A stretch of DNA of 64,000 nt. Source: Ottowia sp. SB7-C50. Its GTDB lineage: Bacteria > Pseudomonadota > Gammaproteobacteria > Burkholderiales > Burkholderiaceae_C. Each line of letters opens with the position of its first letter. Position 1 is the stretch's first letter. The notes below the pieces were generated by a model. It was not told the origin of the DNA. It was given only the letters and a program-made list of their open reading frames with translations, and made no database searches. The position numbers and the translations under genes are program-made. Below are positions 1 to 64,000 of this stretch, one piece after another. The DNA is taken from contig NZ_CP136995.1 in assembly GCF_033110285.1 (NCBI RefSeq), positions 2,542,001-2,606,000 of the forward strand. Direction: 5' to 3'.

Positions 1-237
1 ACGCCCAAGCAACCGCCGCCGGGATGCGATGGGCGTCGGGTGTTTTTGCCAAGGACGGACTGGATTCGACTATTTCATCAGCGTTTTCGCTGGCAAAAGC
101 CGGGCAATCTGTGGATTTGGGCGGTCTGCGGCGTTGCAAATCCTCGCCATAGCCCACGCTATGGCTGCGGTTTGCGCCGTGTGCAGCCCATCCCAAACCA
201 CAGCGCCAGCCTCCGCGGCGACTTATTCAGCGTCGTC
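1..237. other. Left-edge stretch without a supported gene
   Basis: No convincing coding frame is seen. The open frames here run antisense into the phasin-like gene and have no ribosome binding site or recognisable product. A short inverted repeat (ccatagc, cac, gctatgg) lies near position 150. The stretch may be the 3' flank of a gene outside the window. Confidence 0.4.
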
Positions 238-657
238 TTAGCGCGCAGCGCGGCCCAGGCGGCGCGCATTGGCCACCGCGCGCCGGCGCACCGGCGTCAT
301 GCCCTGGTGCATGACGTCAAGCATCGACGCCATCAACCGTTGTTGCGCGCCGGACGAAAGGTGCTGCAGGCTGGGCGGATTCATCCAGCCGCCCATGGCC
401 ACTTTCCACCAGGTTTGTGTCCACCACAGGGCAAACTGCTGCTGGGCGGCCAGCGCCTGCCAGGACATGGCTGCCCAGCTTTCGTGGAAGGCGGCCACTT
501 TTTCGGCGCCCATCAGGTAAAACTCCTGCTGGTCGCGGCCGCTGGGCATCACGCCGGCGCCCAGCATGCGGCCCACGCGATGCGCGATCACTTGCGGCAC
601 CGCGCCGACCATCTGCGCCGTGTCACGGCCCAGGCGCCTCTGTTTGCCAGTCACCAT
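238..657 (-). CDS. Phasin-like polyhydroxyalkanoate granule protein
   Basis: This 139-residue protein is rich in Gln, Ala, Trp and Met in its middle (AAQQQFALWWTQTWW) and has a basic, Arg-rich C-terminus. Its length and amphipathic, Trp/Gln-rich helical character resemble the short granule-associated phasins common in Comamonadaceae, which coat polyhydroxyalkanoate granules. The start is supported by an AAGGGAG-type ribosome binding site about 8 nt upstream. There is no signal peptide or membrane segment. No other storage-polymer gene lies nearby, so the assignment rests on protein style alone. An alternative is an uncharacterised small helical protein. Confidence 0.55.
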   Translation of the reverse strand: MVTGKQRRLGRDTAQMVGAVPQVIAHRVGRMLGAGVMPSGRDQQEFYLMGAEKVAAFHESWAAMSWQALAAQQQFALWWTQTWWKVAMGGWMNPPSLQHLSSGAQQRLMASMLDVMHQGMTPVRRRAVANARRLGRAAR

Positions 658-710
658 CTCGAAAACTCCCTTGATCGGCGGCGCTCTGGCCGCGATTAGC
701 TACAAATAAA

Positions 711-752
711 ATAGCATTCAGCCCGCTGATGGCGAGCGCCATGGCCTGAAAA
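711..752 (+). repeat. Dispersed short repeat, family 1 (copy 1)
   Basis: An ATAGC-led palindromic repeat with the pattern ATAGCT...GCGCTT...AAGCGC...GGCC(A/T)4. It sits between the phasin-like gene and the hydrolase. Ten further copies occur in the window. Confidence 0.6.
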
Positions 753-791
753 CACCTGAAAACCGGGAATGGCGAACACGCAGCGCGCCGC

Positions 792-1391
792 CTACTTGAT
801 CAGCGCCTGCCAGGCGCGGAATTGCGGGTGTTCACAGTCGCGCAGCCATTCAAAGCCGACCATCTCGGTCGTCACCAGTTCGCAACCCGCGCCGGCCAGG
901 CGGTCGTAAGCGGCGTCGCGGTTGCGTTCGGTGCGCGAGCCGCAGGCGTCCGTCACGACGCACACGTCCCACTCGGCCTCCTGCAGCATCAGCGCCGTCT
1001 GCAGCAGGCACACATGCGTTTCGCAGCCTGCGATGACGACGGTGCCGCGCTCCGGCGCGTCCTGGGCGGGTTTCTGCAGATGGCGGGGCAGGCTGCGCGC
1101 ATTGCCGCGCGGCGCGGGCGCCGGCGGTGCCAGCAGCGGCTGCAGTTCTTCGGCGCCGCTGAAGGCCATCTTGGGGACGATGCGATCGCACAGCGCCGCC
1201 AGCGCTGCTTCGGTGCCACCCAGCTTGGCGGGGTTCTGCTCGGTCGCCCACACGGGCACCTGCAGCGCGCGCGCCAGTTGCGCCAGCCGCCGGGCGTTGG
1301 CCAGCACGGCAGACGCATCGTGAATGGCGGGCATCAGGCGGGCCTGATAGTCGATCAGCACCAGTTGGCAGTCGTCGGCGTCGAGCAGCAT
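792..1391 (-). CDS. Isochorismatase-family cysteine hydrolase
   Basis: A 199-residue single-domain cysteine hydrolase (YcaC/nicotinamidase-like). The family triad is visible: Asp in VLIDYQ near residue 12, Lys in VPKMAFS, and the nucleophile Cys in GCETHVCLLQ, which also has the typical second Cys. A GGAG ribosome binding site 5 nt upstream supports the ATG. A longer reading would run back through the tRNA fragment and terminator and is not credible. Family members hydrolyse isochorismate, nicotinamide or related amides; the substrate cannot be told from sequence. Before the element inserted, the gene lay just downstream of tRNA-Val. Confidence 0.9.
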   Translation of the reverse strand: MLLDADDCQLVLIDYQARLMPAIHDASAVLANARRLAQLARALQVPVWATEQNPAKLGGTEAALAALCDRIVPKMAFSGAEELQPLLAPPAPAPRGNARSLPRHLQKPAQDAPERGTVVIAGCETHVCLLQTALMLQEAEWDVCVVTDACGSRTERNRDAAYDRLAGAGCELVTTEMVGFEWLRDCEHPQFRAWQALIK

Positions 1392-1442
1392 GTGTTCTCC
1401 GATGACAGCGGCGCAGACGCCCGAAGCGGGGCCGCGCCGCAA

Positions 1443-1477
1443 TAAAAAAGGCTCCGATGTTTGCAGCACCGGAGCCT
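1443..1477 (-). terminator. Original terminator of tRNA-Val, now separated from it
   Basis: On the minus strand GGCTCCGG...CCGGAGCC-type arms are followed by a run of T. The hairpin lies 8 bp beyond the orphan tRNA 3' fragment. In the uninterrupted chromosome it would have ended the tRNA-Val transcript; the insertion moved it 16 kb away. Confidence 0.8.
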
Positions 1478-1484
1478 CTGGATC

Positions 1485-1532
1485 TGGTGGGTGATGCAGG
1501 GTTTGAACCTGCGACCCCTGCCGTGTGAAGGC
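1485..1532 (-). repeat. Attachment-site repeat, left end (3' part of tRNA-Val)
   Basis: 48 bp identical to positions 17718-17765, covering the encoded CCA, acceptor 3' strand, T arm and most of the anticodon arm of tRNA-Val. Identity stops abruptly on both sides (c versus t, c versus a). The 5' half of the tRNA is absent here, so this is an attachment-site remnant and not a gene. Confidence 0.95.
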
Positions 1533-1587
1533 CGGGCTACGATGGTTCTTAGCGGATGTTGATGGCGCATTTCCCTCTGAGCACTCC

Positions 1588-1650
1588 TTCATAGTCCATC
1601 AAAATCCACCTATAATTTTCCGTACTCTCTCCGTACTTTCCGTACAAGGA
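1588..1650 (+). promoter_or_regulatory. Integrase promoter with overlapping arm-type sites
   Basis: TTCATA (1588-1593), a 17-bp spacer and a perfect TATAAT (1611-1616) give a good sigma-70 promoter for the integrase. Three copies of a TTCCGTAC-type motif follow directly (1617-1625, 1628-1636, 1637-1645), covering the expected transcription start up to the ribosome binding site AAGGAG. Integrase bound to them could repress its own gene. Confidence 0.7.
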
Positions 1651-1658
1651 GCAAGCGG

Positions 1659-2855
1659 ATGCCGATCATCAACACAGTCGCCGGTCGCGACAAACTCAAG
1701 CCGCGGCGCGAGCCGTATTGGCACAAAGTCAGCACCGGTTGCTTTCTCGGGTTCCGAAAACAGTCGCAGTCTACCGCAGGCACGTGGGTGGCCCGGTGGC
1801 GCGACGACACAGGCAAACAGCAATACCGCGCGCTGGGTGCCTTTGACGACCTGCCGCCCAATGCCCGCTTCGATGCCGCGATGCGGTCAGCCAACCAATG
1901 GTTGACCCATGTTGCTGGGGGTGGCAGAGCGAAGGAAGTCACCGTCAAGAATGCTTGCGAGCGTTACGTTGCACACCTTCGGGCCGAGAAGACAGCCGAT
2001 GCCGCCGACGATGCCGACAAGCGGTTTCAGCGCCACGTCTACACCCAGCCGATTGCCGCGATCGCCATGGACAAGCTGCGCCCGATCCACGTCGACACCT
2101 GGCGCAAGCGATTGCAGGACGGGCCAAAACTGGTGGCCGGTCGCAAGCCAGCCAACCAATCCGCCAGCCCCAAAGACCCGAATGCCAAGCGATCGGCGGC
2201 CACGCTCAACAGGGACATGACCTGTCTGCGCGCGGCCCTCAATCTGGCATATCGCGACCAGATTGTGTTGAGCGATGCCGCTTGGTCGGTGAAGCTGCTG
2301 CCGATCAAGAAAGTGGGCGGCCGGCGCACCCTCTACCTTGACCGCGACCAACGCCAATCCCTCATCGACCACATGGACGCCGATCTTGCGCAGTTCGCCC
2401 GCGCCATGAGCAATGTGCCGCTGCGACCGGGCGCCCTCGCCGCCCTGACCGTCGGCCGCTACGACAAGCGCCTGCGCGCCCTGCACGTGGGCAGCGACAA
2501 GGCCGGCGCTGATCGCTCAATCGTACTGCCCGCAACCACGGCCGCACAGTTCGAGCAGGCGGCAGCCAGCAAACTGCCGGGCGCCCTGCTGTTCACGCGG
2601 GGAGACGGCGCGGGATGGGACAAGGACAAGTGGAAATGGCCAGTCAAGGCCGCTGCGGCCGCAGCCGAGCTACCTGCTGAAACCACGCTCTACACGCTGC
2701 GGCACTCCGTCATCACAGACCTGGTTGTGGCCGGCGTCGATCTATTCACGGTAGCCAAGCTGGCCGGAACCAGCGTGCGGATGATCGAGGAACACTACGG
2801 GCATTTGCGCAGCGATGTCACGGCATCCGCCCTGGAAAAAGTAGCACTCAACTAA
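1659..2855 (+). CDS. int: Tyrosine recombinase (phage-type integrase)
   Basis: A 398-residue site-specific recombinase that would integrate and excise this element at tRNA-Val. The N-terminal arm-binding part (to about residue 75) carries a WVARWRD motif, followed by a SAM-like core-binding region (about 90-190) and the catalytic domain. Visible catalytic residues are Arg in PLRPGAL, the TLRHS box (Arg and His), and EEHYGH with the Tyr nucleophile near residue 380. The ATG has AAGGAG 7 nt upstream and a sigma-70 promoter. Its location next to the left attachment repeat, reading inward, is the usual layout. It appears complete. Confidence 0.95.
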   Translation: MPIINTVAGRDKLKPRREPYWHKVSTGCFLGFRKQSQSTAGTWVARWRDDTGKQQYRALGAFDDLPPNARFDAAMRSANQWLTHVAGGGRAKEVTVKNACERYVAHLRAEKTADAADDADKRFQRHVYTQPIAAIAMDKLRPIHVDTWRKRLQDGPKLVAGRKPANQSASPKDPNAKRSAATLNRDMTCLRAALNLAYRDQIVLSDAAWSVKLLPIKKVGGRRTLYLDRDQRQSLIDHMDADLAQFARAMSNVPLRPGALAALTVGRYDKRLRALHVGSDKAGADRSIVLPATTAAQFEQAAASKLPGALLFTRGDGAGWDKDKWKWPVKAAAAAAELPAETTLYTLRHSVITDLVVAGVDLFTVAKLAGTSVRMIEEHYGHLRSDVTASALEKVALN

Positions 2856-2861
2856 CCAAAT

Positions 2862-2918
2862 TTGCCGGCCCTAGGCTGATCCCCGAACACCCGTTTCCCC
2901 GACGGGCTGGGCCGGCAA
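2862..2918. other. Strong inverted repeat after the integrase gene
   Basis: A perfect 10-bp outer stem (TTGCCGGCCC at 2862-2871 with GGGCCGGCAA at 2909-2918) encloses an inner stem CCCGT/ACGGG (2890-2894, 2902-2906). There is no T tract, so it is not a classic intrinsic terminator. It could protect an mRNA end, be a small structured RNA, or be a protein binding site. Confidence 0.5.
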
Positions 2919-2948
2919 CCTATCGTTTAAGGGGGCGTGGGGACGCGC

Positions 2949-3629
2949 ATGGACAAGGAAAGTTTGTACCTTCCGTGGAAGTTTGTCGACTTATTCACCG
3001 CCGAAGAAGCCGTGGCGTTGGTGGCTGGCGCGGTTGGGGTTCCCGAAGACGAACGGGCAAGGCGCATGTCGCCAGTTCGTCGGAGGATGGAGCAAGACCA
3101 CACCCTGGGCGTCAGAACCTTTGCCCATGGTTTCCTTTGCGGTCCGAACGACACCCTTATCGACCGTGAAGACTTCGACCCGCCTACTCACCAGTACCTA
3201 CTCAGTGACAGGCTGATCGAGTTGCTTGTTGCGACACCAACCACATACAGCGCCCTCACTGACCTATGCTGGAAAATTGAAAAATCCTTCGAAAACTGCC
3301 GTTTCAGCCGCGACGAGATAGTTCGATGGCTGCAGGCTAACGAGTTGCAGAGTGCATTCGATTTTGGGAAGCACGAACCCGACGCCGAAGCGTCACCGAC
3401 ATCGGCGCTGCCCGATGCAACCGACCTCAAGGCGCAATACGCAGCGGTCGCGTCAAACCGTGAGCAGCGCCGTCAATTCCTGACCGAGCTCAAGAAAACG
3501 CTGAAATCAGACGAAAAGGTCGGCAATGCCATCGGCATCACCCGCCAGGCCGTCGCCAAGCAACTGCGTTCCTCTGGTGCAGCCGACCACCACAAGAACG
3601 ACCCGTTCGCCCGAACCGCACCGCGCTAA
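2949..3629 (+). CDS. Phage protein with C-terminal helix-turn-helix
   Basis: A 226-residue protein of unknown role. The N-terminus has a W-K-F-V-D-L-F-T-x-E-E-A-V-A-L-V-A-G pattern seen in many phage and island hypotheticals. Near residues 185-210 a segment GNAIGITRQAVAKQLR fits a helix-turn-helix recognition unit, so DNA binding is likely. I prefer the ATG over a GTG 12 nt upstream because GGGGA lies 5 nt before the ATG. It sits between the integrase and the AlpA-type regulator, and the GCAACC/GGTTGC-rich spacer follows it, so it could be a regulator acting there. Confidence 0.6.
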   Translation: MDKESLYLPWKFVDLFTAEEAVALVAGAVGVPEDERARRMSPVRRRMEQDHTLGVRTFAHGFLCGPNDTLIDREDFDPPTHQYLLSDRLIELLVATPTTYSALTDLCWKIEKSFENCRFSRDEIVRWLQANELQSAFDFGKHEPDAEASPTSALPDATDLKAQYAAVASNREQRRQFLTELKKTLKSDEKVGNAIGITRQAVAKQLRSSGAADHHKNDPFARTAPR

Positions 3630-3630
3630 C

Positions 3631-3751
3631 GGTTGCGCGGTTGCGGCAACCGGCGCAACCATAACAATCCATAACAGTCACAAGTGCTTCCAGCACTGAA
3701 TTCACTGCTATCGTTTTCATAGGCAACCAGGTTGCGTATTGCGGCAACCGG
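3631..3751. promoter_or_regulatory. Cluster of GGTTGC/GCAACC inverted repeats (candidate operator)
   Basis: The 162-bp gap before the AlpA-type gene opens with a near-perfect 30-bp inverted repeat (3631-3660). It also contains a palindrome GCAACC-A-GGTTGC (3723-3735) and two copies of TTGCGGCAACCGG (3641-3653, 3739-3751). The clustering suggests binding sites for an element-encoded regulator. The first repeat could instead end the upstream transcript. Confidence 0.5.
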
Positions 3752-3791
3752 ACATTGCTTGGTGCAATTGCTCCCACATCAGGAGCACCCA

Positions 3792-4067
3792 ATGTCCACC
3801 ACCGCCAACAACCCCCGTAAGCCACGCATCCGCACGCAGTCCATTGATGTGCTGCGCATCCCCGACGCGCTGGTGCGCGAGCCGATCGTGATCGAAGCCT
3901 CTGGCCTGTCGGGCTCGACCATTTACCGCGAAGTCCTCGCTGGGCGCTTCCCGCCGCCCCGCCGCGTCGGCAACTTGAAGCTGTGGGTAGCGAGTGAACT
4001 GACCGACTGGCTCAAGGCTCAGGCGGAAGGCCGGGCTTGGACCCCGACACAGCGCGCCGCGGCTTGA
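3792..4067 (+). CDS. AlpA-family excisionase-like regulator
   Basis: A 91-residue protein with the AlpA/MerR-like winged-helix pattern: a helix-turn-helix around SGLSGSTIYREVLAG followed by RFPPPRRVGNLKLWVASELTDWL. Family members act as recombination directionality factors or as activators of integrase and excision in prophages and islands. AGGAG lies 6 nt before the chosen ATG. A longer frame from 3732 would run through the inverted-repeat region and is less likely. Its position after the integrase and a regulator fits control of excision. Confidence 0.8.
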   Translation: MSTTANNPRKPRIRTQSIDVLRIPDALVREPIVIEASGLSGSTIYREVLAGRFPPPRRVGNLKLWVASELTDWLKAQAEGRAWTPTQRAAA

Positions 4068-4076
4068 AGGGGCGCC

Positions 4077-4502
4077 ATGTCGCCCACCATCCACTGCGCG
4101 GGCCGGTCCCGCCAGCCACGCGAGCTACGCCTGCCCGAACAGGCCGCGCCGATCAACCCCGCCAGCGCGCGGGACTTCCATCACCGTTGCAGCGCAGGAC
4201 GTGCTTCACGGTGCTACCAATACTGGAGCACCAGAATGAGGCACCAAAAAGAGAAAGCGCCGCGCGGTGGGCAAACCGGCGGCGCTTGGGATAGAACTAA
4301 ACAGAGCAAGAACAGGGACTCTGCCATGCGCGGCACGCGCCGCGCAAGCGACCAGGACTACCCCGCCGGCCTGCTGGCCGGGGCGTGCACATGCCGGCTG
4401 ACCGCGCCGCGGCTATGCCCGGAGTGCTCGCACACCGCCAACTATGCGACGGAGGTCACCATTCGCCGCGCTGCATGGCGGGCCTGGGGAGTGCCAGCAT
4501 GA
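4077..4502 (+). CDS. Small Cys-containing phage protein of unknown function
   Basis: This frame starts 9 nt after the AlpA gene with a GAAGGGG ribosome binding site and would encode 141 residues. Its first half looks non-globular. The C-terminal part has a compact Cys pattern (CTC..., CPEC) that could bind zinc. An alternative is a start at the ATG at 4326, giving 58 residues. The stop overlaps the next ATG as ATGA, typical of translational coupling, which supports the 3' part as real. Function unknown. Confidence 0.45.
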   Translation: MSPTIHCAGRSRQPRELRLPEQAAPINPASARDFHHRCSAGRASRCYQYWSTRMRHQKEKAPRGGQTGGAWDRTKQSKNRDSAMRGTRRASDQDYPAGLLAGACTCRLTAPRLCPECSHTANYATEVTIRRAAWRAWGVPA

Positions 4503-4708
4503 CAGCGCCGACCGAAGCCACCGGTGTCGATAAGGTGTTCGCCACCCTGCGGGCCGAACTCGCCTTGCGCGGTCACCAACTGCTGCGCGTTGACCGTCGC
4601 CCCAAGGTAGACACCTTCGTCGTGACGGCTTGGGGTCACTCGCGCGAGTTCAAGACGCTCGATCAGGTCGCCGCCTTCCTCGAAATCGTAGGAGGGCCCC
4701 GGCTATGA
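4499..4708 (+). CDS. Small phage hypothetical protein
   Basis: A 69-residue protein whose ATG overlaps the previous stop and whose stop overlaps the next ATG (both ATGA). This places it inside a coupled early operon. It contains a short strand-rich middle (KVDTFVVTAWGHSREFKTLDQVAAFLE) like small accessory proteins near phage replication genes. No catalytic motif is visible. Function unknown. Confidence 0.6.
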   Translation: MTAPTEATGVDKVFATLRAELALRGHQLLRVDRRPKVDTFVVTAWGHSREFKTLDQVAAFLEIVGGPRL

Positions 4709-5539
4709 GCTACAAGGTCGTGAAGCTAGTGTTCGACGGCTACATCGGTCCCGGTGGCAGCGACATGCTGGTGCTCGTGGCCATGGCTGAGTGGTGCAGC
4801 GACGATGGGCGCTGCCATCCCAGCATCGAGTCAATCGCCAAGAAAGCCAGGCTCAGCCGGTCACAAGCCCAGCGGGTGGTGCGTCGGCTGGTTGATGCCG
4901 GATGGTTGACCGTCATCGGCAACGCGGCCGGTGGCGCCCCCCGGATCGACCTGCCGCTACCAGGTCGCAATCGAACGGCTTGCGACGGGTAGCGTCGGTG
5001 CTACCCCTACGGGTCGCACTGATGCGGCCCCTACGGGTAGCGTAGATGCGACGGGTAGCGTGTATGCGACGGGTAGCGCCGGTGCGGCAGAGGGGCCGCA
5101 TGGGTGCGGCGAGACGGGTAGCGCCGGTGCTACCCAGACCGTCATAGAACCATCAGAGAACCGTCAGAGCAAGGTCGGCCAGGGCAAGCCTGACCGACTG
5201 CCGCCGTGTCCGGTTGAAAAAATCAAGGACGCCTACAACGCCATCCTCCCCGAGTTGCCGCAGGCGGAAACGCTGGCAACCGCGCGGCGGCGGATCATCC
5301 AGAACCGTTGGAACTGGGTGCTGAGCGATAAGCGCGGGAACGGTACTCGGCGCGCAACCACGGCGGCCGATGCCCTCAGGTGGTTTGAGGGGTTCTTCAC
5401 TCGCGCCCGCGAAAACGACTTCATCATGGGTCGAACCGCGCGCGGTGCGGGGCACGAGAACTGGCAAGCCGGCATCGACTACCTGCTGAGCGACCGAGGC
5501 TTAACGCAGGTCATCGAGAAAACCGGGAGGTCAGCATGA
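4705..5539 (+). pseudogene. Replication-initiator-like HTH protein, frameshifted as read
   Basis: The first 75 or so residues form a winged helix-turn-helix (LVLVAMAEWCSDDGRCHPSIESIAKKARLSRSQ...), as in phage O-type replication proteins. The frame breaks at a run of six C (4937-4942). Removing one C joins it to the downstream frame as GGAPGSTCRYQVAIERLATG, the expected continuation, and gives about 277 residues. The middle is a TGSV(D/Y/G)AT repeat linker, and the C-terminal domain (about 150-270) is the conserved replication-protein tail with a WFEGFF motif. The gene overlaps the DnaB-like gene by 4 bp. The shift may be a sequencing artefact, since other homopolymers in the window show the same error. 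Confidence 0.75.
4985..5124 (+). repeat. Iteron-like ACGGGTAGCG repeats inside the replication gene
   Basis: ACGGGT occurs at 4985, 5009, 5033, 5051, 5069 and 5114; five of the six copies extend to ACGGGTAGCG. Spacings of 24, 24, 18, 18 and 45 bp keep frame and encode the TGSV-type linker. Lambda-type phages place their replication origin as iterons in the middle of gene O, so these may double as an origin. Confidence 0.6.
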
Positions 5540-6123
5540 CGGACACGGCGCAGCTTCAAGTCCCGCCCAACTCGGTCGAATCGGAAGCCAGCCTGCTCGG
5601 CGGCCTGCTGCTCGACAACCGTGCGCTCGAACGGGTCGACGACTTGCTGACGGAAGCCGACTTCTACCGCCACTCACACCGACTGGTTTTCGCGGTGCTT
5701 GCCAAGCTGATCCCTGCAGGCAAGCCGGCCGATGTGGTCACGGTGTTCGAGGCGTTGCAGCGCCAAGGCGAGGCGGATGAGGTGGGCGGCCTGGCCTACC
5801 TCAACTCGTTGGCCCAGTACCTCCCCAGCGCTCACAACATCCGCCGCTACGCCGAGATCGTGCGCGAGAAATCGATCCTGCGCCAGATCGTCGGCGCGGC
5901 CGAGCAGGCGCGCGCGTTGGCGTTCTCTGACACCGTGCCGGCGCATGCCATCGAGCAGGCGTTGAGCCTGTTTGGCGGCATCGAGGTCCGCCACGGCGCG
6001 CGCGAGCCGCAGCGCGTCGATAGCCTGAGGTCGTTTTCCCGCGCGGCCGTGGCGTGTTCATCAGGCGTGCCGTCCACGACCCCGGCTATTCGCGCGAGTT
6101 GGTCGCCGGGCAATGGGGTCTGA
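5536..6123 (+). pseudogene. DnaB-like helicase, N-terminal domain only (truncated)
   Basis: Residues 1 to about 160 match the N-terminal primase-interacting domain of replicative helicases (NSVESEASLLGGLLLD, ADFYRHSHRLVFA, LAYLNSLAQYLPSA, RRYAEIVREKSILR). They closely parallel the host DnaB encoded elsewhere in the window. The ATPase domain is missing: homology ends near position 6024 and the last 30 or so residues are out-of-frame read-through of an SRAP gene. The gene overlaps the upstream replication gene by 4 bp, so this was a replication operon before the deletion. Confidence 0.8.
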
Positions 6124-6605
6124 TCCCCCACTTCGCCAAGGCGGCCAAGCTGCCATACAGCACCAACAACGCCCGCAGTGAGGAACTGGCGGCCAAGCCG
6201 ACCTACCGCACGCCGTGGGCCAAGGGCCAGCGCTGCATCATCCCGGCGCGCAGCTTCGACGAACCATGCTGGGAAACCGGCCGCAATGTGTGGTGGCGCT
6301 TTCGACGCGCCGACGGCATGCCGTGGGGCTTGGCCGGGCTGTGGGCTACGTGGACGGATCACGCCACTGGCGAGATTCACGAGAGCTACACAATGTTGAC
6401 CATCAACGCGGACGCACACCCGCTGATGAGCCGCATGCACAAGCCCGATCCGAAACTGCCGCACTACCAGCAGGACAAGCGCAGCGTGATCCCGATCGAT
6501 CCCGAGAACTGGGATGCATGGCTGACGTGTGCGCCGGCGCAGGCCGTTGACCTGCTGCGCATACCGGCCGATGACGTGTTTGTTGGCGAGCCGGTGTCCG
6601 CCTGA
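6027..6605 (+). pseudogene. SRAP (SOS response-associated peptidase), N-terminus lost
   Basis: The frame reads EVVFPRGRGVFIRR, then GQWGLIPHFAK, STNNARSEEL, CIIPARSFDEPCWETG, SYTMLTINADAHPLMSRMHK and KRSVIPI. These are hallmark blocks of the SRAP/HMCES/YedK family, which crosslinks to abasic sites in single-stranded DNA. The family's invariant start Met-Cys, whose Cys is the catalytic nucleophile, is absent because about 45 N-terminal residues are missing. An in-frame stop (6021-6023) precedes it. A GTG at 6054 could start a product, but it could not do the family chemistry. It abuts the truncated DnaB-like gene, which points to a deletion. Confidence 0.8.
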
Positions 6606-7073
6606 TCAGGCAGCGCCCAGCGGCAACAGGACCTTGCCGTCGTTCGACGCCGCCATCGGCCGTACCGCGCGAGTGCGCCCTTCCGCAGCCAGCGCCGCCG
6701 TGCCAGCGGCAAAGGCGTCCGCGTAGCAGTCAAACACGTCACCGGCCGCGTGCTGGGCATAACCGCCATCGGCCAGGGCGCGCAGCAGCAGCCAGCGATA
6801 CCGGCGACCATCCGCCTGCACCACGCGCACGGCCAGGTCGGTTACTGGCTGGCTGAAGGCATCTTCCGCGTACTCGGCCACGTCATCCGCCATGGCGGCC
6901 AGTTCGTCGGGCGTGAACGCCTGGGCGGCCAGCTCGGTGATCTCGCGCAGCTCATGCACGGGGACGAAGCCATCGCCGCCGCGCAGGTGCTCGCCCGCCA
7001 TCGTGAACAGAATCAAGCGGCGCGCGGCCTCATGCAGGGCAGTCATTCGGACAGGTTGAGCAACAGCGTTCAT
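6606..7073 (-). CDS. Unknown phage protein behind a LexA box
   Basis: A 155-residue acidic, Ala-rich helical protein without signal peptide, membrane segment or a motif I recognise. It faces the SRAP remnant tail to tail, with adjoining stop codons. A GAAGGAT ribosome binding site precedes the ATG. A near-consensus SOS box lies 20 bp upstream of the start, so it is probably induced by DNA damage. As one of the few uninterrupted early genes it may matter for induction or host takeover. Function unknown. Confidence 0.7.
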   Translation of the reverse strand: MNAVAQPVRMTALHEAARRLILFTMAGEHLRGGDGFVPVHELREITELAAQAFTPDELAAMADDVAEYAEDAFSQPVTDLAVRVVQADGRRYRWLLLRALADGGYAQHAAGDVFDCYADAFAAGTAALAAEGRTRAVRPMAASNDGKVLLPLGAA

Positions 7074-7093
7074 GATCGCGATCCTTCAGTGAA

Positions 7094-7113
7094 TACTGTA
7101 TATTTGCACAGTA
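7094..7113. promoter_or_regulatory. LexA (SOS) box
   Basis: TACTGTATATTTGCACAGTA matches the LexA consensus CTGT-N8-ACAG with both outer TA flanks. It lies between the unknown 155-residue gene (minus strand) and a short plus-strand frame and could control either. Confidence 0.8.
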
Positions 7114-7137
7114 TTCCATTTGCCGTCAAGACACGTC

Positions 7138-7278
7138 ATGCCCAATCCCGCCATGAAGTCCAGCGCCCCTGCGGATGGGGTTGGCGGGGCTGAAACCAGC
7201 GAACAGGAGCCGGTCGATCTGCATCACCTGCAGGGCCGGCTGTGGCAGGTGTATCGGTCCAGAACTGGTGCCAACTAG
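7138..7278 (+). CDS. Short open frame before the terminase fragment
   Basis: 46 codons from an ATG 24 bp after the LexA box, ending at TAG, in the same frame as the terminase fragment that follows at once. It has no recognisable domain. It may be the 5' part of the terminase small-subunit gene interrupted by a stop, or a separate small gene. Its ribosome binding site is weak. Confidence 0.3.
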   Translation: MPNPAMKSSAPADGVGGAETSEQEPVDLHHLQGRLWQVYRSRTGAN

Positions 7279-7488
7279 GTGCTGATCCAGCACGTGACGC
7301 TGGCGGATGCCTACCGGACGGCGTACCCGAAGTCGAAGGCATGGTTGGATAAGTCCGCGCACAAGAAGGTTTCCGCCCTGTGCTCCGATGTCAAGGTTCG
7401 GTCAAGGGTGGACGTTCTGCGCGAGCGGTCGGAAGTCGCTGCGCCGCGGTGGGGAAGTCGAGTTCAGGCAGGCGTGGTGGTGCCTTAG
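7279..7488 (+). pseudogene. Terminase small-subunit fragment
   Basis: The segment ADAYRTAYPKSKAWLDKSAH, then KKVSALCSDVKVRSRVDVLRE, is the typical helix-turn-helix region of phage terminase small subunits (A-Y-R-x-A-Y-P-x-S-x-x-W ... K-V-x-x-R-V-x-x-L-R). Homology stops near position 7440, and only a GTG after a stop is available to start it. The large subunit, portal and capsid genes that normally follow are absent. This is direct evidence that the structural region was lost. Confidence 0.7.
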
Positions 7489-8165
7489 TCTGATGTCGCG
7501 CCCAGAACGAGGGCACGCTCCGTGTACTTGATGTGCAACGCGCGAAGCTCCGCCTCAATTGCGTGAATCCGTGAGAGCTGTGCGAAAAGACCGTCGCTTG
7601 ACATGTCTGTGTAGTTGTCCGCCTTGGTTGACCTGACTGAGCCAGCAGCAAGAACAATTTCCCTTTGCAAGTCGAAAACGTGGCGACGCAGGTCGGCTGG
7701 TGCAGCAACGAATGCGAGGGCGCGTATCGTAAGTTCCAAGTCGTCAAAAATGTCGTCTGGCATGAAAGCTGCGCGACCACTCTCTGTAAAGGTGCGCTCC
7801 CTCCGGTAAGAGTTGTTTATCAACGCCCCCATGTGCATGACAGTGCGCTGGCAAAACAACAGGCAAGCTTCAGCGTGAGCTAATTCCTGTTCAGCCCGTT
7901 CTTGTTGCTTGAGCAACATTGCCTGCTTGTTCTGATACCAAGCAACGCCGACCGCCACCAGGATGGCGCCGACCGAACCAACTGCCTGAACCCAAGCTGC
8001 AGGCTCCTTCGAAAACAAGGACCACACAGCAGGCCAGCCTGGATAAATCGCGAGCACGATCCCGGCAAAGGTGGAAACAAGCAAGAAGGCACCGAGCCAT
8101 GCAGCGCCATCCCAACCTGTCTTCGCTTTGTTGTCGAGTGCGGTCATCTTGTTGGAAGAAATCAT
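7485..8165 (-). CDS. Two-helix membrane protein of unknown function (possible moron)
   Basis: A 226-residue protein with two membrane segments near the N-terminus (about residues 18-40, WLGAFLLVSTFAGIVLAIY, and 54-75, VQAVGSVGAILVAVGVAWY) and a helical cytoplasmic C-terminal part of about 140 residues. Starts at 8165 or 8147 are both possible and neither has a clear ribosome binding site; a longer frame would run across the divergent gene. It reads against its neighbours and is AT-richer, as expected of a cargo gene. Such proteins in prophages often alter the host, for example by superinfection exclusion, but nothing here proves that. Confidence 0.6.
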   Translation of the reverse strand: MISSNKMTALDNKAKTGWDGAAWLGAFLLVSTFAGIVLAIYPGWPAVWSLFSKEPAAWVQAVGSVGAILVAVGVAWYQNKQAMLLKQQERAEQELAHAEACLLFCQRTVMHMGALINNSYRRERTFTESGRAAFMPDDIFDDLELTIRALAFVAAPADLRRHVFDLQREIVLAAGSVRSTKADNYTDMSSDGLFAQLSRIHAIEAELRALHIKYTERALVLGATSD

Positions 8166-8185
8166 AAAGTGGACTGCGACTAGGC

Positions 8186-8214
8186 TTGCAAAAGCCCGAA
8201 TATAGTAATACGAT
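8186..8214 (+). promoter_or_regulatory. Candidate promoter for the small phage gene
   Basis: TTGCAA (8186-8191), a 17-bp spacer and TACGAT (8209-8214) lie just before the ATG at 8223, in an AT-rich divergent gap. Confidence 0.4.
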
Positions 8215-8222
8215 ATTGAGCA

Positions 8223-8447
8223 ATGAACAGTGATCGAATCGGCAAGACTCGGGGACGCAAACCTTTGGCGCTTGATGACGATACCGTGATCTTTTCCATG
8301 CGTATGACTTCTGGTCAGCGCGAGAAGCTGGACAAACTGGGCGGTGGGCATTGGGTGCGCGATCGCATCGACCGGGCCAGACTGCCGGACGACAAAACCG
8401 CCAAGCCCCGCGGCGGACCGAGCGGGGCAAAAAGGCGGGGCCAGTAG
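8223..8447 (+). CDS. Small basic phage protein
   Basis: A 74-residue, Arg/Lys-rich protein. The core DDDTVIFSMRMTSGQREKLDKLGGGHWVRDRIDRA resembles short ribbon-helix-helix-type sequences (a strand followed by two helices), so it may bind DNA as a dimer. The C-terminus is disordered and basic. It begins the rightward small-gene block and diverges from the membrane protein gene. Function unknown. Confidence 0.6.
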   Translation: MNSDRIGKTRGRKPLALDDDTVIFSMRMTSGQREKLDKLGGGHWVRDRIDRARLPDDKTAKPRGGPSGAKRRGQ

Positions 8448-8498
8448 GTGTTGCAGCACCGACCAGCCCCTGACCATCATCAAAAAAGGACTTTGAAA

Positions 8499-8840
8499 AT
8501 GGCTACCAAGAATGTAACTGCACGAGCGCCTGAGGCCGACAAAGCCACGCTGAGCTTGGACACCTGCCCAGTGGCTAACTGGGGCTCCAAGACTCCGGCA
8601 TCAGTGCTCAATTCCGAAGCAGGAATGCCGGAAGCGCTGTCCTGGCTGCATACCCAAGTCGGCGAGATCAACAGCCTGTTGTGGGGCTTCATCCAACTGA
8701 ACGATGCGGACGCCGAGGCCAGCATGGCGCCGCCGCTATGTCACTTCATCGAGGGTCGCACTACGGTAATGCTGAGCGTACTGGAGCGCCTGCGCGAGAC
8801 GCTCGGGAACAACGCGCGCGGCGCGACGGTGGGAGGCTGA
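8499..8840 (+). CDS. Phage hypothetical protein
   Basis: A 113-residue helical protein. AAGGA lies 8 nt before the chosen ATG, which is why an upstream frame from 8448 is rejected. It includes a Trp/Leu-rich helix (EALSWLHTQVGEINSLLWGFIQ) and a later ERLRETLGN helix. There are no catalytic motifs. It lies in a coupled block with the next two genes, 3 nt before its neighbour. Function unknown. Confidence 0.65.
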   Translation: MATKNVTARAPEADKATLSLDTCPVANWGSKTPASVLNSEAGMPEALSWLHTQVGEINSLLWGFIQLNDADAEASMAPPLCHFIEGRTTVMLSVLERLRETLGNNARGATVGG

Positions 8841-8843
8841 ACA

Positions 8844-9299
8844 ATGGACGCCCATGTGAACACGCCCGAGGCTGGGCGCACCACTGCCCAAGACTTTGGC
8901 TCATTCGATACGCCGATCAAGTGGATGCCCCTGATCGGCCTGCCCGACGGCACATCGCTCGTGCTGCCGTGCCAGGACTCGCACGCTGCGGCCATCCTCG
9001 CCGCCGATAACGAGGCCGACGCGCGGCTGGCCCAAGGCTCACCGGTGGCATGGACGGGTGCCCGGCGCCACATCGAAGCAGGCGACTTTTCCGACCCGCG
9101 CGTGATGCTGACACGCCCCGGCGATCCCCGCTGCGGCCGGCTGTGGCGCGAGCACGAAACCGGCTTCGAGCAGGGGAGCGACGGCCCCACGCTCCTGGTC
9201 ATTGGCCGCCAGGCCGACGATGCTCAACTGGCTCGCATGGCACAGCGCTTTGGCGTGCCACTGACGCAGTTGCAGGCGTTCCGGGGAGCGCAGTCATGA
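8844..9299 (+). CDS. Phage hypothetical protein
   Basis: A 151-residue soluble protein starting 3 nt after the previous stop and ending in an ATGA overlap with the next frame. The sequence is mixed alpha/beta with a central WTGARRHIEAGDFSDPRV and a C-terminal LLVIGRQADDAQLARMAQRFG. I do not recognise a family. It is probably translated from the same mRNA as its neighbours. Confidence 0.6.
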   Translation: MDAHVNTPEAGRTTAQDFGSFDTPIKWMPLIGLPDGTSLVLPCQDSHAAAILAADNEADARLAQGSPVAWTGARRHIEAGDFSDPRVMLTRPGDPRCGRLWREHETGFEQGSDGPTLLVIGRQADDAQLARMAQRFGVPLTQLQAFRGAQS

Positions 9300-9344
9300 A
9301 CGCCAATATGGCAATTGCGCCCCCCTCTGACGCCGGTCCAGACC

Positions 9345-9716
9345 ATGCCCGCAGACGGCCTGAAGGGCCGCGCGGTGTTTGAGGGCCGCTACTGCGAATA
9401 CGGCGAATACATCAGCGCGGACGACGTGGTGCTGGCCAACTTCGACCGGCGGAGCGTGACGACAGGCGGCGGCCTCTACGTGGTCCAGTCGATCAAGGAT
9501 GGTCAACCCGCATGGACGGGCTGCCGGTACATGATGCGCCAATTGTCCGGCATCGTCGTCAATGAGGATGGGCGCAAGAACTGGCAGCACGCAGCCGACC
9601 TGGACGCCACGAAGTGGGTGGTGGTCGGCACGGTGGAGGCGGTCTACCGGCCAAGACATTACGCCGACCATGACGTGTTGTCCGACTCTCGGCAGCGCGT
9701 TCCAGCCAAGGTCTGA
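9345..9716 (+). CDS. Phage hypothetical protein; true start probably at 9296
   Basis: As read, the safe start is the ATG within QTMPADGLKG, giving 123 residues rich in aromatic residues (GRYCEYGEYISADDVVLANFDRR). An ATG at 9296 overlaps the previous stop (ATGA) but shifts frame at a run of six C (9320-9325). Removing one C joins MNANMAIAPP to LTPVQTMPADG and gives a 139-residue protein. That reading restores coupling and matches the other homopolymer breaks in the window. Function unknown. Confidence 0.55.
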   Translation: MPADGLKGRAVFEGRYCEYGEYISADDVVLANFDRRSVTTGGGLYVVQSIKDGQPAWTGCRYMMRQLSGIVVNEDGRKNWQHAADLDATKWVVVGTVEAVYRPRHYADHDVLSDSRQRVPAKV

Positions 9717-9766
9717 CCGCCACCCCAGCGGCCCGAATTGGTGAAGTCGTTGAGGGTCGGCGGTTC

Positions 9767-10273
9767 CTACACCGGGACGAACCCGACGCCCTGAGACTCG
9801 CCCCGGCGCTCCAGCTCCTGGCGTGCCTTGACGATTTCTGTCCGCTCGCTGCAGTCGTGCGCTGGCAACTCCCTGGCCGCCAGCGCGTGCAGCTTGGCCA
9901 GGCGCTCGGCCTGCGCATCCGCGCGGGTGGGCGGCGCCACGCTGGGCGCCGCGGCCGCTGCCGGCTCGGGCAGTTCGCGAGTAAGGCCCAGCACCTTGAG
10001 CCCGGTCACGTGCTCGATGCGGCGGGCCAGGTCGTCCTGACTGCGGGTGACGACCACCAGCGGGCGGAACATTTCCTCGAACTTGACGATCATGCGCATG
10101 GCGCGCGGCAGGTTGGCGAAGGCATTGCGCTGGCTGGCCTGGCTGAACTCGTAGCCGGCGTCCGCGCCGCTGGAGAACATGTCCGGCCGCAGGGTCGCCG
10201 CGATCTCGCCCGACAGGACGGCGAAGCCGCAGGCGGCCATTTGCTGGTTGACGTAGGTAACGGCTTTGCTCAT
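9767..10273 (-). CDS. Phage late protein ending in GFVPV
   Basis: A 168-residue protein whose ATG overlaps the stop of the 1628-residue gene (ATGA) and is preceded by GGAG. The N-terminal half is compact (AACGFAVLSGEIAATLRPDMF); the C-terminal half is Ala/Glu-rich and helical. Its last residues, GVGFVPV, repeat a GF(V/I)P(L/V) motif found four times in the upstream large virion-type protein, so the two are probably functionally linked. It is the last gene of the minus-strand late block. Function unknown. Confidence 0.65.
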   Translation of the reverse strand: MSKAVTYVNQQMAACGFAVLSGEIAATLRPDMFSSGADAGYEFSQASQRNAFANLPRAMRMIVKFEEMFRPLVVVTRSQDDLARRIEHVTGLKVLGLTRELPEPAAAAAPSVAPPTRADAQAERLAKLHALAARELPAHDCSERTEIVKARQELERRGESQGVGFVPV

Positions 10274-13200
10274 GGTTGGCTCCTTTGCTTCTGAGCGTCG
10301 CGGGCTTGCTTTACCGCGTTCTTGATGAAGTCGTTGCGCTGCCGGATCAGATCGTCCAGGCGCTCGCGCTTTTCGTCGGGCGTCAGCACTTCCGAACGCC
10401 GGACCTCGCGCATGTCCTTGTTGATGCCCGACAGTTCCTTGTTGGCGTGCTCCAGGGCGCCAGCCTCGCCGGCCAGTGGTCCTTTTTCCTTGGCGTCGGC
10501 CATGTGAGACAGCCCCAGCTTGTCCAGCTCGCGCAGGGTGCCGCGCAGGCGCTTGGCCTCGGTCAGCATGTCGTAGAACTCGGTTTCGTAGCGGGTGCCG
10601 CGGGGCGGATCGTCGGTGTAGAAACGCCGCAGCACGGGCAGTTCGTCGGTGCGCTTGGTCGGCAGCCGGTCGCCAAAGAAGGCCTTGTCGCTGAGCTGCA
10701 GGCCGTACAGCGCCCAGGTGTTGAAAAACCCCCTCAGCAGCGCCTCGCTGCGTGCCGGGTTCACCTGCGCCCACTCGGGCAGGTTGGCCGTGGCCATGCC
10801 GGCTGCGCGCAGGGTTTCGCTGGTGGTCGGCTTGGCGCGCAGGAACGGCTGCAAGTCCTCCATGCCGGGCGTCTCGATCGGCGCCTTGGTGAAGGCGTTG
10901 CGGTTGGTCGCCTGCTCGTACAGCGGCGCCACAAGCTGAGGCATGTAGTTGAAGTTGAACGTCGCGGCCAGGATGCGCGCGAAGTCCTTGCCGATGCCCT
11001 GCGGGTCGGCCTTGATGATCGCTTCAGTCGAGCGTTCGGCCAGCGAGGCCATGGCGCCGATCTCCCAAATTTTGGGGTAGCGGAAGTGTTGGTCGCCGAC
11101 GAAGAAGTGCCAATGACCGTCGCGGTCCCAGTCCGGCATGTCCTGATACTTCGGGTTGTCCTTGTTGAGCAGGTACAGCGCCGAACTCATGAGCGCGACC
11201 ATGCCTGACTTGGTGGCAATGGCGCCCCGGTTCGGGTCGTGCGCCAGGCCGCGCACCAGGCGATCCAGCGACGTGATCGCAGGGCGCAGGAACATCACCG
11301 TGTCGGTCATGAAGCCCAGTGCGCGGCTGTCTCCCCGCATGGCGAAGTCCGTGCTGATCTCGCGCGCCAGGTAGGCGGCGTGGCGCGGGTGTTCGCCGGC
11401 CTGGATGGCCCGGCTGTACTCACCCAGGCGCGTGCTGGTTTCAAAGGCGTCGGCCAGCGTCTCCACGAAGCCCATCAGCTTGTCAGGCGCGTCGAGCACC
11501 GTGCGCATGTCGATGCCCTGCTGCTTGTAGAACCGCTCCAGCCGGGTCTTGAAGCGGCCTTCCTCCAGGTAGATGCTGGACAGGCCGCCGCCGTTGGCGA
11601 TGAAGTCCTTGTACAGCGGGTCGTTGGTCAGCCGCATCCGCATGCCCTTGAGGCTGTCGAGCACCGGACGGAAGCCGGCGCGGCTCATGACGCCCGCCTG
11701 GATGGTGTCGCGGGCGATGTTGGCGATCATGAAGTCGGGCGTCAGCGTGATCGTGGTCTGGCCGATGCGCTTGGGCAGGCTCAGCCACTTCATGACCCAA
11801 GGCTGGTGCGGCCGGTCGATGCTGTCCAGCGCGCGCAGCAGGATCGGGTCGGCGACCTCGTACCAGACGGGCTTTCCGTTCTTGAGCACGGCCACCACGT
11901 TGCTGCCGGCGGGCGGCGTGTTGTTCTGCATGACCTCGATCAGGCCGGGTGCGTCCTCGAAGGTCTTGTGCAGGCTGTCGATCACCGCCTTGGCCTGCGG
12001 GTCGGCCTTGTCCAGTCCCATGGCCTTGGCCATGCTGTCGATCACGGCGTCCTTCGGCAGCCGCGTCGGCCGCGACTCGGGCGGGATGCGGGTCATGAAG
12101 CGCCCGCCGCCGGCGCCGTCCCGCTCGGCCAGTTCGGCGATCTTCATGCGCGCCTCGTTCTTCACCGCCTTGTCGATCAGCATCGCGGCGTTGCTGGTCA
12201 TGTTGCCCAGGATGTCGCGCAGGTTCTCGGTGCCGCCGGTCAAGGCCTTCACGCCCGACCAGTCGCCGGGCTTGACGCGGCCCTGGCCAGGCTGGCCGAT
12301 GCGGTGGAAGGGCAGGTACTGCGTGCGCTGCCACTGCGCGCGCGCCTCGGCGTTGATCACGCCCTGAGCCTCGGCGAAGTCCAGGATGGCGCCGTTCCAC
12401 TGCTGGTACTTGGTGAACGCGGCGTCGAATTCAGGCGTGCGCAGGCTGAGCATGGCGTCGATCTCGCCGCGCGTGAACAGGTGCTCTCGCCCCTGCTTCA
12501 TCAGTTCGTCGGCCGACTTGCCCACGAAGTACAGCAGGCCGTCGTCCAGGTTGCCGGCGATGGGCTTGAGGATTTCTTCCAGCCCCTGGCCTTTCCACGA
12601 ACCCGAGCCGTCGGCGTTCTTCACCGGCGCGCCGTAGCGCAGGGCGCCGTCGGCCATGCTGGCGGATGCGCGCGCCAGGCGGGCGGATTCGTAGGCCCCG
12701 GCCGGCGCGATCTTGCCGCCCGACAGTTCCCGCTCCATCCGATAGACGCCGTGCAGGTCGTCGGTAATGGCTTGGCGAAAGGCGTCCCAGCGGCTGTCCA
12801 TGGCGTCAGACAGCGGGCGGTGATCGCCGATCTTGCTGCGCGCGCGGTCGAGCGCGTCCTGCGCGAACCATTCGCCCATGCCTTGGCGCGCCTTCTGGAT
12901 CGCCGGGCCGTACTTGTGCGTCTGCACGAAATCATCGAACCAGCGCGAGAAAGTCGGCGCCTTGGCTGCGGCCACGTCGGGCTGCGTCATGTACAGGCGC
13001 GTGAACTCGGCAAACCCCTCGTACACCTTGCCGTTGTCGTAGCTGAGTGCGCGCAGTTCCTTGTTGATCATCTTGGCCTGCGGGCCTTTCAGCCACGCCT
13101 CGCGCACGGCCGGCACGCGGCTGTCGATCAGGTGCGCCATCTCATGGGTGGCAACCTCAAGGTCGGCGTGCCGCTTGACGCGGACGGTTTCCGTTGCGGT

Positions 13201-15156
13201 GTTGAAGGTGCCCAGGGTCTTGCGACCACGGACGCGGCCGGTGTAGATGCTGGTTCCCAGCTCCTTGGCGAACGGGACCAGAATGTCCTCGCGTCGAATG
13301 GGCTTGGCGCGCGCCTTGCCGCCAGTGCCTGCATCCGCCATGCCGCCGCCTGGCGTGCCTGGGCGGGTCACGCTGTCATCGATCAGGCCGACGTAGTTGG
13401 CGCCTGGCCCCATGTTGACGGTGCCGCGCTTCGGCAGCACGTCGCCAGCGTCCGGCACGGAAAGGGCCGCGCGCTCCGGCGCGACCTCCGACGTGACCCT
13501 TGGCGCTTGTTCAGGCGGCCAGGCCGGCGCCGACCGCGGGCCGGCGGTTTCATCGGCCAGCGTCAGGCGCGCCAGCGATGGCGTCATGCCCGGCTGCTGC
13601 ATCAGTTCGGCGTAGCGCGGGTTGCCGTCGAGCAACTGCACGTGCGACGTGCCGGTGATGCCGTCGTGCACGCCGTCGGCGGTGGTGACGGCGCGGCGCT
13701 CCAGGGCATCGGCCGCCGCGCGGAAGGACGTGGCCTCGTCGGGCACGCCTTGCGCGGCCATCTCATCCGCTGCTGCGCGGACCCGCGCCGCCTCGCTGCG
13801 GTAGCCGTCCACCCTGCGCATGGGGTCGGCGATCACGGTGTCGATGTTGTCGACCAGGTTCTGCGCGATGACGTAGGTTCCGCGCTGCTCGGGCGTGAGC
13901 TTGGTTTCCATCAGGTCGATGGGCGGCGCGTCGGGCGCCAGGCCTTCCGGCGCCAGCAGTTCAGGCGCCATCGCGTCGGGCCCGTCGCCCGTCAGGCGCG
14001 GCTCGCTGGCGTCACGCGGCGGGCGTGGGATGGGCTGGGCATCGTCCAGCGGCACGAATCCGCCACGCGGTTCGCTGCCGCGCGCGACGGGGCGACCGGC
14101 GCGACGATCCCAGTTGGCAATCGTGTCGGCGACGGTCTTGCCCCTGAGGTACTGATTCGCCGCCAGTTGCTTGGCCGTCAGCAGTTCGGCGATGGGCGTG
14201 TCCGGCGCGGCGCGCGCGATGCGTACAGCGGCATCGGGACCGAAGTGGTGCGCCGCGTACATCGTCTGGTTGGTGATCTCCACACCGGCCGAGCGCAGCG
14301 CCGCGGCGTTGCTGGTGTCCAGGGCGCGTGCCATCTGGCCGGATTTCGCCGGATCGGCGCGCAGGGCCAGCAGTTCCTGGGGCGCCAGGCCAGCGGCCCA
14401 ATCTGGTTTTGCCTGCTCCACGGTGCGAAGCCAGGTGCCTGCGGTGAACTGATCGGGGCCGTAGGCCGTGCTGCGCGGGTTCTTGGCGGTCGCGCTGCCG
14501 CCAGATTCCAGGGTGCGCCGGTAAGCGTGATAGTCGGCAGCGTCGAACCGCGGCGACGGCGGCGCAGCGCGACCGGCCGCCTTCCGGCCCAGCATGCCCG
14601 GCGCGACCATCGGCAGCGCCTGAATGGCGGTGTCGACCACCGTGGCAGCCACGGGGCTGCCGGTGGCGTCCAGCGTCTTGCCGCCGGCCCAGTGCGCGCC
14701 CTCGGCCAGCTTCTCGAAGGGGTAGGCCACGATGCCGGCGCCTCGCTGGCCCATCTCGCCGCGCGGCTGATAGGTCAACGCCTCGCCAACCGACTGCACC
14801 ACATCAGCGCCGCGCCTGTCGGTCAGCCCGAGCTGGTGCGCGGCCTCGGTGGCCAGCCCTGCCAGGCCGGCGACCGGCTGCGACACGCCCATGCTGCCCA
14901 GGTTCAGCGCGACTTCGCCGAGCGCAGTCAGCGGGTTGTTGAGCAGGATGTTTCGCAGCACGCCGGGTTTGCCGGGTGCCGGAGCGGCGCCGCCGCCTTC
15001 GGCGACTGGGACGAAGCCGGGCTGTCTGCCCGTTTCGGCCGCCGGCGCCTGGGGCTCCAGCTCGGCAAGCGGGACGAAGCCGCGGCGTGCAGCCGGCGGA
15101 GAGGGTTGCGCCTCGATGGTGTCGCCATCGATCTCGGAGAGAGGAATGAAGCCCAT
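10270..15156 (-). CDS. Giant virion-associated protein (transglycosylase, HExxH, LPD38-like)
   Basis: A 1628-residue protein of the kind podoviruses carry inside the particle and eject with DNA. GF(V/I)P(L/V) motifs occur at residues 2-6, about 26 and about 47, and again near 365. Residues about 205-340 resemble a lytic transglycosylase, with RTLESGGS (candidate catalytic Glu) and AYGPDQFTAGTW. Near residue 680 the segment VATHEMAHLID contains an HExxH zinc-protease motif. The C-terminal third (from about residue 1200) resembles LPD38-type large polyvalent protein domains (MTDTVMFLRPAITSLDRLVRG, HFRYPKIWEIG). It appears complete and is flanked by a second virion-type gene 12 bp upstream. Confidence 0.8.
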   Translation of the reverse strand: MGFIPLSEIDGDTIEAQPSPPAARRGFVPLAELEPQAPAAETGRQPGFVPVAEGGGAAPAPGKPGVLRNILLNNPLTALGEVALNLGSMGVSQPVAGLAGLATEAAHQLGLTDRRGADVVQSVGEALTYQPRGEMGQRGAGIVAYPFEKLAEGAHWAGGKTLDATGSPVAATVVDTAIQALPMVAPGMLGRKAAGRAAPPSPRFDAADYHAYRRTLESGGSATAKNPRSTAYGPDQFTAGTWLRTVEQAKPDWAAGLAPQELLALRADPAKSGQMARALDTSNAAALRSAGVEITNQTMYAAHHFGPDAAVRIARAAPDTPIAELLTAKQLAANQYLRGKTVADTIANWDRRAGRPVARGSEPRGGFVPLDDAQPIPRPPRDASEPRLTGDGPDAMAPELLAPEGLAPDAPPIDLMETKLTPEQRGTYVIAQNLVDNIDTVIADPMRRVDGYRSEAARVRAAADEMAAQGVPDEATSFRAAADALERRAVTTADGVHDGITGTSHVQLLDGNPRYAELMQQPGMTPSLARLTLADETAGPRSAPAWPPEQAPRVTSEVAPERAALSVPDAGDVLPKRGTVNMGPGANYVGLIDDSVTRPGTPGGGMADAGTGGKARAKPIRREDILVPFAKELGTSIYTGRVRGRKTLGTFNTATETVRVKRHADLEVATHEMAHLIDSRVPAVREAWLKGPQAKMINKELRALSYDNGKVYEGFAEFTRLYMTQPDVAAAKAPTFSRWFDDFVQTHKYGPAIQKARQGMGEWFAQDALDRARSKIGDHRPLSDAMDSRWDAFRQAITDDLHGVYRMERELSGGKIAPAGAYESARLARASASMADGALRYGAPVKNADGSGSWKGQGLEEILKPIAGNLDDGLLYFVGKSADELMKQGREHLFTRGEIDAMLSLRTPEFDAAFTKYQQWNGAILDFAEAQGVINAEARAQWQRTQYLPFHRIGQPGQGRVKPGDWSGVKALTGGTENLRDILGNMTSNAAMLIDKAVKNEARMKIAELAERDGAGGGRFMTRIPPESRPTRLPKDAVIDSMAKAMGLDKADPQAKAVIDSLHKTFEDAPGLIEVMQNNTPPAGSNVVAVLKNGKPVWYEVADPILLRALDSIDRPHQPWVMKWLSLPKRIGQTTITLTPDFMIANIARDTIQAGVMSRAGFRPVLDSLKGMRMRLTNDPLYKDFIANGGGLSSIYLEEGRFKTRLERFYKQQGIDMRTVLDAPDKLMGFVETLADAFETSTRLGEYSRAIQAGEHPRHAAYLAREISTDFAMRGDSRALGFMTDTVMFLRPAITSLDRLVRGLAHDPNRGAIATKSGMVALMSSALYLLNKDNPKYQDMPDWDRDGHWHFFVGDQHFRYPKIWEIGAMASLAERSTEAIIKADPQGIGKDFARILAATFNFNYMPQLVAPLYEQATNRNAFTKAPIETPGMEDLQPFLRAKPTTSETLRAAGMATANLPEWAQVNPARSEALLRGFFNTWALYGLQLSDKAFFGDRLPTKRTDELPVLRRFYTDDPPRGTRYETEFYDMLTEAKRLRGTLRELDKLGLSHMADAKEKGPLAGEAGALEHANKELSGINKDMREVRRSEVLTPDEKRERLDDLIRQRNDFIKNAVKQARDAQKQRSQP

Positions 15157-15168
15157 GGCGTTCCCCGA

Positions 15169-16767
15169 TCAGCGGTAGTAGCCCATGAGCTTGCCGCGCG
15201 AATCAAGGACTTCCACGCCCCGGTCGGTGGACTGGCCAAGCTTGTATTTGTTCATGCTGGCGTCCGAACTGAACCGCTTGGCCAGTTCCTGCCGGGCGCG
15301 GGTGGCCGCGTCTTGCTGCTGGCGCAGCGCGGGGCCGCGCGGCGCGGTGTCGAAGGTGTCGTCCTCGCCGATCTTGCGGCGGTTGGCCAGCGCTGCCTGT
15401 CGCGCCAGGCCAGGGTCATAGTTGGGGTTCTCGCGCCCAATGTTCGTGGCCTTGCTAGTGCGGCGCCGGATTTCCTCGAGCGAAAGCCCGTTGATCGCCT
15501 CGCGCGCGGCGTCGATTTCAGCATTGCTGCGTTGCTGTGCTGAAGTCAGTGGACGGTCGGCAGGGTTGCCGCGGGCGTCGAGTTGGCGGGTCAGCCGCTG
15601 GTCGGCCGCGTCAATGCCGCGCTGCGCGCGCCGGTCGGCGGCTTCGATCTGCTGCGCCGTGCGGGCGTCGCGCCGGTCCTCCATGGCGTCACGGCCGACC
15701 TGGCGCTGGGCCTCCAACACCTGCTGCCGCTGCAACTGTGCGGCTTCGGCCGTGCGCTTGGCGCCCTGGTTTGCGTAGAACTTCACGGCCTCATGCGGCG
15801 CCAGAAAGACAGCGGCCTGGCTCAGCAGGTCGTCAGTCGGCTGCGTCACCGTCCCGAGTTCCTGACCATCCGCCCCGTACTGCGTCACGGTCATCGTGTT
15901 CGGTTCGCGGCCGGGCTGAAGCTTGACCGTGTTGCCGTCCCTATAAAGCTGCCTGTTGTAAAGGTTCTCGAATGACTGCAGCGCGCCTCGCGTGTCGCCA
16001 ATGGAGAACTTGCGCACGCCGTCGGTCCAGCCCCGTGCGTAGTCGCGGCCCTCTTGGGTATCGAGAAACTTCTGGTATGCCTGAGCCTGATCCACCTTGC
16101 CCTGGCGCAGCAGCACGTCGATCACCTTGGGGGTGCTGGTCTTGAGGTAGTAGTCCAGGGACGAGTCATTGGCGACCCGCTTGGCAATCTGGCCGTTTGT
16201 GGAAGCGGTGGCTTGCTCAATGCCACCCACAGCGCCTGCGCCGGGCGCCGTCATCTCGGGCGCGCCGCGCAGGGCCTGCTGCAGCTCGCGGCGGTCGGCG
16301 TCTTCGCGTTCGGACTTGTCCAGTGCCAGCGAAGCGCTGGCCGCCCGCATCGGATCGGTCAGGGCGCCGGCCTCGATGAGCTTGCGCGCGCGCATGGCGC
16401 CGACCTGGCCGGCGGTAAGGGCGCCAGCGGTGCGCTCGCCCAGGAAGTCGGTGACCGTGTGGCGGCTGATGACCTGGCTGGGCATGACGCCCTGGCCCTG
16501 GCCGGGGTTCTCCGCAGTCGGCGTTGCCGTGTAGTTGCCTTGGGCGTCGGTGCCGATCTGGTACAGCGGGTTGCCCAGCACGTCCTTGGCGTTGGCCAGT
16601 GCCTCCAGCTTCCGGCCGTCCTCGGCGGTGTAGCCCTGCATCTGCTCTGGCTTGGCCTTCAGCGCAGCGTCGATGGCCTGGTCCTGCTGAATCTGCCGGC
16701 CGACGCTGTAGCCCTTGATGCCACCGGAAATCAGGCCGGTGATAAAGCTGATGTTCGCTCGCCCCAT
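15169..16767 (-). CDS. Virion-associated (internal) phage protein
   Basis: A 532-residue Gln/Ala/Arg-rich protein with long predicted helices, especially residues 330-450 (EAAQLQRQQVLEAQRQ, RTAQQIEAADRRAQRG). The N-terminus has a Gly-rich hydrophobic stretch (ISFITGLISGGIKGYSVGRQ), like internal or tail-fibre-proximal proteins of podoviruses. It precedes the giant virion protein by 12 bp and presumably shares its mRNA and destination in the particle. No enzymatic motif is seen. The assignment comes from composition and position. Confidence 0.65.
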   Translation of the reverse strand: MGRANISFITGLISGGIKGYSVGRQIQQDQAIDAALKAKPEQMQGYTAEDGRKLEALANAKDVLGNPLYQIGTDAQGNYTATPTAENPGQGQGVMPSQVISRHTVTDFLGERTAGALTAGQVGAMRARKLIEAGALTDPMRAASASLALDKSEREDADRRELQQALRGAPEMTAPGAGAVGGIEQATASTNGQIAKRVANDSSLDYYLKTSTPKVIDVLLRQGKVDQAQAYQKFLDTQEGRDYARGWTDGVRKFSIGDTRGALQSFENLYNRQLYRDGNTVKLQPGREPNTMTVTQYGADGQELGTVTQPTDDLLSQAAVFLAPHEAVKFYANQGAKRTAEAAQLQRQQVLEAQRQVGRDAMEDRRDARTAQQIEAADRRAQRGIDAADQRLTRQLDARGNPADRPLTSAQQRSNAEIDAAREAINGLSLEEIRRRTSKATNIGRENPNYDPGLARQAALANRRKIGEDDTFDTAPRGPALRQQQDAATRARQELAKRFSSDASMNKYKLGQSTDRGVEVLDSRGKLMGYYR

Positions 16768-16779
16768 GGTGTAACTCCT

Positions 16780-17463
16780 TCAAGTGATTGATTCGTCGCG
16801 GCGCAGCACCATGACCATGGGCCGCGTTCCGCCAAAAACTGCATCGAATTCCGCCTGGCTGCACAGCTTCAAGACCGCGTTGCTGACTTGCGCGGGATGC
16901 CACCTGAACTGCAGCGTGAGCCCTGCTTGGCGCGCGGTGCGGGCCGTGACCTGCCACGGCCAGGCCGTCGAATGGCAATGCGCCGCCATCAACGCGTTGT
17001 CGCCGCTGACGCGCTCCATGTCGAAGATGAAGACCTGGCCGCCCGGTCGGAGCACGCGCGCAGCCTCGCGCAGCGTCTGCAACCAGTCCGCGGTGTGGCA
17101 GATCGAGAAATTGAACATGACCACATCGAAGGACTGGTCATGCACCGGGATCGCCTCGAAGCCGGCCAGCAGCTTCGGCATGTCGGCTGGCGCCAAGTCG
17201 AGTTGGTACTGGCTGATGTTCAGCAGCGTGAAGCTCAGGTCGGGGCGCTGGTCGCGCATCAGGCGCGCGACCTCGCCGATGCCGCAGCCGGCATCCAGGA
17301 TGCGGGCGCCCTGCGGCGGGTCCATGTGCTCCAGCAGGATTGCGCAGTGCTCGGCGTCGGTGTCGGCGAGCATCCACATGCTGAGGATGCGCAAGCCGCG
17401 CTCGAAAACGGCGACCGACGTGGCCCGGTCGATGGCGTGAACTAGCTGGGAGTTGGGTTGCAT
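16780..17463 (-). CDS. Class I SAM-dependent methyltransferase
   Basis: A 227-residue Rossmann-fold methyltransferase. Motif I is ARILDAGCGIGEVARLM (about residues 52-68), the acidic strand-2 position follows in FTLLNISQ, and motif IV-like FDVVMFNFSICH and post-motif LRPGGQVFIFDME are clear. I choose the ATG at MQPNSQ; a longer GTG-initiated frame adds a low-complexity leader. It is the first gene of the late minus-strand block, 12 nt before the 532-residue virion gene. The substrate is unknown; small molecules, tRNA or virion proteins are possible. Confidence 0.8.
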   Translation of the reverse strand: MQPNSQLVHAIDRATSVAVFERGLRILSMWMLADTDAEHCAILLEHMDPPQGARILDAGCGIGEVARLMRDQRPDLSFTLLNISQYQLDLAPADMPKLLAGFEAIPVHDQSFDVVMFNFSICHTADWLQTLREAARVLRPGGQVFIFDMERVSGDNALMAAHCHSTAWPWQVTARTARQAGLTLQFRWHPAQVSNAVLKLCSQAEFDAVFGGTRPMVMVLRRDESIT

Positions 17464-17717
17464 GGCGCGGATTGCGCCACATGGGGATCGAAATGCGGAA
17501 GGATCGATTGATTCCTCATGCTCGGCGGAATCATGCTCGTGGGCGGTCTGATGATGGCCCTCAACAACCAAGAATCCGCTACAAGGCGATCAGGTACGTG
17601 GACTGAAGCGAGGCTGGCGCTGAACGGCTTTTCCGTACTTCTTCCGTACCGGAAACAAAAACGCCCGCTAAGTTAGCGGGCGCTACCGCTGCAAGGCGCA
17701 GCGTATATAGGAATTCT
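17464..17717. other. Right end of the element, non-coding
   Basis: About 250 bp without a supported gene. It carries two TTCCGTAC arm-type motifs (17630-17638, 17641-17649), mirroring three at the left end, and the hairpin terminator that now serves tRNA-Val. Confidence 0.6.
17653..17682 (-). terminator. Element-borne terminator now serving tRNA-Val
   Basis: On the minus strand CGCCCGC...GCGGGCG arms are followed by GTTTTTG. It lies 36 bp beyond the tRNA 3' end and replaces the original terminator displaced to 1443-1477, so the integrated element keeps the tRNA gene properly ended. Confidence 0.75.
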
Positions 17718-17765
17718 TGGTGGGTGATGCAGGGTTTGAACCTGCGACCCCTGCCGTGTGAAGGC
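17718..17765 (-). repeat. Attachment-site repeat, right end
   Basis: 48 bp identical to 1485-1532. It forms the 3' two thirds of the intact tRNA-Val gene; integration regenerated a complete tRNA here. Confidence 0.95.
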
Positions 17766-17792
17766 AGTGCTCTACCGCTGAGCTAATCACCC
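17718..17792 (-). tRNA. tRNA-Val (anticodon CAC)
   Basis: 75 nt including an encoded CCA. The acceptor stem GGGTGAT pairs with ATCACCC. The D arm contains AGCTCAGCGGTAGAGC, the anticodon stem CTGCC/GGCAG encloses TTCACAC (anticodon CAC, reading GUG), and the T arm has GGTTCAAACCC. A TATAAT-type -10 lies at 17819-17824 inside the end of dnaQ. The 3' 48 nt come from the integrated element. Confidence 0.95.
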
Positions 17793-17826
17793 GTTCTCGC
17801 ACTCTGGCGAAGGATGGAATTATATA

Positions 17827-18540
17827 TCAATTCGTCGCTTCGGCCGCGCGCCATACCGTCTTGCCGCCGCTGGCCTTGTCGATCTGCGCCAGCACGTCCT
17901 GGTGGGCGGTCAGTTCGCTGGCGTTGGCCTGCAGCACGGGCAGGTCGAACACGCGCAGGTCGATGCGAACGCCTGTGGCGCCCTGCTCGCCCACATGGCC
18001 CAGGTCGATCAGCAGCGCTTCCTGCCCGCGCGTGAGGTTGATGTAGACGTCGGCCAGCAGTTCGGCGTCCAGCAGCGCGCCGTGCAGCGTGCGACCGGAG
18101 TTGTCGACGCCCAGGCGGTCGCACAGCGCGTCCAGGCTGTTGCGCTTGCCGGGGTACAGCTGCTTGGCCATGGCCAGCGTGTCGGTGACCTCGCCAACCA
18201 CGCTGGTGAAGGCACCGCGGCCCAGGCGCTCCAGCTCCTTGTCGAGAAAGCCGACGTCGAAGGCCGCGTTGTGGATGATGACTTCGGCGCCTTCCAGGTA
18301 GCGCAGGATCTCGTCGGCCACCTCGGCAAACTTGGGCTTGTCGCGCAGGAACTCGTTGCTGATGCCGTGCACCTTCAACGCGTCCTCATGGCTGTCGCGC
18401 TCGGGGTTGACATAGAAGTGCAGGTTGTTGCCGGTGAGCTTGCGGTTCACCAGTTCGACGCAGCCGATCTCGATGATGCGGTCGCCGCCCTCGGCGGACA
18501 GCCCGGTGGTTTCGGTGTCGAGAACGATCTGGCGCGACAT
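17827..18540 (-). CDS. dnaQ: DNA polymerase III epsilon subunit (proofreading exonuclease)
   Basis: A 237-residue DEDDh 3'-5' exonuclease that proofreads for the replicative polymerase. Exo I is VLDTETTGLS (Asp/Glu metal ligands, residues 6-12), Exo II is the HNAAFDVGFLD block near residue 97, and Exo III is the HGALLDAELLADVY block near 160 with the catalytic His. The C-terminal tail is where polymerase alpha subunit binding is expected. The start is an ATG with downstream MSRQIVLDTE, as in relatives. It follows the isc operon on the same strand and runs toward tRNA-Val. Confidence 0.95.
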   Translation of the reverse strand: MSRQIVLDTETTGLSAEGGDRIIEIGCVELVNRKLTGNNLHFYVNPERDSHEDALKVHGISNEFLRDKPKFAEVADEILRYLEGAEVIIHNAAFDVGFLDKELERLGRGAFTSVVGEVTDTLAMAKQLYPGKRNSLDALCDRLGVDNSGRTLHGALLDAELLADVYINLTRGQEALLIDLGHVGEQGATGVRIDLRVFDLPVLQANASELTAHQDVLAQIDKASGGKTVWRAAEATN

Positions 18541-18551
18541 GCGGGGGGCTT

Positions 18552-18890
18552 TCAGTGGTTTTCGCGGGCGTGGTTGATCGAGTAGCGCGGAATCTCCACC
18601 GTCAGGTCTTCCTTGCCCACGATGGCCTGGCACGACAGGCGCGACTGTGGCTCGAGCCCCCAGGCGCGGTCCAGCAGGTCTTCCTCTTCTTCTTCCGGCT
18701 CCTCCAGCGAATCGTAGCCTTCGCGCACGATGCAATGGCAGGTGGTGCAGGCGCGGCTCATCTCGCAGGCGTGCTCGATGGAGATGTTGTGGTCGAGCAG
18801 TGCCTCGCAGATCGAATCGCCGGTGTTGGCCTGGATCTCGGCACCCTGCGGCGCGTATTCGGGGTGCGGAAGTACTTTGATGATGGGCAT
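18552..18890 (-). CDS. fdx: ISC-type [2Fe-2S] ferredoxin
   Basis: A 112-residue adrenodoxin-type ferredoxin that supplies electrons for iron-sulfur cluster assembly. Cluster ligands are seen in HACEMSRACTTCHC (Cys 42, 48 and 51 by count) and SRLSCQAIV (Cys near 87). The acidic stretch SLEEPEEEEEDLLD is typical. It ends the isc-hsc operon, 14 bp after hscA. Confidence 0.95.
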   Translation of the reverse strand: MPIIKVLPHPEYAPQGAEIQANTGDSICEALLDHNISIEHACEMSRACTTCHCIVREGYDSLEEPEEEEEDLLDRAWGLEPQSRLSCQAIVGKEDLTVEIPRYSINHARENH

Positions 18891-18904
18891 GCGGTGTGCG
18901 GTCC

Positions 18905-20764
18905 TCAGATCGATTCGACGGACTTGCCGGACAGGGCCTTCTGGATGCCGGCGTTCATGCGCGCGGCGGCAAAGGCTTCGGTGCCGTGCGCCAGCGCTTC
19001 GGTGGCGGCCTCGATCGCCGCGGCTTCGGTGCTGTTGGCGGCAATGCCGCGCAGCGACAGCATCAGCGCGTCAATCTCGGCACGTTCGTGGGCCGACAGC
19101 AGCGCGCCATCGGCGTCCAGCGCGCTCTGAGTGGCCATCAGCATGCGGTCGGCGTCCACCCTGGCCTCGACCAGCGCGCGCGCCTTCACGTCGGCGTCGG
19201 CCGTGGTGAAGCTGTCCTGCAGCATGCGCGCAATCTGCTCGTCGCTCAGGCCGTAGCTGGGCTTGACGTCGATCTGCGCCTCGACGCCGCTGACCTGTTC
19301 GCGCGCCGAGACGTTCAGCAGGCCATCGGCATCGACGGTGAAGGTCACGCGGATGCGCGCCGCGCCCGCCGCCATGGGCGGCATGCCGCGCAGCTCGAAG
19401 CGCGCCAGGCTGCGGCAGTCCTGCACCAGGTCGCGCTCGCCCTGCACCACGTGCAGCGCCATCGCGGTCTGGCCGTCCTTGTAGGTGGTGAAGTCCTGCG
19501 CCATCGCCACCGGAATGGTCTGGTTGCGCGGCACGATGCGCTCCACCAGCCCACCCATGGTTTCGATGCCGAGCGAGAGCGGAATCACGTCCAGCAGCAG
19601 CAGATCGCCCGCGGCGTCATTGCCCGCCAGCTGGTTGGCCTGGATGGCCGCGCCCAGCGCCACCACTTCGTCGGGGTTCAGGTTGATGAGCGGCTCGCGA
19701 CCGAAGAAGTCGGCCACCGCGCGCCGGATGACGGGCATGCGCGTGCTGCCGCCCACCATGACGATGCCCTGCGTTTCATCGGGCTTCAGGCGCGCGTCTC
19801 GAAACACGCGCCGCAGCGTGGCCACGCAGCGCGTGGTCAGCGCCGCGGTGGCGGCCTCGAAGTCGGCCGACCTCAGGTCAAATCGGACTTCGCCGCTCGA
19901 CAGGCTTGCGTGGAATGCTACGTTTTCTGAAGCGCTCAGTGCTTCCTTGGCGCGCCGGGCGGCTGCCTGCAGCGCGGCACGGTCGGCGGCGGTGGCCACC
20001 TGCGCGCCGGTGCGCGCCACCACCCAGTCGGCCAGGGCGGCGTCGTAGTCGTCGCCGCCCAGCGCCGAATCGCCACCGGTGGCGATGACTTCGAACACCC
20101 CCTGCGTCAGCCGCAGGATGGAGACATCGAACGTGCCGCCACCCAGGTCGAACACGGCGTAGATGCCCTCGGCCGCGTTGTCCAGCCCGTAGGCGATGGC
20201 GGCGGCCGTCGGCTCGTTGATGAGGCGCAGCAGTTGAATGCCGGCCAGTTGCGCCGCGTCCTTGGTGGCTTGGCGCTGTGCGTCGTCGAAGTAGGCCGGT
20301 ACGGTGATGACGGCACCGTGCACATCATCGCCAAAGGTGTCTTCCGCCCGGTAGCGCAGCGTGGCCAGGATCTCGGCGCTTATCTCGACCGGTGACTTTT
20401 CGCCGGCCACGGTCTGCAGCGCCACCATCCCGGGCCGGTCGAGCAGCTGGTACGGCAGCTTGTCGCGCCCGATGATGTCGGCCAGGCCGCGCCCCATCAG
20501 GCGCTTGGCCGATGCGATGGTGTTTTCGGCGTCGGCCGGTTCGGCCTGCAGCGCGTCGTAGCCGATGCGCCGCCCGCCGCCCGCCAGGTACCGCACCACC
20601 GACGGCAGCAGCACGCGCCCCTGCTCGTCCGGCAGGCATTCGGCCACGCCGTGGCGCACGGCAGCGACCAGCGAATGCGTGGTGCCCAGGTCGATGCCCA
20701 CCGCGATGCGCCGCTGGTGCGGGTCAGGCGATTGGCCGGGTTCGGAGATTTGAAGCAGCGCCAT
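18905..20764 (-). CDS. hscA: Fe-S assembly Hsp70 chaperone HscA
   Basis: A 619-residue DnaK-type chaperone that releases clusters from IscU in an ATP-dependent cycle with HscB. The N-terminal ATPase domain shows [12 protein letters not shown] (residues 22-33), [23 protein letters not shown] and [10 protein letters not shown]. The substrate-binding domain (from about 395) begins [14 protein letters not shown]. It lacks the long C-terminal tail of DnaK, as expected for HscA. It lies between hscB and fdx. Confidence 0.95.
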
Positions 20765-20840
20765 ACGACAGGAAATTCAATCAGCCAGCCCGCGTGTGGC
20801 GCGGGCTTCAACCGTCCGGGGTGGTGGGTGAACAAGGCGT

Positions 20841-21365
20841 CTACGACCCCTGTTCAAGTGTCTCACGCCGGCGGTCGACATCGCCCGCCAGCTTGTCCAG
20901 GAACATCAACGCGCGCACCGATTGCGCCGCCGCGGGCCAGGCCTGCTCGGCGTCGATCTGGTGCGCCAACTGCGCCAGCATGTCGCGCTTCAACTGCGCG
21001 GCCTGCGCGTCGATGGCGTCCAGCGCCGGCTCGTCGCGCGCGTCTTCCAGCTGCTCGCGCAACTCCATCTGCTGCATCAGAAAGGCGGGCGGCATGGCCG
21101 TATTGCTTTCGGCGCCGATGGGCGCGCCGTGCAGCTCGCACAGGTAGGCGGCGCGCCGTTGCGGGTCTTTCAGCCGCCGGTAGGCCTCGTTGACGCGCGC
21201 CGACCACTGCGCGGCCACGCGCTGCGCCGCGGCGCCTTCGGCGGCAAAGCGGTCGGGGTGCACCTGGCGCTGCAACTCCTTCCAGCGTGCGTCCAGTTGC
21301 GCCGCGTCTTGCGCGAAGCGGGCGGGCACGGCAAACAGTTCGAAGTCGGTGGACTGGAGGTTCAT
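20841..21365 (-). CDS. hscB: Fe-S assembly J-domain co-chaperone HscB
   Basis: A 174-residue J-protein that brings IscU to HscA. The N-terminal J domain has the catalytic HPD motif in RQVHPDRFA (about residue 36), followed by NEAYRRLKDPQRRAAYLCEL. The C-terminal three-helix IscU-binding part includes FLMQQMELREQLEDA. The chosen ATG (MNLQSTDFELF) matches the family start; a longer frame upstream would overlap the small gene before it. Confidence 0.93.
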   Translation of the reverse strand: MNLQSTDFELFAVPARFAQDAAQLDARWKELQRQVHPDRFAAEGAAAQRVAAQWSARVNEAYRRLKDPQRRAAYLCELHGAPIGAESNTAMPPAFLMQQMELREQLEDARDEPALDAIDAQAAQLKRDMLAQLAHQIDAEQAWPAAAQSVRALMFLDKLAGDVDRRRETLEQGS

Positions 21366-21378
21366 GGTGGGTGGCAGC

Positions 21379-21612
21379 TCAGGCCGCGTGCAGCGCCGGA
21401 CGCAACATGCCGCGCGGCAGTTCGGCCAGGGCTTCGGGCGGCGCGTCCACGTCCCAGGCGTCGAGGCAGCAGCCACAGCCCAGGTCATCGAAGCGCCGGA
21501 TGCGCGGGCCCCAGCGCTGAAACCAGGCGTTCAGCGCGCGCACTTCGCGCTCGTTGTCGATGGTGACGCTCACGCGGGCACGCGCGAGCTCGGCAGCCGG
21601 CGCGGGCGCCAT
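21379..21612 (-). CDS. Small Cys-rich protein within the isc operon
   Basis: 77 residues between iscA and hscB, coupled to iscA through a TGATG overlap. A CGCC motif (DDLGCGCCLDAW) and an acidic/aromatic context suggest metal or redox function, but I do not recognise a named family. Its placement inside an otherwise standard isc-hsc cluster suggests a role in, or control of, cluster assembly. Confidence 0.65.
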   Translation of the reverse strand: MAPAPAAELARARVSVTIDNEREVRALNAWFQRWGPRIRRFDDLGCGCCLDAWDVDAPPEALAELPRGMLRPALHAA

Positions 21613-21935
21613 CAGACGCGGAAGCTCTCGCCGCAGCCGCAGCGGTCGCGCTCGTTGGGGTTGTTGAACTTGAAGCCCTCGTTCAGGCCTTCGCGCACGT
21701 AATCCAGCTCGGTGCCGTCGATGTAGGCCAGGCTCTTGGGGTCGATCATCAGCTTGACGCCATGGCCTTCGAACAGCACGTCCTCGGGCGCCACCTCATC
21801 CACGTATTCGAGCTTATAGGCCAGGCCCGAGCAACCGGTGGTCTTGACGCCCAGGCGCACGCCCACGCCCCTGCCCCTTTTGGCGAGGTATTTGGTGACG
21901 TGCCGCGCTGCGGCTTCGGAGAGAGTGACGGCCAT
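21612..21935 (-). CDS. iscA: A-type iron-sulfur carrier IscA
   Basis: A 107-residue A-type carrier that receives clusters from IscU and passes them to apoproteins. The three conserved Cys are visible: [13 protein letters not shown] (about residue 35) and the C-terminal CGCGESF. The fold landmarks GVRLGVK and LDYV are also present. It is positioned between a cupin gene and the small Cys-rich gene. Confidence 0.95.
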
Positions 21936-21955
21936 GGTGTGTTTTCTTCGATCGA

Positions 21956-22309
21956 TCAGTTTCCGCGCAGGGCGATGGTCAGCAGCACGACGGACGCAAC
22001 CACCGCCAGCAATTGGTGCGGCTCGCCGCCCTTGAGGTACATCAGCTCGCCTTCGGCCAGCCGCATCTTGGGCCGCGGGTCGGGCTCGCCCACTGCGTGC
22101 GAGATGACCTGCAGGCAGCCTTTAAGGCACTGCAGCGTGATCTCGCCGTCCACGCGGTGGTCCGACATGCGGTATCCCTCGGGCATCAGCAGCTGGATGA
22201 CTTCCAGGTCGCGGCTCTTGAACAGGGCGCGTGATTCAAACCCCGACGGAAGCGCCCCTTCGTGCAAGACGGTTTGCGCCTGCCCGGGCAGAAGATGTTG
22301 TTGTGCCAT
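21956..22309 (-). CDS. Cupin-domain protein in the isc operon
   Basis: A 117-residue single cupin barrel: the strands [23 protein letters not shown] and [20 protein letters not shown] fit cupin motifs 1 and 2, with His residues in both. It is inserted between iscU and iscA, which are usually adjacent. Similar small cupins bind metal or act as regulators. The context suggests an accessory part in cluster assembly or oxidative response, which is not provable here. Confidence 0.7.
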
Positions 22310-22392
22310 GTCCTACAGCCTCCTTGCAAAAAACGCGTTGAACCCTCGGGCGCCGATGCGGACGGCGCCCCCAAAACCTGAAAGACGACGCG

Positions 22393-22782
22393 TCAGGCGG
22401 CGACGTGCTTCTTCTTGTAGTCCTCGACCGCCGCCTTGATGGCGTCTTCGGCCAGGATCGAGCAGTGGATCTTGACAGGTGGCAGCGCCAGCTCTTCGGC
22501 GATCTGGCTGTTCTTCAGTTCGGCCGCCTGGTCCAGCGTCTTGCCCTTGACCCATTCGGTCACCAGCGAACTGGAGGCGATGGCCGAGCCGCAGCCGTAG
22601 GTCTTGAAGCGCGCGTCCTCAATCACGCCGGTGCTCGGGTTGACGCGGATCTGCAACTTCATCACGTCGCCACAGGCCGGCGCGCCGACCATGCCGGTGC
22701 CCACGCTGTCGTCGCCCTTGTCGAAGCTGCCGACGTTGCGGGGGTTTTCGTAGTGGTCTAGAACCTTGTCGGAATAAGCCAT
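22393..22782 (-). CDS. iscU: Iron-sulfur cluster scaffold IscU
   Basis: A 129-residue scaffold on which [2Fe-2S] clusters are built from IscS sulfur. Cluster ligands appear in GAPACGDVM (with Asp), TYGCGSAIASS and KIHCSILAEDAI. The HscA-recognition motif LPPVK is intact just before KIHC. It starts at MAYSDKVLDHYENPRNVG, the standard family start. It lies 73 bp after iscS. Confidence 0.97.
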   Translation of the reverse strand: MAYSDKVLDHYENPRNVGSFDKGDDSVGTGMVGAPACGDVMKLQIRVNPSTGVIEDARFKTYGCGSAIASSSLVTEWVKGKTLDQAAELKNSQIAEELALPPVKIHCSILAEDAIKAAVEDYKKKHVAA

Positions 22783-22801
22783 GGTGTTTGCTCCTTTTTT
22801 G

Positions 22802-22841
22802 ATAGCTGTCTGCGATTGATGGACAAGCGCCAGCGGGCAAT
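22802..22841 (+). repeat. Dispersed short repeat, family 1 (copy 2)
   Basis: ATAGCTGTCTGCG...GGACAAGCGCC palindromic repeat in the iscS-iscU gap; it would be transcribed in the isc mRNA. Confidence 0.6.
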
Positions 22842-22855
22842 TCAATTCAAAAATG

Positions 22856-24076
22856 TCAGTGGGCGGCCCACTGGATGGTAGACAGGTCGATGCCGTCCTG
22901 GTGCATTTCCCACAGGGGGCTGAGCTCGCGCAGCTTGGCGACGTTTTCGCGGATCGTCTGGATCGCGTAGTCGATGTCTTCCTCGGTCGTGAAGCGGCCG
23001 ATGGTGATGCGCAGGCTGCTGTGGGCCAGTTCGTCGCTGCGGCCCAGCGCCCGCAGCACATAGCTGGGCTCCAGGCTGGCGCTGGTGCAGGCCGAGCCGG
23101 ACGACACCGCCAGGCCCTTGACGCCCATGATGAGCGATTCGCCTTCGACGAAGTTGAAGCTCATGTTGATGTTCTGCGGCACGCGCTGCGTCGGGTGGCC
23201 GTTGAGAAACACTTCCTCGACGTCCTTCAACCCTTCAACAAGCCGGTGGTGCAGCGCCCAAGCCTTTTCGTTGTCCTGCGCCATTTCTTCCTTGGCGATG
23301 CGGAAGGCCTCGCCCATGCCGACGATCTGGTGCGTGGCCAGGGTGCCGCTGCGCATGCCGCGCTCGTGTCCGCCGCCGTGCATCTGCGCCTCGAGCCGCA
23401 CGCGCGGCTTGCGGCGCACGTACAGCGCGCCAATGCCCTTGGGGCCGTAGCTCTTGTGGCTGGCCAGGCTCATCAGGTCGATGGGCTGGCGCGACACGTC
23501 AATGGCGACCTTGCCGGTGGCCTGCGCGGCGTCAACGTGGAACAGCACGCCGTGCTCGCGGCAGATCTTGCCGATGGCGTCCACGTCCTGCACCACGCCG
23601 ATCTCGTTGTTGACCAGCATGACGCTGGCCAGGATGGTGTCGGGGCGGATGGCTGCCTTGAACTTGTCCAGGTCGAGCAGGCCGTCCTGGTTGACGTCGA
23701 GGTAGGACACCTCGAAGCCCTGGCGCTCCAGCTCGCGCATGGTGTCGAGCACGGCCTTGTGCTCGGTCTTGACGGTGATCAGGTGCTTGCCCTTGCCCTT
23801 GTAGAACTGGGCGGCGCCCTTGATGGCCAGGTTGTCGGACTCGGTCGCGCCGCTGGTCCACACGATCTCGCGCGGGTCGGCGCCGATCAGGTCGGCCACC
23901 TGCTCGCGCGCCTTTTCGACCGCCTTTTCGGCTTCCCAGCCCCAGGCGTGGCTGCGGCTGGCCGGGTTGCCGTAGTTTTCGCGCAGCCACGGGATCATCG
24001 CGTCGGCCACGCGCGGGTCAACCGGCGTGGTCGCGGCGTAGTCCATGTAGATGGGGAAATGCGGGGTCTGGCTCAT
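22856..24076 (-). CDS. iscS: Cysteine desulfurase IscS
   Basis: A 406-residue class V aminotransferase-fold PLP enzyme that removes sulfur from cysteine for cluster and tRNA thiolation. The PLP Lys lies in [13 protein letters not shown] (about residue 208). The catalytic loop Cys is in [17 protein letters not shown] (about residue 330). The start [20 protein letters not shown] is canonical. It is the first enzyme gene after iscR. Confidence 0.97.
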
Positions 24077-24150
24077 GACAAATTCCGAATCGCTGATTTT
24101 TCTTTATTAAAAGGGCGCCTGCCGCAAGCGGAGCAAGCGTGCAATGCTAT

Positions 24151-24684
24151 TTATTTGGTGGTAATTCCGCCCAGGGCGAAGACCGAATTGGGCGCGTTCA
24201 CGCGGATCGGCTTGACCACCGGCGCGGTGGAAATGGCGCGCTTGGCCGCAGGCTTGTCCTCGATCTCGATGCCGTTGGCGTGCTGGTCGTCCACCAGTTT
24301 CTGCAGCGTGACGGATTCGAGAAATTCGATCATGCGCGCGTTGAGCGACGTCCACAGGTCGTGCGTCATGCAGCGCCCGCCTTCGCCGTGGCAGTTTTCG
24401 CGGCCACCGCAATGGGTGGCGTCCAGCGGCTCGTCGACCGAGGTGATGATGTCGGCCACGGTGATGTCCGCCGCCTTGCGGCCGAGCGAGTAGCCGCCGC
24501 CCGGCCCGCGCGTCGATTCGACGAGATCGTTGCGGCGCAGCTTGCCGAACAGCTGTTCCAGGTACGACAGCGAGATCTGCTGGCGCTGGCTGATGGCGGC
24601 CAGGGTCACCGGACCGTTGTCCTGGCGCAGGGCCAGATCGATCATGGCGGTGACCGCAAATCGTCCCTTGGTGGTGAGGCGCAT
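24151..24684 (-). CDS. iscR: Fe-S responsive regulator IscR (Rrf2 family)
   Basis: A 177-residue winged-helix repressor that senses cluster supply. The N-terminal HTH covers MRLTTKGRFAVTAMIDLAL ... QISLSYLEQLFGKLRR. The [2Fe-2S] ligands are the three Cys of CGGRENCHGEGGRCMTH (about 92-108). It heads the isc operon and should repress it when clusters are plentiful, through the box upstream of its own promoter. Confidence 0.95.
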   Translation of the reverse strand: MRLTTKGRFAVTAMIDLALRQDNGPVTLAAISQRQQISLSYLEQLFGKLRRNDLVESTRGPGGGYSLGRKAADITVADIITSVDEPLDATHCGGRENCHGEGGRCMTHDLWTSLNARMIEFLESVTLQKLVDDQHANGIEIEDKPAAKRAISTAPVVKPIRVNAPNSVFALGGITTK

Positions 24685-24750
24685 GGGGGTAGCTCCTTGC
24701 TATGTGGGGGTTCGAAGCCAGGCGGCTGGATGTCTTTTCAGTGCGCCGCC

Positions 24751-24778
24751 TAATTTCCGAGTGTTTTGATCAAGTATA
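24751..24778 (-). promoter_or_regulatory. iscR promoter with IscR type-1-like box
   Basis: On the minus strand a TATACT -10 stands 17 bp after CTGACT. Overlapping and following it is ATACTTGATCAAAACACTCGG, which resembles the type-1 IscR box (ATA-YYTGA ... ACTCGG). This fits autorepression of the isc operon by cluster-loaded IscR. Confidence 0.65.
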
Positions 24779-24993
24779 CACCAAAGCCCCCCAAAAGTCA
24801 GGGGGCATCGGCCGAAAAGCGCACGCAGGCGCTGGTGTACGGCCGCGGTCTTGCTTGTCCTACAGCGCTTTCAACCACCGCCGACGCACGGCGTGAAACC
24901 CGGTGCCTACAGTCACCTCGTGAACCGGCAGTCGCCCCTTTTCAGGCGGCGCCGGCCAACGAGCACTGTCACACTGAAACCGAGGAAATCATC

Positions 24994-25491
24994 ATGAACG
25001 CTACCCAACCCACCCTGTTGCGCGCCACCACGCTGGCCGCCGCCATCGCACTGGCCGCCAGCCTGGCCGCCTGCAACAAAAAGGACGAGCGCACGGCCGG
25101 CCAGCAGGTCGACTCAGCCATTGCCAAGAGCGAGCAGGCCGCCAAGGACGCCCAGGCCAAGGCCGCCGACGCCGCGCAGGAAGCCAAAGTGGCTGCCAAC
25201 CGCGCCGGCGCCGAGATCAAGCAGGAAGCCAAGGAAATGAAGGCCGACGCCAGCGCCGCCATCGCGCGTGCCGGTGACGCCGCCAGCGACGCCACCACCA
25301 CCGCCGCCGTGAAGGCCAAGCTGGTGGCCGACACCGAACTGAGCGCGCTGCAGATCAACGTCGACACCAAGGACGGCGCCGTCACCCTGACCGGCCCGGC
25401 CCCCAACGCCACCGCCAAGGCGCGCGCTGAAACGATCGCCAAGTCGGTGAAAGGCGTGGGCACGGTGCACAACAACCTCACAGTCCACTGA
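24994..25491 (+). CDS. BON-domain lipoprotein
   Basis: A 165-residue exported lipoprotein. The signal peptide ends in the lipobox LAAC with Cys 27. A long Ala/Lys/Glu helical spacer (residues 40-95) is followed by a C-terminal BON domain (TTAAVKAKLVADTELSALQI ... GVGTVHNNLTV). BON lipoproteins such as OsmY and DolP relatives associate with envelope membranes under stress. GAGGA lies before the ATG. It diverges from iscR. Confidence 0.85.
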   Translation: MNATQPTLLRATTLAAAIALAASLAACNKKDERTAGQQVDSAIAKSEQAAKDAQAKAADAAQEAKVAANRAGAEIKQEAKEMKADASAAIARAGDAASDATTTAAVKAKLVADTELSALQINVDTKDGAVTLTGPAPNATAKARAETIAKSVKGVGTVHNNLTVH

Positions 25492-25518
25492 AGCGGGTGG
25501 CGGGCAGCGCGCGGCGGG

Positions 25519-27603
25519 TCAGGCCGCCGCGCTGCTTTCGCCAGCGGCGCCGAAGACGCGATTCTTCAGCAGCGCCAACTGGTCACGCACGCGCGCGGCC
25601 TGCTCGAATTCGAGATTGCGCGCGTGTTCCAGCATGAGCTTTTCGAGCCGCCGCATTTCCTTGCCGACGTCCTTTTCAGACATGGCGGCCTGATCGCTAT
25701 GGGCGACGGCACGCGCCCGATCATCTTCGCGTCCTGACTTGTCGCCGTAGACGCCATCGATCAGGTCACGAACTTCCTTCACGATGCCGCGCGGCGTGAT
25801 GCCGTGCTCGGCGTTGAACGCGATCTGCCTAGCGCGGCGACGCTCGGTTTCGCCGATGGCCTTCTTCATGGACTCTGTGACGCGATCCGCATACAAAATG
25901 GCCTTGCCGTTGACGTTGCGTGCGGCGCGACCGATGGTCTGGATCAGGCTGCGTTCAGCGCGCAAAAAGCCTTCCTTGTCCGCATCGAGGATTGCCACCA
26001 GCGACACTTCGGGTATGTCCAGTCCCTCGCGCAACAGGTTGATGCCGACCAGCACGTCGAACGCACCCAGCCGCAGGTCGCGGATGATCTCGACCCGCTC
26101 GACCGTATCCACGTCGGAGTGCAAATAGCGCACCTTCACGCCGTTGTCGGTCAGGTACTCGGTCAGCTGCTCGGCCATGCGCTTGGTGAGCGTCGTGATC
26201 AGCACGCGCTCGCGCTTCTGCACCCGGTCACGAATCTCCTGCAGCACGTCGTCCACCTGGTGCGTCGCGGGGCGGACTTCGACCTCGGGGTCGACCAGAC
26301 CCGTGGGCCGCACGACCTGCTCGACCACATTGCCGGCGTGCTGCTTTTCGTAGTCGGCCGGCGTGGCGCTGACGAACACCACCTGGCGCATGCGGCGCTC
26401 GAATTCATCGAACTTCAGCGGCCGGTTGTCCAGCGCAGACGGCAGGCGAAATCCGTATTCGACCAGCGTGGTCTTGCGCGCCTTGTCGCCGTTGTACATG
26501 GCGTTGAGCTGGCCGATCATCTGGTGGCTTTCGTCCAGAAACATGAGGGCGTCGCGCGGCAGGTAGTCGGTCAGCGTGGCCGGCGGATCGCCCGGCTGCG
26601 CACCCGACAGGTGGCGTGTGTAGTTCTCGATGCCCTTGCAATGGCCCAGCTCGCTCAGCATCTCCAGATCGAACCGGGTGCGCTGCTCCAGCCGCTGGGC
26701 CTCGACCAGCTTGCCTTCGCCAACGAAGAATTTCAGGCGCTCGGCCAGTTCCAGCTTGATCGACTCCACGGCGGACAAGGTCTTTTCGCGCGGCGTGACG
26801 TAGTGGCTGCTGGGGTAGATGACGAAGCGCGGCACCTTCTGCTGGATGCGGCCCGTGAGCGGATCGAACAGGCTGATGCTCTCGACCTCGTCGTCGAACA
26901 GCTCCATGCGCACCGCCAGCTCGCTGTGTTCGGCCGGAAACACGTCGATGGTGTCGCCGCGCACGCGAAAGCTGCCGCGCGAAAAGTCGGTGTCGTTGCG
27001 CTGGTACTGCATGCGCACCAGTTGCGCAATGGCGTCGCGCTGGCCCTGCTTGCCGCCCACCTTCAGGATCATCCGCATCTGCAGGTAGTCGTCGGGCGCA
27101 CCGATGCCGTAGATGGCCGACACCGTTGCCACGATCACGGTGTCGCGCCGCTCCAGCACGCTCTTGGTGGCCGACAGGCGCATCTGCTCGATGTGCTCGT
27201 TGATCGCGCTGTCCTTCTCGATGAACAGATCGCGCTGCGGCACGTAGGCCTCGGGCTGGTAATAGTCGTAATAGCTGACGAAGTACTCGACCGCGTTGCG
27301 CGGAAAGAATTCGCGGAACTCGCTGTACAGCTGCGCCGCCAACGTCTTGTTGGGCGCGAACACGATGGCCGGCCGGCCCAGCCGCGCAATGACGTTGGCC
27401 ATGGTGAAGGTCTTGCCCGACCCTGTGACGCCCAGCAGCGTCTGGAACGATTCACCGTTTTCCACCCCCTCCACCAGCGCATCGATCGCAGCTGGCTGGT
27501 CGCCAGCGGGGGGATAGGGCTGGTAAAGCTGGAAGGGCGAGTCAGGAAAGCTCAGGAATTGGCCGGCGGGTGTCGGCGCAGAGGCCGCTGCAAGGGTAGG
27601 CAT
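25519..27603 (-). CDS. uvrB: Excinuclease ABC subunit B
   Basis: A 694-residue helicase-like damage-verification subunit of nucleotide excision repair. The N-terminal [10 protein letters not shown]-motif is followed by Walker [10 protein letters not shown]. The beta-hairpin region [16 protein letters not shown], the DEAD-type LMFLDESHQ and the motif VI region QTIGRAARN are also visible. The C-terminal UVR domain ([22 protein letters not shown]) binds UvrC. A run of six C in the N-terminal PP codons keeps frame here. It is divergent from the aminotransferase gene. Confidence 0.97.
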
Positions 27604-27723
27604 AAAAAAACGGATCGGGGCAGGCCGTTAAAATTCAAGGGTTTGGCCCCAGCGTAGCGCATGCCGAGTGTCTTGCGCCGCTTTCTCCACCTTCACCCCT
27701 TTCATCCCACAGGATTGACCGCC

Positions 27724-28920
27724 ATGTCCTTGTTTTCCGCCGTCGAACTGGCCCCACGCGACCCGATTCTGGGCCTGAACGAACAGTTTGCCGCTGATAC
27801 CCATCCCAACAAGGTCAACCTGGGGGTCGGCGTGTACTTCGACGAAAACGGCAAACTGCCGTTGCTGGCCTGCGTGCAGGCGGCCGAAAAGGCGTTGATG
27901 GACACGCCCAAGCCGCGTGGCTATCTGCCCATCGACGGCATTGCGGCCTATGACAATGCCGTCAAGAAGCTGGTCTTTGGCGCCGACTCCGACGTCGTCA
28001 AGCAGGGCCGCGTCGCCACCGTGCAGGCACTGGGCGGCACCGGCGGTCTGAAGATCGGCGCCGACTTCCTGAAGAAGCTCAGCCCCCAGGCCAAGGTGCT
28101 GATCAGCGACCCGAGCTGGGAAAACCACCGTGCGCTGTTCACGCAGGCCGGCTTTGACGTCGGCACCTACCGCTATTACGACGCCGCCCGCCGCGGCCTC
28201 GACTTTGACGGCATGCTGGCCGACCTGAAAGCGGCCGCGCCCGGCACCATCGTCGTGCTGCACGCGTGCTGCCACAACCCCACGGGTTACGACATCACAC
28301 CCGACCAATGGGCGCAGGTGATCGACACCGTCAAGGCCGGCAGGCTGACCGCCTTCCTCGACATGGCCTACCAGGGCTTCGCCCAGGGCATTGCCGAGGA
28401 CGGCGCGGTGGTTGGCCAGTTCGTGACGGCGGGGCTGGACGTGTTCGTGTCCACCTCGTTCAGCAAATCGTTCAGCCTGTACGGCGAACGCGTTGGCGCG
28501 CTGTCGGTGGTCTGCGCTTCCAAGGAAGAGGCCGACCGCGTGCTGAGCCAGCTCAAGATCATGATCCGCACCAACTACAGCAACCCGCCCACGCACGGCG
28601 GCGCGGTGGTGGCGCTGGTGCTGGACGACCCCAAGCTGCGCGCGCAGTGGGAGGACGAACTGGCCGGCATGCGCACCCGCATCAAGGCCATGCGCCAGGC
28701 GCTGGTCGATGGCCTGAAGGCCGCAGGGGTGAAGCAGGACATGAGCTTCATTACCACGCAGGTCGGCATGTTCAGCTATTCCGGTCTGTCGAAAGACCAG
28801 ATGGTGCGCCTGCGCAATGAGTTCGGCGTCTACGGCACCGACACTGGCCGCATGTGCGTGGCAGCGCTGAACGAGAAGAACATCCAGCACGTCTGCCAGT
28901 CGATTGCCAAGGTGATGTGA
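27724..28920 (+). CDS. Aromatic/aspartate aminotransferase
   Basis: A 398-residue fold-type I PLP aminotransferase of the AspC/TyrB group, exchanging amino groups between glutamate and aspartate or aromatic amino acids. The PLP Lys is in STSFSKSFSLYGERVG (about residue 245). The YLPIDG, HACCHNPTGYDIT and C-terminal GMFSYSGL blocks (substrate and cofactor contacts) are clear. The chosen ATG begins MSLFSAVELAPRDPI, the family start; upstream codons look like leader. An intrinsic terminator follows. Confidence 0.92.
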   Translation: MSLFSAVELAPRDPILGLNEQFAADTHPNKVNLGVGVYFDENGKLPLLACVQAAEKALMDTPKPRGYLPIDGIAAYDNAVKKLVFGADSDVVKQGRVATVQALGGTGGLKIGADFLKKLSPQAKVLISDPSWENHRALFTQAGFDVGTYRYYDAARRGLDFDGMLADLKAAAPGTIVVLHACCHNPTGYDITPDQWAQVIDTVKAGRLTAFLDMAYQGFAQGIAEDGAVVGQFVTAGLDVFVSTSFSKSFSLYGERVGALSVVCASKEEADRVLSQLKIMIRTNYSNPPTHGGAVVALVLDDPKLRAQWEDELAGMRTRIKAMRQALVDGLKAAGVKQDMSFITTQVGMFSYSGLSKDQMVRLRNEFGVYGTDTGRMCVAALNEKNIQHVCQSIAKVM

Positions 28921-28934
28921 CGCCCTTGTGGGCA

Positions 28935-28966
28935 TGAAAAGGCCGCGACGCGTCGCGGCTTTTTTA
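28935..28966 (+). terminator. Intrinsic terminator after the aminotransferase gene
   Basis: The GCCGCGACGCGTCGCGGC hairpin is followed by a run of T and preceded by AAAA. It may act in both directions between the converging aminotransferase and dnaB genes. Confidence 0.85.
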
Positions 28967-28988
28967 CACCCTGTTTGCTATACAATTT

Positions 28989-29029
28989 ATAGCTTCATAC
29001 GCTGATCAATCCAGCGCAAACGGCCTTAT
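28989..29029 (+). repeat. Dispersed short repeat, family 1 (copy 3)
   Basis: ATAGCTTCATACGCTGATC...AGCGC...GGCC copy ending a few bases from the dnaB stop codon. Confidence 0.6.
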
Positions 29030-29032
29030 TGA

Positions 29033-30445
29033 TTAAAAGTCGTCGCCGCTGCCGCCCATCGCCAGGCTCTCGAATCGCGTCAGCGGCTTGAGGAAGGCCA
29101 GCTTCACGGTGCCCGTCGGGCCGTTGCGCTGCTTGCCGATGATGATCTCGGCGACGCCCGGCTCGCGCGATTCCTTGTTGTAGTAGTCGTCGCGGTAGAT
29201 GAACATGATGATGTCGGCGTCCTGCTCGATGGCGCCCGATTCGCGCAGGTCGCTCATCATGGGGCGCTTGTCGGTGCGCGTTTCGACACTGCGGTTGAGC
29301 TGCGACAACGCGATCACCGGGCATTGCAGTTCCTTGGCCAGAGCCTTGAGGCCGCGCGAGATTTCGCCCAGCTCGGTGGCGCGGTTCTCGTCGCCGCTGC
29401 TGCTGCCGCTCATCAGCTGCAGGTAGTCGACCACGATCAGGCCCAGCTTGCCGCATTGGCGCGCCAGGCGGCGCGCGTTGGCGCGCAGTTCGGAAGGCGT
29501 CAGGCCCGGTGTTTCGTCAATATGCAGGCTGACGTTGCGCAGCCGCTCGATGGCCTCGGTCAGGCGCGGCCATTCCTCGTCGGTCAGCTTGCCGGTGCGC
29601 AGGTGGCCCTGGTCGATGCGGCCGATGGAGCCGACCACGCGCACCGCCAGCTGGGCGGCGCCCATTTCCATCGAGAACACGGCCACCGGCAGGCCTTCGT
29701 TCAGCGCCACGTGTTCGGCGATGTTGATGGCGAACGCCGTCTTGCCCATGGACGGGCGCGCGGCCAGCACCACCAGGTCGCCGGGCTGCAGGCCTGCTGT
29801 CATGCGGTCCAGATCGATAAAACCCGTGGGCACGCCCGTCACGTCGTTCGGGTTGTCGGCCATCTCCTGCACACGGTCGAGCAGCTGCACCACCAGGCTG
29901 TCCATGGCCTGGAAGCCCTGCTTCATGCGCGAGCCTTCTTCGCCGATCTTGAAGATCTTGCCCTCGGCCTCGTCCAGGATCTTGTCCACCGCCCGCCCCT
30001 GCGGGTTGAAGGCGCTGGTGGCGATCTCGTCGCTGGCCGACACCAGCTTGCGCAGGATCGAGCGCTCGCGCACGATCTCGGCATAGCGCCGGATGTTGCT
30101 GGCGCTGGGTACGTATTGCGCCAGCGAGTTCAGGTACGCCAGGCCGCCGATCTCGTCGCCCTTGCCCTGGCGCTGCAGTTCCTCATACACCGTGATGACG
30201 TCGGCGGGCTTGGTCTCGTTGATCAGCTTGCCGGCCGCAGCGTAGATCAGGCGGTGTTCGTAACGGTAGAAGTCGCTGTCGATCAGCACATCGCCCATGC
30301 GGTCCCACGCGCCGTTGTCCAGCAGCAGGCCACCCAGCACGCTGGATTCGGCCTCGAGCGAATGCGGAGGAATGCGAAGCTGCGCAACCTGGCGGTCGAC
30401 AGGCTCGTCCTCGCGCGCATCGGAAAAGGGATAAACAGCGGCCAT
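29033..30445 (-). CDS. dnaB: Replicative DNA helicase DnaB
   Basis: A 470-residue hexameric helicase of the replisome. The N-terminal domain (PPHSLEAESSVLGGLLLD) is followed by the RecA-type ATPase domain. Walker A is ARPSMGKTAFA (about residue 232), and Walker B and later motifs are LGLIVVDYLQLM, VIALSQLNRSVE and IMFIYRDDYYN. It is complete, unlike the truncated copy in the element, which resembles its N-terminal domain. It lies downstream of the rpsF-rplI operon on the same strand. Confidence 0.97.
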   Translation of the reverse strand: MAAVYPFSDAREDEPVDRQVAQLRIPPHSLEAESSVLGGLLLDNGAWDRMGDVLIDSDFYRYEHRLIYAAAGKLINETKPADVITVYEELQRQGKGDEIGGLAYLNSLAQYVPSASNIRRYAEIVRERSILRKLVSASDEIATSAFNPQGRAVDKILDEAEGKIFKIGEEGSRMKQGFQAMDSLVVQLLDRVQEMADNPNDVTGVPTGFIDLDRMTAGLQPGDLVVLAARPSMGKTAFAINIAEHVALNEGLPVAVFSMEMGAAQLAVRVVGSIGRIDQGHLRTGKLTDEEWPRLTEAIERLRNVSLHIDETPGLTPSELRANARRLARQCGKLGLIVVDYLQLMSGSSSGDENRATELGEISRGLKALAKELQCPVIALSQLNRSVETRTDKRPMMSDLRESGAIEQDADIIMFIYRDDYYNKESREPGVAEIIIGKQRNGPTGTVKLAFLKPLTRFESLAMGGSGDDF

Positions 30446-30593
30446 GCAATCGGTAGGCTACGTGAGCCTGAGTCAATAGGCAATGTTATGACGAGGATGA
30501 GCACACGCCTGTGCACAAGCCTGTGCGCAAACCCTGTACATCCGGTGAGGAACAATCTTTTACGCCGGTCAGCGCCGTGCCAATGCGCGGCGC

Positions 30594-30620
30594 AAAAAAA
30601 CCGGCCCAGATGGGCCGGCT
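30594..30620 (-). terminator. Intrinsic terminator of the rpsF-rplI operon
   Basis: On the minus strand the CCGGCCCATCTGGGCCGG hairpin is followed by a run of seven T. It lies 28 bp after the rplI stop. Confidence 0.88.
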
Positions 30621-30647
30621 TGGCGATACCAGGAAAGACGGAGTCGA

Positions 30648-31100
30648 TCAGGCCGTTTCGCCGTAGACCGACACGGTGATCTCGGTGTCGACGTCGGTGT
30701 GCAGCGACACGTGAACCGTGTTGTCGCCCACCATCTTGATCGGGCCGTTGGGCAGGCGAACCTGCGACTTGTGGACGTCAAAGCCCTGCTTCTTCAGCTC
30801 GTCGGCGATGTCGTGGTTGGTGACCGAGCCGAACAGGCGGCCGTCAACGCCGGCTTTCTGCGTCAGCTTGATGGTCTGCCCGTTGAGCTTCTCGCCCACG
30901 GCTTGCGCGGCGGCCAGCTTTTCGGCGGCCTGCTTTTCCAGTTCGGCGCGGCGGGCTTCGAATTCGGCCTTGGCGGCCTCGGTGGCGCGGCGGGCGCGAC
31001 CCGAGGGGATCAGGAAGTTGCGGGCGTAGCCGTCCTTGACCTTGACGATCTCACCCAGGTTGCCGAGGTTGACGACCTTGTCCAGAAGAATGACTTGCAT
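30648..31100 (-). CDS. rplI: 50S ribosomal protein L9
   Basis: 150 residues with the L9 signature [32 protein letters not shown] at the N-terminus, a long connecting helix ([22 protein letters not shown]) and the C-terminal RNA-binding domain ([12 protein letters not shown]). It is a standard member of the rpsF-priB-rpsR-rplI operon. Confidence 0.98.
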
Positions 31101-31113
31101 GGGGATCTCCTTG

Positions 31114-31395
31114 TCAGACGCGGTGCTGGTCGGTGTAGGGCAGCAGCGCCAGGAAGCGCGCGCGCTTGATGGCGGTGTTCAGCTGGCGCTGGTAGATGGC
31201 GCGCGTGCCGGTCAGGCGCGCGGGCACGATCTTGCCGTTTTCGCTGATGAAGTCGCGCAGCGTGTCGACGTCCTTGTAGTCGATTTCTTCGACGCCGGCG
31301 ACGGTGAAGCGGCAGAAGCGCTTGCGCTTGAACAGCAGCGACTGGTTGTTGCGCTTGGGGCGCTTGTCCTTGTTGAATTTCTTGAACGTGGCCAT
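31114..31395 (-). CDS. rpsR: 30S ribosomal protein S18
   Basis: 93 residues: the [29 protein letters not shown] and [27 protein letters not shown] blocks are canonical S18. It starts directly at the priB stop. It binds the platform with S6. Confidence 0.98.
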
Positions 31396-31701
31396 TTAAG
31401 AGGCTCCTTGAAATTGATCTTGCTGAAAATCCTGGATGTGGAGCACCACATGCTTGCCGTTGCGCGGACTGGCCAGAAAGCCGGTGAAGCACCAAAGTGA
31501 CCCCACCGCCTGCGAGCCGAGCCTTTCGGCCACCGCGCCGAGAGCCACTGCCCTCAACGCCGCCTTGACCTGCCGGGGGCTTCCGCCCTCCTCGACCTGC
31601 GACTCGTGTTCGAGTCTGGCATCGAGCGCCGGTACGCCGGCGGGGGTCATACGCAGGGCGCCGATCTCGACGATGCGGGCCGTCAGGCGAGTCTGGTTCA
31701 C
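31396..31701 (-). CDS. priB: Primosomal replication protein N (PriB)
   Basis: A 101-residue OB-fold single-stranded DNA-binding protein of the replication-restart primosome. MNQTRLTARIVEIGALRMTP, LEHESQVEEGG and CFTGFLASPRNGKHVVLHIQDF fit PriB of Burkholderiales. The start is GTG. It lies between rpsF and rpsR, the usual location, with its stop joined to the rpsR start. Confidence 0.93.
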   Translation of the reverse strand: MNQTRLTARIVEIGALRMTPAGVPALDARLEHESQVEEGGSPRQVKAALRAVALGAVAERLGSQAVGSLWCFTGFLASPRNGKHVVLHIQDFQQDQFQGAS

Positions 31702-31730
31702 CTCGGCTCAGGCATGCCGCGCCAACGGCT

Positions 31731-32096
31731 TCAGTTGGTGGCTTCCGCCTGCTGGGCCTTGCGCGCTTCTTCGCGCTCGACGGTCTTCATCATCGACGAC
31801 GGGCCGGTGTCGGCCTTTTTCTTCTGCACCGTCAGGTGGCGCAGCACGGCGTCGTTGAACTTGAAGGCATGTTCCAGCTCGGCCATCACGGCCTGATCGG
31901 CCTCGATGTTCAGGCACAGGTAGTGCGCCTTGGCCAGCTTGTTGATCTGGTAGGCCAGTTGACGGCGGCCCCAGTCTTCCTGGCGATGGATCTTACCGCC
32001 ACCGGCGGTGATCATGCCCTTGTAGCGCTCCAGCATGGCCGGAACCTGCTCGCTCTGATCCGGGTGGATCAGCAAAATGATTTCATAGTGACGCAT
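31731..32096 (-). CDS. rpsF: 30S ribosomal protein S6
   Basis: 121 residues: [39 protein letters not shown] and [11 protein letters not shown] are S6 hallmarks. It is preceded by AAGGAGA. It heads the operon, whose leader carries a GC-rich hairpin that may bind the S6-S18 complex. Confidence 0.98.
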
Positions 32097-32120
32097 TGAC
32101 TCTCCTTGTGGATGAGAAAA

Positions 32121-32169
32121 GCCGCCCCCGGCGTCGGATCGGGGTGCGGCAAGGGAACTTAGCATTATA
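32121..32169 (-). promoter_or_regulatory. rpsF promoter -10 and structured leader
   Basis: A perfect TATAAT (complement of 32164-32169) is followed in the leader by a hairpin (32121-32150) with GCCGC/GCGGC and CCCCG/CGGGG arms and a CCG-containing loop, then TTTTC. Such a leader could be the autoregulatory S6-S18 binding motif, or act as an attenuator. The -35 element is poor. Confidence 0.5.
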
Positions 32170-32205
32170 CGGTTTTGAACACCGGCATGGTGGGCCAACG
32201 AATCG

Positions 32206-32322
32206 AACGGCCGCGGAGCAGGCCATGCCAGCGACCGCCCGAGCCGGGGTTGCCCCGGCGACCAGCGGTGTCCCCCTTCCCGCAGAGAGAAGGGGGAAGG
32301 CGCGTCAGCGCCTCAGGGGGAT
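32206..32322 (+). repeat. Dispersed repeat, family 2 (copy 1)
   Basis: A GCCGCGGAGCAGGCC ... GTGTCCCCC ... GGGGGAAGGCGC ... CAGGGGGA unit ending 1-2 bp from the cpoB stop codon. It is GC-rich with a CCCCCTT/AAGGGGG stem. Confidence 0.7.
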
Positions 32323-32323
32323 G

Positions 32324-33130
32324 TCACTTCAACCTGCTCAGCCGCTCGCGCCCGGCCTGTGCGGCCTCGGACTGCGGATAGGTCTTGACCAGCGATTCGA
32401 GCGTCGCCCGGGCAGCGCGCGTGTCCTTCAGCTCGATCTGGCAGTTGGCAATCGACAGCATGGCCTCGGGCGCGCGCTGGTGGTTGGGCGACGCCGTGAG
32501 CAGCGAGCGGAAGTTGGTGATGGCTTCCTTGTAGTCGCGCGTGGCGTACTGCGCATTGCCCAGCCAGAACAGCGCCGACGGCGCCAGGCTGCTGCGCGGA
32601 TGGCGCTTGATGAAGTTGGCAAAACCCGTCTGCGCACCCTTGAAGTCGCCGGCGCGGAAGACTGCCAGGGCGGCGTCGTAGTCCTGCTTGTCGCCCACGC
32701 TGGCGGCCGCATCCGAGCCCGGCAGCGTCGGCGCGGGCGGCGGCGGTGCCGCGGCAGTTTCGGTGGCAGCGCGCGTGCTTTCGGCGGTTTCAAGCCGGCG
32801 CACGCGGTCCTCCAGCGCCTGTTGCTGGCCGGTCTGTGCACGCTTCAGTTCGCCGATGTCGCGCGTGAACTGCTCTTCCTGCCCACGGCCGCGCGCCAGT
32901 TCGCCCCGCAGCGATTCGATTTGCTGCTGCAGGTCGAGCAGGCTGCGGCGCATCTGCGCGTTTTCCTCGACCAGGCGGTTCTGGGCCGCGACCGACTGGT
33001 CGAAGCGCTGGCGCAGATCCAGGATGGCCTGGCGCGCCTGATCGTCACCGAACAACTGGGCCTGCGCGCCCTGCGCGGCCAGGCAGGCCAGCGCAAGGAC
33101 GGCGCCGCGAAAGAGAGCGGTCGGGTTCAC
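32324..33130 (-). CDS. cpoB: Tol-Pal system protein CpoB (YbgF)
   Basis: A 268-residue periplasmic protein coordinating outer-membrane constriction with wall synthesis at division. A signal peptide (about residues 1-24, ending AQGAQAQ) is followed by a coiled coil (residues 30-105) and C-terminal TPR repeats (DYDAALAVFRAGDFKGAQTGF, FWLGNAQYATRDYKEA). I choose a GTG start giving a proper signal peptide; an upstream ATG frame overlaps pal. It lies 7 bp after pal in the tolB-pal-cpoB order. Confidence 0.92.
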   Translation of the reverse strand: MNPTALFRGAVLALACLAAQGAQAQLFGDDQARQAILDLRQRFDQSVAAQNRLVEENAQMRRSLLDLQQQIESLRGELARGRGQEEQFTRDIGELKRAQTGQQQALEDRVRRLETAESTRAATETAAAPPPPAPTLPGSDAAASVGDKQDYDAALAVFRAGDFKGAQTGFANFIKRHPRSSLAPSALFWLGNAQYATRDYKEAITNFRSLLTASPNHQRAPEAMLSIANCQIELKDTRAARATLESLVKTYPQSEAAQAGRERLSRLK

Positions 33131-33137
33131 GATGCGA

Positions 33138-33683
33138 TCAGCGGTAACGGATCTCGACACGGCGGTTCTGCGCATAGGCATCTTCGCTGCTGCCGGCCAC
33201 GGCCGGCTTTTCTTCGCCAAAGCTCACGGCCTCGATCTGCGCGTCGGTCGCGCCCACCAGCGTCAGCGCGCGGCGCACCGCTTCGGCACGCTTCTGGCCC
33301 AGGGCCAGGTTGTATTCGCGGCTGCCGCGCTCGTCGGTATGGCCTTCCACCGCCACCGTGCGGCCGCGGTTGGCCTGCAGGAAGCGCGCGTGCTGGTCGA
33401 CGATGGCCTGATACGTCGGCTTGACGGTAAAGCTGTCGAAGTCAAAGTAAATGACCCGCCCCACGCCCGCCGGGCCAGCCGAATCCACGCCGCCGGAACC
33501 GGCCTGCACCTGCGTCACCGTGCTTTGGCCCGCGCCCTGGCCGACCCCGGCCTGACCGGCGCCCTGGCCCGTGGCCGTGGCATCGGTGCCCGTGCCCTGG
33601 ATCGGCGGATCGAGCTTGACGTTGGATCCGCAACCGGCCAGCACCAGCGACAGTGCGGCCACCATGAAATAACGTTTGACCAT
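33138..33683 (-). CDS. pal: Peptidoglycan-associated lipoprotein Pal
   Basis: A 181-residue outer-membrane lipoprotein that links the envelope to peptidoglycan. The signal peptide ends in LAGCGS (Cys 18). A Gly/Thr/Gln-rich linker (residues 28-75, GTGTDATATGQGAGQAG) is longer than in most homologues. The C-terminal OmpA-like domain has VIYFDFDSFTVKP, VEGHTDERGSREYN, LGQKRAEAVRRAL and NRRVEIRYR. GGAG precedes the ATG. Confidence 0.96.
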   Translation of the reverse strand: MVKRYFMVAALSLVLAGCGSNVKLDPPIQGTGTDATATGQGAGQAGVGQGAGQSTVTQVQAGSGGVDSAGPAGVGRVIYFDFDSFTVKPTYQAIVDQHARFLQANRGRTVAVEGHTDERGSREYNLALGQKRAEAVRRALTLVGATDAQIEAVSFGEEKPAVAGSSEDAYAQNRRVEIRYR

Positions 33684-33745
33684 GTTATTCACTCCTGATC
33701 TAAAAACAAAAACCTGAAGCCGCGGGATGTGCGGCTCCCCTTCAT

Positions 33746-35047
33746 TCAACGCTGGAACGGCCCCCACGAGGGTTCGCGAATATCGCCGCCCCTGCCTGCC
33801 AGGCGCGCCTTGATCTTGCCGTCCACCGTGGTCGTCATCAGCGCCTCGCGGCCGCCCTGCCGTGTGGCGTAGACGATGAGACGGCTGTTCGGCGCAAAGC
33901 TCGGGTTCTCGTCTTCCGCCGTGTCGGTTACCGCAGTCACGTTGCCGGAAGCCAGTTCCATCACCTGCAGCTTGTAGCCACCGGTGCGCGACACATAGGC
34001 CAGATAACGCCCATCGGGACTGACGGACGGCGACACGTTGTAGGCGCCGTTGAAGGTGACGCGCTGCGCCGCGCCGCCGCTGGCCGACATGCGGTAGATC
34101 TGCGGCGCACCGCCACGATCGCTGACGAAGTAGATGGTGCCGCCGTCGGGCGAAAAGGTGGGCTCGGTGTCGATGCTCTGCGACTGCGTCAGCCGGCGCG
34201 GCTCGCCGCCACTGGCGCTGATGAGGTAGATCTGCGAGCCGCCGTCGCGCGACAGCGTCACGGCCAGGCTGCGCCCGTCCGGCGACCACGCGGGCGCGCT
34301 GTTGGAGCCACGGAAGTTGGCCAGCAGGCGGCGGCGGCCGCTGGCCACGTCGTGCAGGTAGATGACCGGCTTGCGCGATTCAAACGACACGTAGGCCAGC
34401 TGCGAGCCATTGGGCGACCAGGTGGGCGAAATGATTGGCTCCGGGCTGCCCAGCGCGGCCTGCGCGTTCTCGCCGTCCGAATCAGCCACCCACAGCGTGT
34501 AGCGGTCGCCGGCCTTGGTGACGTACGCCAGCCGGGTCGAGAAGATGCCTTTTTCGCCCGTCAGCTTTTCGTAGATGTAGTCGGCGATCTTGTGTGCGGC
34601 CAGGCGCAGATCGGCCTGCGGCACCACGTAGCCCTGGCCCCCCAGGTCCTGGCCCTTGACCACGTCCCACAGGCGAAAGCGCACGTCGAAGCGCCCGTCT
34701 GCCAGGCGCGTGACGCTGCCACCCGCCAGCGCATCGGCCGCGCGCTGGCGCCAGACGGACATGTCGGGGCGGCTGGTTTCGTCCATCGCCTGTCCAGCGC
34801 TGTCCACGGGGCGGAACTGGCCACTGCGCTCCAGGTCAGCGCGAATGATGGCGCTGATCTTCTGCGGTGACGCGTCTTCGCCGCGAAAGGGCACCAGCGC
34901 AATGGGCAGTTGCGTCAGGCCAACGCCCGACACCTCCACGCGAAACTGCGCGAACGCCGGTGAAAAAGGGGCGGCGGCCAGGGCGGCTACAAGGCCGCGG
35001 CGCTGCCAGCTGGAAGGGGTATTGCGTCGAGGGGAATCAAATTTCAT
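33746..35047 (-). CDS. tolB: Tol-Pal translocation protein TolB
   Basis: A 433-residue periplasmic beta-propeller protein that binds Pal. The N-terminal signal peptide runs to about residue 27 (AAPFSPAFAQ). The N-terminal TolB domain is followed by six propeller repeats such as SPTWSPNGSQLAYVSFE, APAWSPDGRSLAVTLS and EPTFSPDGGTIYFVSD. The chosen ATG (MKFDSPRRNT) gives a normal signal peptide; a longer frame adds an unlikely leader. It is followed by pal. Confidence 0.96.
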   Translation of the reverse strand: MKFDSPRRNTPSSWQRRGLVAALAAAPFSPAFAQFRVEVSGVGLTQLPIALVPFRGEDASPQKISAIIRADLERSGQFRPVDSAGQAMDETSRPDMSVWRQRAADALAGGSVTRLADGRFDVRFRLWDVVKGQDLGGQGYVVPQADLRLAAHKIADYIYEKLTGEKGIFSTRLAYVTKAGDRYTLWVADSDGENAQAALGSPEPIISPTWSPNGSQLAYVSFESRKPVIYLHDVASGRRRLLANFRGSNSAPAWSPDGRSLAVTLSRDGGSQIYLISASGGEPRRLTQSQSIDTEPTFSPDGGTIYFVSDRGGAPQIYRMSASGGAAQRVTFNGAYNVSPSVSPDGRYLAYVSRTGGYKLQVMELASGNVTAVTDTAEDENPSFAPNSRLIVYATRQGGREALMTTTVDGKIKARLAGRGGDIREPSWGPFQR

Positions 35048-35221
35048 ATCGAAGTGCTGGGGGCCAGCCGTGTGCTGCCACCGGGTCGATAGACTCCGGC
35101 AATGGTAACAAGCTTGACTGTGGCGCCGTTTCAATCTGTGAATTGGTGGGCGCGCCGGCGCATAAGTTCCCTGAGCCAGGCCGCTTCGTAGAATCGCCCG
35201 GCCGCCCGCACCGCCTTGCCG

Positions 35222-37018
35222 ATGAACGCCCCCCGCACCCAGCCGCCCGACTCTCCCTCCGCGCAGAAGCCGCTGCGCATGCGCCTGGCCCGGCTATGGA
35301 CGTACTTTCGGGAATACCGGCTGGGCTGGGTCATCGCGCTGGCGGGCACGCTGATCAGCGCGTTGACCGAAGCCTCGGTGCCGGCCCTGCTCAAGCCGCT
35401 GCTGGACGACGGCTTCACGCAGGGCACGCTGCCGATCTGGGTGGTGCCGGTGGCCATCGTGGGGCTGTTCGCGCTGCGCGGCATTGCGCACTTTGGCAGC
35501 CAGTACGCCCTGGCCCGCATCGCCAACGAAGGCATGGTCAAGCTGCGGCGGCAGTTGTTCGACCGCCTGCTCAGCGCCGATTTGTCGCTGTTTGCGCGCC
35601 AGAGCGCCAGCCAGTTGGCCAACACCATCGTCTACGAGGTGCAGACCGGCACCACCATGCTGGTGCAGTCGCTGCTGAACCTGGGGCGCGACAGCTTCTC
35701 GGTCATTGCGCTCATGGCCTACCTGCTGTACCTTAACTGGTCGCTGACGCTGATCGTGCTGGTGCTGGTGCCCATCGTCGCGCTGATCATGCGCACCATG
35801 TCCAAGCGCATGTACCGCTACACCCGCATGTCGCAGAGCACCACCGACGAACTGGCCTACGTGGTGGAAGAAAACGTGCTGGCCCACCGCGTGGTGCGCC
35901 TGCACGGCGCGCAGGCGCAGCAGGCCAGCCGGTTCGATGCGCTCAGCCGGTCGCTGCGCAGCCTGTCCATCAAGGCGACCAGCGCCTCGGCGGGGGCCAT
36001 GCCGCTGGCGCAAATGGCGGCGGCGGTGGCGTTGTCGGTGGTGATCGGCATCGCGCTGCACCAGGGGCAGAGCAGCACCGGGCGCGGCATCACGGTGGGC
36101 GGCTTCGTGTCGTTCATCGGCGCCATGCTGATGCTGATCCAGCCGCTGCGCCGGCTGACCGACGTGGTCGGCCCCATCACGCGTGGGCTGGCGGCGCTGG
36201 AACGCGGGCTGGACCTGATGGACCAGGTGAAGCCCGAAGCCGGCCCGCCCGACCGCGCCGCGCCGGTGCCGCGCGCGCGCGGCGAACTGGCGCTGCGCGA
36301 CGTCACCGTCACCTATGCCGAAGGCGCCACGCCGGCCATCGACAACCTGAGCCTGCACGTGGCGGCGGGTGAAACCGTGGCGCTGGTCGGGCCGTCGGGC
36401 TCGGGCAAGAGCACGCTGGTCAACCTGTTGCCGCGCTTCGTGCTGCCGACGTCGGGCCAGGTACTGCTGGACGGCACGGACATCGCCACCTGGCCGCTGG
36501 CCGCGCTGCGCGCGCAGTTCGCGCTGGTCAGCCAGGACGTGACGATGCTGAACGACACCGTGGCCGCCAACGTGGCGCTGGGCGCGCCGACCATCGACCG
36601 CGACCGCGTGCAGCAATGCCTGCAGGACGCCAACCTGGCCGCGCACGTGGCCACGCTGCCGCAAGGCATCGACACCCTGCTGGGCCACAACGCCACGCAG
36701 CTGTCGGGCGGCCAGCGCCAGCGCCTGGCGATTGCCCGTGCGCTGTACAAGGACGCGCCCGTGCTGCTGCTGGACGAAGCGACGTCGGCGCTGGACACCG
36801 AAAGCGAGCGCCTGGTGCAGCAGGCCATCACGCGCGCCATGGCCGGGCGCACCACACTCGTCATCGCGCACCGCCTGTCCACCATCGAACACGCCGACCG
36901 CATCGTCGTGATGGCGCACGGCCGCATCGTCGAGCAGGGGACGCACGCGCAACTGGTGGCGACTGGCGGCCTGTACGCCCGCCTGAACCACACGCCGCCC
37001 GCCCCGGCCAGCCACTGA
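35222..37018 (+). CDS. msbA: MsbA-type lipid A/multidrug ABC exporter
   Basis: A 598-residue half-transporter, an ABC membrane domain fused to an ATPase, that flips lipid A-core or lipids across the inner membrane. Membrane helices fill about residues 25-310. Walker A GPSGSGKST, signature LSGGQRQRLAIARAL, Walker B VLLLDEATSALD and the H-loop VIAHRLS follow. A run of six C lies in the first codons (NAPRT), so the exact start is slightly uncertain; an ATG at 35279 is the fallback. It is divergent from tolB. Confidence 0.88.
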   Translation: MNAPRTQPPDSPSAQKPLRMRLARLWTYFREYRLGWVIALAGTLISALTEASVPALLKPLLDDGFTQGTLPIWVVPVAIVGLFALRGIAHFGSQYALARIANEGMVKLRRQLFDRLLSADLSLFARQSASQLANTIVYEVQTGTTMLVQSLLNLGRDSFSVIALMAYLLYLNWSLTLIVLVLVPIVALIMRTMSKRMYRYTRMSQSTTDELAYVVEENVLAHRVVRLHGAQAQQASRFDALSRSLRSLSIKATSASAGAMPLAQMAAAVALSVVIGIALHQGQSSTGRGITVGGFVSFIGAMLMLIQPLRRLTDVVGPITRGLAALERGLDLMDQVKPEAGPPDRAAPVPRARGELALRDVTVTYAEGATPAIDNLSLHVAAGETVALVGPSGSGKSTLVNLLPRFVLPTSGQVLLDGTDIATWPLAALRAQFALVSQDVTMLNDTVAANVALGAPTIDRDRVQQCLQDANLAAHVATLPQGIDTLLGHNATQLSGGQRQRLAIARALYKDAPVLLLDEATSALDTESERLVQQAITRAMAGRTTLVIAHRLSTIEHADRIVVMAHGRIVEQGTHAQLVATGGLYARLNHTPPAPASH

Positions 37019-37031
37019 AGCTACAAAATAA

Positions 37032-37071
37032 ATAGCTGCATGCGCTTACCCCAAAAGCGCCAGCGACCGAT
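37032..37071 (+). repeat. Dispersed short repeat, family 1 (copy 4)
   Basis: ATAGCTGCATGCGCTT...AAAAGCGCCAGCG copy, 14 bp beyond the msbA stop codon. Confidence 0.65.
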
Positions 37072-37109
37072 CTAACAAAAAACCAGTGGCTGCGCAGCAA
37101 GCCACCCTA

Positions 37110-37220
37110 AAAGGCCGCGGAGCAGGCCCCGCCAGAACGCCGCGGAAGGGCTTGGCCCGCCCGCCAGCGTTGTCCCCCCTCCCTCCGGGGGGAAGGCGCC
37201 ACAGGCGCCACAGGGGGGGA
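37110..37220 (+). repeat. Dispersed repeat, family 2 (copy 2)
   Basis: AAGGCCGCGGAGCAGGCC ... GCGTTGTCCCCC ... GGGGGGAAGGCGCC ... CAGGGGGGGA, directly abutting the rng stop codon. Confidence 0.75.
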
Positions 37221-38711
37221 TCAAAGCAACACGATGTCGTACTGGTCCGGGCCGAGGGCGCCCTCGGCCTGCAGCGAAATCGGCTTGCCGATGAAGTCCG
37301 ACAGGCCGGCCAGGTGCGTGCTTTCCTCGTCCAGCAGCATGTCGATCACGGCCGGCGCAGCCACCACGCGGAATTCCTTCGGGTCGAACTGGCGCGCCTC
37401 GCGCAGGATCTCGCGCAGCACGTCGTAGGCCACGGTGCGCGCGGTGCGCACGCGTCCGGCGCCCTGGCACTGGTCGCATGGCTCGCACAGCAACTGGGCC
37501 AGCGATTCGCGCGTGCGCTTGCGCGTCATCTCCACCAGCCCCAGCGGCGAGAAGCCGCCCACCTGCGTCTTGACGCGGTCGCGCGCCAGCTGCTTGCGGA
37601 ACTCGGCCAGCACCGCCTGCTGGTGCTCGGCCTGCCCCATGTCGATGAAGTCGACCAGGATGATGCCGCCCAGGTTGCGCAGGCGCAGCTGGCGCGCAAT
37701 GGCCTGCGCCGCTTCCAGGTTGGTCTTGAACACCGTGTCGTCGAAATTGCGCGCACCGACAAAGGCGCCGGTGTTGACGTCGATGGTGGTCAGCGCCTCG
37801 GTCTGGTCGATGATGAGGTAGCCGCCCGATTTCAGGTCGACGCGGCGGCCCAGCGCCTTCGTGATTTCCTCGTCGACCGAATGCAGGTCGAAGATCGGCC
37901 GCTCGCCCTTGTAGTGCTGCAGGTGCGCCGCGGCGGCGGGCATGAATTCGCGCCCAAAAGCCATCAGCGCGTGAAACTGCTCGTTCGAATCGATGCGGAT
38001 GGTCTGCGTGCGCTCGCCCACCAGGTCGCGCAGCACGCGCTGCAGCAGGTTCAGGTCTTCGTGCAGCAGGCTGGCGGGCGGCTGGCGGCTGGCGGCGTCG
38101 CGGATGCGCGACCACGCCTTGCGCAGGTAGGCGATGTCCTCGGCCAGTTCCTGGTCGGACGCGTCCTCGGCATTGGTGCGCAGGATGAAGCCGCCCGTCT
38201 TGCCGCCTTCCACGCCCACCGCGGCCAGGGCCTGCACCCGCACGCGCAATTCGTCGCGCAACGCGGCCGGAATCTTTTGCGACACGCCGATGTGATCGTC
38301 CTGCGGCAGAAACACCAGCATGCGCCCGGCAATGCTGACCTGCGTCGACAGGCGCGCGCCCTTGGTGCCGATGGGGTCCTTGACCACCTGCACCATCAGC
38401 GTTTGGCCCTCGAACACCTGCTTTTCGATGGGACGCAGCGGCGTGGCGGCGCGGCTGGCCGACAAGCTTTCGCCTTCCAGCGGCTTCTGCCACAGATCAG
38501 CCACGTGCAGGAAGGCGGCGCGCTCCAGCCCGATGTCGATGAATGCCGACTGCATGCCCGGCAGCACGCGCGCCACCTTACCCAGGTAGATGTTGCCGAC
38601 CAGGCCGCGCTCCAGCGCGCGCTCGACGTGCACTTCCTGCACCGCGCCGTGCTCGACGACCGCCACGCGCGTTTCCTGCGGCGACCAGTTGATGAGAATA
38701 TCTTGCTGCAT
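37221..38711 (-). CDS. rng: Ribonuclease G
   Basis: A 496-residue RNase E/G-family endoribonuclease that matures 16S rRNA 5' ends and decays mRNA. An S1-like domain (about residues 35-125, GLVGNIYLGKVARVLPGMQSAF) is followed by the DNase I-like catalytic part (LIIDQTEALTTIDVNTGAF with metal-binding Asp, GGIILVDFIDM). The Zn-link CEPCDQCQGAGRV is present near residue 410. It lacks the long RNase E C-terminal scaffold. The start is MQQDILINWSPQETRVA. Confidence 0.95.
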   Translation of the reverse strand: MQQDILINWSPQETRVAVVEHGAVQEVHVERALERGLVGNIYLGKVARVLPGMQSAFIDIGLERAAFLHVADLWQKPLEGESLSASRAATPLRPIEKQVFEGQTLMVQVVKDPIGTKGARLSTQVSIAGRMLVFLPQDDHIGVSQKIPAALRDELRVRVQALAAVGVEGGKTGGFILRTNAEDASDQELAEDIAYLRKAWSRIRDAASRQPPASLLHEDLNLLQRVLRDLVGERTQTIRIDSNEQFHALMAFGREFMPAAAAHLQHYKGERPIFDLHSVDEEITKALGRRVDLKSGGYLIIDQTEALTTIDVNTGAFVGARNFDDTVFKTNLEAAQAIARQLRLRNLGGIILVDFIDMGQAEHQQAVLAEFRKQLARDRVKTQVGGFSPLGLVEMTRKRTRESLAQLLCEPCDQCQGAGRVRTARTVAYDVLREILREARQFDPKEFRVVAAPAVIDMLLDEESTHLAGLSDFIGKPISLQAEGALGPDQYDIVLL

Positions 38712-38716
38712 TTTCA

Positions 38717-38758
38717 ATAGCTTTCTGCGCAGCATGGGCGTGCGCTGGAGCCCCAAAG
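38717..38758 (+). repeat. Dispersed short repeat, family 1 (copy 5)
   Basis: ATAGCTTTCTGCGC...GCGCTGGAGCCCC copy filling the maf-rng gap. Confidence 0.55.
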
Positions 38759-38771
38759 GTATCGCAAACGG

Positions 38772-39371
38772 TCACGCATCGCGCAGCACGCCGGCCTGCC
38801 GCAGCAGCCGCGCGGTTTCGAACAGCGGCAGGCCGACGATGCCGCTGTGGCTGCCGCTGATGTGTTCGACAAAGGCCGCCGCCTGGCCCTGAATGGCGTA
38901 GGCACCGGCCTTGCCTTCCCATTCGCCACCGGCGATGTAGGCCGCGATGTCGCGCTCGTCCAGCGGCGCAAAGCGCACGCGCGAATCGCTCACGGCCTCG
39001 TGCCGCGCATCGCCCGCCTGCACCGCCACCGCGGTGATGACGCGGTGCGTCGCGCCGGCCAGGCGGCGCAGCATGGCCGCGGCGTCGGCGGCGTCGGCCG
39101 GCTTGCCCAGGATGTCGCGGCCCAGCGCCACGGTGGTGTCGGCGCACAGCACGGGCGCGGGCGGCCACGCGCGTTCGCGCAGGCGCCGCACGGCGTCGTC
39201 GAGCTTGAGGCGCGTGACGCGCCGCACGTAGGCGGCCGGCGCCTCGCCGGGGCGCACGGCTTCCAGCGCTTCGGCGGCGTCGGCATCGTCGGGCAGCAGC
39301 AGCGTGTAGCGCACGCCCAGCTGGTCCAGCAACTGGCGACGACGCGGGCTTTGCGAGGCGAGGTAGATCAT
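38772..39371 (-). CDS. maf: Maf-like nucleoside triphosphate pyrophosphatase
   Basis: A 199-residue house-cleaning NTP pyrophosphatase (Maf/YhdE group, dTTP/UTP-type). The start IYLASQSPRRRQLLDQLGV is the family signature. The catalytic block VLCADTTVAL and the specificity region AYAIQGQAAAFVEHISGSHSGIVGLPLFE are intact. It lies between rlmH and rng. Confidence 0.94.
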   Translation of the reverse strand: MIYLASQSPRRRQLLDQLGVRYTLLLPDDADAAEALEAVRPGEAPAAYVRRVTRLKLDDAVRRLRERAWPPAPVLCADTTVALGRDILGKPADAADAAAMLRRLAGATHRVITAVAVQAGDARHEAVSDSRVRFAPLDERDIAAYIAGGEWEGKAGAYAIQGQAAAFVEHISGSHSGIVGLPLFETARLLRQAGVLRDA

Positions 39372-39405
39372 GGGGCGGGGTGGGACGCGGGCTCGCCCAT
39401 CGCCC

Positions 39406-39876
39406 TCATTCTCGGTGATAGGGATGCCCTGCGTTCACCGACCACGCACGGTACAACTGCTCGACCAGCAGCACGCGCACCATGGCGTGCGGCAGCGTCA
39501 GGTCGGAAACGCGGATGCGCTCGTCCGACGCCTGCAGCAGGAGCGGATCGAGCCCGTCCGGCCCGCCGATCAGCAGCGCGACGTCGTCGCCCGCCATCTG
39601 CCACTGGCGCAGGCGCGCGGCCAGCGCCACCGTGGTCAGCGACGTGCCGTGCTCGTCCAGCGCCACCACGCGGCAGCCGCGCGGCACCGCGGCCTCGATG
39701 CGCTGGCGCTCGGCCACGCGCACCTGATCGGTCGTCTTGCCGCCGACGCGCGGCTCGGTCTTGACCGCCTTCAGCTCGATCTTGAGTTCGGGCGGAAAGC
39801 GCTTGGCGTAATCGTCCCACGCGGTCTGCGCCCAGTCGGGCACGCGCAGGCCGACGGCGACGACGGCGAGCTTCAT
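39406..39876 (-). CDS. rlmH: 23S rRNA pseudouridine-1915 N3-methyltransferase RlmH
   Basis: A 156-residue SPOUT methyltransferase acting on 70S ribosomes. The N-terminal [27 protein letters not shown], the knot region [13 protein letters not shown] and the C-terminal [23 protein letters not shown] are canonical. It is located directly after rsfS, as in many bacteria. Confidence 0.96.
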
Positions 39877-39885
39877 GGCCGCCGA

Positions 39886-40686
39886 TCAGCGGCCGGTGCG
39901 CGGGGCCGGCTTTCTGGCGGTCTTCGCAGCGGCTTTGGCGGGCGCCTTGGCCGGTGCGCGGGCCGCGCTCCGGGGCGCCGGCGCCGCAGCGCTCTTGGCC
40001 GCGCCGCGCGCCGAAGGCTTGTTGACGACCACGGTCTGCAGCGCCTCCGACGTGCTGCGCTTGCGCGGCGTCGCCGGGCGGGCACGCGTGGCACCTGCGC
40101 CGGCTGCCGCGCGCGCGGGCGCCTTGGCCACGGCCTTGCGGGCAGCCGTCTTCCTGGCGGGCGTGCCGGCCGTTGACTTCTTCACCGGCGCCTTGGCCGG
40201 CGACTTGCGGGCGGCGGACGGCGTGGCGGCGGCCTGCTCGGCGGCGGGCTTGCGGGGTTTGGCGGCGGCCTTGTCGGCAGCGGCCTTGTCCTTGGCCGCG
40301 CGCTTGGCGGCCACGCGGGCGGCGGGGCCTTTCAGCCGCACCGGCTTTTCACCCCAGATTTCTTCCAGGTTGTAGTACTGGCGGATCGGCGGCTGCATGA
40401 TGTGCGCCACGGCCGGGCCGCAGTCGACGATGATCCATTCGCCGTTTTCCTCGCCCTCGATGCGCGGCTTGGCAAAGCCCCCGTCGCGCACCTTGTCGCG
40501 CACGCTGGCGGCCAGCGCCTTGGTCTGGCGGTTGCTGCTGCCGCTGGCGACGATCACGCGTTCGAACAGGGGCGACAGGTGCTCGGTGTTGAACACGCGG
40601 ATGTCCTGGGCTTTGACATCTTCCAGGCCATCGACAATGGCGCGCTGGAGTTTCTGGATGTCTTTCTTGGCGGCGGATTCGCTCAT
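39886..40686 (-). CDS. rsfS: Ribosome silencing factor RsfS with long Lys/Ala-rich tail
   Basis: Residues 1 to about 118 are a normal RsfS domain (IVDGLEDVKAQDIRVFNTE, RVIVASGSSNRQTKALA, GEENGEWIIVDCGPAVAHIM, YYNLEEIWGE), which binds L14 and blocks subunit joining. Typical proteins end there at about 110-120 residues. Here about 148 further residues follow, mostly Ala, Lys, Arg and Pro (KAPAKAAAKTARKPAPRTG), like a histone H1-type tail and probably disordered and nucleic-acid binding. The ATG overlaps the nadD stop. Confidence 0.92.
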   Translation of the reverse strand: MSESAAKKDIQKLQRAIVDGLEDVKAQDIRVFNTEHLSPLFERVIVASGSSNRQTKALAASVRDKVRDGGFAKPRIEGEENGEWIIVDCGPAVAHIMQPPIRQYYNLEEIWGEKPVRLKGPAARVAAKRAAKDKAAADKAAAKPRKPAAEQAAATPSAARKSPAKAPVKKSTAGTPARKTAARKAVAKAPARAAAGAGATRARPATPRKRSTSEALQTVVVNKPSARGAAKSAAAPAPRSAARAPAKAPAKAAAKTARKPAPRTGR

Positions 40687-41317
40687 CAGGCTGGGGTTTG
40701 GTAGAGGTGGTGGCTGGCAATATACCCGGCGACGGCGGGCGCAACCAGATCATCGATGGGCTGGCCCGCCGCCACGCGGCGCCGCACGTCGGTGGCGCTG
40801 TGCGGCATGGGGGGGCAGGCTCAGCACCCGCACACGCGCCGGGTCGGGCGGCAGGCCGGGCAAGGGGTTTTGAGGGTTGAACAAGCCTTCAGCGCCCGAC
40901 AGACCTGCGCGGACAGCTATTGATACGATAGCAATCTGCACGATATCAACGGCCCGCCGCCAGGTATGAAAGGCCGCGGCCTGATCGGCCCCGATCTGCA
41001 GAAACAGCGCGGCGCCGGGGTATTGGGCGCGCAGTTCGGTCAGCGTGTCGATGGTGTAGCTGGGGCCCTGGCGCAACAGTTCGCGGTCGTCGACGAAGGC
41101 CTTGGGCACATCGGCAAAGGCCAGCCGGCACATGGCCAGCCGGTCGGCGGCCGGGCTGAGGGCGCGCGTCTTGTGCCAGGCGTCGCCGGTGGGGGGCGAT
41201 GTGCAGGCGGTCGAGCCGCAGCTCGTCGATGGCGGCGCGCGCCAGCGCCACGTGCGCGTTGTGCGGCGGATCGAATGCGCCGCCGAACAGGCCGATGCGT
41301 TGCAGCGGCGCGTTCAA
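40686..41317 (-). pseudogene. nadD: nadD, nicotinate-nucleotide adenylyltransferase (frameshifted as read)
   Basis: This enzyme makes nicotinate adenine dinucleotide in NAD synthesis and is normally essential. The N-terminal nucleotidyltransferase motif GLFGGAFDPPHNAHVALA is intact. The frame breaks at a run of six G (41191-41196); without one base it continues LHIAPTGDAWHKTR. It breaks again at seven G (40809-40815); corrected, it ends LPPMPHSATDVRRRVAAGQPIDDL ... HHLYQTPA. The interval of 632 nt minus two equals 210 codons, as expected. The TTG start overlaps the hemF stop. Assembly error is the likeliest cause. Confidence 0.9.
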
Positions 41318-42234
41318 ACCCAGTCCCGCGGCTTCAGGAAGCGATCGGTCAACGCCGCCTCGGGCGAGCCCGGCAGCGGTTGATGCTGGTATGCCCAACG
41401 TACCAGCGGCGGCATCGACAGCAAGATCGATTCGGTGCGCCCGCCCGACTGCAGGCCGAAATGCGTGCCGCGGTCCCACACCAGGTTGAATTCGACATAG
41501 CGGCCGCGCCGGTACAGCTGGTGTTCACGCTCGCGCTCGCCCCAGGTCATGCCGACGCGGCGCTGCACGATGGGGACGTACGCATCCAGAAACGCATCAC
41601 CCACCGAGCGCATCAGCGCAAAGCCGTTGGCCGCGCCGCCTTCTGAAAAATCGTCGAAGAAGATGCCGCCGATGCCGCGCGGCTCATTGCGGTGTTTGTT
41701 GAAGAAATACTCGTCGCACCAGCGCTTGAAGCGCGGGTACTTGTCGTCGCCAAAGGGCGCCAGCGCATCGCGGCACACGCGGTGGAAATGCGTGCAGTCT
41801 TCGTCGAAGCCGTAGTACGGCGTCAGGTCCATGCCGCCGCCAAACCAGCACACCGGCTCGGCGCCCGGGTCGCCGGCGGCGATCATGCGCACGTTCATGT
41901 GCACCGTGGGCACGTAGGGATTGAGCGGGTGGAACACCAGCGACACGCCCATGGCCTCGAACGGCGCGCCGGCCAGCTCGGGCCGGTGCTGCGTGGCCGA
42001 GGGCGGCAGCTTGGGGCCACGCACGTGCGAAAAACCCACGCCCGCGCGCTCAAACACCGCGCCGCCTTCCAGGATCTTGGTGATGCCATCGCCCTGCAGC
42101 GCCTCACCCGGCGGCTTGGTCCACGCGTCGGTCAGGAACTTCGCCTGCCCATCGAGCGATTCGAAGGTGTCGGTGATGCGTGCTTGCAGACCGACGAGAT
42201 AGTCGCGTACAAGGTTCGTCTCAATGTCCGCCAT
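41314..42234 (-). CDS. hemF: Oxygen-dependent coproporphyrinogen III oxidase
   Basis: A 306-residue haem-biosynthesis enzyme that decarboxylates two propionates of coproporphyrinogen III using oxygen. The blocks [52 protein letters not shown] and [25 protein letters not shown] are diagnostic. It ends at PRDWV, with the nadD TTG overlapping its stop. Confidence 0.96.
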
Positions 42235-42253
42235 TCACACCCTCATCTCTTGC

Positions 42254-42382
42254 AAAGGCCGCGCAGCAGGCCACGTGCAATGGCCGCGGAGCAGGCCACG
42301 GTGGAACGCCGTGGAGCGGGCTTGGCCCGGCCACTGGCGTTGTCCCCCTCAGGGGGAAGGCGCCGCAGGCGACTCAGGGGGA
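42254..42382 (+). repeat. Dispersed repeat, family 2 (copy 3)
   Basis: Contains a doubled GGCCGCG(G/C)AGCAGGCCACG start, GGCGTTGTCCCCCTCAGGGGGAAGGCGCC and CAGGGGGA, ending 3 bp before the purD stop codon. It fills the hemF-purD gap. Confidence 0.75.
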
Positions 42383-42385
42383 ACG

Positions 42386-43663
42386 TCATTTCATCGCCCG
42401 GTGGCCAATGTCGCGCCGATACTGCATGCCGTCAAAGTGAATGCCGCGCGCCGCGTCGTACGCCTTGACCTGCGCCTGCTTGACCGAATCGGCCAGCGCG
42501 GTCACGCACAGCACGCGCCCGCCCGACGTCCTGACTTGATCGCCCTCGGCCACCGTGCCGGCGTGGAACACCACCACCTCGTCGGTCGGCTTGGGCAAGC
42601 CGGTGATCAGATCGCCCTTCTTCGGATTCAGCGGATAACCGCCGGCCGCCAGCACCACGCCCAACGCCACGCGGCGGTCCCACTGCAGTTCCACCTCGTC
42701 CAGCTTGCCGGACGTGGCGGCCATCATCACGTCCACCAGGTCGGACTTCAGCCGCATCATGATCGGCTGCGTCTCGGGGTCGCCCATGCGGGTGTTGAAT
42801 TCCAGCGTCTTGGGTTTGCCCTCGCCGTCGATCATCAGGCCGGCGTAGAGAAAACCGGTGAACGGAATGCCGTCCTTGTCCATGCCGCGAATCGTGGGCA
42901 GGATGACGTCGCGCATGGCCCGTGCGTGCACCTGCGGCGTAACCACCGGCGCGGGCGAATACGCGCCCATGCCGCCGGTATTGGGGCCCTGGTCGCCGTC
43001 CTTCAGGCGCTTGTGGTCCTGGCTGCTGGCCATGGCAACGACGTTCTTGCCGTCGCACATGACGATGAAGCTGGCCTCTTCGCCCTGCAGGAATTCCTCG
43101 ATCACGACGCGCGCACCACCGGCGTTGTGCGCCACGCCCAGCGTGTTGCCGCCCAGCATGTCGTCGATGGCCGCGTGCGCTTCATCTTTGGTAGCAGCCA
43201 CCACAACCCCCTTACCGGCTGCCAGGCCATCGGCCTTGACAACGATGGGCGCGCCCATCCTGTCCACGTAGGCGTGCGCGCCCGCCGGATCGCTGAAGGT
43301 CTCGTACGCCGCGGTCGGAATGCCGTGGCGCTTCATGAAGTCCTTGCTGAAGGCCTTGGAGCTTTCCAGCTGCGCCGCCGCCCTGGTCGGCCCGAAGATG
43401 CGCAGGCCATGGGCGCGAAAGTCGTCCACCACGCCCGCGGCCAGCGGCTGCTCTGGCCCGACCACCGTCAGCGCGATCTTCTCGGCCAGCGCCCAGTCGC
43501 GCAGCTTGCCCAAGTCGGTGATGGGCACGTTCTTCAGGTTGGGCGCCGTACCCGTTCCGCCGTTGCCGGGCGCGACATAGACCTGCTGCACCTTGGGCGA
43601 TTGCGCCAGCTTCCAGGCCAGCGCATGTTCACGGCCGCCACCGCCGATGACGAGAATTTTCAT
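42386..43663 (-). CDS. purD: Phosphoribosylamine-glycine ligase
   Basis: A 425-residue ATP-grasp enzyme, second step of purine synthesis. MKILVIGGGGREHALAWKL at the N-terminus, VVGPEQPLAAGVVD, the ATP-grasp segment PIVVKADGLAAGKGVVVA, and the C-terminal metal-binding GFLYAGLMI and LEFNTRMGDPETQ are clear. Complete. Confidence 0.97.
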   Translation of the reverse strand: MKILVIGGGGREHALAWKLAQSPKVQQVYVAPGNGGTGTAPNLKNVPITDLGKLRDWALAEKIALTVVGPEQPLAAGVVDDFRAHGLRIFGPTRAAAQLESSKAFSKDFMKRHGIPTAAYETFSDPAGAHAYVDRMGAPIVVKADGLAAGKGVVVAATKDEAHAAIDDMLGGNTLGVAHNAGGARVVIEEFLQGEEASFIVMCDGKNVVAMASSQDHKRLKDGDQGPNTGGMGAYSPAPVVTPQVHARAMRDVILPTIRGMDKDGIPFTGFLYAGLMIDGEGKPKTLEFNTRMGDPETQPIMMRLKSDLVDVMMAATSGKLDEVELQWDRRVALGVVLAAGGYPLNPKKGDLITGLPKPTDEVVVFHAGTVAEGDQVRTSGGRVLCVTALADSVKQAQVKAYDAARGIHFDGMQYRRDIGHRAMK

Positions 43664-43701
43664 GAGGAGTGTTTTCTACCAAGGGTCAACGCAAAAAAGC
43701 C

Positions 43702-44085
43702 GTCATTCCCGCGAAGGCGGGAATCCATGCGTTTGCGCACCACCCAACGCTTCATCGTATAGGTCCTGCCAGTGCGGGTTGCCGGCCCACTGGGCAGAGG
43801 GTTGTTCGATCAACCGGATTTTCCACTCGCGGTTCCACTTCTTAAGCTGCTTTTCGCGCGTGATGGCGTGGGTCATGTCAGCGTGCCGCTCAAAATACAC
43901 CAACCGATGCAAGGCGTACTTGCGTGTGAAGCCGTCGATAAGATCCTGTTTGTGCTGCCAGATGCGCTGCGCCAGATGAGACGTCACGCCGATGTACAAA
44001 GTCCCGTGAAACGCGTTCGCCGGGATGTACACGGCAGGCTGCTTCATGGTTGATGCACATGGATTCCCGCCTTCGCGGGAATGAC
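43702..44085. mobile_element. Candidate mobile unit: GIY-YIG gene between inverted palindromic repeats
   Basis: The palindrome ATTCCCGCGAAGGCGGGAAT (43705-43724) and its inverted partner ATTCCCGCCTTCGCGGGAAT (44063-44082) sit at the two edges, both with GTCATT facing outward and TCCATG facing inward. The nuclease gene fills the interior and even uses repeat bases for its last codons. A gene-less pair with the same arrangement lies at 47569-47654. Confidence 0.5.
43703..44047 (-). CDS. GIY-YIG single-domain nuclease
   Basis: A 114-residue stand-alone GIY-YIG nuclease domain. VYIPANAFHGTLYIGVTSHLAQRIWQHK supplies the two-strand motif and the helix with catalytic Arg; KYALHRLVYFE, ITREKQLKKWNREWKIRLIE and NPHWQDLYDE complete the usual pattern of this small family. 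The C-terminus (GFPPSRE) is encoded by the flanking palindrome. No ribosome binding site is obvious. Such genes are scattered in proteobacteria with unclear roles. Enclosure by inverted repeats suggests mobility. Confidence 0.8.
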   Translation of the reverse strand: MKQPAVYIPANAFHGTLYIGVTSHLAQRIWQHKQDLIDGFTRKYALHRLVYFERHADMTHAITREKQLKKWNREWKIRLIEQPSAQWAGNPHWQDLYDEALGGAQTHGFPPSRE

Positions 44086-44247
44086 GTCCGTGTGCCGCTC
44101 GACCAGCGCCTTGCTGGCCGCCGGCTGGGGCGCGCATTGGGCGGCGTTGAATCCGGCCGACACCGCCCCGCCGCTGAAGCACCAGGCCACCTCGCTGCCG
44201 CCGCCGCAGCCGGCCAGCCACAGCGTGGCCAGCACGGCCAGCTTCAC
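44044..44247 (-). CDS. Possible small lipoprotein coupled to yebC
   Basis: 67 codons starting at a GTG that overlaps the yebC stop. The N-terminus [18 protein letters not shown] has a hydrophobic stretch and lipobox LAGC (Cys 14), so a short lipoprotein is plausible. The last 14 residues ([14 protein letters not shown]) are encoded by the palindromic repeat, so the original C-terminus may have been shorter or lost. Low confidence because of the size and the repeat invasion. Confidence 0.4.
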
Positions 44248-44972
44248 GCTTCCTCCACGTTGGCGTTGTGGAAGACGTTCTGCACGTCGTCCAGGTCTTC
44301 CAGCACGTCCAGCAGCTTCTGCATCCGGGCGGCGTCTTCGCCGGCCAGGTCGATGTTGTTTTCGGCGCGCATCGTCACCTCGGCCAGCTCGGGCGTCAGG
44401 CCGGCGGCTTCCAGCGCGGCTTTGACGGCTTCGAACTGCGCCGGATCGGTCAGCACTTCGATCGCGCCGTCGTCGTCGGTGATGACGTCGTCGGCGCCGG
44501 CTTCCAGCGCGACTTCCATCACTTTTTCTTCATCGGTGCCCGGCGCAAAGAACAGCTGGCCGACGTGCTTGAACTGGAACGCCACCGACCCTTCGGTGCC
44601 CAGGTTGCCGCCGTACTTGCTGAAGGCGTGGCGCACCTCGGCCACGGTGCGCACGCGGTTGTCGGTCATGGTGTCGACGATGACGGCGGCGCCGCCGATG
44701 CCGTAGCCTTCGTAGCGGATTTCTTCGTAGTTCACGCCTTCGAGGTTGCCGGTGGCCTTGTCGATGTTGCGTTTGACGGTGTCGGCCGGCATGTTGGCGG
44801 CCTTGGCCTTTTCAATCGCCAGGCGCAGGCGCGGGTTGGCCGCCGGGTCGCCGCCGCCGGTGCGCGCTGCCACCATGATTTCGCGCACCACGCGGGTCCA
44901 GATGCGTTGCCGCTTTTCGTCCTGCCGGCCCTTGCGGTGCTGGATGTTGGCCCATTTGCTGTGACCCGCCAT
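44244..44972 (-). CDS. yebC: YebC/PmpR-family protein (TACO1-like)
   Basis: A 242-residue protein starting [22 protein letters not shown], the family signature, followed by [14 protein letters not shown] in the C-terminal domain. Members act as transcription regulators or help ribosomes translate polyproline stretches. It is divergent from the HerA-like gene. Confidence 0.95.
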
Positions 44973-45045
44973 AACTCTCTGCCTCTGACTTGACTATCGG
45001 GATAATCAGATCATTCTACTTTTCGCACCCCACGCGCACCCTGAC

Positions 45046-46557
45046 ATGGCCGATCCCATCCTCATCGCCCAGCACGGCGACATCCAGTGCTTCATCCTTC
45101 CGGGCCTGGCCAACCGCCACGGCCTGATCACCGGCGCCACCGGCACCGGCAAGACGGTGACGCTGCAGAAGCTGGCCGAATCGTTCAGCGCCATCGGCGT
45201 GCCGGTGTTCATGAGCGACGTGAAGGGCGACCTGACCGGCATCAGCCAGCCCGGCAGCATCGGCGGCAAGCTGGCCGGCATCCTGAAGGAGCGCGGCCTG
45301 CCCACGCCCGAGCCGATGGCCTGCCCCACCACGCTGTGGGACGTGTTCGGCGAGCAGGGCCACCCGGTGCGCGCCACCGTGAGCGACATGGGCCCGCTGC
45401 TGCTGTCGCGCATGCTGGACCTGAACGAGACGCAGGCCGGCGTGCTCAACCTGGTCTTCAAGATCGCCGACGACAACGGCCTGCTGCTGCTGGACATGAA
45501 GGACCTGCGCGCCATGCTCACCTACGTGGGCGACAACGCGAAGAACTTCACCACGCAGTACGGCAACGTCAGTACCGCCAGCATCGGCGCCATCCAACGC
45601 GGGCTGCTGACGCTGGAAAGCCAGGGCGGCGACAAGTTCTTTGGCGAGCCGATGCTGAACCTGGACGACATGATGCAGACCGTGTCGGGCAAGGGCGTCA
45701 TCAACATCCTGAGTGCCGACAAGCTGCTGCAGTCGCCGCGCCTGTACGCCACCTTTTTGCTGTGGATGCTGTCCGACCTGTACGAGCGGCTGCCCGAAAT
45801 CGGCGACCCCGAAAAGCCCAAGTTCGCCTTCTTCTTCGACGAGGCGCACCTGCTGTTCAACGACGCGCCCAAGGTGCTGCTGGAGCGCATCGAGCTGGTG
45901 GTGCGGCTGATCCGAAGCAAGGGCGTGGGCGTGTACTTCGTGACGCAAAACCCCATCGACGTGCCCGACACCGTGCTGGCGCAGCTGGGCAACCGCGTGC
46001 AGCACGCGCTGCGCGCCTTCACCGCGCGCGACCAGAAGGCCGTGAAGGCCACGGCCGAAACCATGCGCGGCAACCCCAACCTGGACATCGAGACCGCCAT
46101 CACCGAGCTGGCCACCGGCGAGGCGCTGGTCAGCTTCCTCGACGAGAAAGGCCGGCCCGGCGTGACGCAGCGCGTGTACGTCATCCCGCCCGGCAGCCAG
46201 ATCGGCCCCATCACCGACGCGCAGCGCGCCGACCTCGTCAAGAGCTCGCTGGTGGCCGGCACGTACGAACAGACGGTCGATCGCGAATCGGCCTACGAAA
46301 TGCTGGCCCAGCGCGGCGCTCAGGGCAGTGCCGGCGCCCCAGGTCAGCCCGGTGGTGCAGCGCCCGCGCCGCAGGACGGTGGCCTGCTGGGCCAGGTCGG
46401 CAACGTGGTCAAGGAAGCCATGTTCGGCCGCACCGGCCCGCGCGGGGGCCAGTACGACGGCCTGGTGCAGAACGTGGTCAAGGGCGAGATGCGCCGCATG
46501 GGCCGCGAGCTGCTGCGCGGCGCGCTCGGCAGCCTGCTGGGCGGCAAGCGGCGATAA
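45046..46557 (+). CDS. HerA-like DUF853 ATPase (YjgR family)
   Basis: A 503-residue P-loop ATPase related to HerA/FtsK. Walker A is [19 protein letters not shown] (about residue 30), the [10 protein letters not shown] block follows, Walker B is [12 protein letters not shown] (about residue 262), and the sensor region is [24 protein letters not shown]. The C-terminus carries a Gly/Ala/Pro-rich linker and [17 protein letters not shown]. The family's biological role is not settled; DNA translocation or a partner nuclease is possible, but none lies adjacent. Confidence 0.88.
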
Positions 46558-46561
46558 ACCT

Positions 46562-46614
46562 GATTAGCCCCCAGCGCTTGTCCCCATTGCGCAATCAGCT
46601 ACTTAATCAATAGC
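46562..46614 (-). repeat. Dispersed short repeat, family 1 (copy 6)
   Basis: Reverse-orientation copy (GCTATTGATT...AGCTGATTGCGC...ACAAGCGCTGGGGGC on the minus strand), ending 4 bp before the upp start codon. Confidence 0.65.
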
Positions 46615-46618
46615 AACC

Positions 46619-47251
46619 ATGACACCGCAAGTCCACCACGTCACCCACCCGCTGGTGCAGCACAAGCTGACACTGATGCGCAACAAGAACGCCAGCAGCA
46701 CCACCTTCCGCACCTTGCTGGGCGAGCTGGCCATGCTGATGGCGTACGAAGTCACGCGCGACATGCCCACGCAGCTGGTCGAGATCGAGACGCCGCTGGA
46801 AAAGACGCTGAGCCCCATGATCGACGGCAAGAAGGTGGTGTTTGCCAGCATCCTGCGCGCGGGCAACGGCATGCTGGACGGCCTGCTGCGCGTGGTGCCG
46901 AACGCGCGCGTTGGCCACGTCGGCCTGTACCGCGACCCCGAGACGCTGCAGGCCATCGAGTACTACTACAAGATGCCCGCCGACATGGCCGAACGCGACG
47001 TGATCGCGGTTGACCCGATGCTGGCCACCGGCCATTCGGCGGTGGCGGCCATCGACAAGCTGAAGGCCGCCGGCCCGCGCTCGATCAAGTTCCTGTGCCT
47101 GCTGGCCGCGCCCGAAGGCATTGCCACACTGCACGCCGCGCACCCGGATGTGGCGATCTACACCGCCGCCATCGACCGCCAACTGAACGACCACGGCTAC
47201 ATCCTGCCGGGGCTGGGGGATGCGGGGGACCGCATCTTTGGGACGAAGTAA
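46619..47251 (+). CDS. upp: Uracil phosphoribosyltransferase
   Basis: A 210-residue uracil salvage enzyme making UMP from [24 protein letters not shown] at the start, [17 protein letters not shown], and the PRPP-binding loop [15 protein letters not shown] are diagnostic. Dispersed repeats lie immediately on both sides: family 1 before the ATG and family 2 right after the stop. Confidence 0.96.
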
Positions 47252-47252
47252 G

Positions 47253-47366
47253 TCCCCCCTGAGTCGGCCTGCGGCCGCCATCCCCCAGGGGGACAACGCT
47301 GGCGGCCGGGCAAAGCCCGCTCCGCGGCGTTCGCGTGTGGCCTGCTCCGCGGCCGCGGGAAGCGGG
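47253..47366 (-). repeat. Dispersed repeat, family 2 (copy 4)
   Basis: Reverse-orientation copy starting 1 bp after the upp stop: TCCCCCCTGAG ... CCCCCAGGGGGACAACGC ... CCTGCTCCGCGGCC. Orientation relative to the stop codon is the same as in copies 1-3. Confidence 0.75.
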
Positions 47367-47433
47367 CTTGCTGCGCAGCCCGGGGGTGAGGCTCCCGCAG
47401 TGGTGGGAGCGAGGTGTGGAAGCTCCTGTTTTT

Positions 47434-47474
47434 ATAGCTGGTTGCGCTTGACCAACGGGCGCTGGCGGCTTTTT
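47434..47474 (+). repeat. Dispersed short repeat, family 1 (copy 7)
   Basis: ATAGCTGGTTGCGCTTGACC...GGGCGCTGGCGGCTTTTTG copy in the 500-bp gap after upp. Confidence 0.65.
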
Positions 47475-47568
47475 GTATTGAAAAGTTGCGCGCTTGCGGC
47501 GCCAGAAATTCAGGAACAAGGGTCTTGTCGATCTCAACGCGACCTGACCGCGCTCGTCGTCTCTCATC

Positions 47569-47654
47569 GTCATTCCCGCGCAGGCGGGAATCCATGCATC
47601 CACCGCAGCGCACGTGCCACGCACGTGTGGATTCCCGCCTTCGCGGGAATGACG
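47569..47654. repeat. Inverted pair of palindromic repeats without a gene
   Basis: ATTCCCGCGCAGGCGGGAAT (47572-47591) and ATTCCCGCCTTCGCGGGAAT (47631-47650) face each other across about 39 bp, with the same outer GTCATT and inner TCCATG/TGTGG edges as the pair around the GIY-YIG gene. It looks like a short, gene-less version of that unit. Confidence 0.6.
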
Positions 47655-47680
47655 ATTTTTGAAGCCCTTTTTTGGCTGTT

Positions 47681-47731
47681 CTTTCGCGTCCTTCGCGCAC
47701 CCTTCGCGTCCTTCGCGTCCGGTTTTTGGAC
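47681..47731 (+). repeat. CTTCGCGTCC short tandem repeats
   Basis: Four to five imperfect copies of (C)TTCGCG(T/C)(C/A)C in a row, ending with GGTTTTTGG, in the non-coding gap between upp and the following gene. With the adjoining repeats, this stretch (47252-47750) holds no supported gene. Confidence 0.65.
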
Positions 47732-47750
47732 TTGAAGTGAGGCGCCCGGA

Positions 47751-49616
47751 TCACCGCCCCATCACCCGCTGCATCGCGCGATACAGGGCATCCGAACCAT
47801 GCCGTGCGTTGGCGGGGTCCAGCGCGAAGGGGTTGACGGGCGGCTCGGTGCGTGCGCCGGTCGCTGGCGGTGGGTGGACGAAGAAGGAGAACGTGCGGGC
47901 GCCGTGGGCGCGGTGGCGGTCCAGCACGGCGCGCAGTTCGGCGGCGTCCATGGCGCGCAGCGGGTGGAATTCGGTCACGCTGTAGCCGGGCTGGCGCGAC
48001 CGGGCCAGCCAGTCGAAGAACGAGTCGTCGTAGGTCGCCTCGCCATACAGGTTGATGCCCAGCTGCACCTGGCCGAAGGGCAGCAGCGAGGCGTCGGACG
48101 CGAAGCGCGTGCCGTCCCAGCCGGCTTTCTCGGCCGGGTAGATCTGCTGTGTGCGGCGCGGCACATCGGCCAGGCAGGTGCCGGCCAGCAGGCGGTCGAA
48201 ATGCGCCAGGTAGCGCACCACCTGCTGCCCGCGGAAGGCGTGCCACAGCGGCACCAAGGGGTTGTAGAACACGGCGCGCTGGTCCTGCGGCGCGTCGATC
48301 CAGAACTGCACTTGCGCGCCCGGCGCGGCCATCGGCGGCAGCGGCTGGCGCACCGGCACGGGCGTGGGCGTGGCCTGGTCGCGCGCCATGACGGCGACGT
48401 GGCGCGTGGCTAGGTGGCGCAGGCGGCCGCCCTCGCCTTCCAGCGCGATGTCGAGGCGGTGCAGGCCCGGCGACTGGTCGGCAAAGCGCAGGTCGTAGCG
48501 CCAGCCGACCTTGGCGGTGCCCAGTTCAGGCCGCGCATCGCCCACGTCCTGCCGCACGAAGCGGGCCGGCACGCGGCCGACTTCCTGCCCGTCCAGGTAG
48601 ACGCGCACCCACGGCGTTGCACCGGCGGGCAGCGCGGCATCGTGCGCCCAGCCGCCCACGGCCAGCGTGCCGGCGGCGGCATCGTCGATGTGCTGCCAGA
48701 AATGGTCGAGCCGCTCGCGCCGGATGTCCCTGGACGGCGGTTCGACCGCGTCGAACGACGCAAAGCTGGCACCGCCCAGATAGGCGTTGAGCGCCGCCAC
48801 GCTGCCGAAGCGCTGGCGCAGAAAGTCGCGGAAGCCCGCGCGCGAGGTGTCTGAGTAGTCGGTCAGCACATACGGCCGGCCGTAGCCCATGCCGGCCTCG
48901 AAGTCCGGGTACAGGTGGTGCACTTCGCCCAGCAGGTTGACGCCGGCAATGCGCTGCCGCGCGGCGGCGGGCAGCGCGCACACCCCGTCGACCACGGCGC
49001 GAATCGCCTCGTCGCGCCGTTGCGTCACGGCGTTGTCGGTGCGCGCGATGCTCCACGGGTACAGCGGCCAGCCCATGTATTTTTCGACCGGCAGCGGGCC
49101 TTGCGGTGTGTGGGCCAGGTTGGCGGCATCCTGCGCCAGCACCGGCTCGATGGGCGCGCTTTCCGAGAAGTGGGTCGAAAACAGGTACAGCACCACCGGC
49201 CGCTGCACGCCCTGCACGGTGTTGGCGATGCGGCGCACCGCCTGCGCATCCACCGCCCAGCCGTTGCCCTGCGGCTCGAACAGGTTGAGCAGCGGCACCA
49301 GCAGCGTGTAGCCCATCTCGAAGCGCCCGTCGGCGCTGCGCTGCGGCCCCAGCGCCTGCAGCGTCGATTCGACGCGCGCGGCGGCCGAGCCTTGCGCGCC
49401 AGTGCAGGCGGCCTCCAGCGGCGCGTGCGGCGGCGCCATTTCCAGGCAGTCGCTCAGTTCGCCGATGGCGGGCGCCAGCAGCAGCGGGCGCTGGCCGCCG
49501 CGCCACAGCCAGACGCTCAGCGCGACCGCCGCCAAAAAAATCGCCAGCGCGCAGGCGGCAATCAGACCGTCCAGTCCGCGCCAGTGGCGGGTCGGTGTGG
49601 GGGGTTGTGAATTCAT
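47751..49616 (-). CDS. Membrane-anchored glycoside hydrolase-like protein (GH42-like)
   Basis: A 621-residue protein with one N-terminal membrane segment (about residues 17-40, LIAACALAIFLAAVALSVWLW) and a large exported part. RAGFRDFLRQRFGSVAALNAYLGG resembles the typical GH42 beta-galactosidase segment, and INLYGEATYDDSFFDWLAR near the end fits a barrel strand. A central beta domain (RVYLDGQEVGRVPARFVR ... LDIALEGEGG) may bind carbohydrate or protein. No canonical catalytic pair can be fixed by eye. It is possibly part of an envelope polysaccharide pathway; the neighbours do not help. Confidence 0.5.
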   Translation of the reverse strand: MNSQPPTPTRHWRGLDGLIAACALAIFLAAVALSVWLWRGGQRPLLLAPAIGELSDCLEMAPPHAPLEAACTGAQGSAAARVESTLQALGPQRSADGRFEMGYTLLVPLLNLFEPQGNGWAVDAQAVRRIANTVQGVQRPVVLYLFSTHFSESAPIEPVLAQDAANLAHTPQGPLPVEKYMGWPLYPWSIARTDNAVTQRRDEAIRAVVDGVCALPAAARQRIAGVNLLGEVHHLYPDFEAGMGYGRPYVLTDYSDTSRAGFRDFLRQRFGSVAALNAYLGGASFASFDAVEPPSRDIRRERLDHFWQHIDDAAAGTLAVGGWAHDAALPAGATPWVRVYLDGQEVGRVPARFVRQDVGDARPELGTAKVGWRYDLRFADQSPGLHRLDIALEGEGGRLRHLATRHVAVMARDQATPTPVPVRQPLPPMAAPGAQVQFWIDAPQDQRAVFYNPLVPLWHAFRGQQVVRYLAHFDRLLAGTCLADVPRRTQQIYPAEKAGWDGTRFASDASLLPFGQVQLGINLYGEATYDDSFFDWLARSRQPGYSVTEFHPLRAMDAAELRAVLDRHRAHGARTFSFFVHPPPATGARTEPPVNPFALDPANARHGSDALYRAMQRVMGR

Positions 49617-49747
49617 GAGGCGGTCACCACGGCAACGGCCACTGGCCACTGAACAGCAGAACAGTGACGGCGCCGTGCAAGGCATTGTCGCCGAACGACC
49701 TCGCGTCGAGAGCGTGGTGCAGCGGAAGGCGGCCAGCTATATTATCA

Positions 49748-49789
49748 ATAGCATTTTGCGCTTATCTGTCAAGCGCTACGGCCAGATAT
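49748..49789 (+). repeat. Dispersed short repeat, family 1 (copy 8)
   Basis: ATAGCATTTTGCGCTTATC...CAAGCGCTACGGCCA copy. As read it overlaps the last codons of the TonB receptor; with the corrected frame it lies entirely in the 3' flank. Confidence 0.6.
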
Positions 49790-51902
49790 CCCTCATTCGC
49801 GCCGCCCTCGCCCACGACCGAATCAGAACAACGCCTGCACCCCCCAGGCGCACGCTGCGACCCGGCAGCGGCGCTTTCGGGAACGCCGTGGTCGTCAGCA
49901 CCGACGTGGCGCTGTAGGCCAGGCGGTCGGTGAGGTTGTCGACGCGCGCGAACCACTGAAGCTGCGCCTGGCCCAGTTTCTGGCGATAGGTGACGGCCGC
50001 GTTCCACAGCGTGTACGCGCCCGTGGCCAGGTCGCCCAGCGGTACGCGGTTTTGCGCCGCCGCGTGGTCGACACCGATGCGCGCGCCCCACGGCCCCTGT
50101 GCCCAGCGCAAGGTGGCGCCGATGCGCGCGGGCGCGATGCGCGGCAGCGGCTGGCCCGCGCTCAGGTTGGTGGCGCGCAGCAGGTCACCGCGCAGGTCGA
50201 GATCCAGCACCGACGCCGTCGAACGGCCTGCCGCACCGGACTCGCCCCACAGGCGCACGGTGCCGCTGGCCTCCATGCCGATGAAGCGCGCCCGCACGCC
50301 GGTGTAGGCGAACTCGGGCAGCGCCTTGTCGCCCTCGCCCACGGTACGGCCGGTGCCCATCAGGGCGATGTAGTTGGAGAAATAGGCGGCGAACGCGTTG
50401 ATGGCGAAGCGATGGGGCCCGTCCTGCCACTTGGCGCCCACCTCCACGCTGGTCGACTTTTCCGGCGACAGCGCCGGGTTGCCGGTTTCCCACGCCGCGG
50501 TGGCCACGTGCGGCCCGTTGGCGAACAGTTCGTAGTCCTTGGGCGCGCGCTGGGTGTGGGCCAGGTGGCCGGTCAGGTGCCACTGCGGCGCAACGGGCAC
50601 CAGCGCGCCCAGCGCCGCACTGGCGGGCGTGAAGACGCGGTCGCCCGGCACAAAGCGGTCTACATCAGGGCTGCCGGGCGAGCTGACGCGAACCCGTTCG
50701 GCGCGCGCGGCAAAGCTCAGCTGGCCCCAGCCGGTGGCCAGTTCTTCGTGCGCGAACAGGGCCGCCGCGCGCGTGCGGCTGGGCGGCACGAAGGCTTCTT
50801 CGCCCTGGGCGGACAGGCGCGCACCCTCCCACTGCAAGCCCCACACGCCTTTCAGGGCGCCCAGCGGGCGGTGGCGTGCCTCCAGCCGCAAGTCGGTGCC
50901 GCGCTTGATGAACACCGTGCCGGGGTCGGCGCCTTCGTATTCGGTGTGGCGGTAGTCGCCATGGCTCAGTTGGCCCTTCAGGCTCTCAACCCAGCCGTCG
51001 GGCAGCCGCACCAGGCCTTCCAGCGCCAGCCGTGTCGAACGCATGCCGATGGTGACGGCGTCTTCGGCCACGGTGCCGTAGTCGCTGCGGTAGCTGGCTG
51101 CGGACAGGCCCAGGTAACCACGGTCGAAAAACACCGACCCGCCCACGGCGCCGCCCTGCGCGCGGTTGGCCGAATTGCAGATGCGCCACGCCAGCGCAGG
51201 CGCGCCGGGCTTGCCGCAGGCCAATGCGCGCGGCACCGCGACGTCGCCGCTGCCGCGCGAAAAAGCGTCGACGTGCAGCGCATAGCGGTCCGTGCCACCT
51301 TCCAGCAGCGCCGCGGCGGCGCCTTCGCGGCCGCCGGTGGCGTAGGACGTGTCTGCGCGGCCGGTGAAGCCGTTGATGGGCGCGGTCGGAATGCGGTTGT
51401 CGACCAGGTTCACCACGCCGCCCATCGGGTTGCCGCCGTACTGCAGCGCGGCCGGCCCGCGCAGCACGTCGATGCGCTCCACCGCCAGCGGGTCGATGGG
51501 CGCGTTGTGGTCGGGGCTGAGCGCCGACACATCGACGCTGGCGCCCGTGTTCTGCAGGATGCGGACGCGATCGCCGTCCAGGCCGCGCATCACGGGTCGC
51601 CCCGCATGGGGGCCGAAGTAGCTGCTGGCCACGCCGGGCAAGCCATTCAGCGTGTCGCCCAGGGTGGCATTCGACTTCAGCAGCAGTTGTTCGCCCGCCA
51701 GGCGGGCGGCGGGCGGCGCGGCCTGCGCGGCGCCCGGCGATGTGCCGGTGACGGTGACGTCGGCCAGCGTCGGGGTGTCGTCATCATGAGGCGGCGACGC
51801 GCCAACCGCGGCCTGGGCCATGGCCAGGGGCGCGACCACGGCGGCGCACAGCGAAATGGCCGCACCACGGGCGGCGCGGCGAGACAACGCAAAGGGGTTC
51901 AT
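49776..51902 (-). CDS. TonB-dependent receptor, ZnuD-like (3' frameshift as read)
   Basis: A 708-residue (as read) outer-membrane barrel. It has a signal peptide (MNPFALSRRAARGAAISLCA...MAQA), a short His/Asp stretch (PPHDDDTP), a TonB-box region, a plug domain (LNGLPGVASSYFGPHAGRPVMRGLDGDRVRI, VERIDVLRGPAALQYGGNPMGGVVN) and then barrel strands. The plug resembles ZnuD-type zinc receptors. The expected terminal Phe is missing: at six C (49840-49845) the frame slips into SWARAARMRDIWP. Without one C the protein ends VRLGVQALF with a stop at 49823. A small exported protein gene lies just upstream. Confidence 0.88.
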   Translation of the reverse strand: MNPFALSRRAARGAAISLCAAVVAPLAMAQAAVGASPPHDDDTPTLADVTVTGTSPGAAQAAPPAARLAGEQLLLKSNATLGDTLNGLPGVASSYFGPHAGRPVMRGLDGDRVRILQNTGASVDVSALSPDHNAPIDPLAVERIDVLRGPAALQYGGNPMGGVVNLVDNRIPTAPINGFTGRADTSYATGGREGAAAALLEGGTDRYALHVDAFSRGSGDVAVPRALACGKPGAPALAWRICNSANRAQGGAVGGSVFFDRGYLGLSAASYRSDYGTVAEDAVTIGMRSTRLALEGLVRLPDGWVESLKGQLSHGDYRHTEYEGADPGTVFIKRGTDLRLEARHRPLGALKGVWGLQWEGARLSAQGEEAFVPPSRTRAAALFAHEELATGWGQLSFAARAERVRVSSPGSPDVDRFVPGDRVFTPASAALGALVPVAPQWHLTGHLAHTQRAPKDYELFANGPHVATAAWETGNPALSPEKSTSVEVGAKWQDGPHRFAINAFAAYFSNYIALMGTGRTVGEGDKALPEFAYTGVRARFIGMEASGTVRLWGESGAAGRSTASVLDLDLRGDLLRATNLSAGQPLPRIAPARIGATLRWAQGPWGARIGVDHAAAQNRVPLGDLATGAYTLWNAAVTYRQKLGQAQLQWFARVDNLTDRLAYSATSVLTTTAFPKAPLPGRSVRLGGAGVVLIRSWARAARMRDIWP

Positions 51903-52006
51903 CGACGAAGAATCCAGTTGGGAAAGCAGCGCGCCCTCGGGCACGCGGGCCGGCCACGCGCTGCCCGGACTGGCCGGGGCAGCACGTGGCGGAAAAGCGT
52001 GGGAAG

Positions 52007-52399
52007 TCAGCCCCGCGCAGGCGGTGCGCGCGCGTCGAAATGCGGCAGCCTGGGGGCGACCCCTGCGCTCGGCACCCAGCGCGGCGGGCTTTGCCGTGCG
52101 TCGCAGACGGGTGCTGGCAAGGCGGGCTGCGCCGCGGCTTGATCGCCGTGGCTCGCCTGGTCAAACATCTGGCAGTCGCCGCCGCTGTGGTGGGTGTCAA
52201 ACAACCCCACCCATGCGCCCGCCCGCGCTGCCCCGTGCACGGCCGGCGCACCCGCAAGGCCCCGCTCGGGCGCGGATGACGCCACGGCCGCCACAGGTGC
52301 GCGGGCATGCAGCACCGCGTGCAGCACGCCCAGCCCCTGCGTGCCTAGCAGGGCGATCAGCAGCAGGCCAAACAGCCATCGATGGGGGCGCACGCGCAT
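52007..52399 (-). CDS. Small exported His/Cys protein upstream of the TonB receptor
   Basis: 130 residues with a signal peptide or anchor (residues 1-30, WLFGLLLIALLGTQGLGVLHAVLH) and a motif GDCQMFDQASHGDQ preceded by DTHHSGG. Similar small exported proteins with a C-x-x-F-D-Q-x-x-H pattern accompany metal-receptor genes in Burkholderiales. Transcription toward the receptor gene suggests one zinc-responsive unit. Function unknown; metal binding is a fair guess. No Zur box was confidently found. Confidence 0.6.
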   Translation of the reverse strand: MRVRPHRWLFGLLLIALLGTQGLGVLHAVLHARAPVAAVASSAPERGLAGAPAVHGAARAGAWVGLFDTHHSGGDCQMFDQASHGDQAAAQPALPAPVCDARQSPPRWVPSAGVAPRLPHFDARAPPARG

Positions 52400-52512
52400 G
52401 GCCGCACTGTAGCGGATGGGGGCCGGCGCGACGCGGCGCGAATGGGCGCCTGAGCGCAACGATCTACCGCACGAGCGCGCCGCCTTGCGCGCCAGTAGCT
52501 TCTCTATCTATA

Positions 52513-52560
52513 GCAATCCACGCGCTTGGATTCAGGGCTGGCGCCCGATCAAGCGCAAAA
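52513..52560 (+). repeat. Dispersed short repeat, family 1 (copy 9)
   Basis: ATAGCAATCCACGCGCTTGG...GGCTGGCGCC copy in the gap before the msrA 3' end. Confidence 0.6.
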
Positions 52561-52565
52561 AAACG

Positions 52566-53111
52566 TCAGGCCTTGGCCAGGTCGCGAAACGTCTTGCGGA
52601 ACTTGGCCACCTTGGGCGCCGCCACCGCCATGCAATAGCCCTGGTGCGGGTTCTTCTCGAAGAAGTCCTGATGGTAGTCCTCGGCCGCAAAGTAGTGCTG
52701 CAGCGGCAGCACCTCGGTCACGATGGGGGCGCCAAACAACTTGTCCTGGCTCATCTCGCGGATCAGGTCGTCGGCCACCGCCTTCTGTTCGGGCGTGGTG
52801 AAGTAGATGCCGCTGCGGTACTGCGTGCCCACGTCGTTGCCCTGGCGGTTGAGCGTGGTGGGGTCGTGTGTGACAAACAGGATTTCGAGCAACTGGCGCG
52901 TGCTGACCTGCGCCGGGTCATAGGTCAGCTTGACCACTTCGGCGCAGCCGGTGCGGCCGGTGCAGACCTGCTCGTAGGTGGGCGCGGTTTCCTGGCCGTT
53001 GCTGTAGCCGCTTTCCACGTCCAGCACGCCGCGCACTTCCTTGAAGACGCTTTCGGTGCACCAGAAGCAGCCGCCGGCCAGCACGATGGTTTGTGGGTTG
53101 CTCATGTTCAT
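52566..53111 (-). CDS. msrA: Peptide methionine sulfoxide reductase MsrA
   Basis: A 181-residue enzyme that reduces methionine-S-sulfoxide in damaged proteins. The catalytic motif AGGCFWCTESVF (nucleophile Cys near residue 15) is followed by VESGYSNGQ, GRTGCAEVVKLTYDP, DVGTQYRSGIYF and HYFAAEDYHQDFFEKNP. It lacks an MsrB domain and a signal peptide, so it is cytosolic. It lies next to the LysR regulator on the same strand. Confidence 0.96.
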   Translation of the reverse strand: MNMSNPQTIVLAGGCFWCTESVFKEVRGVLDVESGYSNGQETAPTYEQVCTGRTGCAEVVKLTYDPAQVSTRQLLEILFVTHDPTTLNRQGNDVGTQYRSGIYFTTPEQKAVADDLIREMSQDKLFGAPIVTEVLPLQHYFAAEDYHQDFFEKNPHQGYCMAVAAPKVAKFRKTFRDLAKA

Positions 53112-53129
53112 GACTCCTTGATCGCCATG

Positions 53130-54026
53130 CTACCCAGCTTCCGCGACCTGGCGCACCTGGTCCAGAAACAACCCCAACGCCGGCTGGTCGCGCGCGGGGT
53201 TCCACAGGCAGCGCGTCTCGTAGCGCGGCAGCGCGCCATGCGGGTCTTGCACCGGCACAAAGGCCGCGCCCGACAGACCCGCCTGTTGCAAGGCCGCGGG
53301 CACCAGCGCCACCGCCAGGCCCTGCGCCACCAGCGACACCACGCTCAGCCAGTGCTGCAATTCGTGCAGCGGCTGCGGGTTGAAGCCCGCCGCCTGGCAC
53401 GCGCCCACGATGCGCGCGTGGTAGTCGGGCGACACGGTGCGCGACACCAGCGCCAGCGGCTCGCCCGCCAGCGCGGCCAGCGGCAAGGCGCGCCGCCGCG
53501 CCAGCCGGTGCGACGCCGGCGCGCAGGCGACAAAGGGCTGGCTGGACACCAGCAGCTGCGCCAGCCCGGCCGGCGCGTGCGACACGTGGGCAAAGCCGGC
53601 GTCCAGCCGCGCGTGCTGCAACTCAACCACCTGCGCGCTCGAACTCAATTCGCTCAGGCTGAACTGCAGCCGCGGGTATTGCGCCTGAAAGCGCCGCAGC
53701 ATCTGCGGCAGGCCGCGGTACAGCATGGTGCCGGCAAAGCCGACCGACAGCCGCCCCGCCTGTCCGCTGGCCGCGTCGCGCGCCGCGTGCAGCGCCTGTT
53801 CGGCCTGATCGAGCGCGGCCTGCGCCGCCGGCACCAGCGCCTGGCCGGCCGCCGTCAGCTGCACGCCGCGGCTGTTGCGCAGGAACAGCGGCGCGCCCAC
53901 GTGCGCCTCCAGTTGCTGGATCGCCACCGTCAGCGGCGGCTGGCTGATCGACAGCCGCCGCGCCGCCCGGCCAAAGTGCAATTCAGCCGCCAGGGCCAGG
54001 AAGTAGCGCAGGTGTCGCAGCTCCAT
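53130..54026 (-). CDS. LysR-family transcriptional regulator
   Basis: A 298-residue regulator with the N-terminal winged HTH (MELRHLRYFLALAAELHFGRAARRLSISQPPLTVAIQQLE) and the periplasmic-binding-like effector domain from about residue 90 (GRLSVGFAGTMLYRGLPQML). It is divergent from the glutaryl-CoA dehydrogenase gene with 111 bp between, a typical LysR arrangement, so it probably controls that gene and itself. The effector is unknown; glutarate-related compounds are plausible. Confidence 0.92.
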   Translation of the reverse strand: MELRHLRYFLALAAELHFGRAARRLSISQPPLTVAIQQLEAHVGAPLFLRNSRGVQLTAAGQALVPAAQAALDQAEQALHAARDAASGQAGRLSVGFAGTMLYRGLPQMLRRFQAQYPRLQFSLSELSSSAQVVELQHARLDAGFAHVSHAPAGLAQLLVSSQPFVACAPASHRLARRRALPLAALAGEPLALVSRTVSPDYHARIVGACQAAGFNPQPLHELQHWLSVVSLVAQGLAVALVPAALQQAGLSGAAFVPVQDPHGALPRYETRCLWNPARDQPALGLFLDQVRQVAEAG

Positions 54027-54137
54027 GTATAGCTATTTCATATCGTCAAATCGTTGATTGATATTAGACAGCGAATCATGGCGGCGGCACAATGGTGCGA
54101 TTCCCCATTCAACCCTTACGTACACGGAGACACGCAC

Positions 54138-55325
54138 ATGGCCACCTCGAAAGCCGGCTTCAACTGGGAAGACCCGTTCCTGCTCAGCCAGCAACTGACC
54201 GAAGACGAGCGCCAGGTGCAGGAAGCCGCCCGCGCCTACTGCCAGGAAAAGCTGCTGCCGCGCGTGCAGATGGCCTTCCGCAACGAAACGACCGACGTGT
54301 CCATCTTCCGCGAGATGGGCGAACTGGGCCTGCTGGGCCCCACCATCCCCGAGCAGTACGGCGGCGCTGGCCTCAACTACGTCTGCTACGGCCTCGTGGC
54401 GCGCGAGGTCGAGCGCGTCGACAGCGGCTACCGCAGCATGATGAGCGTGCAAAGCTCGCTGGTCATGGTGCCCATCAACGAATTCGGCACCGAGGCGCAG
54501 AAGCAGAAATACCTGCCCAAGCTGGCCACCGGCGAATGGATCGGCTGCTTTGGCCTGACCGAACCCAACCACGGCAGCGACCCCGGCAGCATGATCACAC
54601 GCGCCAAAAAGGTCGATGGCGGCTATTCATTGAGCGGCGCCAAGATGTGGATCACCAACAGCCCCATCGCCGACGTGTTCGTGGTGTGGGCCAAAGACGA
54701 TGGCGGCCAGATCCGCGGCTTCATTCTTGACAAAGGCATGAAGGGCCTGAGCGCCCCCGCCGTGCACGGCAAGGTCGGCCTGCGCGCTTCCATCACGGGC
54801 GAGATCGTGATGGACGAAGTGTTCTGCCCCGAAGAAAACGCCTTCCCCGACGTGCGCGGCCTGAAAGGCCCGTTCACCTGCCTGAACAGCGCGCGCTACG
54901 GCATCGCCTGGGGCGCGCTGGGCGCGGCCGAAGACTGCTACACCCGCGCGCGCCAGTACACGCTGGACCGCATCCAGTTCGGCCGCCCGCTGGCCGCCAA
55001 CCAGCTCATCCAGAAAAAGCTGGCCGACATGCTGACCGACATCAGCCTGGGCCTGCAAGGCTGCCTGCGCCTGGGCCGCATGAAGGACGAGGGCATCGCC
55101 CCGGTCGAACTGACGTCGATCCTCAAACGCAACAGCTGCGGCAAAGCCCTCGACATCGCCCGCCAGGCACGCGACATGATGGGCGGCAACGGCATCAGCG
55201 ACGAATTCGGCGTGGCGCGCCACCTGGTCAACCTGGAGGTGGTGAACACCTATGAGGGGACGCATGACGTGCATGCGTTGATTCTGGGCAGGGCGATTAC
55301 GGGGATTGCGGCGTTTGCGAATTGA
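54138..55325 (+). CDS. gcdH: Glutaryl-CoA dehydrogenase
   Basis: A 395-residue FAD acyl-CoA dehydrogenase of the glutaryl-CoA group, oxidising and decarboxylating glutaryl-CoA to crotonyl-CoA in lysine, tryptophan and glutarate breakdown. [18 protein letters not shown] binds FAD and substrate, [16 protein letters not shown] follows, and the catalytic Glu is in [20 protein letters not shown] (about residue 375). Ser/Arg features such as [12 protein letters not shown] fit the glutaryl-CoA subgroup. The chosen ATG is preceded by GGAGA; an upstream start adds a poor leader. Divergent from a LysR gene. Confidence 0.93.
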
Positions 55326-55430
55326 GTCGGACAGCTTTCCCTAGGGAAAAGATCTGCGAACGTTTGTTTTATTGATCTGCAGTTAACGTAAGGGTAACCG
55401 GCGACTGGCGCCAGGAACTCGCCCGGCGCG

Positions 55431-55450
55431 CGGACGCCGCACGGCGTCCG
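55431..55450. other. Hairpin after gcdH
   Basis: CGGACGCC and GGCGTCCG arms separated by GCAC form a strong stem about 105 bp after the gcdH stop. There is no T run, so terminator function is doubtful. Confidence 0.35.
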
Positions 55451-55475
55451 TGTTGACCGACCAAGTTAGGATGCT

Positions 55476-56030
55476 TCACCACTGCGCCTGCGCGATTTGA
55501 CGATAGTCCCTCAGTGCCATACCGATCAGCCTCTGCGCCTCCTCAGCGCTCTCCGCAATGCTGTTCAAGTCTGCCAAGGTTTCATGATCAAAAGTCGTCG
55601 CTACGGCACCCTTCTTGGTCTTGGTCTTCATCCTTGTCATGGTGCCTTCGGGCGCCACGTAACCAGAACCGAGAAACCAGTGGCTATGCACCACTTGGTT
55701 CCGCCGCTCCTCGACCTCTCCAGCCATCTTCAGTCCCTTCTCGAGCAAGTCTGCTGTTTCGGCGAATAGCTGGTTAAGACATACTTCAGATTCAGGCTTC
55801 ACCGGCACGATTTTTTGCAGCGTGAAAACCCCTGGTAGAGCGGCTGCAAGGCGGACTGTCACTCTAAATGGGAGTTCTGCGACCATCGCATACGTGAGCT
55901 GCCCTCCCGGCGTTTCCAATTGATTGTTCATCAATAGCGTCAACTCACTTTTCAACGTCGCTTCCAAGCTTTGAAACGCGACAATCATCCTGCCAATTGC
56001 CAAGCAATGAGCGTCGTGGGTAGAGCCCAT
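55476..56030 (-). CDS. Unknown protein with HEPN-like Arg-x4-His motif
   Basis: A 184-residue helical protein. Helices include IGRMIVAFQSLEATLKSELTLLMN and AETADLLEKGLKMAGEVEERRNQVVHSHW. The last contains R-N-Q-V-V-H, matching the R-x4-H signature of HEPN domains, often RNases in toxin or defence systems. No partner antitoxin (for example MNT) lies beside it. The gene and its flanks are clearly AT-richer than the surroundings, which suggests acquired DNA. The HEPN call is tentative. Confidence 0.55.
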   Translation of the reverse strand: MGSTHDAHCLAIGRMIVAFQSLEATLKSELTLLMNNQLETPGGQLTYAMVAELPFRVTVRLAAALPGVFTLQKIVPVKPESEVCLNQLFAETADLLEKGLKMAGEVEERRNQVVHSHWFLGSGYVAPEGTMTRMKTKTKKGAVATTFDHETLADLNSIAESAEEAQRLIGMALRDYRQIAQAQW

Positions 56031-56232
56031 AGGGCGTTTCGTGCGACCTAAATTGGTTTATCTAGCATAAACGCGAGATAACTAGAAGCACTGCACGATC
56101 GACAAAAACGACGAATCTCGTTGAGGAAGCTCGCTCAGGAAATTCACGCTGTCTTATCGGATGTCCGCACAGTTTGACGAGCATTCCGTTATGCAGCCGG
56201 ATAGTCGACAGTACACCTAAAGGGCAACTGCG
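56031..56232. other. AT-richer non-coding gap
   Basis: About 200 bp with no gene, RNA or repeat that I can support. Lower GC matches the adjoining unknown gene, so it may belong to the same transferred patch and hold its promoter. Confidence 0.4.
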
Positions 56233-56703
<471 letters not shown>

Positions 56704-56740
56704 GCCGAGCATTGTGGCGCGGGCGGCGACAATGCCGCGC

Positions 56741-57790
56741 ATGTCCGCAACGCCACACCCTTTTGACACCCTGACGCCCGACTTCGTGATGGACGCGCTG
56801 GCCAGCGTCGACCTGGTGGGCGATGGCCGGCTGATGGCGCTGAATTCGTACGAGAACCGCGTCTACCTCGCGCACCTGGAGCCTGGCACGCCGCTGGCCG
56901 ACGCGCACGCGGCGGTGGTGCTCAAGTTCTACCGGCCCGGCCGCTGGAGCGCGGCGCAGATCGAGGAAGAACACGCCTTCGCACACGAGCTGATGGCGGC
57001 GGAGGTGCCGGTGGTGGGGCCGCTGGTGCTGGACGGGCGCACGCTGCATGCGCACGACGGCGCACTGTTTTCCGTCAGCCCGCGGCGCGGCGGGCGCACG
57101 CCCGAGCTGAGCGACGGCGAGACGCTGGAATGGATCGGCCGCTTCATCGCGCGGCTGCACACGGTGGGTGTGCGGCGCGGGTTTGCGCAGCGGCCGGCGG
57201 TGGACGTGGCCAGCTACGGCACGGAGCCGCGCGACTGGCTGCTGGCACACGGCGCGCTGCCGCTGGAGGTGGAGCGTGCGTGGGCCGACATCAGCCAGCA
57301 AGCTATCGATTGCATAGCTGACTGCGCTGATTGGACAAGCGCTGGAGGCCAAAAACCTTCTGAATCCGGCGCGGTGGCCACGTTGCGCCTGCACGCCGAC
57401 TGCCACCCCGGCAACATCCTGTGGACGCCGGCCGACCAGCCCGGCGGCGGGCCGCATTTTGTCGACCTGGACGACTGCCGCAGCGGGCCGGCGGTGCAGG
57501 ATTTGTGGATGCTGCTGCCCGGCGAACGCGCCGAGCGCCAGCGCGCGCTGGTGGCGCTGCTGGACGGCTACGAGCAGATGCGCGAATTCGACCGCCGCGA
57601 GCTGGCGCTGATCGAACCGCTGCGCACGCTGCGCCTGATCCACTACAGCGCCTGGGTCGCGCGGCGCTGGGACGACCCGGCGTTTCCGGCGGCGTTTCCG
57701 GACTTCGGCACGCCGGACTACTGGCGCGGGCAGATCGACACGCTGGTCGACCAGATCGAAGCCATGCAGGCACCGCCGCTGGTGGCTTGA
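56741..57790 (+). CDS. srkA: SrkA-type Ser/Thr stress-response kinase
   Basis: A 349-residue aminoglycoside-phosphotransferase-fold kinase (YihE/SrkA group), proposed to protect cells from stress-induced death. LNSYENRVYLAHLEPG forms the nucleotide loop, VVLKFYRPGRW holds the ATP Lys, HADCHPGNILW (about residue 220) is the catalytic loop and FVDLDDCRSGPAVQDLW holds the metal-binding Asp. A family 1 repeat is inserted in frame just before the catalytic loop and adds about 22 residues (QAIDCIADCADWTSAGGQKP). An ATG 9 nt upstream is also possible. Confidence 0.9.
   Translation: MSATPHPFDTLTPDFVMDALASVDLVGDGRLMALNSYENRVYLAHLEPGTPLADAHAAVVLKFYRPGRWSAAQIEEEHAFAHELMAAEVPVVGPLVLDGRTLHAHDGALFSVSPRRGGRTPELSDGETLEWIGRFIARLHTVGVRRGFAQRPAVDVASYGTEPRDWLLAHGALPLEVERAWADISQQAIDCIADCADWTSAGGQKPSESGAVATLRLHADCHPGNILWTPADQPGGGPHFVDLDDCRSGPAVQDLWMLLPGERAERQRALVALLDGYEQMREFDRRELALIEPLRTLRLIHYSAWVARRWDDPAFPAAFPDFGTPDYWRGQIDTLVDQIEAMQAPPLVA
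57297..57362 (+). repeat. Dispersed short repeat, family 1, inside a coding region (copy 10)
   Basis: GCTATCGATTGCATAGCTGACTGCGCTGATTGGACAAGCGCTGGAGGCCAAAAACC lies within the kinase gene and is translated in frame without a stop. Confidence 0.75.
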
Positions 57791-57871
57791 GCGCCGCGTC
57801 GGCCGCGCACCCCGCCGGCCCCGCCCCTTTCAGGGCCACCGACCTTGACGACGCCCACCCGACTGCTTATA

Positions 57872-57893
57872 TTACTAACCAGTCAGTCAGTAA
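57872..57893. promoter_or_regulatory. TetR-type operator overlapping its gene start
   Basis: TTACTAACCAGTCAGTCAGTAA is an imperfect palindrome with ACT/AGT half-sites spaced as in TetR-family operators. Its last base is the A of the regulator's ATG, so binding should block the regulator's own expression and perhaps that of the downstream pump genes. Confidence 0.65.
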
Positions 57894-58543
57894 TGGATAC
57901 GATCACGCCCCCGCCCCCCGCCACGCCCGGCAAGCGCGCGCGCCGCAAGGAAGCCCGGCCCGGCGAGCTGCTGGAAGCCGCGCTGGCGCTGTTTGTCGAA
58001 AAAGGCTACGCCGCCACGCGGGTGGAGGAAGTCGCCGCGCGCGCGGGGGTTTCCAAGGGCACGCTGTTTCTGTACTTTCCCAGCAAGGAAGCGCTGTTCA
58101 AGGCCGTGGTGCATGAAAACGCCAGCCGGCACCTGCAGGACGCCTTCCGCGAAGTGGCCGGCTACACCGGCAGCAGCGCCGAGCTGCTGCGCGAGGTGAT
58201 CCACCGCTGGTGGAGCCAGTACGGCGGCACGCCCGCCGCCGGCCTGACCAAGCTGCTGATGAGCGAAGCGGCCAACTTTCCCGACCTGGCGCAGTATTAC
58301 CAGGACGAAGTCGTGCGCCCCAGCCACGAACTGCTGCGCCTGATCGTGCAGCGCGGGGTGGAGCGCGGCGAATGGCGTCCGGTGGACCTGACGCTGGCCG
58401 CGCAGCTGATCGTGGCACCGCTGGTGCAGATGGTGACCTGGCGCTTTTCGATGGCGCCGATCTGCCCCGCGGCGCTGATGCCCGAGCCCATGGCCCTGCT
58501 GGACATGCACGCCGACATGGTGGTGCGCGGACTGAAGCGATGA
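57893..58543 (+). CDS. TetR-family regulator of an RND efflux system
   Basis: A 216-residue regulator: the N-terminal HTH (GELLEAALALFVEKGYAATRVEEVAARAGVSKGTLFLYFPSKEALF) is TetR-type, and the C-terminal ligand domain resembles the TetR_C regions of AcrR/BpeR-like efflux repressors. It lies 146 bp upstream of the adaptor gene on the same strand. A run of six C in the first codons (TPPPPAT) keeps frame. The ligand is unknown. Confidence 0.92.
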   Translation: MDTITPPPPATPGKRARRKEARPGELLEAALALFVEKGYAATRVEEVAARAGVSKGTLFLYFPSKEALFKAVVHENASRHLQDAFREVAGYTGSSAELLREVIHRWWSQYGGTPAAGLTKLLMSEAANFPDLAQYYQDEVVRPSHELLRLIVQRGVERGEWRPVDLTLAAQLIVAPLVQMVTWRFSMAPICPAALMPEPMALLDMHADMVVRGLKR

Positions 58544-58689
58544 CGCTGCCGAGCCGCTGTGCGCCGTGCGGCGCGGCCCGCCGATGTCTGCAAGCCTGCG
58601 GCGCCAGCGGCGGGTGGGCGGGCAGCGCTTTCCGATACGCTCCGTTCTTTGCGTCGGCGGCAGCGCTCTGCCAGAATTGATTCCTATCC

Positions 58690-59856
58690 ATGAGTTCCAC
58701 CACCCGCCGCACGCTGACCGTCGTCCTGGTGCTGCTGGCGCTGGCTGCCGCCGTTGCGCTGGGCTGGCGCGGCTACAGCGCTCGCCAGGCCGCCAAGCAG
58801 GCGCAGATTGCACCCACCAAAGACCCCGTCATTGAGCTGGGCGCCATCGACCTGGCCACCGCGCAGGTGCGCGAGCTGACCAGCGGGCTGCCCATTACCG
58901 GCTCGTTGAAGGCGGTGAACACCGCCGTCGTCAAGGCGCGCGTGCCGGGTGAACTGCAAGGCCTGACGGTGCGCGAAGGCGACACCGTGCAGGCCGGCCA
59001 GGTGATCGCCCGCGTCGAAGCCACCGAATACGCCGAACGCCTGCGCCAGGCCCAGCAGCAGGCCGACGCCGCGCGCGCGCAGGTCGACATCGCCCAGCGC
59101 CAATACGACAACAACGCCGCGCTGGTCAACCAGGGCTTCATCTCCAGGACGGCGCTCGACAACTCGCTGGCCAGCCTGAACACCGCCCGCGCCAACCTGC
59201 GCGCGGCCCAGCACGGCGCCGAAGTCGTGCGCAAGTCGCTGTCCGACACGGTGCTGCGCGCGCCGATTGCAGGGCAGATCTCGCAGCGCCTGGCCCAGCC
59301 CGGCGAACGCGTGGCGCCCGAGGCGCGCATCGTCGAAATCGTCGACCTGAGTCGGCTGGAGTTGGAAGTCGCCCTGAGCCCCGCCGACGCCGGCGCAGTG
59401 CGCGTCGGCCAGCCCGCGTCGCTCACCATCGAAGGCGTACCGCAGCCCGTGAACGCCAGCGTGGCGCGCATCAACCCCAGCGCCCAGGCCGGCAGCCGCA
59501 GCGTGCTGGTCTACCTGAGCGTGGCTACCCAGCCCGGCCTGCGCCAGGGCCTGTTCGCACAAGGCCAGCTGGCCACCGAAACCCAGCGCGCCCTGGCCGT
59601 GCCGCTGAACGCCGTGCGCACCGACAAGCCACTGCCCTACATCCAGGTGGTCGACAACGGCCGCATCGCGCACCGCACCGTGCAGATGGGCGCGCGCGGC
59701 GAAGTCGACGGCGAAACCTGGGTGGCCGTGCAAGGCGTGACCGACGGCGCGCGCGTGCTGCGCGGTGCCGCCGGCGTGCTGCGCGAAGGCACCCAAGTCA
59801 AGCTGGCCAGCCCCGCCGCGCCCGCCAGTGCGGCGCAGAACGGCGCGCGGCCATGA
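58690..59856 (+). CDS. RND efflux periplasmic adaptor (membrane fusion protein)
   Basis: A 388-residue adaptor anchored by an N-terminal membrane segment (about residues 9-26, LTVVLVLLALAAAVALGW). The lipoyl halves (KARVPGELQGLTVREGDTVQAGQVI and TVLRAPIAGQISQRLAQPGERV) flank a coiled-coil hairpin, and beta-barrel and proximal domains follow. It would connect the inner-membrane pump to an outer-membrane channel. It is followed by the pump gene after 621 bp of repeat-rich sequence. Confidence 0.93.
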   Translation: MSSTTRRTLTVVLVLLALAAAVALGWRGYSARQAAKQAQIAPTKDPVIELGAIDLATAQVRELTSGLPITGSLKAVNTAVVKARVPGELQGLTVREGDTVQAGQVIARVEATEYAERLRQAQQQADAARAQVDIAQRQYDNNAALVNQGFISRTALDNSLASLNTARANLRAAQHGAEVVRKSLSDTVLRAPIAGQISQRLAQPGERVAPEARIVEIVDLSRLELEVALSPADAGAVRVGQPASLTIEGVPQPVNASVARINPSAQAGSRSVLVYLSVATQPGLRQGLFAQGQLATETQRALAVPLNAVRTDKPLPYIQVVDNGRIAHRTVQMGARGEVDGETWVAVQGVTDGARVLRGAAGVLREGTQVKLASPAAPASAAQNGARP

Positions 59857-60477
59857 ACCTGCCGGTGATGGCATTGGGCGGTGGGTGGGCGTCGGCCGTA
59901 GGGCGGGCACTGGTGCCCGCGTGGACGTCCAAGGCGGGCACCAGTGCCCGCCCCGCGGCTTGGTCATCAAAGCGCAGGCAGCGATGCTTTTTGAATTGGG
60001 CCGCCCTCACCCCTGCCCTCTCCCAGAGGGAGAGAGAGCAAAGACCACCGCGCGAAGCAGCGGCGCCGATCCATTCAGGGCCGAGCGCAGCGATGGCCCG
60101 AGCGGATTTCAACTCCCCTCTGGCCGTGCCGAGAAGCGCAGGGCGTGGGGCGGGCGCGCAGCGAAGCATGCGCGCTTCGTGCTCTGACTCGCTGCGGCTG
60201 TCTGAGCGCAGCGCGAAGCGCGAAGCGAGTTCCGCAGCGCCGCCCCGCGACCGAGCATCGCAGGTTGCCCCGCAGGGGACACGGCCAGTGGGGCCGCCTT
60301 TTCTTTGGTTACTTTCTTTTGGCGGAGCAAAAGAAAGTGACTGCGCCGCCGGGCGCACATCCCGGCCGACAGCGCCGCCAACGCCCACACACGCTACCAC
60401 TTTAATAGCTATCAGCGCTCACCCATCAAGCGCTAGCACCCGAATTAGCTTGAAGCTCCAAGCCGCCTGACCCTACC
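59857..60477. other. Repeat-rich gap between adaptor and pump genes
   Basis: No supported gene. It contains GGGCACTGGTGCCCGC and its near-copy GCGGGCACCAGTGCCCGC (about 59905-59955), a CTCACCCCTGCCCTCTCCCAGAGGGAGAG segment (about 60007), a segment with TTTTCTTTGGTTACTTTCTTTTGG and AAAAGAAAGTGACT (about 60300-60345), and a family 1 repeat. These are common dispersed intergenic repeats. The gap is unusually long for an adaptor-pump pair. Confidence 0.6.
60411..60452 (+). repeat. Dispersed short repeat, family 1 (copy 11)
   Basis: ATAGCTATCAGCGCTCACCCATCAAGCGCTAGCACCC copy, about 25 bp before the pump gene start. Confidence 0.65.
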
Positions 60478-63400
60478 ATGTGGTTCACCAAAGTCAGCCT
60501 GCACAACCCGGTGTTCGCCACCATGGTGATGCTCGCCTTCGTGGTGCTCGGCCTGTTCTCGCTGCAGCGCCTGCAGGTCGACCAGTTCCCCAACATCGAC
60601 TTCCCCGTCGTCGTCGTCACCACCGACTACCCCGGCGCCTCGCCCGCCATCGTCGAAAGCGAAGTCACCAAGAAGATCGAGGAAGCCGTCAACTCCATTG
60701 CCGGCATCAACGCCCTCACCTCGCGCAGCTACGAGGGCATGTCCCTCGTCATCATCGAATTTCAGCTGCACATCAACGGCCGCAAGGCCGCCGACGACGT
60801 GCGCGAAAAAATCGGCCAGGTGCGCCCGCTGCTGCGCGACGAAGTCAAGGAGCCGCGCGTGCTGCGCTTTGACCCGTCCAGCCGCGCCATCTGGTCGCTG
60901 GCGGTGCTGCCCGACGAGCGGCCGGGGCAAAAGCCGCTGTCCGCCACCGAACTCACCAACTGGACCGACCAGGTGCTGAAAAAGCGCCTGGAAAACGTGC
61001 GCGGCGTCGGCGCCGTCAACCTGGTGGGCGGGTCCAAGCGCGAGATTCACCTCTACCTGCAGCCGCAGGCGCTCGAAGCGCTGGGCGTGACGCCCGACCA
61101 GGTCATGCAGGCCGTGCGCGGCGAAAACCAGGACCAGCCGCTCGGCCCCGTGCGCACCCGCGCGCAGGAACTGACGGTGCAGCTCGAAGGCCGCGTGGAG
61201 CGGCCCGAGGACTTTGGCCGCATCATCGTTGCCCGCCGCGGAGGCTCGCCCATCTACCTGAACCAGGTCGCCACCGTGCAGGACGGCGCGCAGGAGCAGG
61301 AATCGCTGGCGCTGTACAACGGCCAGCGCACGCTGCTGGTCAGCGTGCAGAAGGCGCAGGACGAAAACACCATCCAGGTCGTCGACGGGCTGAACCAGGC
61401 CATCACCGCGCTGCGGGCCGAGTTGCCGCCCGGCGTCCGGCTGGAGCCTGTGACCGATCTGTCGCGCCCGATCCGCGTGGCGGTCACCAACGTGCGGCAG
61501 ACGCTGTTCGAAGGCGCCATCCTCACGGTGCTGATCGTGTTCCTGTTCCTCAATTCGTGGCGCAGCACGGTCATCACGGGGCTGACGCTGCCGATCTCGA
61601 TCATCGGCACCTTCTTCTTCATGCAGCTGTTCGGCTTCACGGTGAACATGATCACGCTGATGGCGCTCAGCCTCTGCGTGGGGCTGCTGATCGACGATGC
61701 CATCGTGGTGCGCGAGAACATCGTGCGGCACGCGCAGATGGGCAAGAGCAGCTTCGCCGCCGCCATGGAAGGCACGCAGGAAATCGGCCTGGCGGTGCTG
61801 GCCACCACGCTGTCGATCGTGGCGGTGTTCCTGCCCATCGGCTTCATGGAAGGCATCATCGGCAAGTTCTTCCACGAATTCGGCCTGACCATCGTGGCGG
61901 CGGTGCTGATCTCGATGTTTGTCAGCTTCACGCTCGACCCGATGCTGTCGTCGGTGTGGCACGACCCGAGCGTGCACGCCCACGGCCGGCCCGCCGGCCC
62001 GCCCGTCACCCTGTACGACAAGACCATCGGCCGCGTCACCGACTGGTTTGACCGCGCGACCGACCGCATGGCCGAAGGCTACCAGCGCATCCTGCGCTGG
62101 GCGCTGGCGCACAAGCTGCTGACGCTGCTGATCGCGGGCGCGATCTTCGCGCTGAGCGTGGCGATGGTGCGGCTGCTGGGCACCGAATTTGTGCCGCAGG
62201 CCGATTTCTCGGAGACCAACGTCGCCTTCTACACGCCGCAGGGCTCGTCGCTGCAAGCCACCGAAGCCAAGGCGCGGCAGGTCGACGCCGTGATCCGCAG
62301 CTTCCCCGAAGTGCGCTACACGGTGACCACCATCAACAGCGGCAACGCCACCGGCAAGACCAACGCCAGCCTGTACATCCGCCTGGTTGACCGGCACGCC
62401 CGCACGCGCGATGCGCAGCAACTGGCGTCCGCCATGCGCGAGCGGCTGCGCGCGGTGCCGGGCATCACCGTCACGCAGGCCGGGCTGCTGGAGCCGGTGG
62501 GCGGCCAGAAGCAGATCGAGTTTTCGCTGCAGGGGCCGGACCAGACCGAGCTGGAGCGGCTGGCCCGCCCGCTGATGGCGGACCTGCGCGCCATCCCCGG
62601 CCTGGTCGACCTGGATTCGAGCAGCAAGCCCGACAAGCCGACGCTGGAAGTGCACGTGCGGCGCGAGGCGGCCTCTGAACTGGGCCTGTCGACCGCGCAG
62701 ATCGCCGCACCGCTGCGCACGCTGGTGGCCGGCACCACGGTGGGCAACTGGCGCGCGCCGGACGACCAGACCTACGACGTCATCGTGCGGCTGGCGCCCG
62801 AATCGCGCACCACGCTGGCCGACCTGGAAAGACTGCCGCTGACCGCCGGCGCCAACGCCGACGGCACGCCGCGCATCGTGCGGCTGAACCAGGTGGCCAC
62901 GCTGACCGAGGCCACCGGCACCAACCAGATCAACCGCCGCGCCATGCTGCGCGAGATCCAGATCACCGCCAACGTGCAGGGCCGCACCTCGGGCGAGGTA
63001 TCCGGCGACATCCGCACGCTGCTCGACAAGGTGACCTTTCCGCCCGGCTACGGCTTCACCTTCGGCGGCGCCACCAAGAACATGCAGGAGTCGTTCACCT
63101 ACGCGCTGCAGGCGCTGGCCATGGCGATCATCTTCATCTACATGATCCTGGCCAGCCAGTTCAAGAGCTTTTTGCAGCCCATGGCGCTGATGACCTCGTT
63201 GCCGCTCACGCTGATCGGCGTGGTGCTGGCGCTGCTGATGTTCGGCAGCAGCATGTCGATGTTCTCGATCATCGGCATCGTCATGCTGATGGGCCTGGTG
63301 ACCAAGAACGCCATCCTGCTGGTCGACTTTGCCATCCGCGCGCGCGAAGGCCGCGCCGGCGAAACCGGCCACAGCGAGCCGCTGGCGCGCGAACCGGCCC

Positions 63401-63678
63401 TGCTGGCCGCCGCGCGCGTGCGGCTGCGGCCGATTTTGATGACCACGCTGGCCATGGTGTTCGGCATGGTGCCGCTGGCGTTTGCCGTCAGCGAAGGCTC
63501 GGAGCAGCGCGCACCCATGGGGCAGGCGGTGATCGGCGGCGTCATTACATCGTCGCTGCTGACGCTGGTGGTGGTGCCCGTGGTGTACTGCTACCTGGAC
63601 GACCTGGGGCAATGGCTGAAGCGCCGTTTCGGCGTCGCACCTGCGGCGTCAGGGTCGGCCGATAAAATGAAAGGTTGA
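60478..63678 (+). CDS. RND efflux pump, inner-membrane permease (HAE1 type)
   Basis: A 1066-residue proton-driven drug exporter. The N-terminal helix (VFATMVMLAFVVLGLFSLQRLQVDQFPNIDFPVV) and porter domain are standard. LSLCVGLLIDDAIVVRENIVRH (about residues 400-420) carries the two membrane Asp residues of proton relay. A second transmembrane set ends with GLVTKNAILLVDFAIRAREG and a final helix near residue 1030. It forms a tripartite pump with the upstream adaptor; no outer-membrane channel gene lies in the window. Confidence 0.95.
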   Translation: MWFTKVSLHNPVFATMVMLAFVVLGLFSLQRLQVDQFPNIDFPVVVVTTDYPGASPAIVESEVTKKIEEAVNSIAGINALTSRSYEGMSLVIIEFQLHINGRKAADDVREKIGQVRPLLRDEVKEPRVLRFDPSSRAIWSLAVLPDERPGQKPLSATELTNWTDQVLKKRLENVRGVGAVNLVGGSKREIHLYLQPQALEALGVTPDQVMQAVRGENQDQPLGPVRTRAQELTVQLEGRVERPEDFGRIIVARRGGSPIYLNQVATVQDGAQEQESLALYNGQRTLLVSVQKAQDENTIQVVDGLNQAITALRAELPPGVRLEPVTDLSRPIRVAVTNVRQTLFEGAILTVLIVFLFLNSWRSTVITGLTLPISIIGTFFFMQLFGFTVNMITLMALSLCVGLLIDDAIVVRENIVRHAQMGKSSFAAAMEGTQEIGLAVLATTLSIVAVFLPIGFMEGIIGKFFHEFGLTIVAAVLISMFVSFTLDPMLSSVWHDPSVHAHGRPAGPPVTLYDKTIGRVTDWFDRATDRMAEGYQRILRWALAHKLLTLLIAGAIFALSVAMVRLLGTEFVPQADFSETNVAFYTPQGSSLQATEAKARQVDAVIRSFPEVRYTVTTINSGNATGKTNASLYIRLVDRHARTRDAQQLASAMRERLRAVPGITVTQAGLLEPVGGQKQIEFSLQGPDQTELERLARPLMADLRAIPGLVDLDSSSKPDKPTLEVHVRREAASELGLSTAQIAAPLRTLVAGTTVGNWRAPDDQTYDVIVRLAPESRTTLADLERLPLTAGANADGTPRIVRLNQVATLTEATGTNQINRRAMLREIQITANVQGRTSGEVSGDIRTLLDKVTFPPGYGFTFGGATKNMQESFTYALQALAMAIIFIYMILASQFKSFLQPMALMTSLPLTLIGVVLALLMFGSSMSMFSIIGIVMLMGLVTKNAILLVDFAIRAREGRAGETGHSEPLAREPALLAAARVRLRPILMTTLAMVFGMVPLAFAVSEGSEQRAPMGQAVIGGVITSSLLTLVVVPVVYCYLDDLGQWLKRRFGVAPAASGSADKMKG

Positions 63679-63707
63679 CTGGTGAAGAACCGCCTGGAGA
63701 GTCGAGA

Positions 63708-64000
63708 ATGAACGTCGAACAAGCCCGCTTCAACATGATCGAGCAGCAGATCCGCCCCTGGGACGTGCTCGACGCCCACGTGCTGGACCTGCTGGCCGTG
63801 GTGCGGCGCGAGGATTTCGTGCCCGCCGCGCACCGCGCCCTGGCCTTTGCCGACCTGGAAATCCCGCTGAAGGCCGGCGATGGCGCGGTGGCCGCCGAGC
63901 AAGTCATGCTGGCGCCGCGCGTCGAGGCCCGCATGCTGCAGGACCTGCAGGTCGCCAAGCACGAAAAGGTGCTGGAGATCGGCACCGGCAGCGGCTTCAT
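63708..64000 (+). CDS. Protein-L-isoaspartate O-methyltransferase family protein (partial)
   Basis: The first 97 codons only; the window ends inside the SAM-binding motif VLEIGTGSGF. The N-terminal NVEQARFNMIEQQIRPWDVLD and REDFVPAAHRALAFADLEIPL match the Pcm-like proteins found upstream of TolC-type channel genes in Burkholderiales. GGAGA precedes the ATG. Position after the efflux pump suggests that an outer-membrane channel gene may follow outside the window. Confidence 0.85.
   Translation, partial: MNVEQARFNMIEQQIRPWDVLDAHVLDLLAVVRREDFVPAAHRALAFADLEIPLKAGDGAVAAEQVMLAPRVEARMLQDLQVAKHEKVLEIGTGSGF

Follow-up and report, generated by a model that had tools for sequence, protein, structure and literature searches.

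Within the window, the 64,000-nucleotide stretch of Ottowia sp. SB7-C50 analyzed here, an intact gene for a 114-residue GIY-YIG nuclease (43703..44047, minus strand; PF01541, E = 8.5e-12) is bracketed by two inverted REPs. The whole REP-nuclease-REP unit runs from tag to tag (43701..44086, no strand), and its 29-nt arms (43701 to 43729 and 44058 to 44086) are 100% complementary. The tags point outward in both REPs, one on the plus strand (43702..43726) and the other on the minus strand (44061..44085), 13 nt upstream of the nuclease start. It had been proposed that the palindromes enclose only the nuclease gene; one intact gene is indeed bracketed, but the REP at 43702 to 43726 lies within that gene, where it supplies the codons for the final seven residues plus the TGA stop; the other REP overlaps a short lipoprotein-like ORF (44044..44247, minus strand; "lipoprotein" is read from the sequence alone), whose 3' part enters it. 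The stop codon of this ORF overlaps the nuclease ATG (ATGA), and its homologues in 10 congeners terminate at their own stop. On either side lie genes placed by synteny, which we take from their sequences to be purD (42386..43663, minus strand) and yebC (44244..44972, minus strand).

A second, gene-less pair consists of REPs at 47569..47593 (plus strand) and 47629..47653 (minus strand), with a 35-nt spacer and 29-nt arms that are 97% complementary; 39 bp separate its 20-bp palindromes. All four palindromes, the interval of about 39 bp, and the GIY-YIG identity of the enclosed gene are exactly as given in the original prediction.

The 20-bp palindrome pattern occurs at 66 sites in the 3.61-Mb host genome and at 0 sites for a backwards control. 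A search allowing ≤2 mismatches gave 96 matches, or 93 oriented REP sites after three double-strand matches were merged. There are 37 pairs of REP neighbors <500 bp apart, against 1.3 expected under random placement (maximum, 7 in 2,000 draws); 35 face inward, 1 outward, and 1 is in tandem, so the expectation of inverted pairs is borne out. Inward pairs <100 bp apart account for 68 of the 93 sites. Spacers measure 22 to 48 nt in 34 of the 35 inward pairs, and the remaining one, 334 nt long and containing the nuclease gene, is that of the unit at 43701..44086, which is a gene-carrying version of these genome-wide REP pairs. When 34 of the 35 pairs were compared (the pair at 3522791 was left out), the loops matched within 24, against a mean of 13.4 after shuffling (none of 20,000 shuffles reached 24), which indicates that a REP pair is inherited as a unit. 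The host tag is (C/T)GTC, and the repeat matches the CGTC-1 REP family, known in Neisseria as dRS3: it has the CGTC tag, an 8-bp stem starting with AT, a 4-nt loop, and a CCA tail and is present in high copy, mostly in head-to-head pairs. The same tag, stem, loop, and tail, with mostly tag-outside pairs, characterize CGTC-1 REPs in the accessible portions of the paper that describes them (PMC3733652).

The REP-nuclease-REP arrangement recurs in many phyla with differing hairpin stems. Among 84 homologous loci (92 minus 8 with a flank of <120 bp), a GTCA-tagged hairpin lies within 300 bp on at least one side of the nuclease gene in 73, on both sides in 55, and on both sides with tags outward in 49; 11 have no tagged hairpin within 300 bp. 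The corresponding counts in random windows are 45, 1, and 1 of 761. A second sample, made up of the 30 best-scoring matches and thus nonrandom, from which 2 already counted were dropped, gave a tagged hairpin on one side at 25 and on both sides at 20 of 28 loci, versus 5 and 0 of 52 controls; the two samples share no locus at >90% identity over 500 bp. Three of our counts (84-locus, second-sample, and ORF-edge) include the tag in the test, and a test that requires no tag found matched inverted hairpins at 44 of 92 loci versus 4 of 714 windows. Left and right arms agree at 37 of 50 loci (shuffled mean, 22.1; maximum, 29), and stem type clusters on the protein tree (19 changes versus 23.5; 0 of 200 shuffles), from which 2 of 92 proteins were left out as too short and in which 20 rows fall in no label group.

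Several control loci are weak. Contig ends cut 3/20, 1/24, and 1/20 of them, gene bounds are approximate for a few others, and the yebC and upp loci come from congeners that, as far as seen, mostly lack the REP (three others had 3, 0, and 0 sites). Tagged hairpins near other GIY-YIG matches numbered 0/17 and 0/6, with the UvrC-type windows largely intragenic and one of the six (L033) doubtful. We therefore added an ORF-edge control, in which other ORFs of ≥100 aa in the same loci had a tagged hairpin on one side in 44 of 374 cases and on both sides in 8, against 73 and 55 of 84 for the nuclease. Chance or regional repeat density could be invoked for the association, since REPs are frequent between genes and random windows are mostly coding, but the ORF-edge, random-window, no-tag, arm-shuffle, and second-sample controls refute this explanation and leave it a negligible probability. 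Genes of this family lie between or beside such REPs far more often than the controls do, as had been anticipated. The REP bordering the enzyme gene in the host is the one spread through its genome; in two other genomes, G275 and G278, the stem beside the nuclease gene is a minority type, seen at 3 of the 50 and 11 of the 100 listed sites, respectively.

Y7, Y18, G20, and E65 are conserved among the nuclease homologues and R28 is nearly invariant; presumably, these are the catalytic residues. The dN/dS values of 0.11 (host nuclease versus the copy in L034) and 0.07 (another comparison) indicate strong purifying selection. Structure modeling, which reached moderate confidence (mean pLDDT, 80.7; pTM, 0.72), gave UPF0213, UvrC, and Slx1 as the nearest folds, all weak (best E, 7e-3) and none at E ≤ 0.001; a search of 50,697 phage records for the protein, at E 1e-5, found nothing. 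Its presence is patchy, with 11 of 250 genomes positive in the family and 102 of 398 in a phylum sample; at least two matches (E ≤ 1e-15), mostly well diverged, occur in 48 of these 102, and some forks of the nuclease tree unite different phyla. The exact REP is present and a nuclease match absent in 17 of 24 family genomes, which means that the repeats are maintained, or spread, in its absence.

A Neisseria gonorrhoeae homologue (54.5% identity over 87%) lies within a cluster of the same dRS3-type repeats, and this homology to a Neisseria GIY-YIG protein among dRS3 repeats is what places the host nuclease in the family that we take to be Ssn. The Ssn nucleases (2025) are reportedly GIY-YIG enzymes that cut single strands site-specifically and whose targets in Neisseria are such repeats, and the study is said to emphasize cleavage specificity and transformation. 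An Ssn-type nuclease might have a host function, for instance in natural transformation, by targeting REPs when the DNA is single stranded; nearby REPs would be regulatory and mobility incidental. The gonococcal homologue, the purifying selection, and the reported link to transformation favor such a role, but we consider it quite unlikely as an account of the unit, given the patchy presence, the tree forks across phyla, and the empty sites and tag-to-tag copies described below.

We examined 24 congener yebC loci, of which 4 lack the purD start in the stretch, so that 20 were readable. The purD-yebC interval contains neither a tagged hairpin nor a nuclease gene in any of these 20, providing the empty sites that the original prediction called for. 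Of 20 related loci, one (G264) has a counterpart of the gene-less pair (47569 to 47653) no farther than 800 bp from the upp end, and the other 19 lack it there. Two loci on separate contigs of one MAG (L046 and L056) are 88% alike from tag to tag only, with unrelated flanks, although these contigs could be mis-binned; L057 and L068 likewise have tag-to-tag homology and unrelated flanks, and L037 and L089 have tag-to-tag homology as judged by coordinates. Most copy pairs in 13 multicopy genomes (38 loci) are too diverged to fix boundaries, and one pair (L249 and L251; 81%) agrees at the right-hand tag only. A target duplication or excision footprint was looked for at the unit, and none was found.

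GIY-YIG is a classic homing-nuclease fold, and the nuclease could cut REP pairs so that its gene is copied into a gene-less pair through the REP arms, while REPs spread otherwise. The gene occupies exactly the spacer position of a pair, and numerous REP-bearing genomes lack it. We nevertheless find this homing-like route rather unlikely: gene-less pairs exist, but an orthologous one at purD-yebC was seen in 0 of the 20 readable congeners, though few congeners are known to carry the REP, and related copies have the REP arms and the gene in common and nothing further.

Other transposons, IS630-type MITEs among them, might also carry REP pairs as passengers, whether or not the pair holds the gene. 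One genome (G345) has an element of ~146 bp, flanked on each side by TA and having ACCG-type inverted ends, that carries a REP pair (40 scored copies of 256 candidates); from the TA duplication, we take it to be IS630-type. A copy of the nuclease gene is interrupted by one such element; over 291 bp, this gene copy and its twin are 99.3% identical. We rejected this interruption as direct proof of REP-pair insertion and did not count it for nuclease-driven movement, because its TA and ACCG-type inverted ends indicate that a MITE-like element was the carrier; by the same token, another transposase probably moves some REP pairs. As a general explanation, passengers are very unlikely, since the 12 bases outside each of 68 host REPs (the same 34 pairs) contain no conserved arm except a YY dinucleotide, and hence neither the terminal inverted repeats nor the TA duplication of an IS630-type MITE, and since the L046 and L056 copies end at the tags.

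From the hairpin association, the empty sites, and the tag-to-tag copies, we conclude that REP-nuclease-REP has the behavior of a discrete module that moves horizontally. The parallel with autonomous and nonautonomous REP-RAYT units drawn in the original prediction is well founded as an arrangement, given the inward pairs, nuclease linkage, and empty sites; that the nuclease itself moves the unit, we infer. On balance, the unit is probably a small mobile module in which a GIY-YIG gene replaces the usual short spacer between two inverted CGTC-1 REPs and whose nuclease would cut the hairpin and promote movement. The nuclease would recognize the GTC-tagged hairpin as a single strand, for example, in the lagging-strand template or incoming transforming DNA, and cut next to the tag; REP-bounded DNA, both the nuclease's own unit and, in trans, gene-less pairs, may thereby be excised, copied, or exchanged. 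GIY-YIG enzymes hydrolyze and are not known to form a covalent intermediate, so strand joining would have to be supplied by host repair. Counted against the mobile module are the 17 of 24 REP genomes without the nuclease, the minority stems in G275 and G278, the lack of a target duplication or footprint at the unit, the 11 of 84 untagged loci, the possible mis-binning, the G345 MITE, and the fact that we know of no GIY-YIG enzyme that carries out strand transfer.

A bolder version, which we put forward tentatively and hold to be somewhat doubtful, is that the unit is self-mobile and enzymatically of a new type, a hairpin-ended, minimal GIY-YIG "transposon" that moves tag to tag via single-stranded DNA and whose nuclease also spreads gene-less CGTC pairs in trans. 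If true, this would supply the missing enzyme of the CGTC REP superfamily, and a second, unrelated enzyme class would join REP biology. The nuclease is the strongest candidate to be the partner that the CGTC repeat family has lacked; with the gene family in 102 of 398 phylum-sample genomes and adjoining repeats that are probably recognized, the missing-enzyme question becomes directly testable.

The likeness to the Ssn family lies in a short GIY-YIG-only protein and a Neisseria homologue amid dRS3-type repeats; the Ssn nucleases would gain a genomic and evolutionary setting. The designation "undescribed system" is not supported, as the nuclease family is one that we take to be the already named Ssn. 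The repeat, for its part, fits the CGTC-1 REP of PMC3733652 in the portions available. CGTC REPs were recorded there in five phyla, without a dedicated enzyme in 2013, unlike GTAG REPs with their RAYTs (Di Nocera et al. 2013, PMC3733652); the accessible portions report no dedicated transposase, and GIY-YIG is absent from the main text, whereas here a nuclease gene accompanies the repeats. Among the matches listed in a literature search, no report connected the nuclease to REPs, and the combination of dRS3 and GIY-YIG was absent; the available part of one paper lists a RAYT and a GIY-YIG gene as clade specific but unlinked (PMC9465073). UPF0213/YhbQ-like proteins, UvrC, and Slx1 have the fold in common, with weak matches and, in the weak control above, no tagged hairpins nearby. 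As in IS200/IS605 elements, so far as the accessible descriptions go, palindromes enclose a small gene in a tag-to-tag unit, but the domain search found no HUH transposase here and the fold is GIY-YIG. In REPIN/RAYT (REPtron) systems, too, an inverted REP pair is the unit, REPs border the enzyme gene, and stem type is associated with enzyme lineage, as given in the accessible parts of PMC3116915 and PMC8266576. The enzyme and the tag differ: RAYTs are HUH tyrosine enzymes associated with a GTAG tag in those sources, and our protein has PF01541 alone, with GIY-YIG proteins as its nearest folds, and a (C/T)GTC tag. RAYTs are also described there as single copy and apparently not self-mobile (PMC3116915, PMC8266576), whereas in our case the pair encloses the gene, and multiple matches are present in 48 of the 102 positive genomes.

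The unit in Ottowia sp. SB7-C50 consists of a GIY-YIG nuclease gene (43703 to 44047, minus strand; 114 amino acids) bracketed by two REPs. The downstream REP (43702 to 43726, plus strand) supplies the last seven codons of the gene and its stop, and the upstream, inverted REP (44061 to 44085, minus strand) is 13 nt upstream of the start codon. A short lipoprotein-like open reading frame (ORF; 44044 to 44247) reads through the upstream REP and ends in an ATGA at which its stop and the nuclease start overlap, an arrangement that could allow coupled translation. The gene-less REP pair (47569 to 47593 and 47629 to 47653) has a 35-nt spacer between its 25-mers.

The host genome (3.61 Mb, single contig), of which the window covers positions 2542001 to 2606000, has one match to the nuclease gene and 96 to the repeat, the latter at 93 sites. 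The repeat fits the CGTC-1 family, which Di Nocera et al. 2013 (PMC3733652) describe by a CGTC tag, 8-bp stem, 4-nt loop, and CCA tail, mostly in pairs with the tags outside; dRS3 is its Neisseria form. Close neighbors face inward, tags outside, in 35 of 37 cases; 34 of these 35 pairs have spacers of 22 to 48 nt, and the remaining one is the nuclease unit, with 334 nt. In 34 re-read pairs, the two loops agree in 24, versus a shuffled mean of 13.4 (0 of 20,000 shuffles as high), and pyrimidines occupy both positions preceding GTC in all but one of the 68 outer flanks (67 of 68); the exception is the upstream REP of the nuclease unit.

Tagged hairpins also accompany nuclease homologs elsewhere. 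From a scan of GTDB genomes, the best 80 loci were taken. Without regard to the tag, matched inverted hairpins were found at 44 of 92 loci versus 4 of 714 windows of the same stretches, and a GTC tag was seen by eye in at least one arm at each of the 44. GTCA-tagged hairpins within 300 bp of the gene were present on one side at 73, on both sides at 55, and on both with outward tags at 49 of 84 loci with ≥120 bp of flank, versus 45, 1, and 1 of 761 random windows. Most random windows lie within coding sequence, so a fairer control is given by the edges of other ORFs (≥100 amino acids) at the same loci; these had tagged hairpins on one side in 44/374 cases and on both in 8/374 (against the nuclease loci, Fisher P = 2e-41 and 1e-40, respectively). 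Other control genes (0/17 and 0/6 for other GIY-YIG matches; 1/23 and 0/19 for the rest) are a weak control because UvrC-type windows lie largely inside the gene and the yebC and upp loci come from congeners mostly without this REP, as far as seen. In a second sample, 28 new loci from the best matches of a phylum-wide search, none overlapping the first sample at >90% identity over 500 bp, had tagged hairpins on one side in 25 cases and on both in 20 (controls, 5/52 and 0/52). Loci L023, L024, L025, and L031 are also flanked by other palindrome families of the GTCA type, which show up as recurring peptides when translated; the hairpin test missed L023 and L024.

A phylum sample, with up to 12 candidates scored per genome, contained the nuclease gene in 102 of 398 genomes (E ≤ 1e-15), at least 48 of which had two to six matches (counted from the table). 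Two loci carry tandem nuclease genes, 88% alike over 460 bp in L253 (genome G556) and 70% over 339 bp in L252 (G459); tagged-hairpin arrays separate the two genes of L253, suggesting local amplification.

Among 250 genomes of the host's family, one search gave 15 positives, and alignment identified true members of the nuclease family in 11 genomes (12 loci, 52 to 66% identity). The remaining matches belong to a different GIY-YIG family, except L033, which is doubtful. Of the 250 genomes, 24 contain the exact REP pattern: 7 of 11 with the nuclease gene and 17 of 239 without it (Fisher P = 8e-6). These 17 gave no match to the nuclease protein in the 250-genome search; most of the GIY-YIG matches that they do have fall in open frames of ∼630 to 780 codons, which we infer to be UvrC-like.

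Stem sequences vary by locus (ATTCCC, ATTCCG, ATACCG, ACCCTC, ATTGCG, and others), and left and right stems are the same at 37 of 50 loci, versus a shuffled mean of 22.1 (maximum, 29). Mapped onto a 90-protein tree, stem labels require 19 changes versus 23.5 when shuffled (0 of 200 as low). The tree has poor resolution, with good support for 16 of its 87 inner branches, and near-copies contribute to the clustering. A few well-supported forks unite different phyla (e.g., L107 with L112). A generic tagged pattern has at least four sites in each of 11 gene-bearing genomes checked. The gene-adjacent stem is a minority type among the sites listed for G275 (Tistlia; 3 of 50) and G278 (11 of 100), which speaks against a tight enzyme-stem match. 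The spacer of the gene-bearing pair in Tistlia is likewise 334 nt.

Among 24 congeners with yebC, the purD start lies within the stretch in 20, and in all 20 the purD-yebC interval contains no tagged hairpin and no nuclease; in 10 of them, the lipoprotein-like ORF persists and ends in a stop of its own. Of the related loci read for the gene-less pair after upp, G264 has the pair and 19 others lack it within 800 bp; among the relatives shown, G260, G250, and G253 apparently have the next gene in common. Loci L046 and L056 sit on separate contigs of a single MAG and share a 413-bp stretch that is 88% alike; it starts at the left GTC and stops at the right GAC, within a base or two, and the flanks are unrelated. 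L057 and L068 show the same tag-to-tag similarity between unrelated flanks, and a 396-bp block matching between L037 and L089 ends at their REPs. Judged by dN/dS (0.11 for the window's locus against L034; 0.07 for L046/L056), the nuclease gene is under purifying selection. The upstream REP of this unit is, in its closest relatives, broken by an insertion sequence, with the left junction in L135 (G264) and the right junction in L034 (JAKOYD010000164.1), and GCGAAGGC is present on both sides of it; these are different, MAG-like records, and the far junction of L135 itself differs. Insertion-sequence targeting of REPs is already known (PMC1525189).

A caution is that other elements can carry REP pairs along as they spread, as in G345, where a MITE-like family with TA flanks and 40 or more copies contains them. 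The element (L290 to L319) is ∼146 bp long, has ACCG-type inverted ends with a TA on either side, and carries a CGTC REP pair; of 256 candidates, 40 copies were scored, and one of them interrupts a copy of the nuclease gene.

Among plasmid records, tblastn identified a Neisseria gonorrhoeae homolog (54.5% identity) within a cluster of CGTC-1-type repeats. We take it to be the Ssn nuclease, reportedly a single-strand-specific GIY-YIG enzyme that acts on dRS3-type repeats; by homology, the unit's nuclease appears to be of the Ssn family. The record, NZ_CP119140.1, is listed as a plasmid of 2.17 Mb, a size that resembles a chromosome.

These data establish REP-nuclease-REP as a module; what moves it is a separate matter. 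In the most likely reading, which we favor somewhat, the nuclease would target the tagged hairpin in single-stranded form and in this way mobilize or exchange REP-bounded DNA. Homing of the gene into REP pairs and a host role of the enzyme in DNA exchange are less likely but plausible alternatives, the former slightly ahead. The added controls strengthen the case and the minority-stem result weakens it, leaving our weighting of the readings unchanged. As far as our literature search showed, three things seem to be new: the counts that place the gene within or next to a REP pair across many phyla, the match of the two arms with each other and with enzyme lineage, and the tag-to-tag copies. The unit works like a REPtron/REPIN, but by its enzyme and tag it is not a member; we class it as a CGTC-1 REP system with a probable Ssn-family nuclease.
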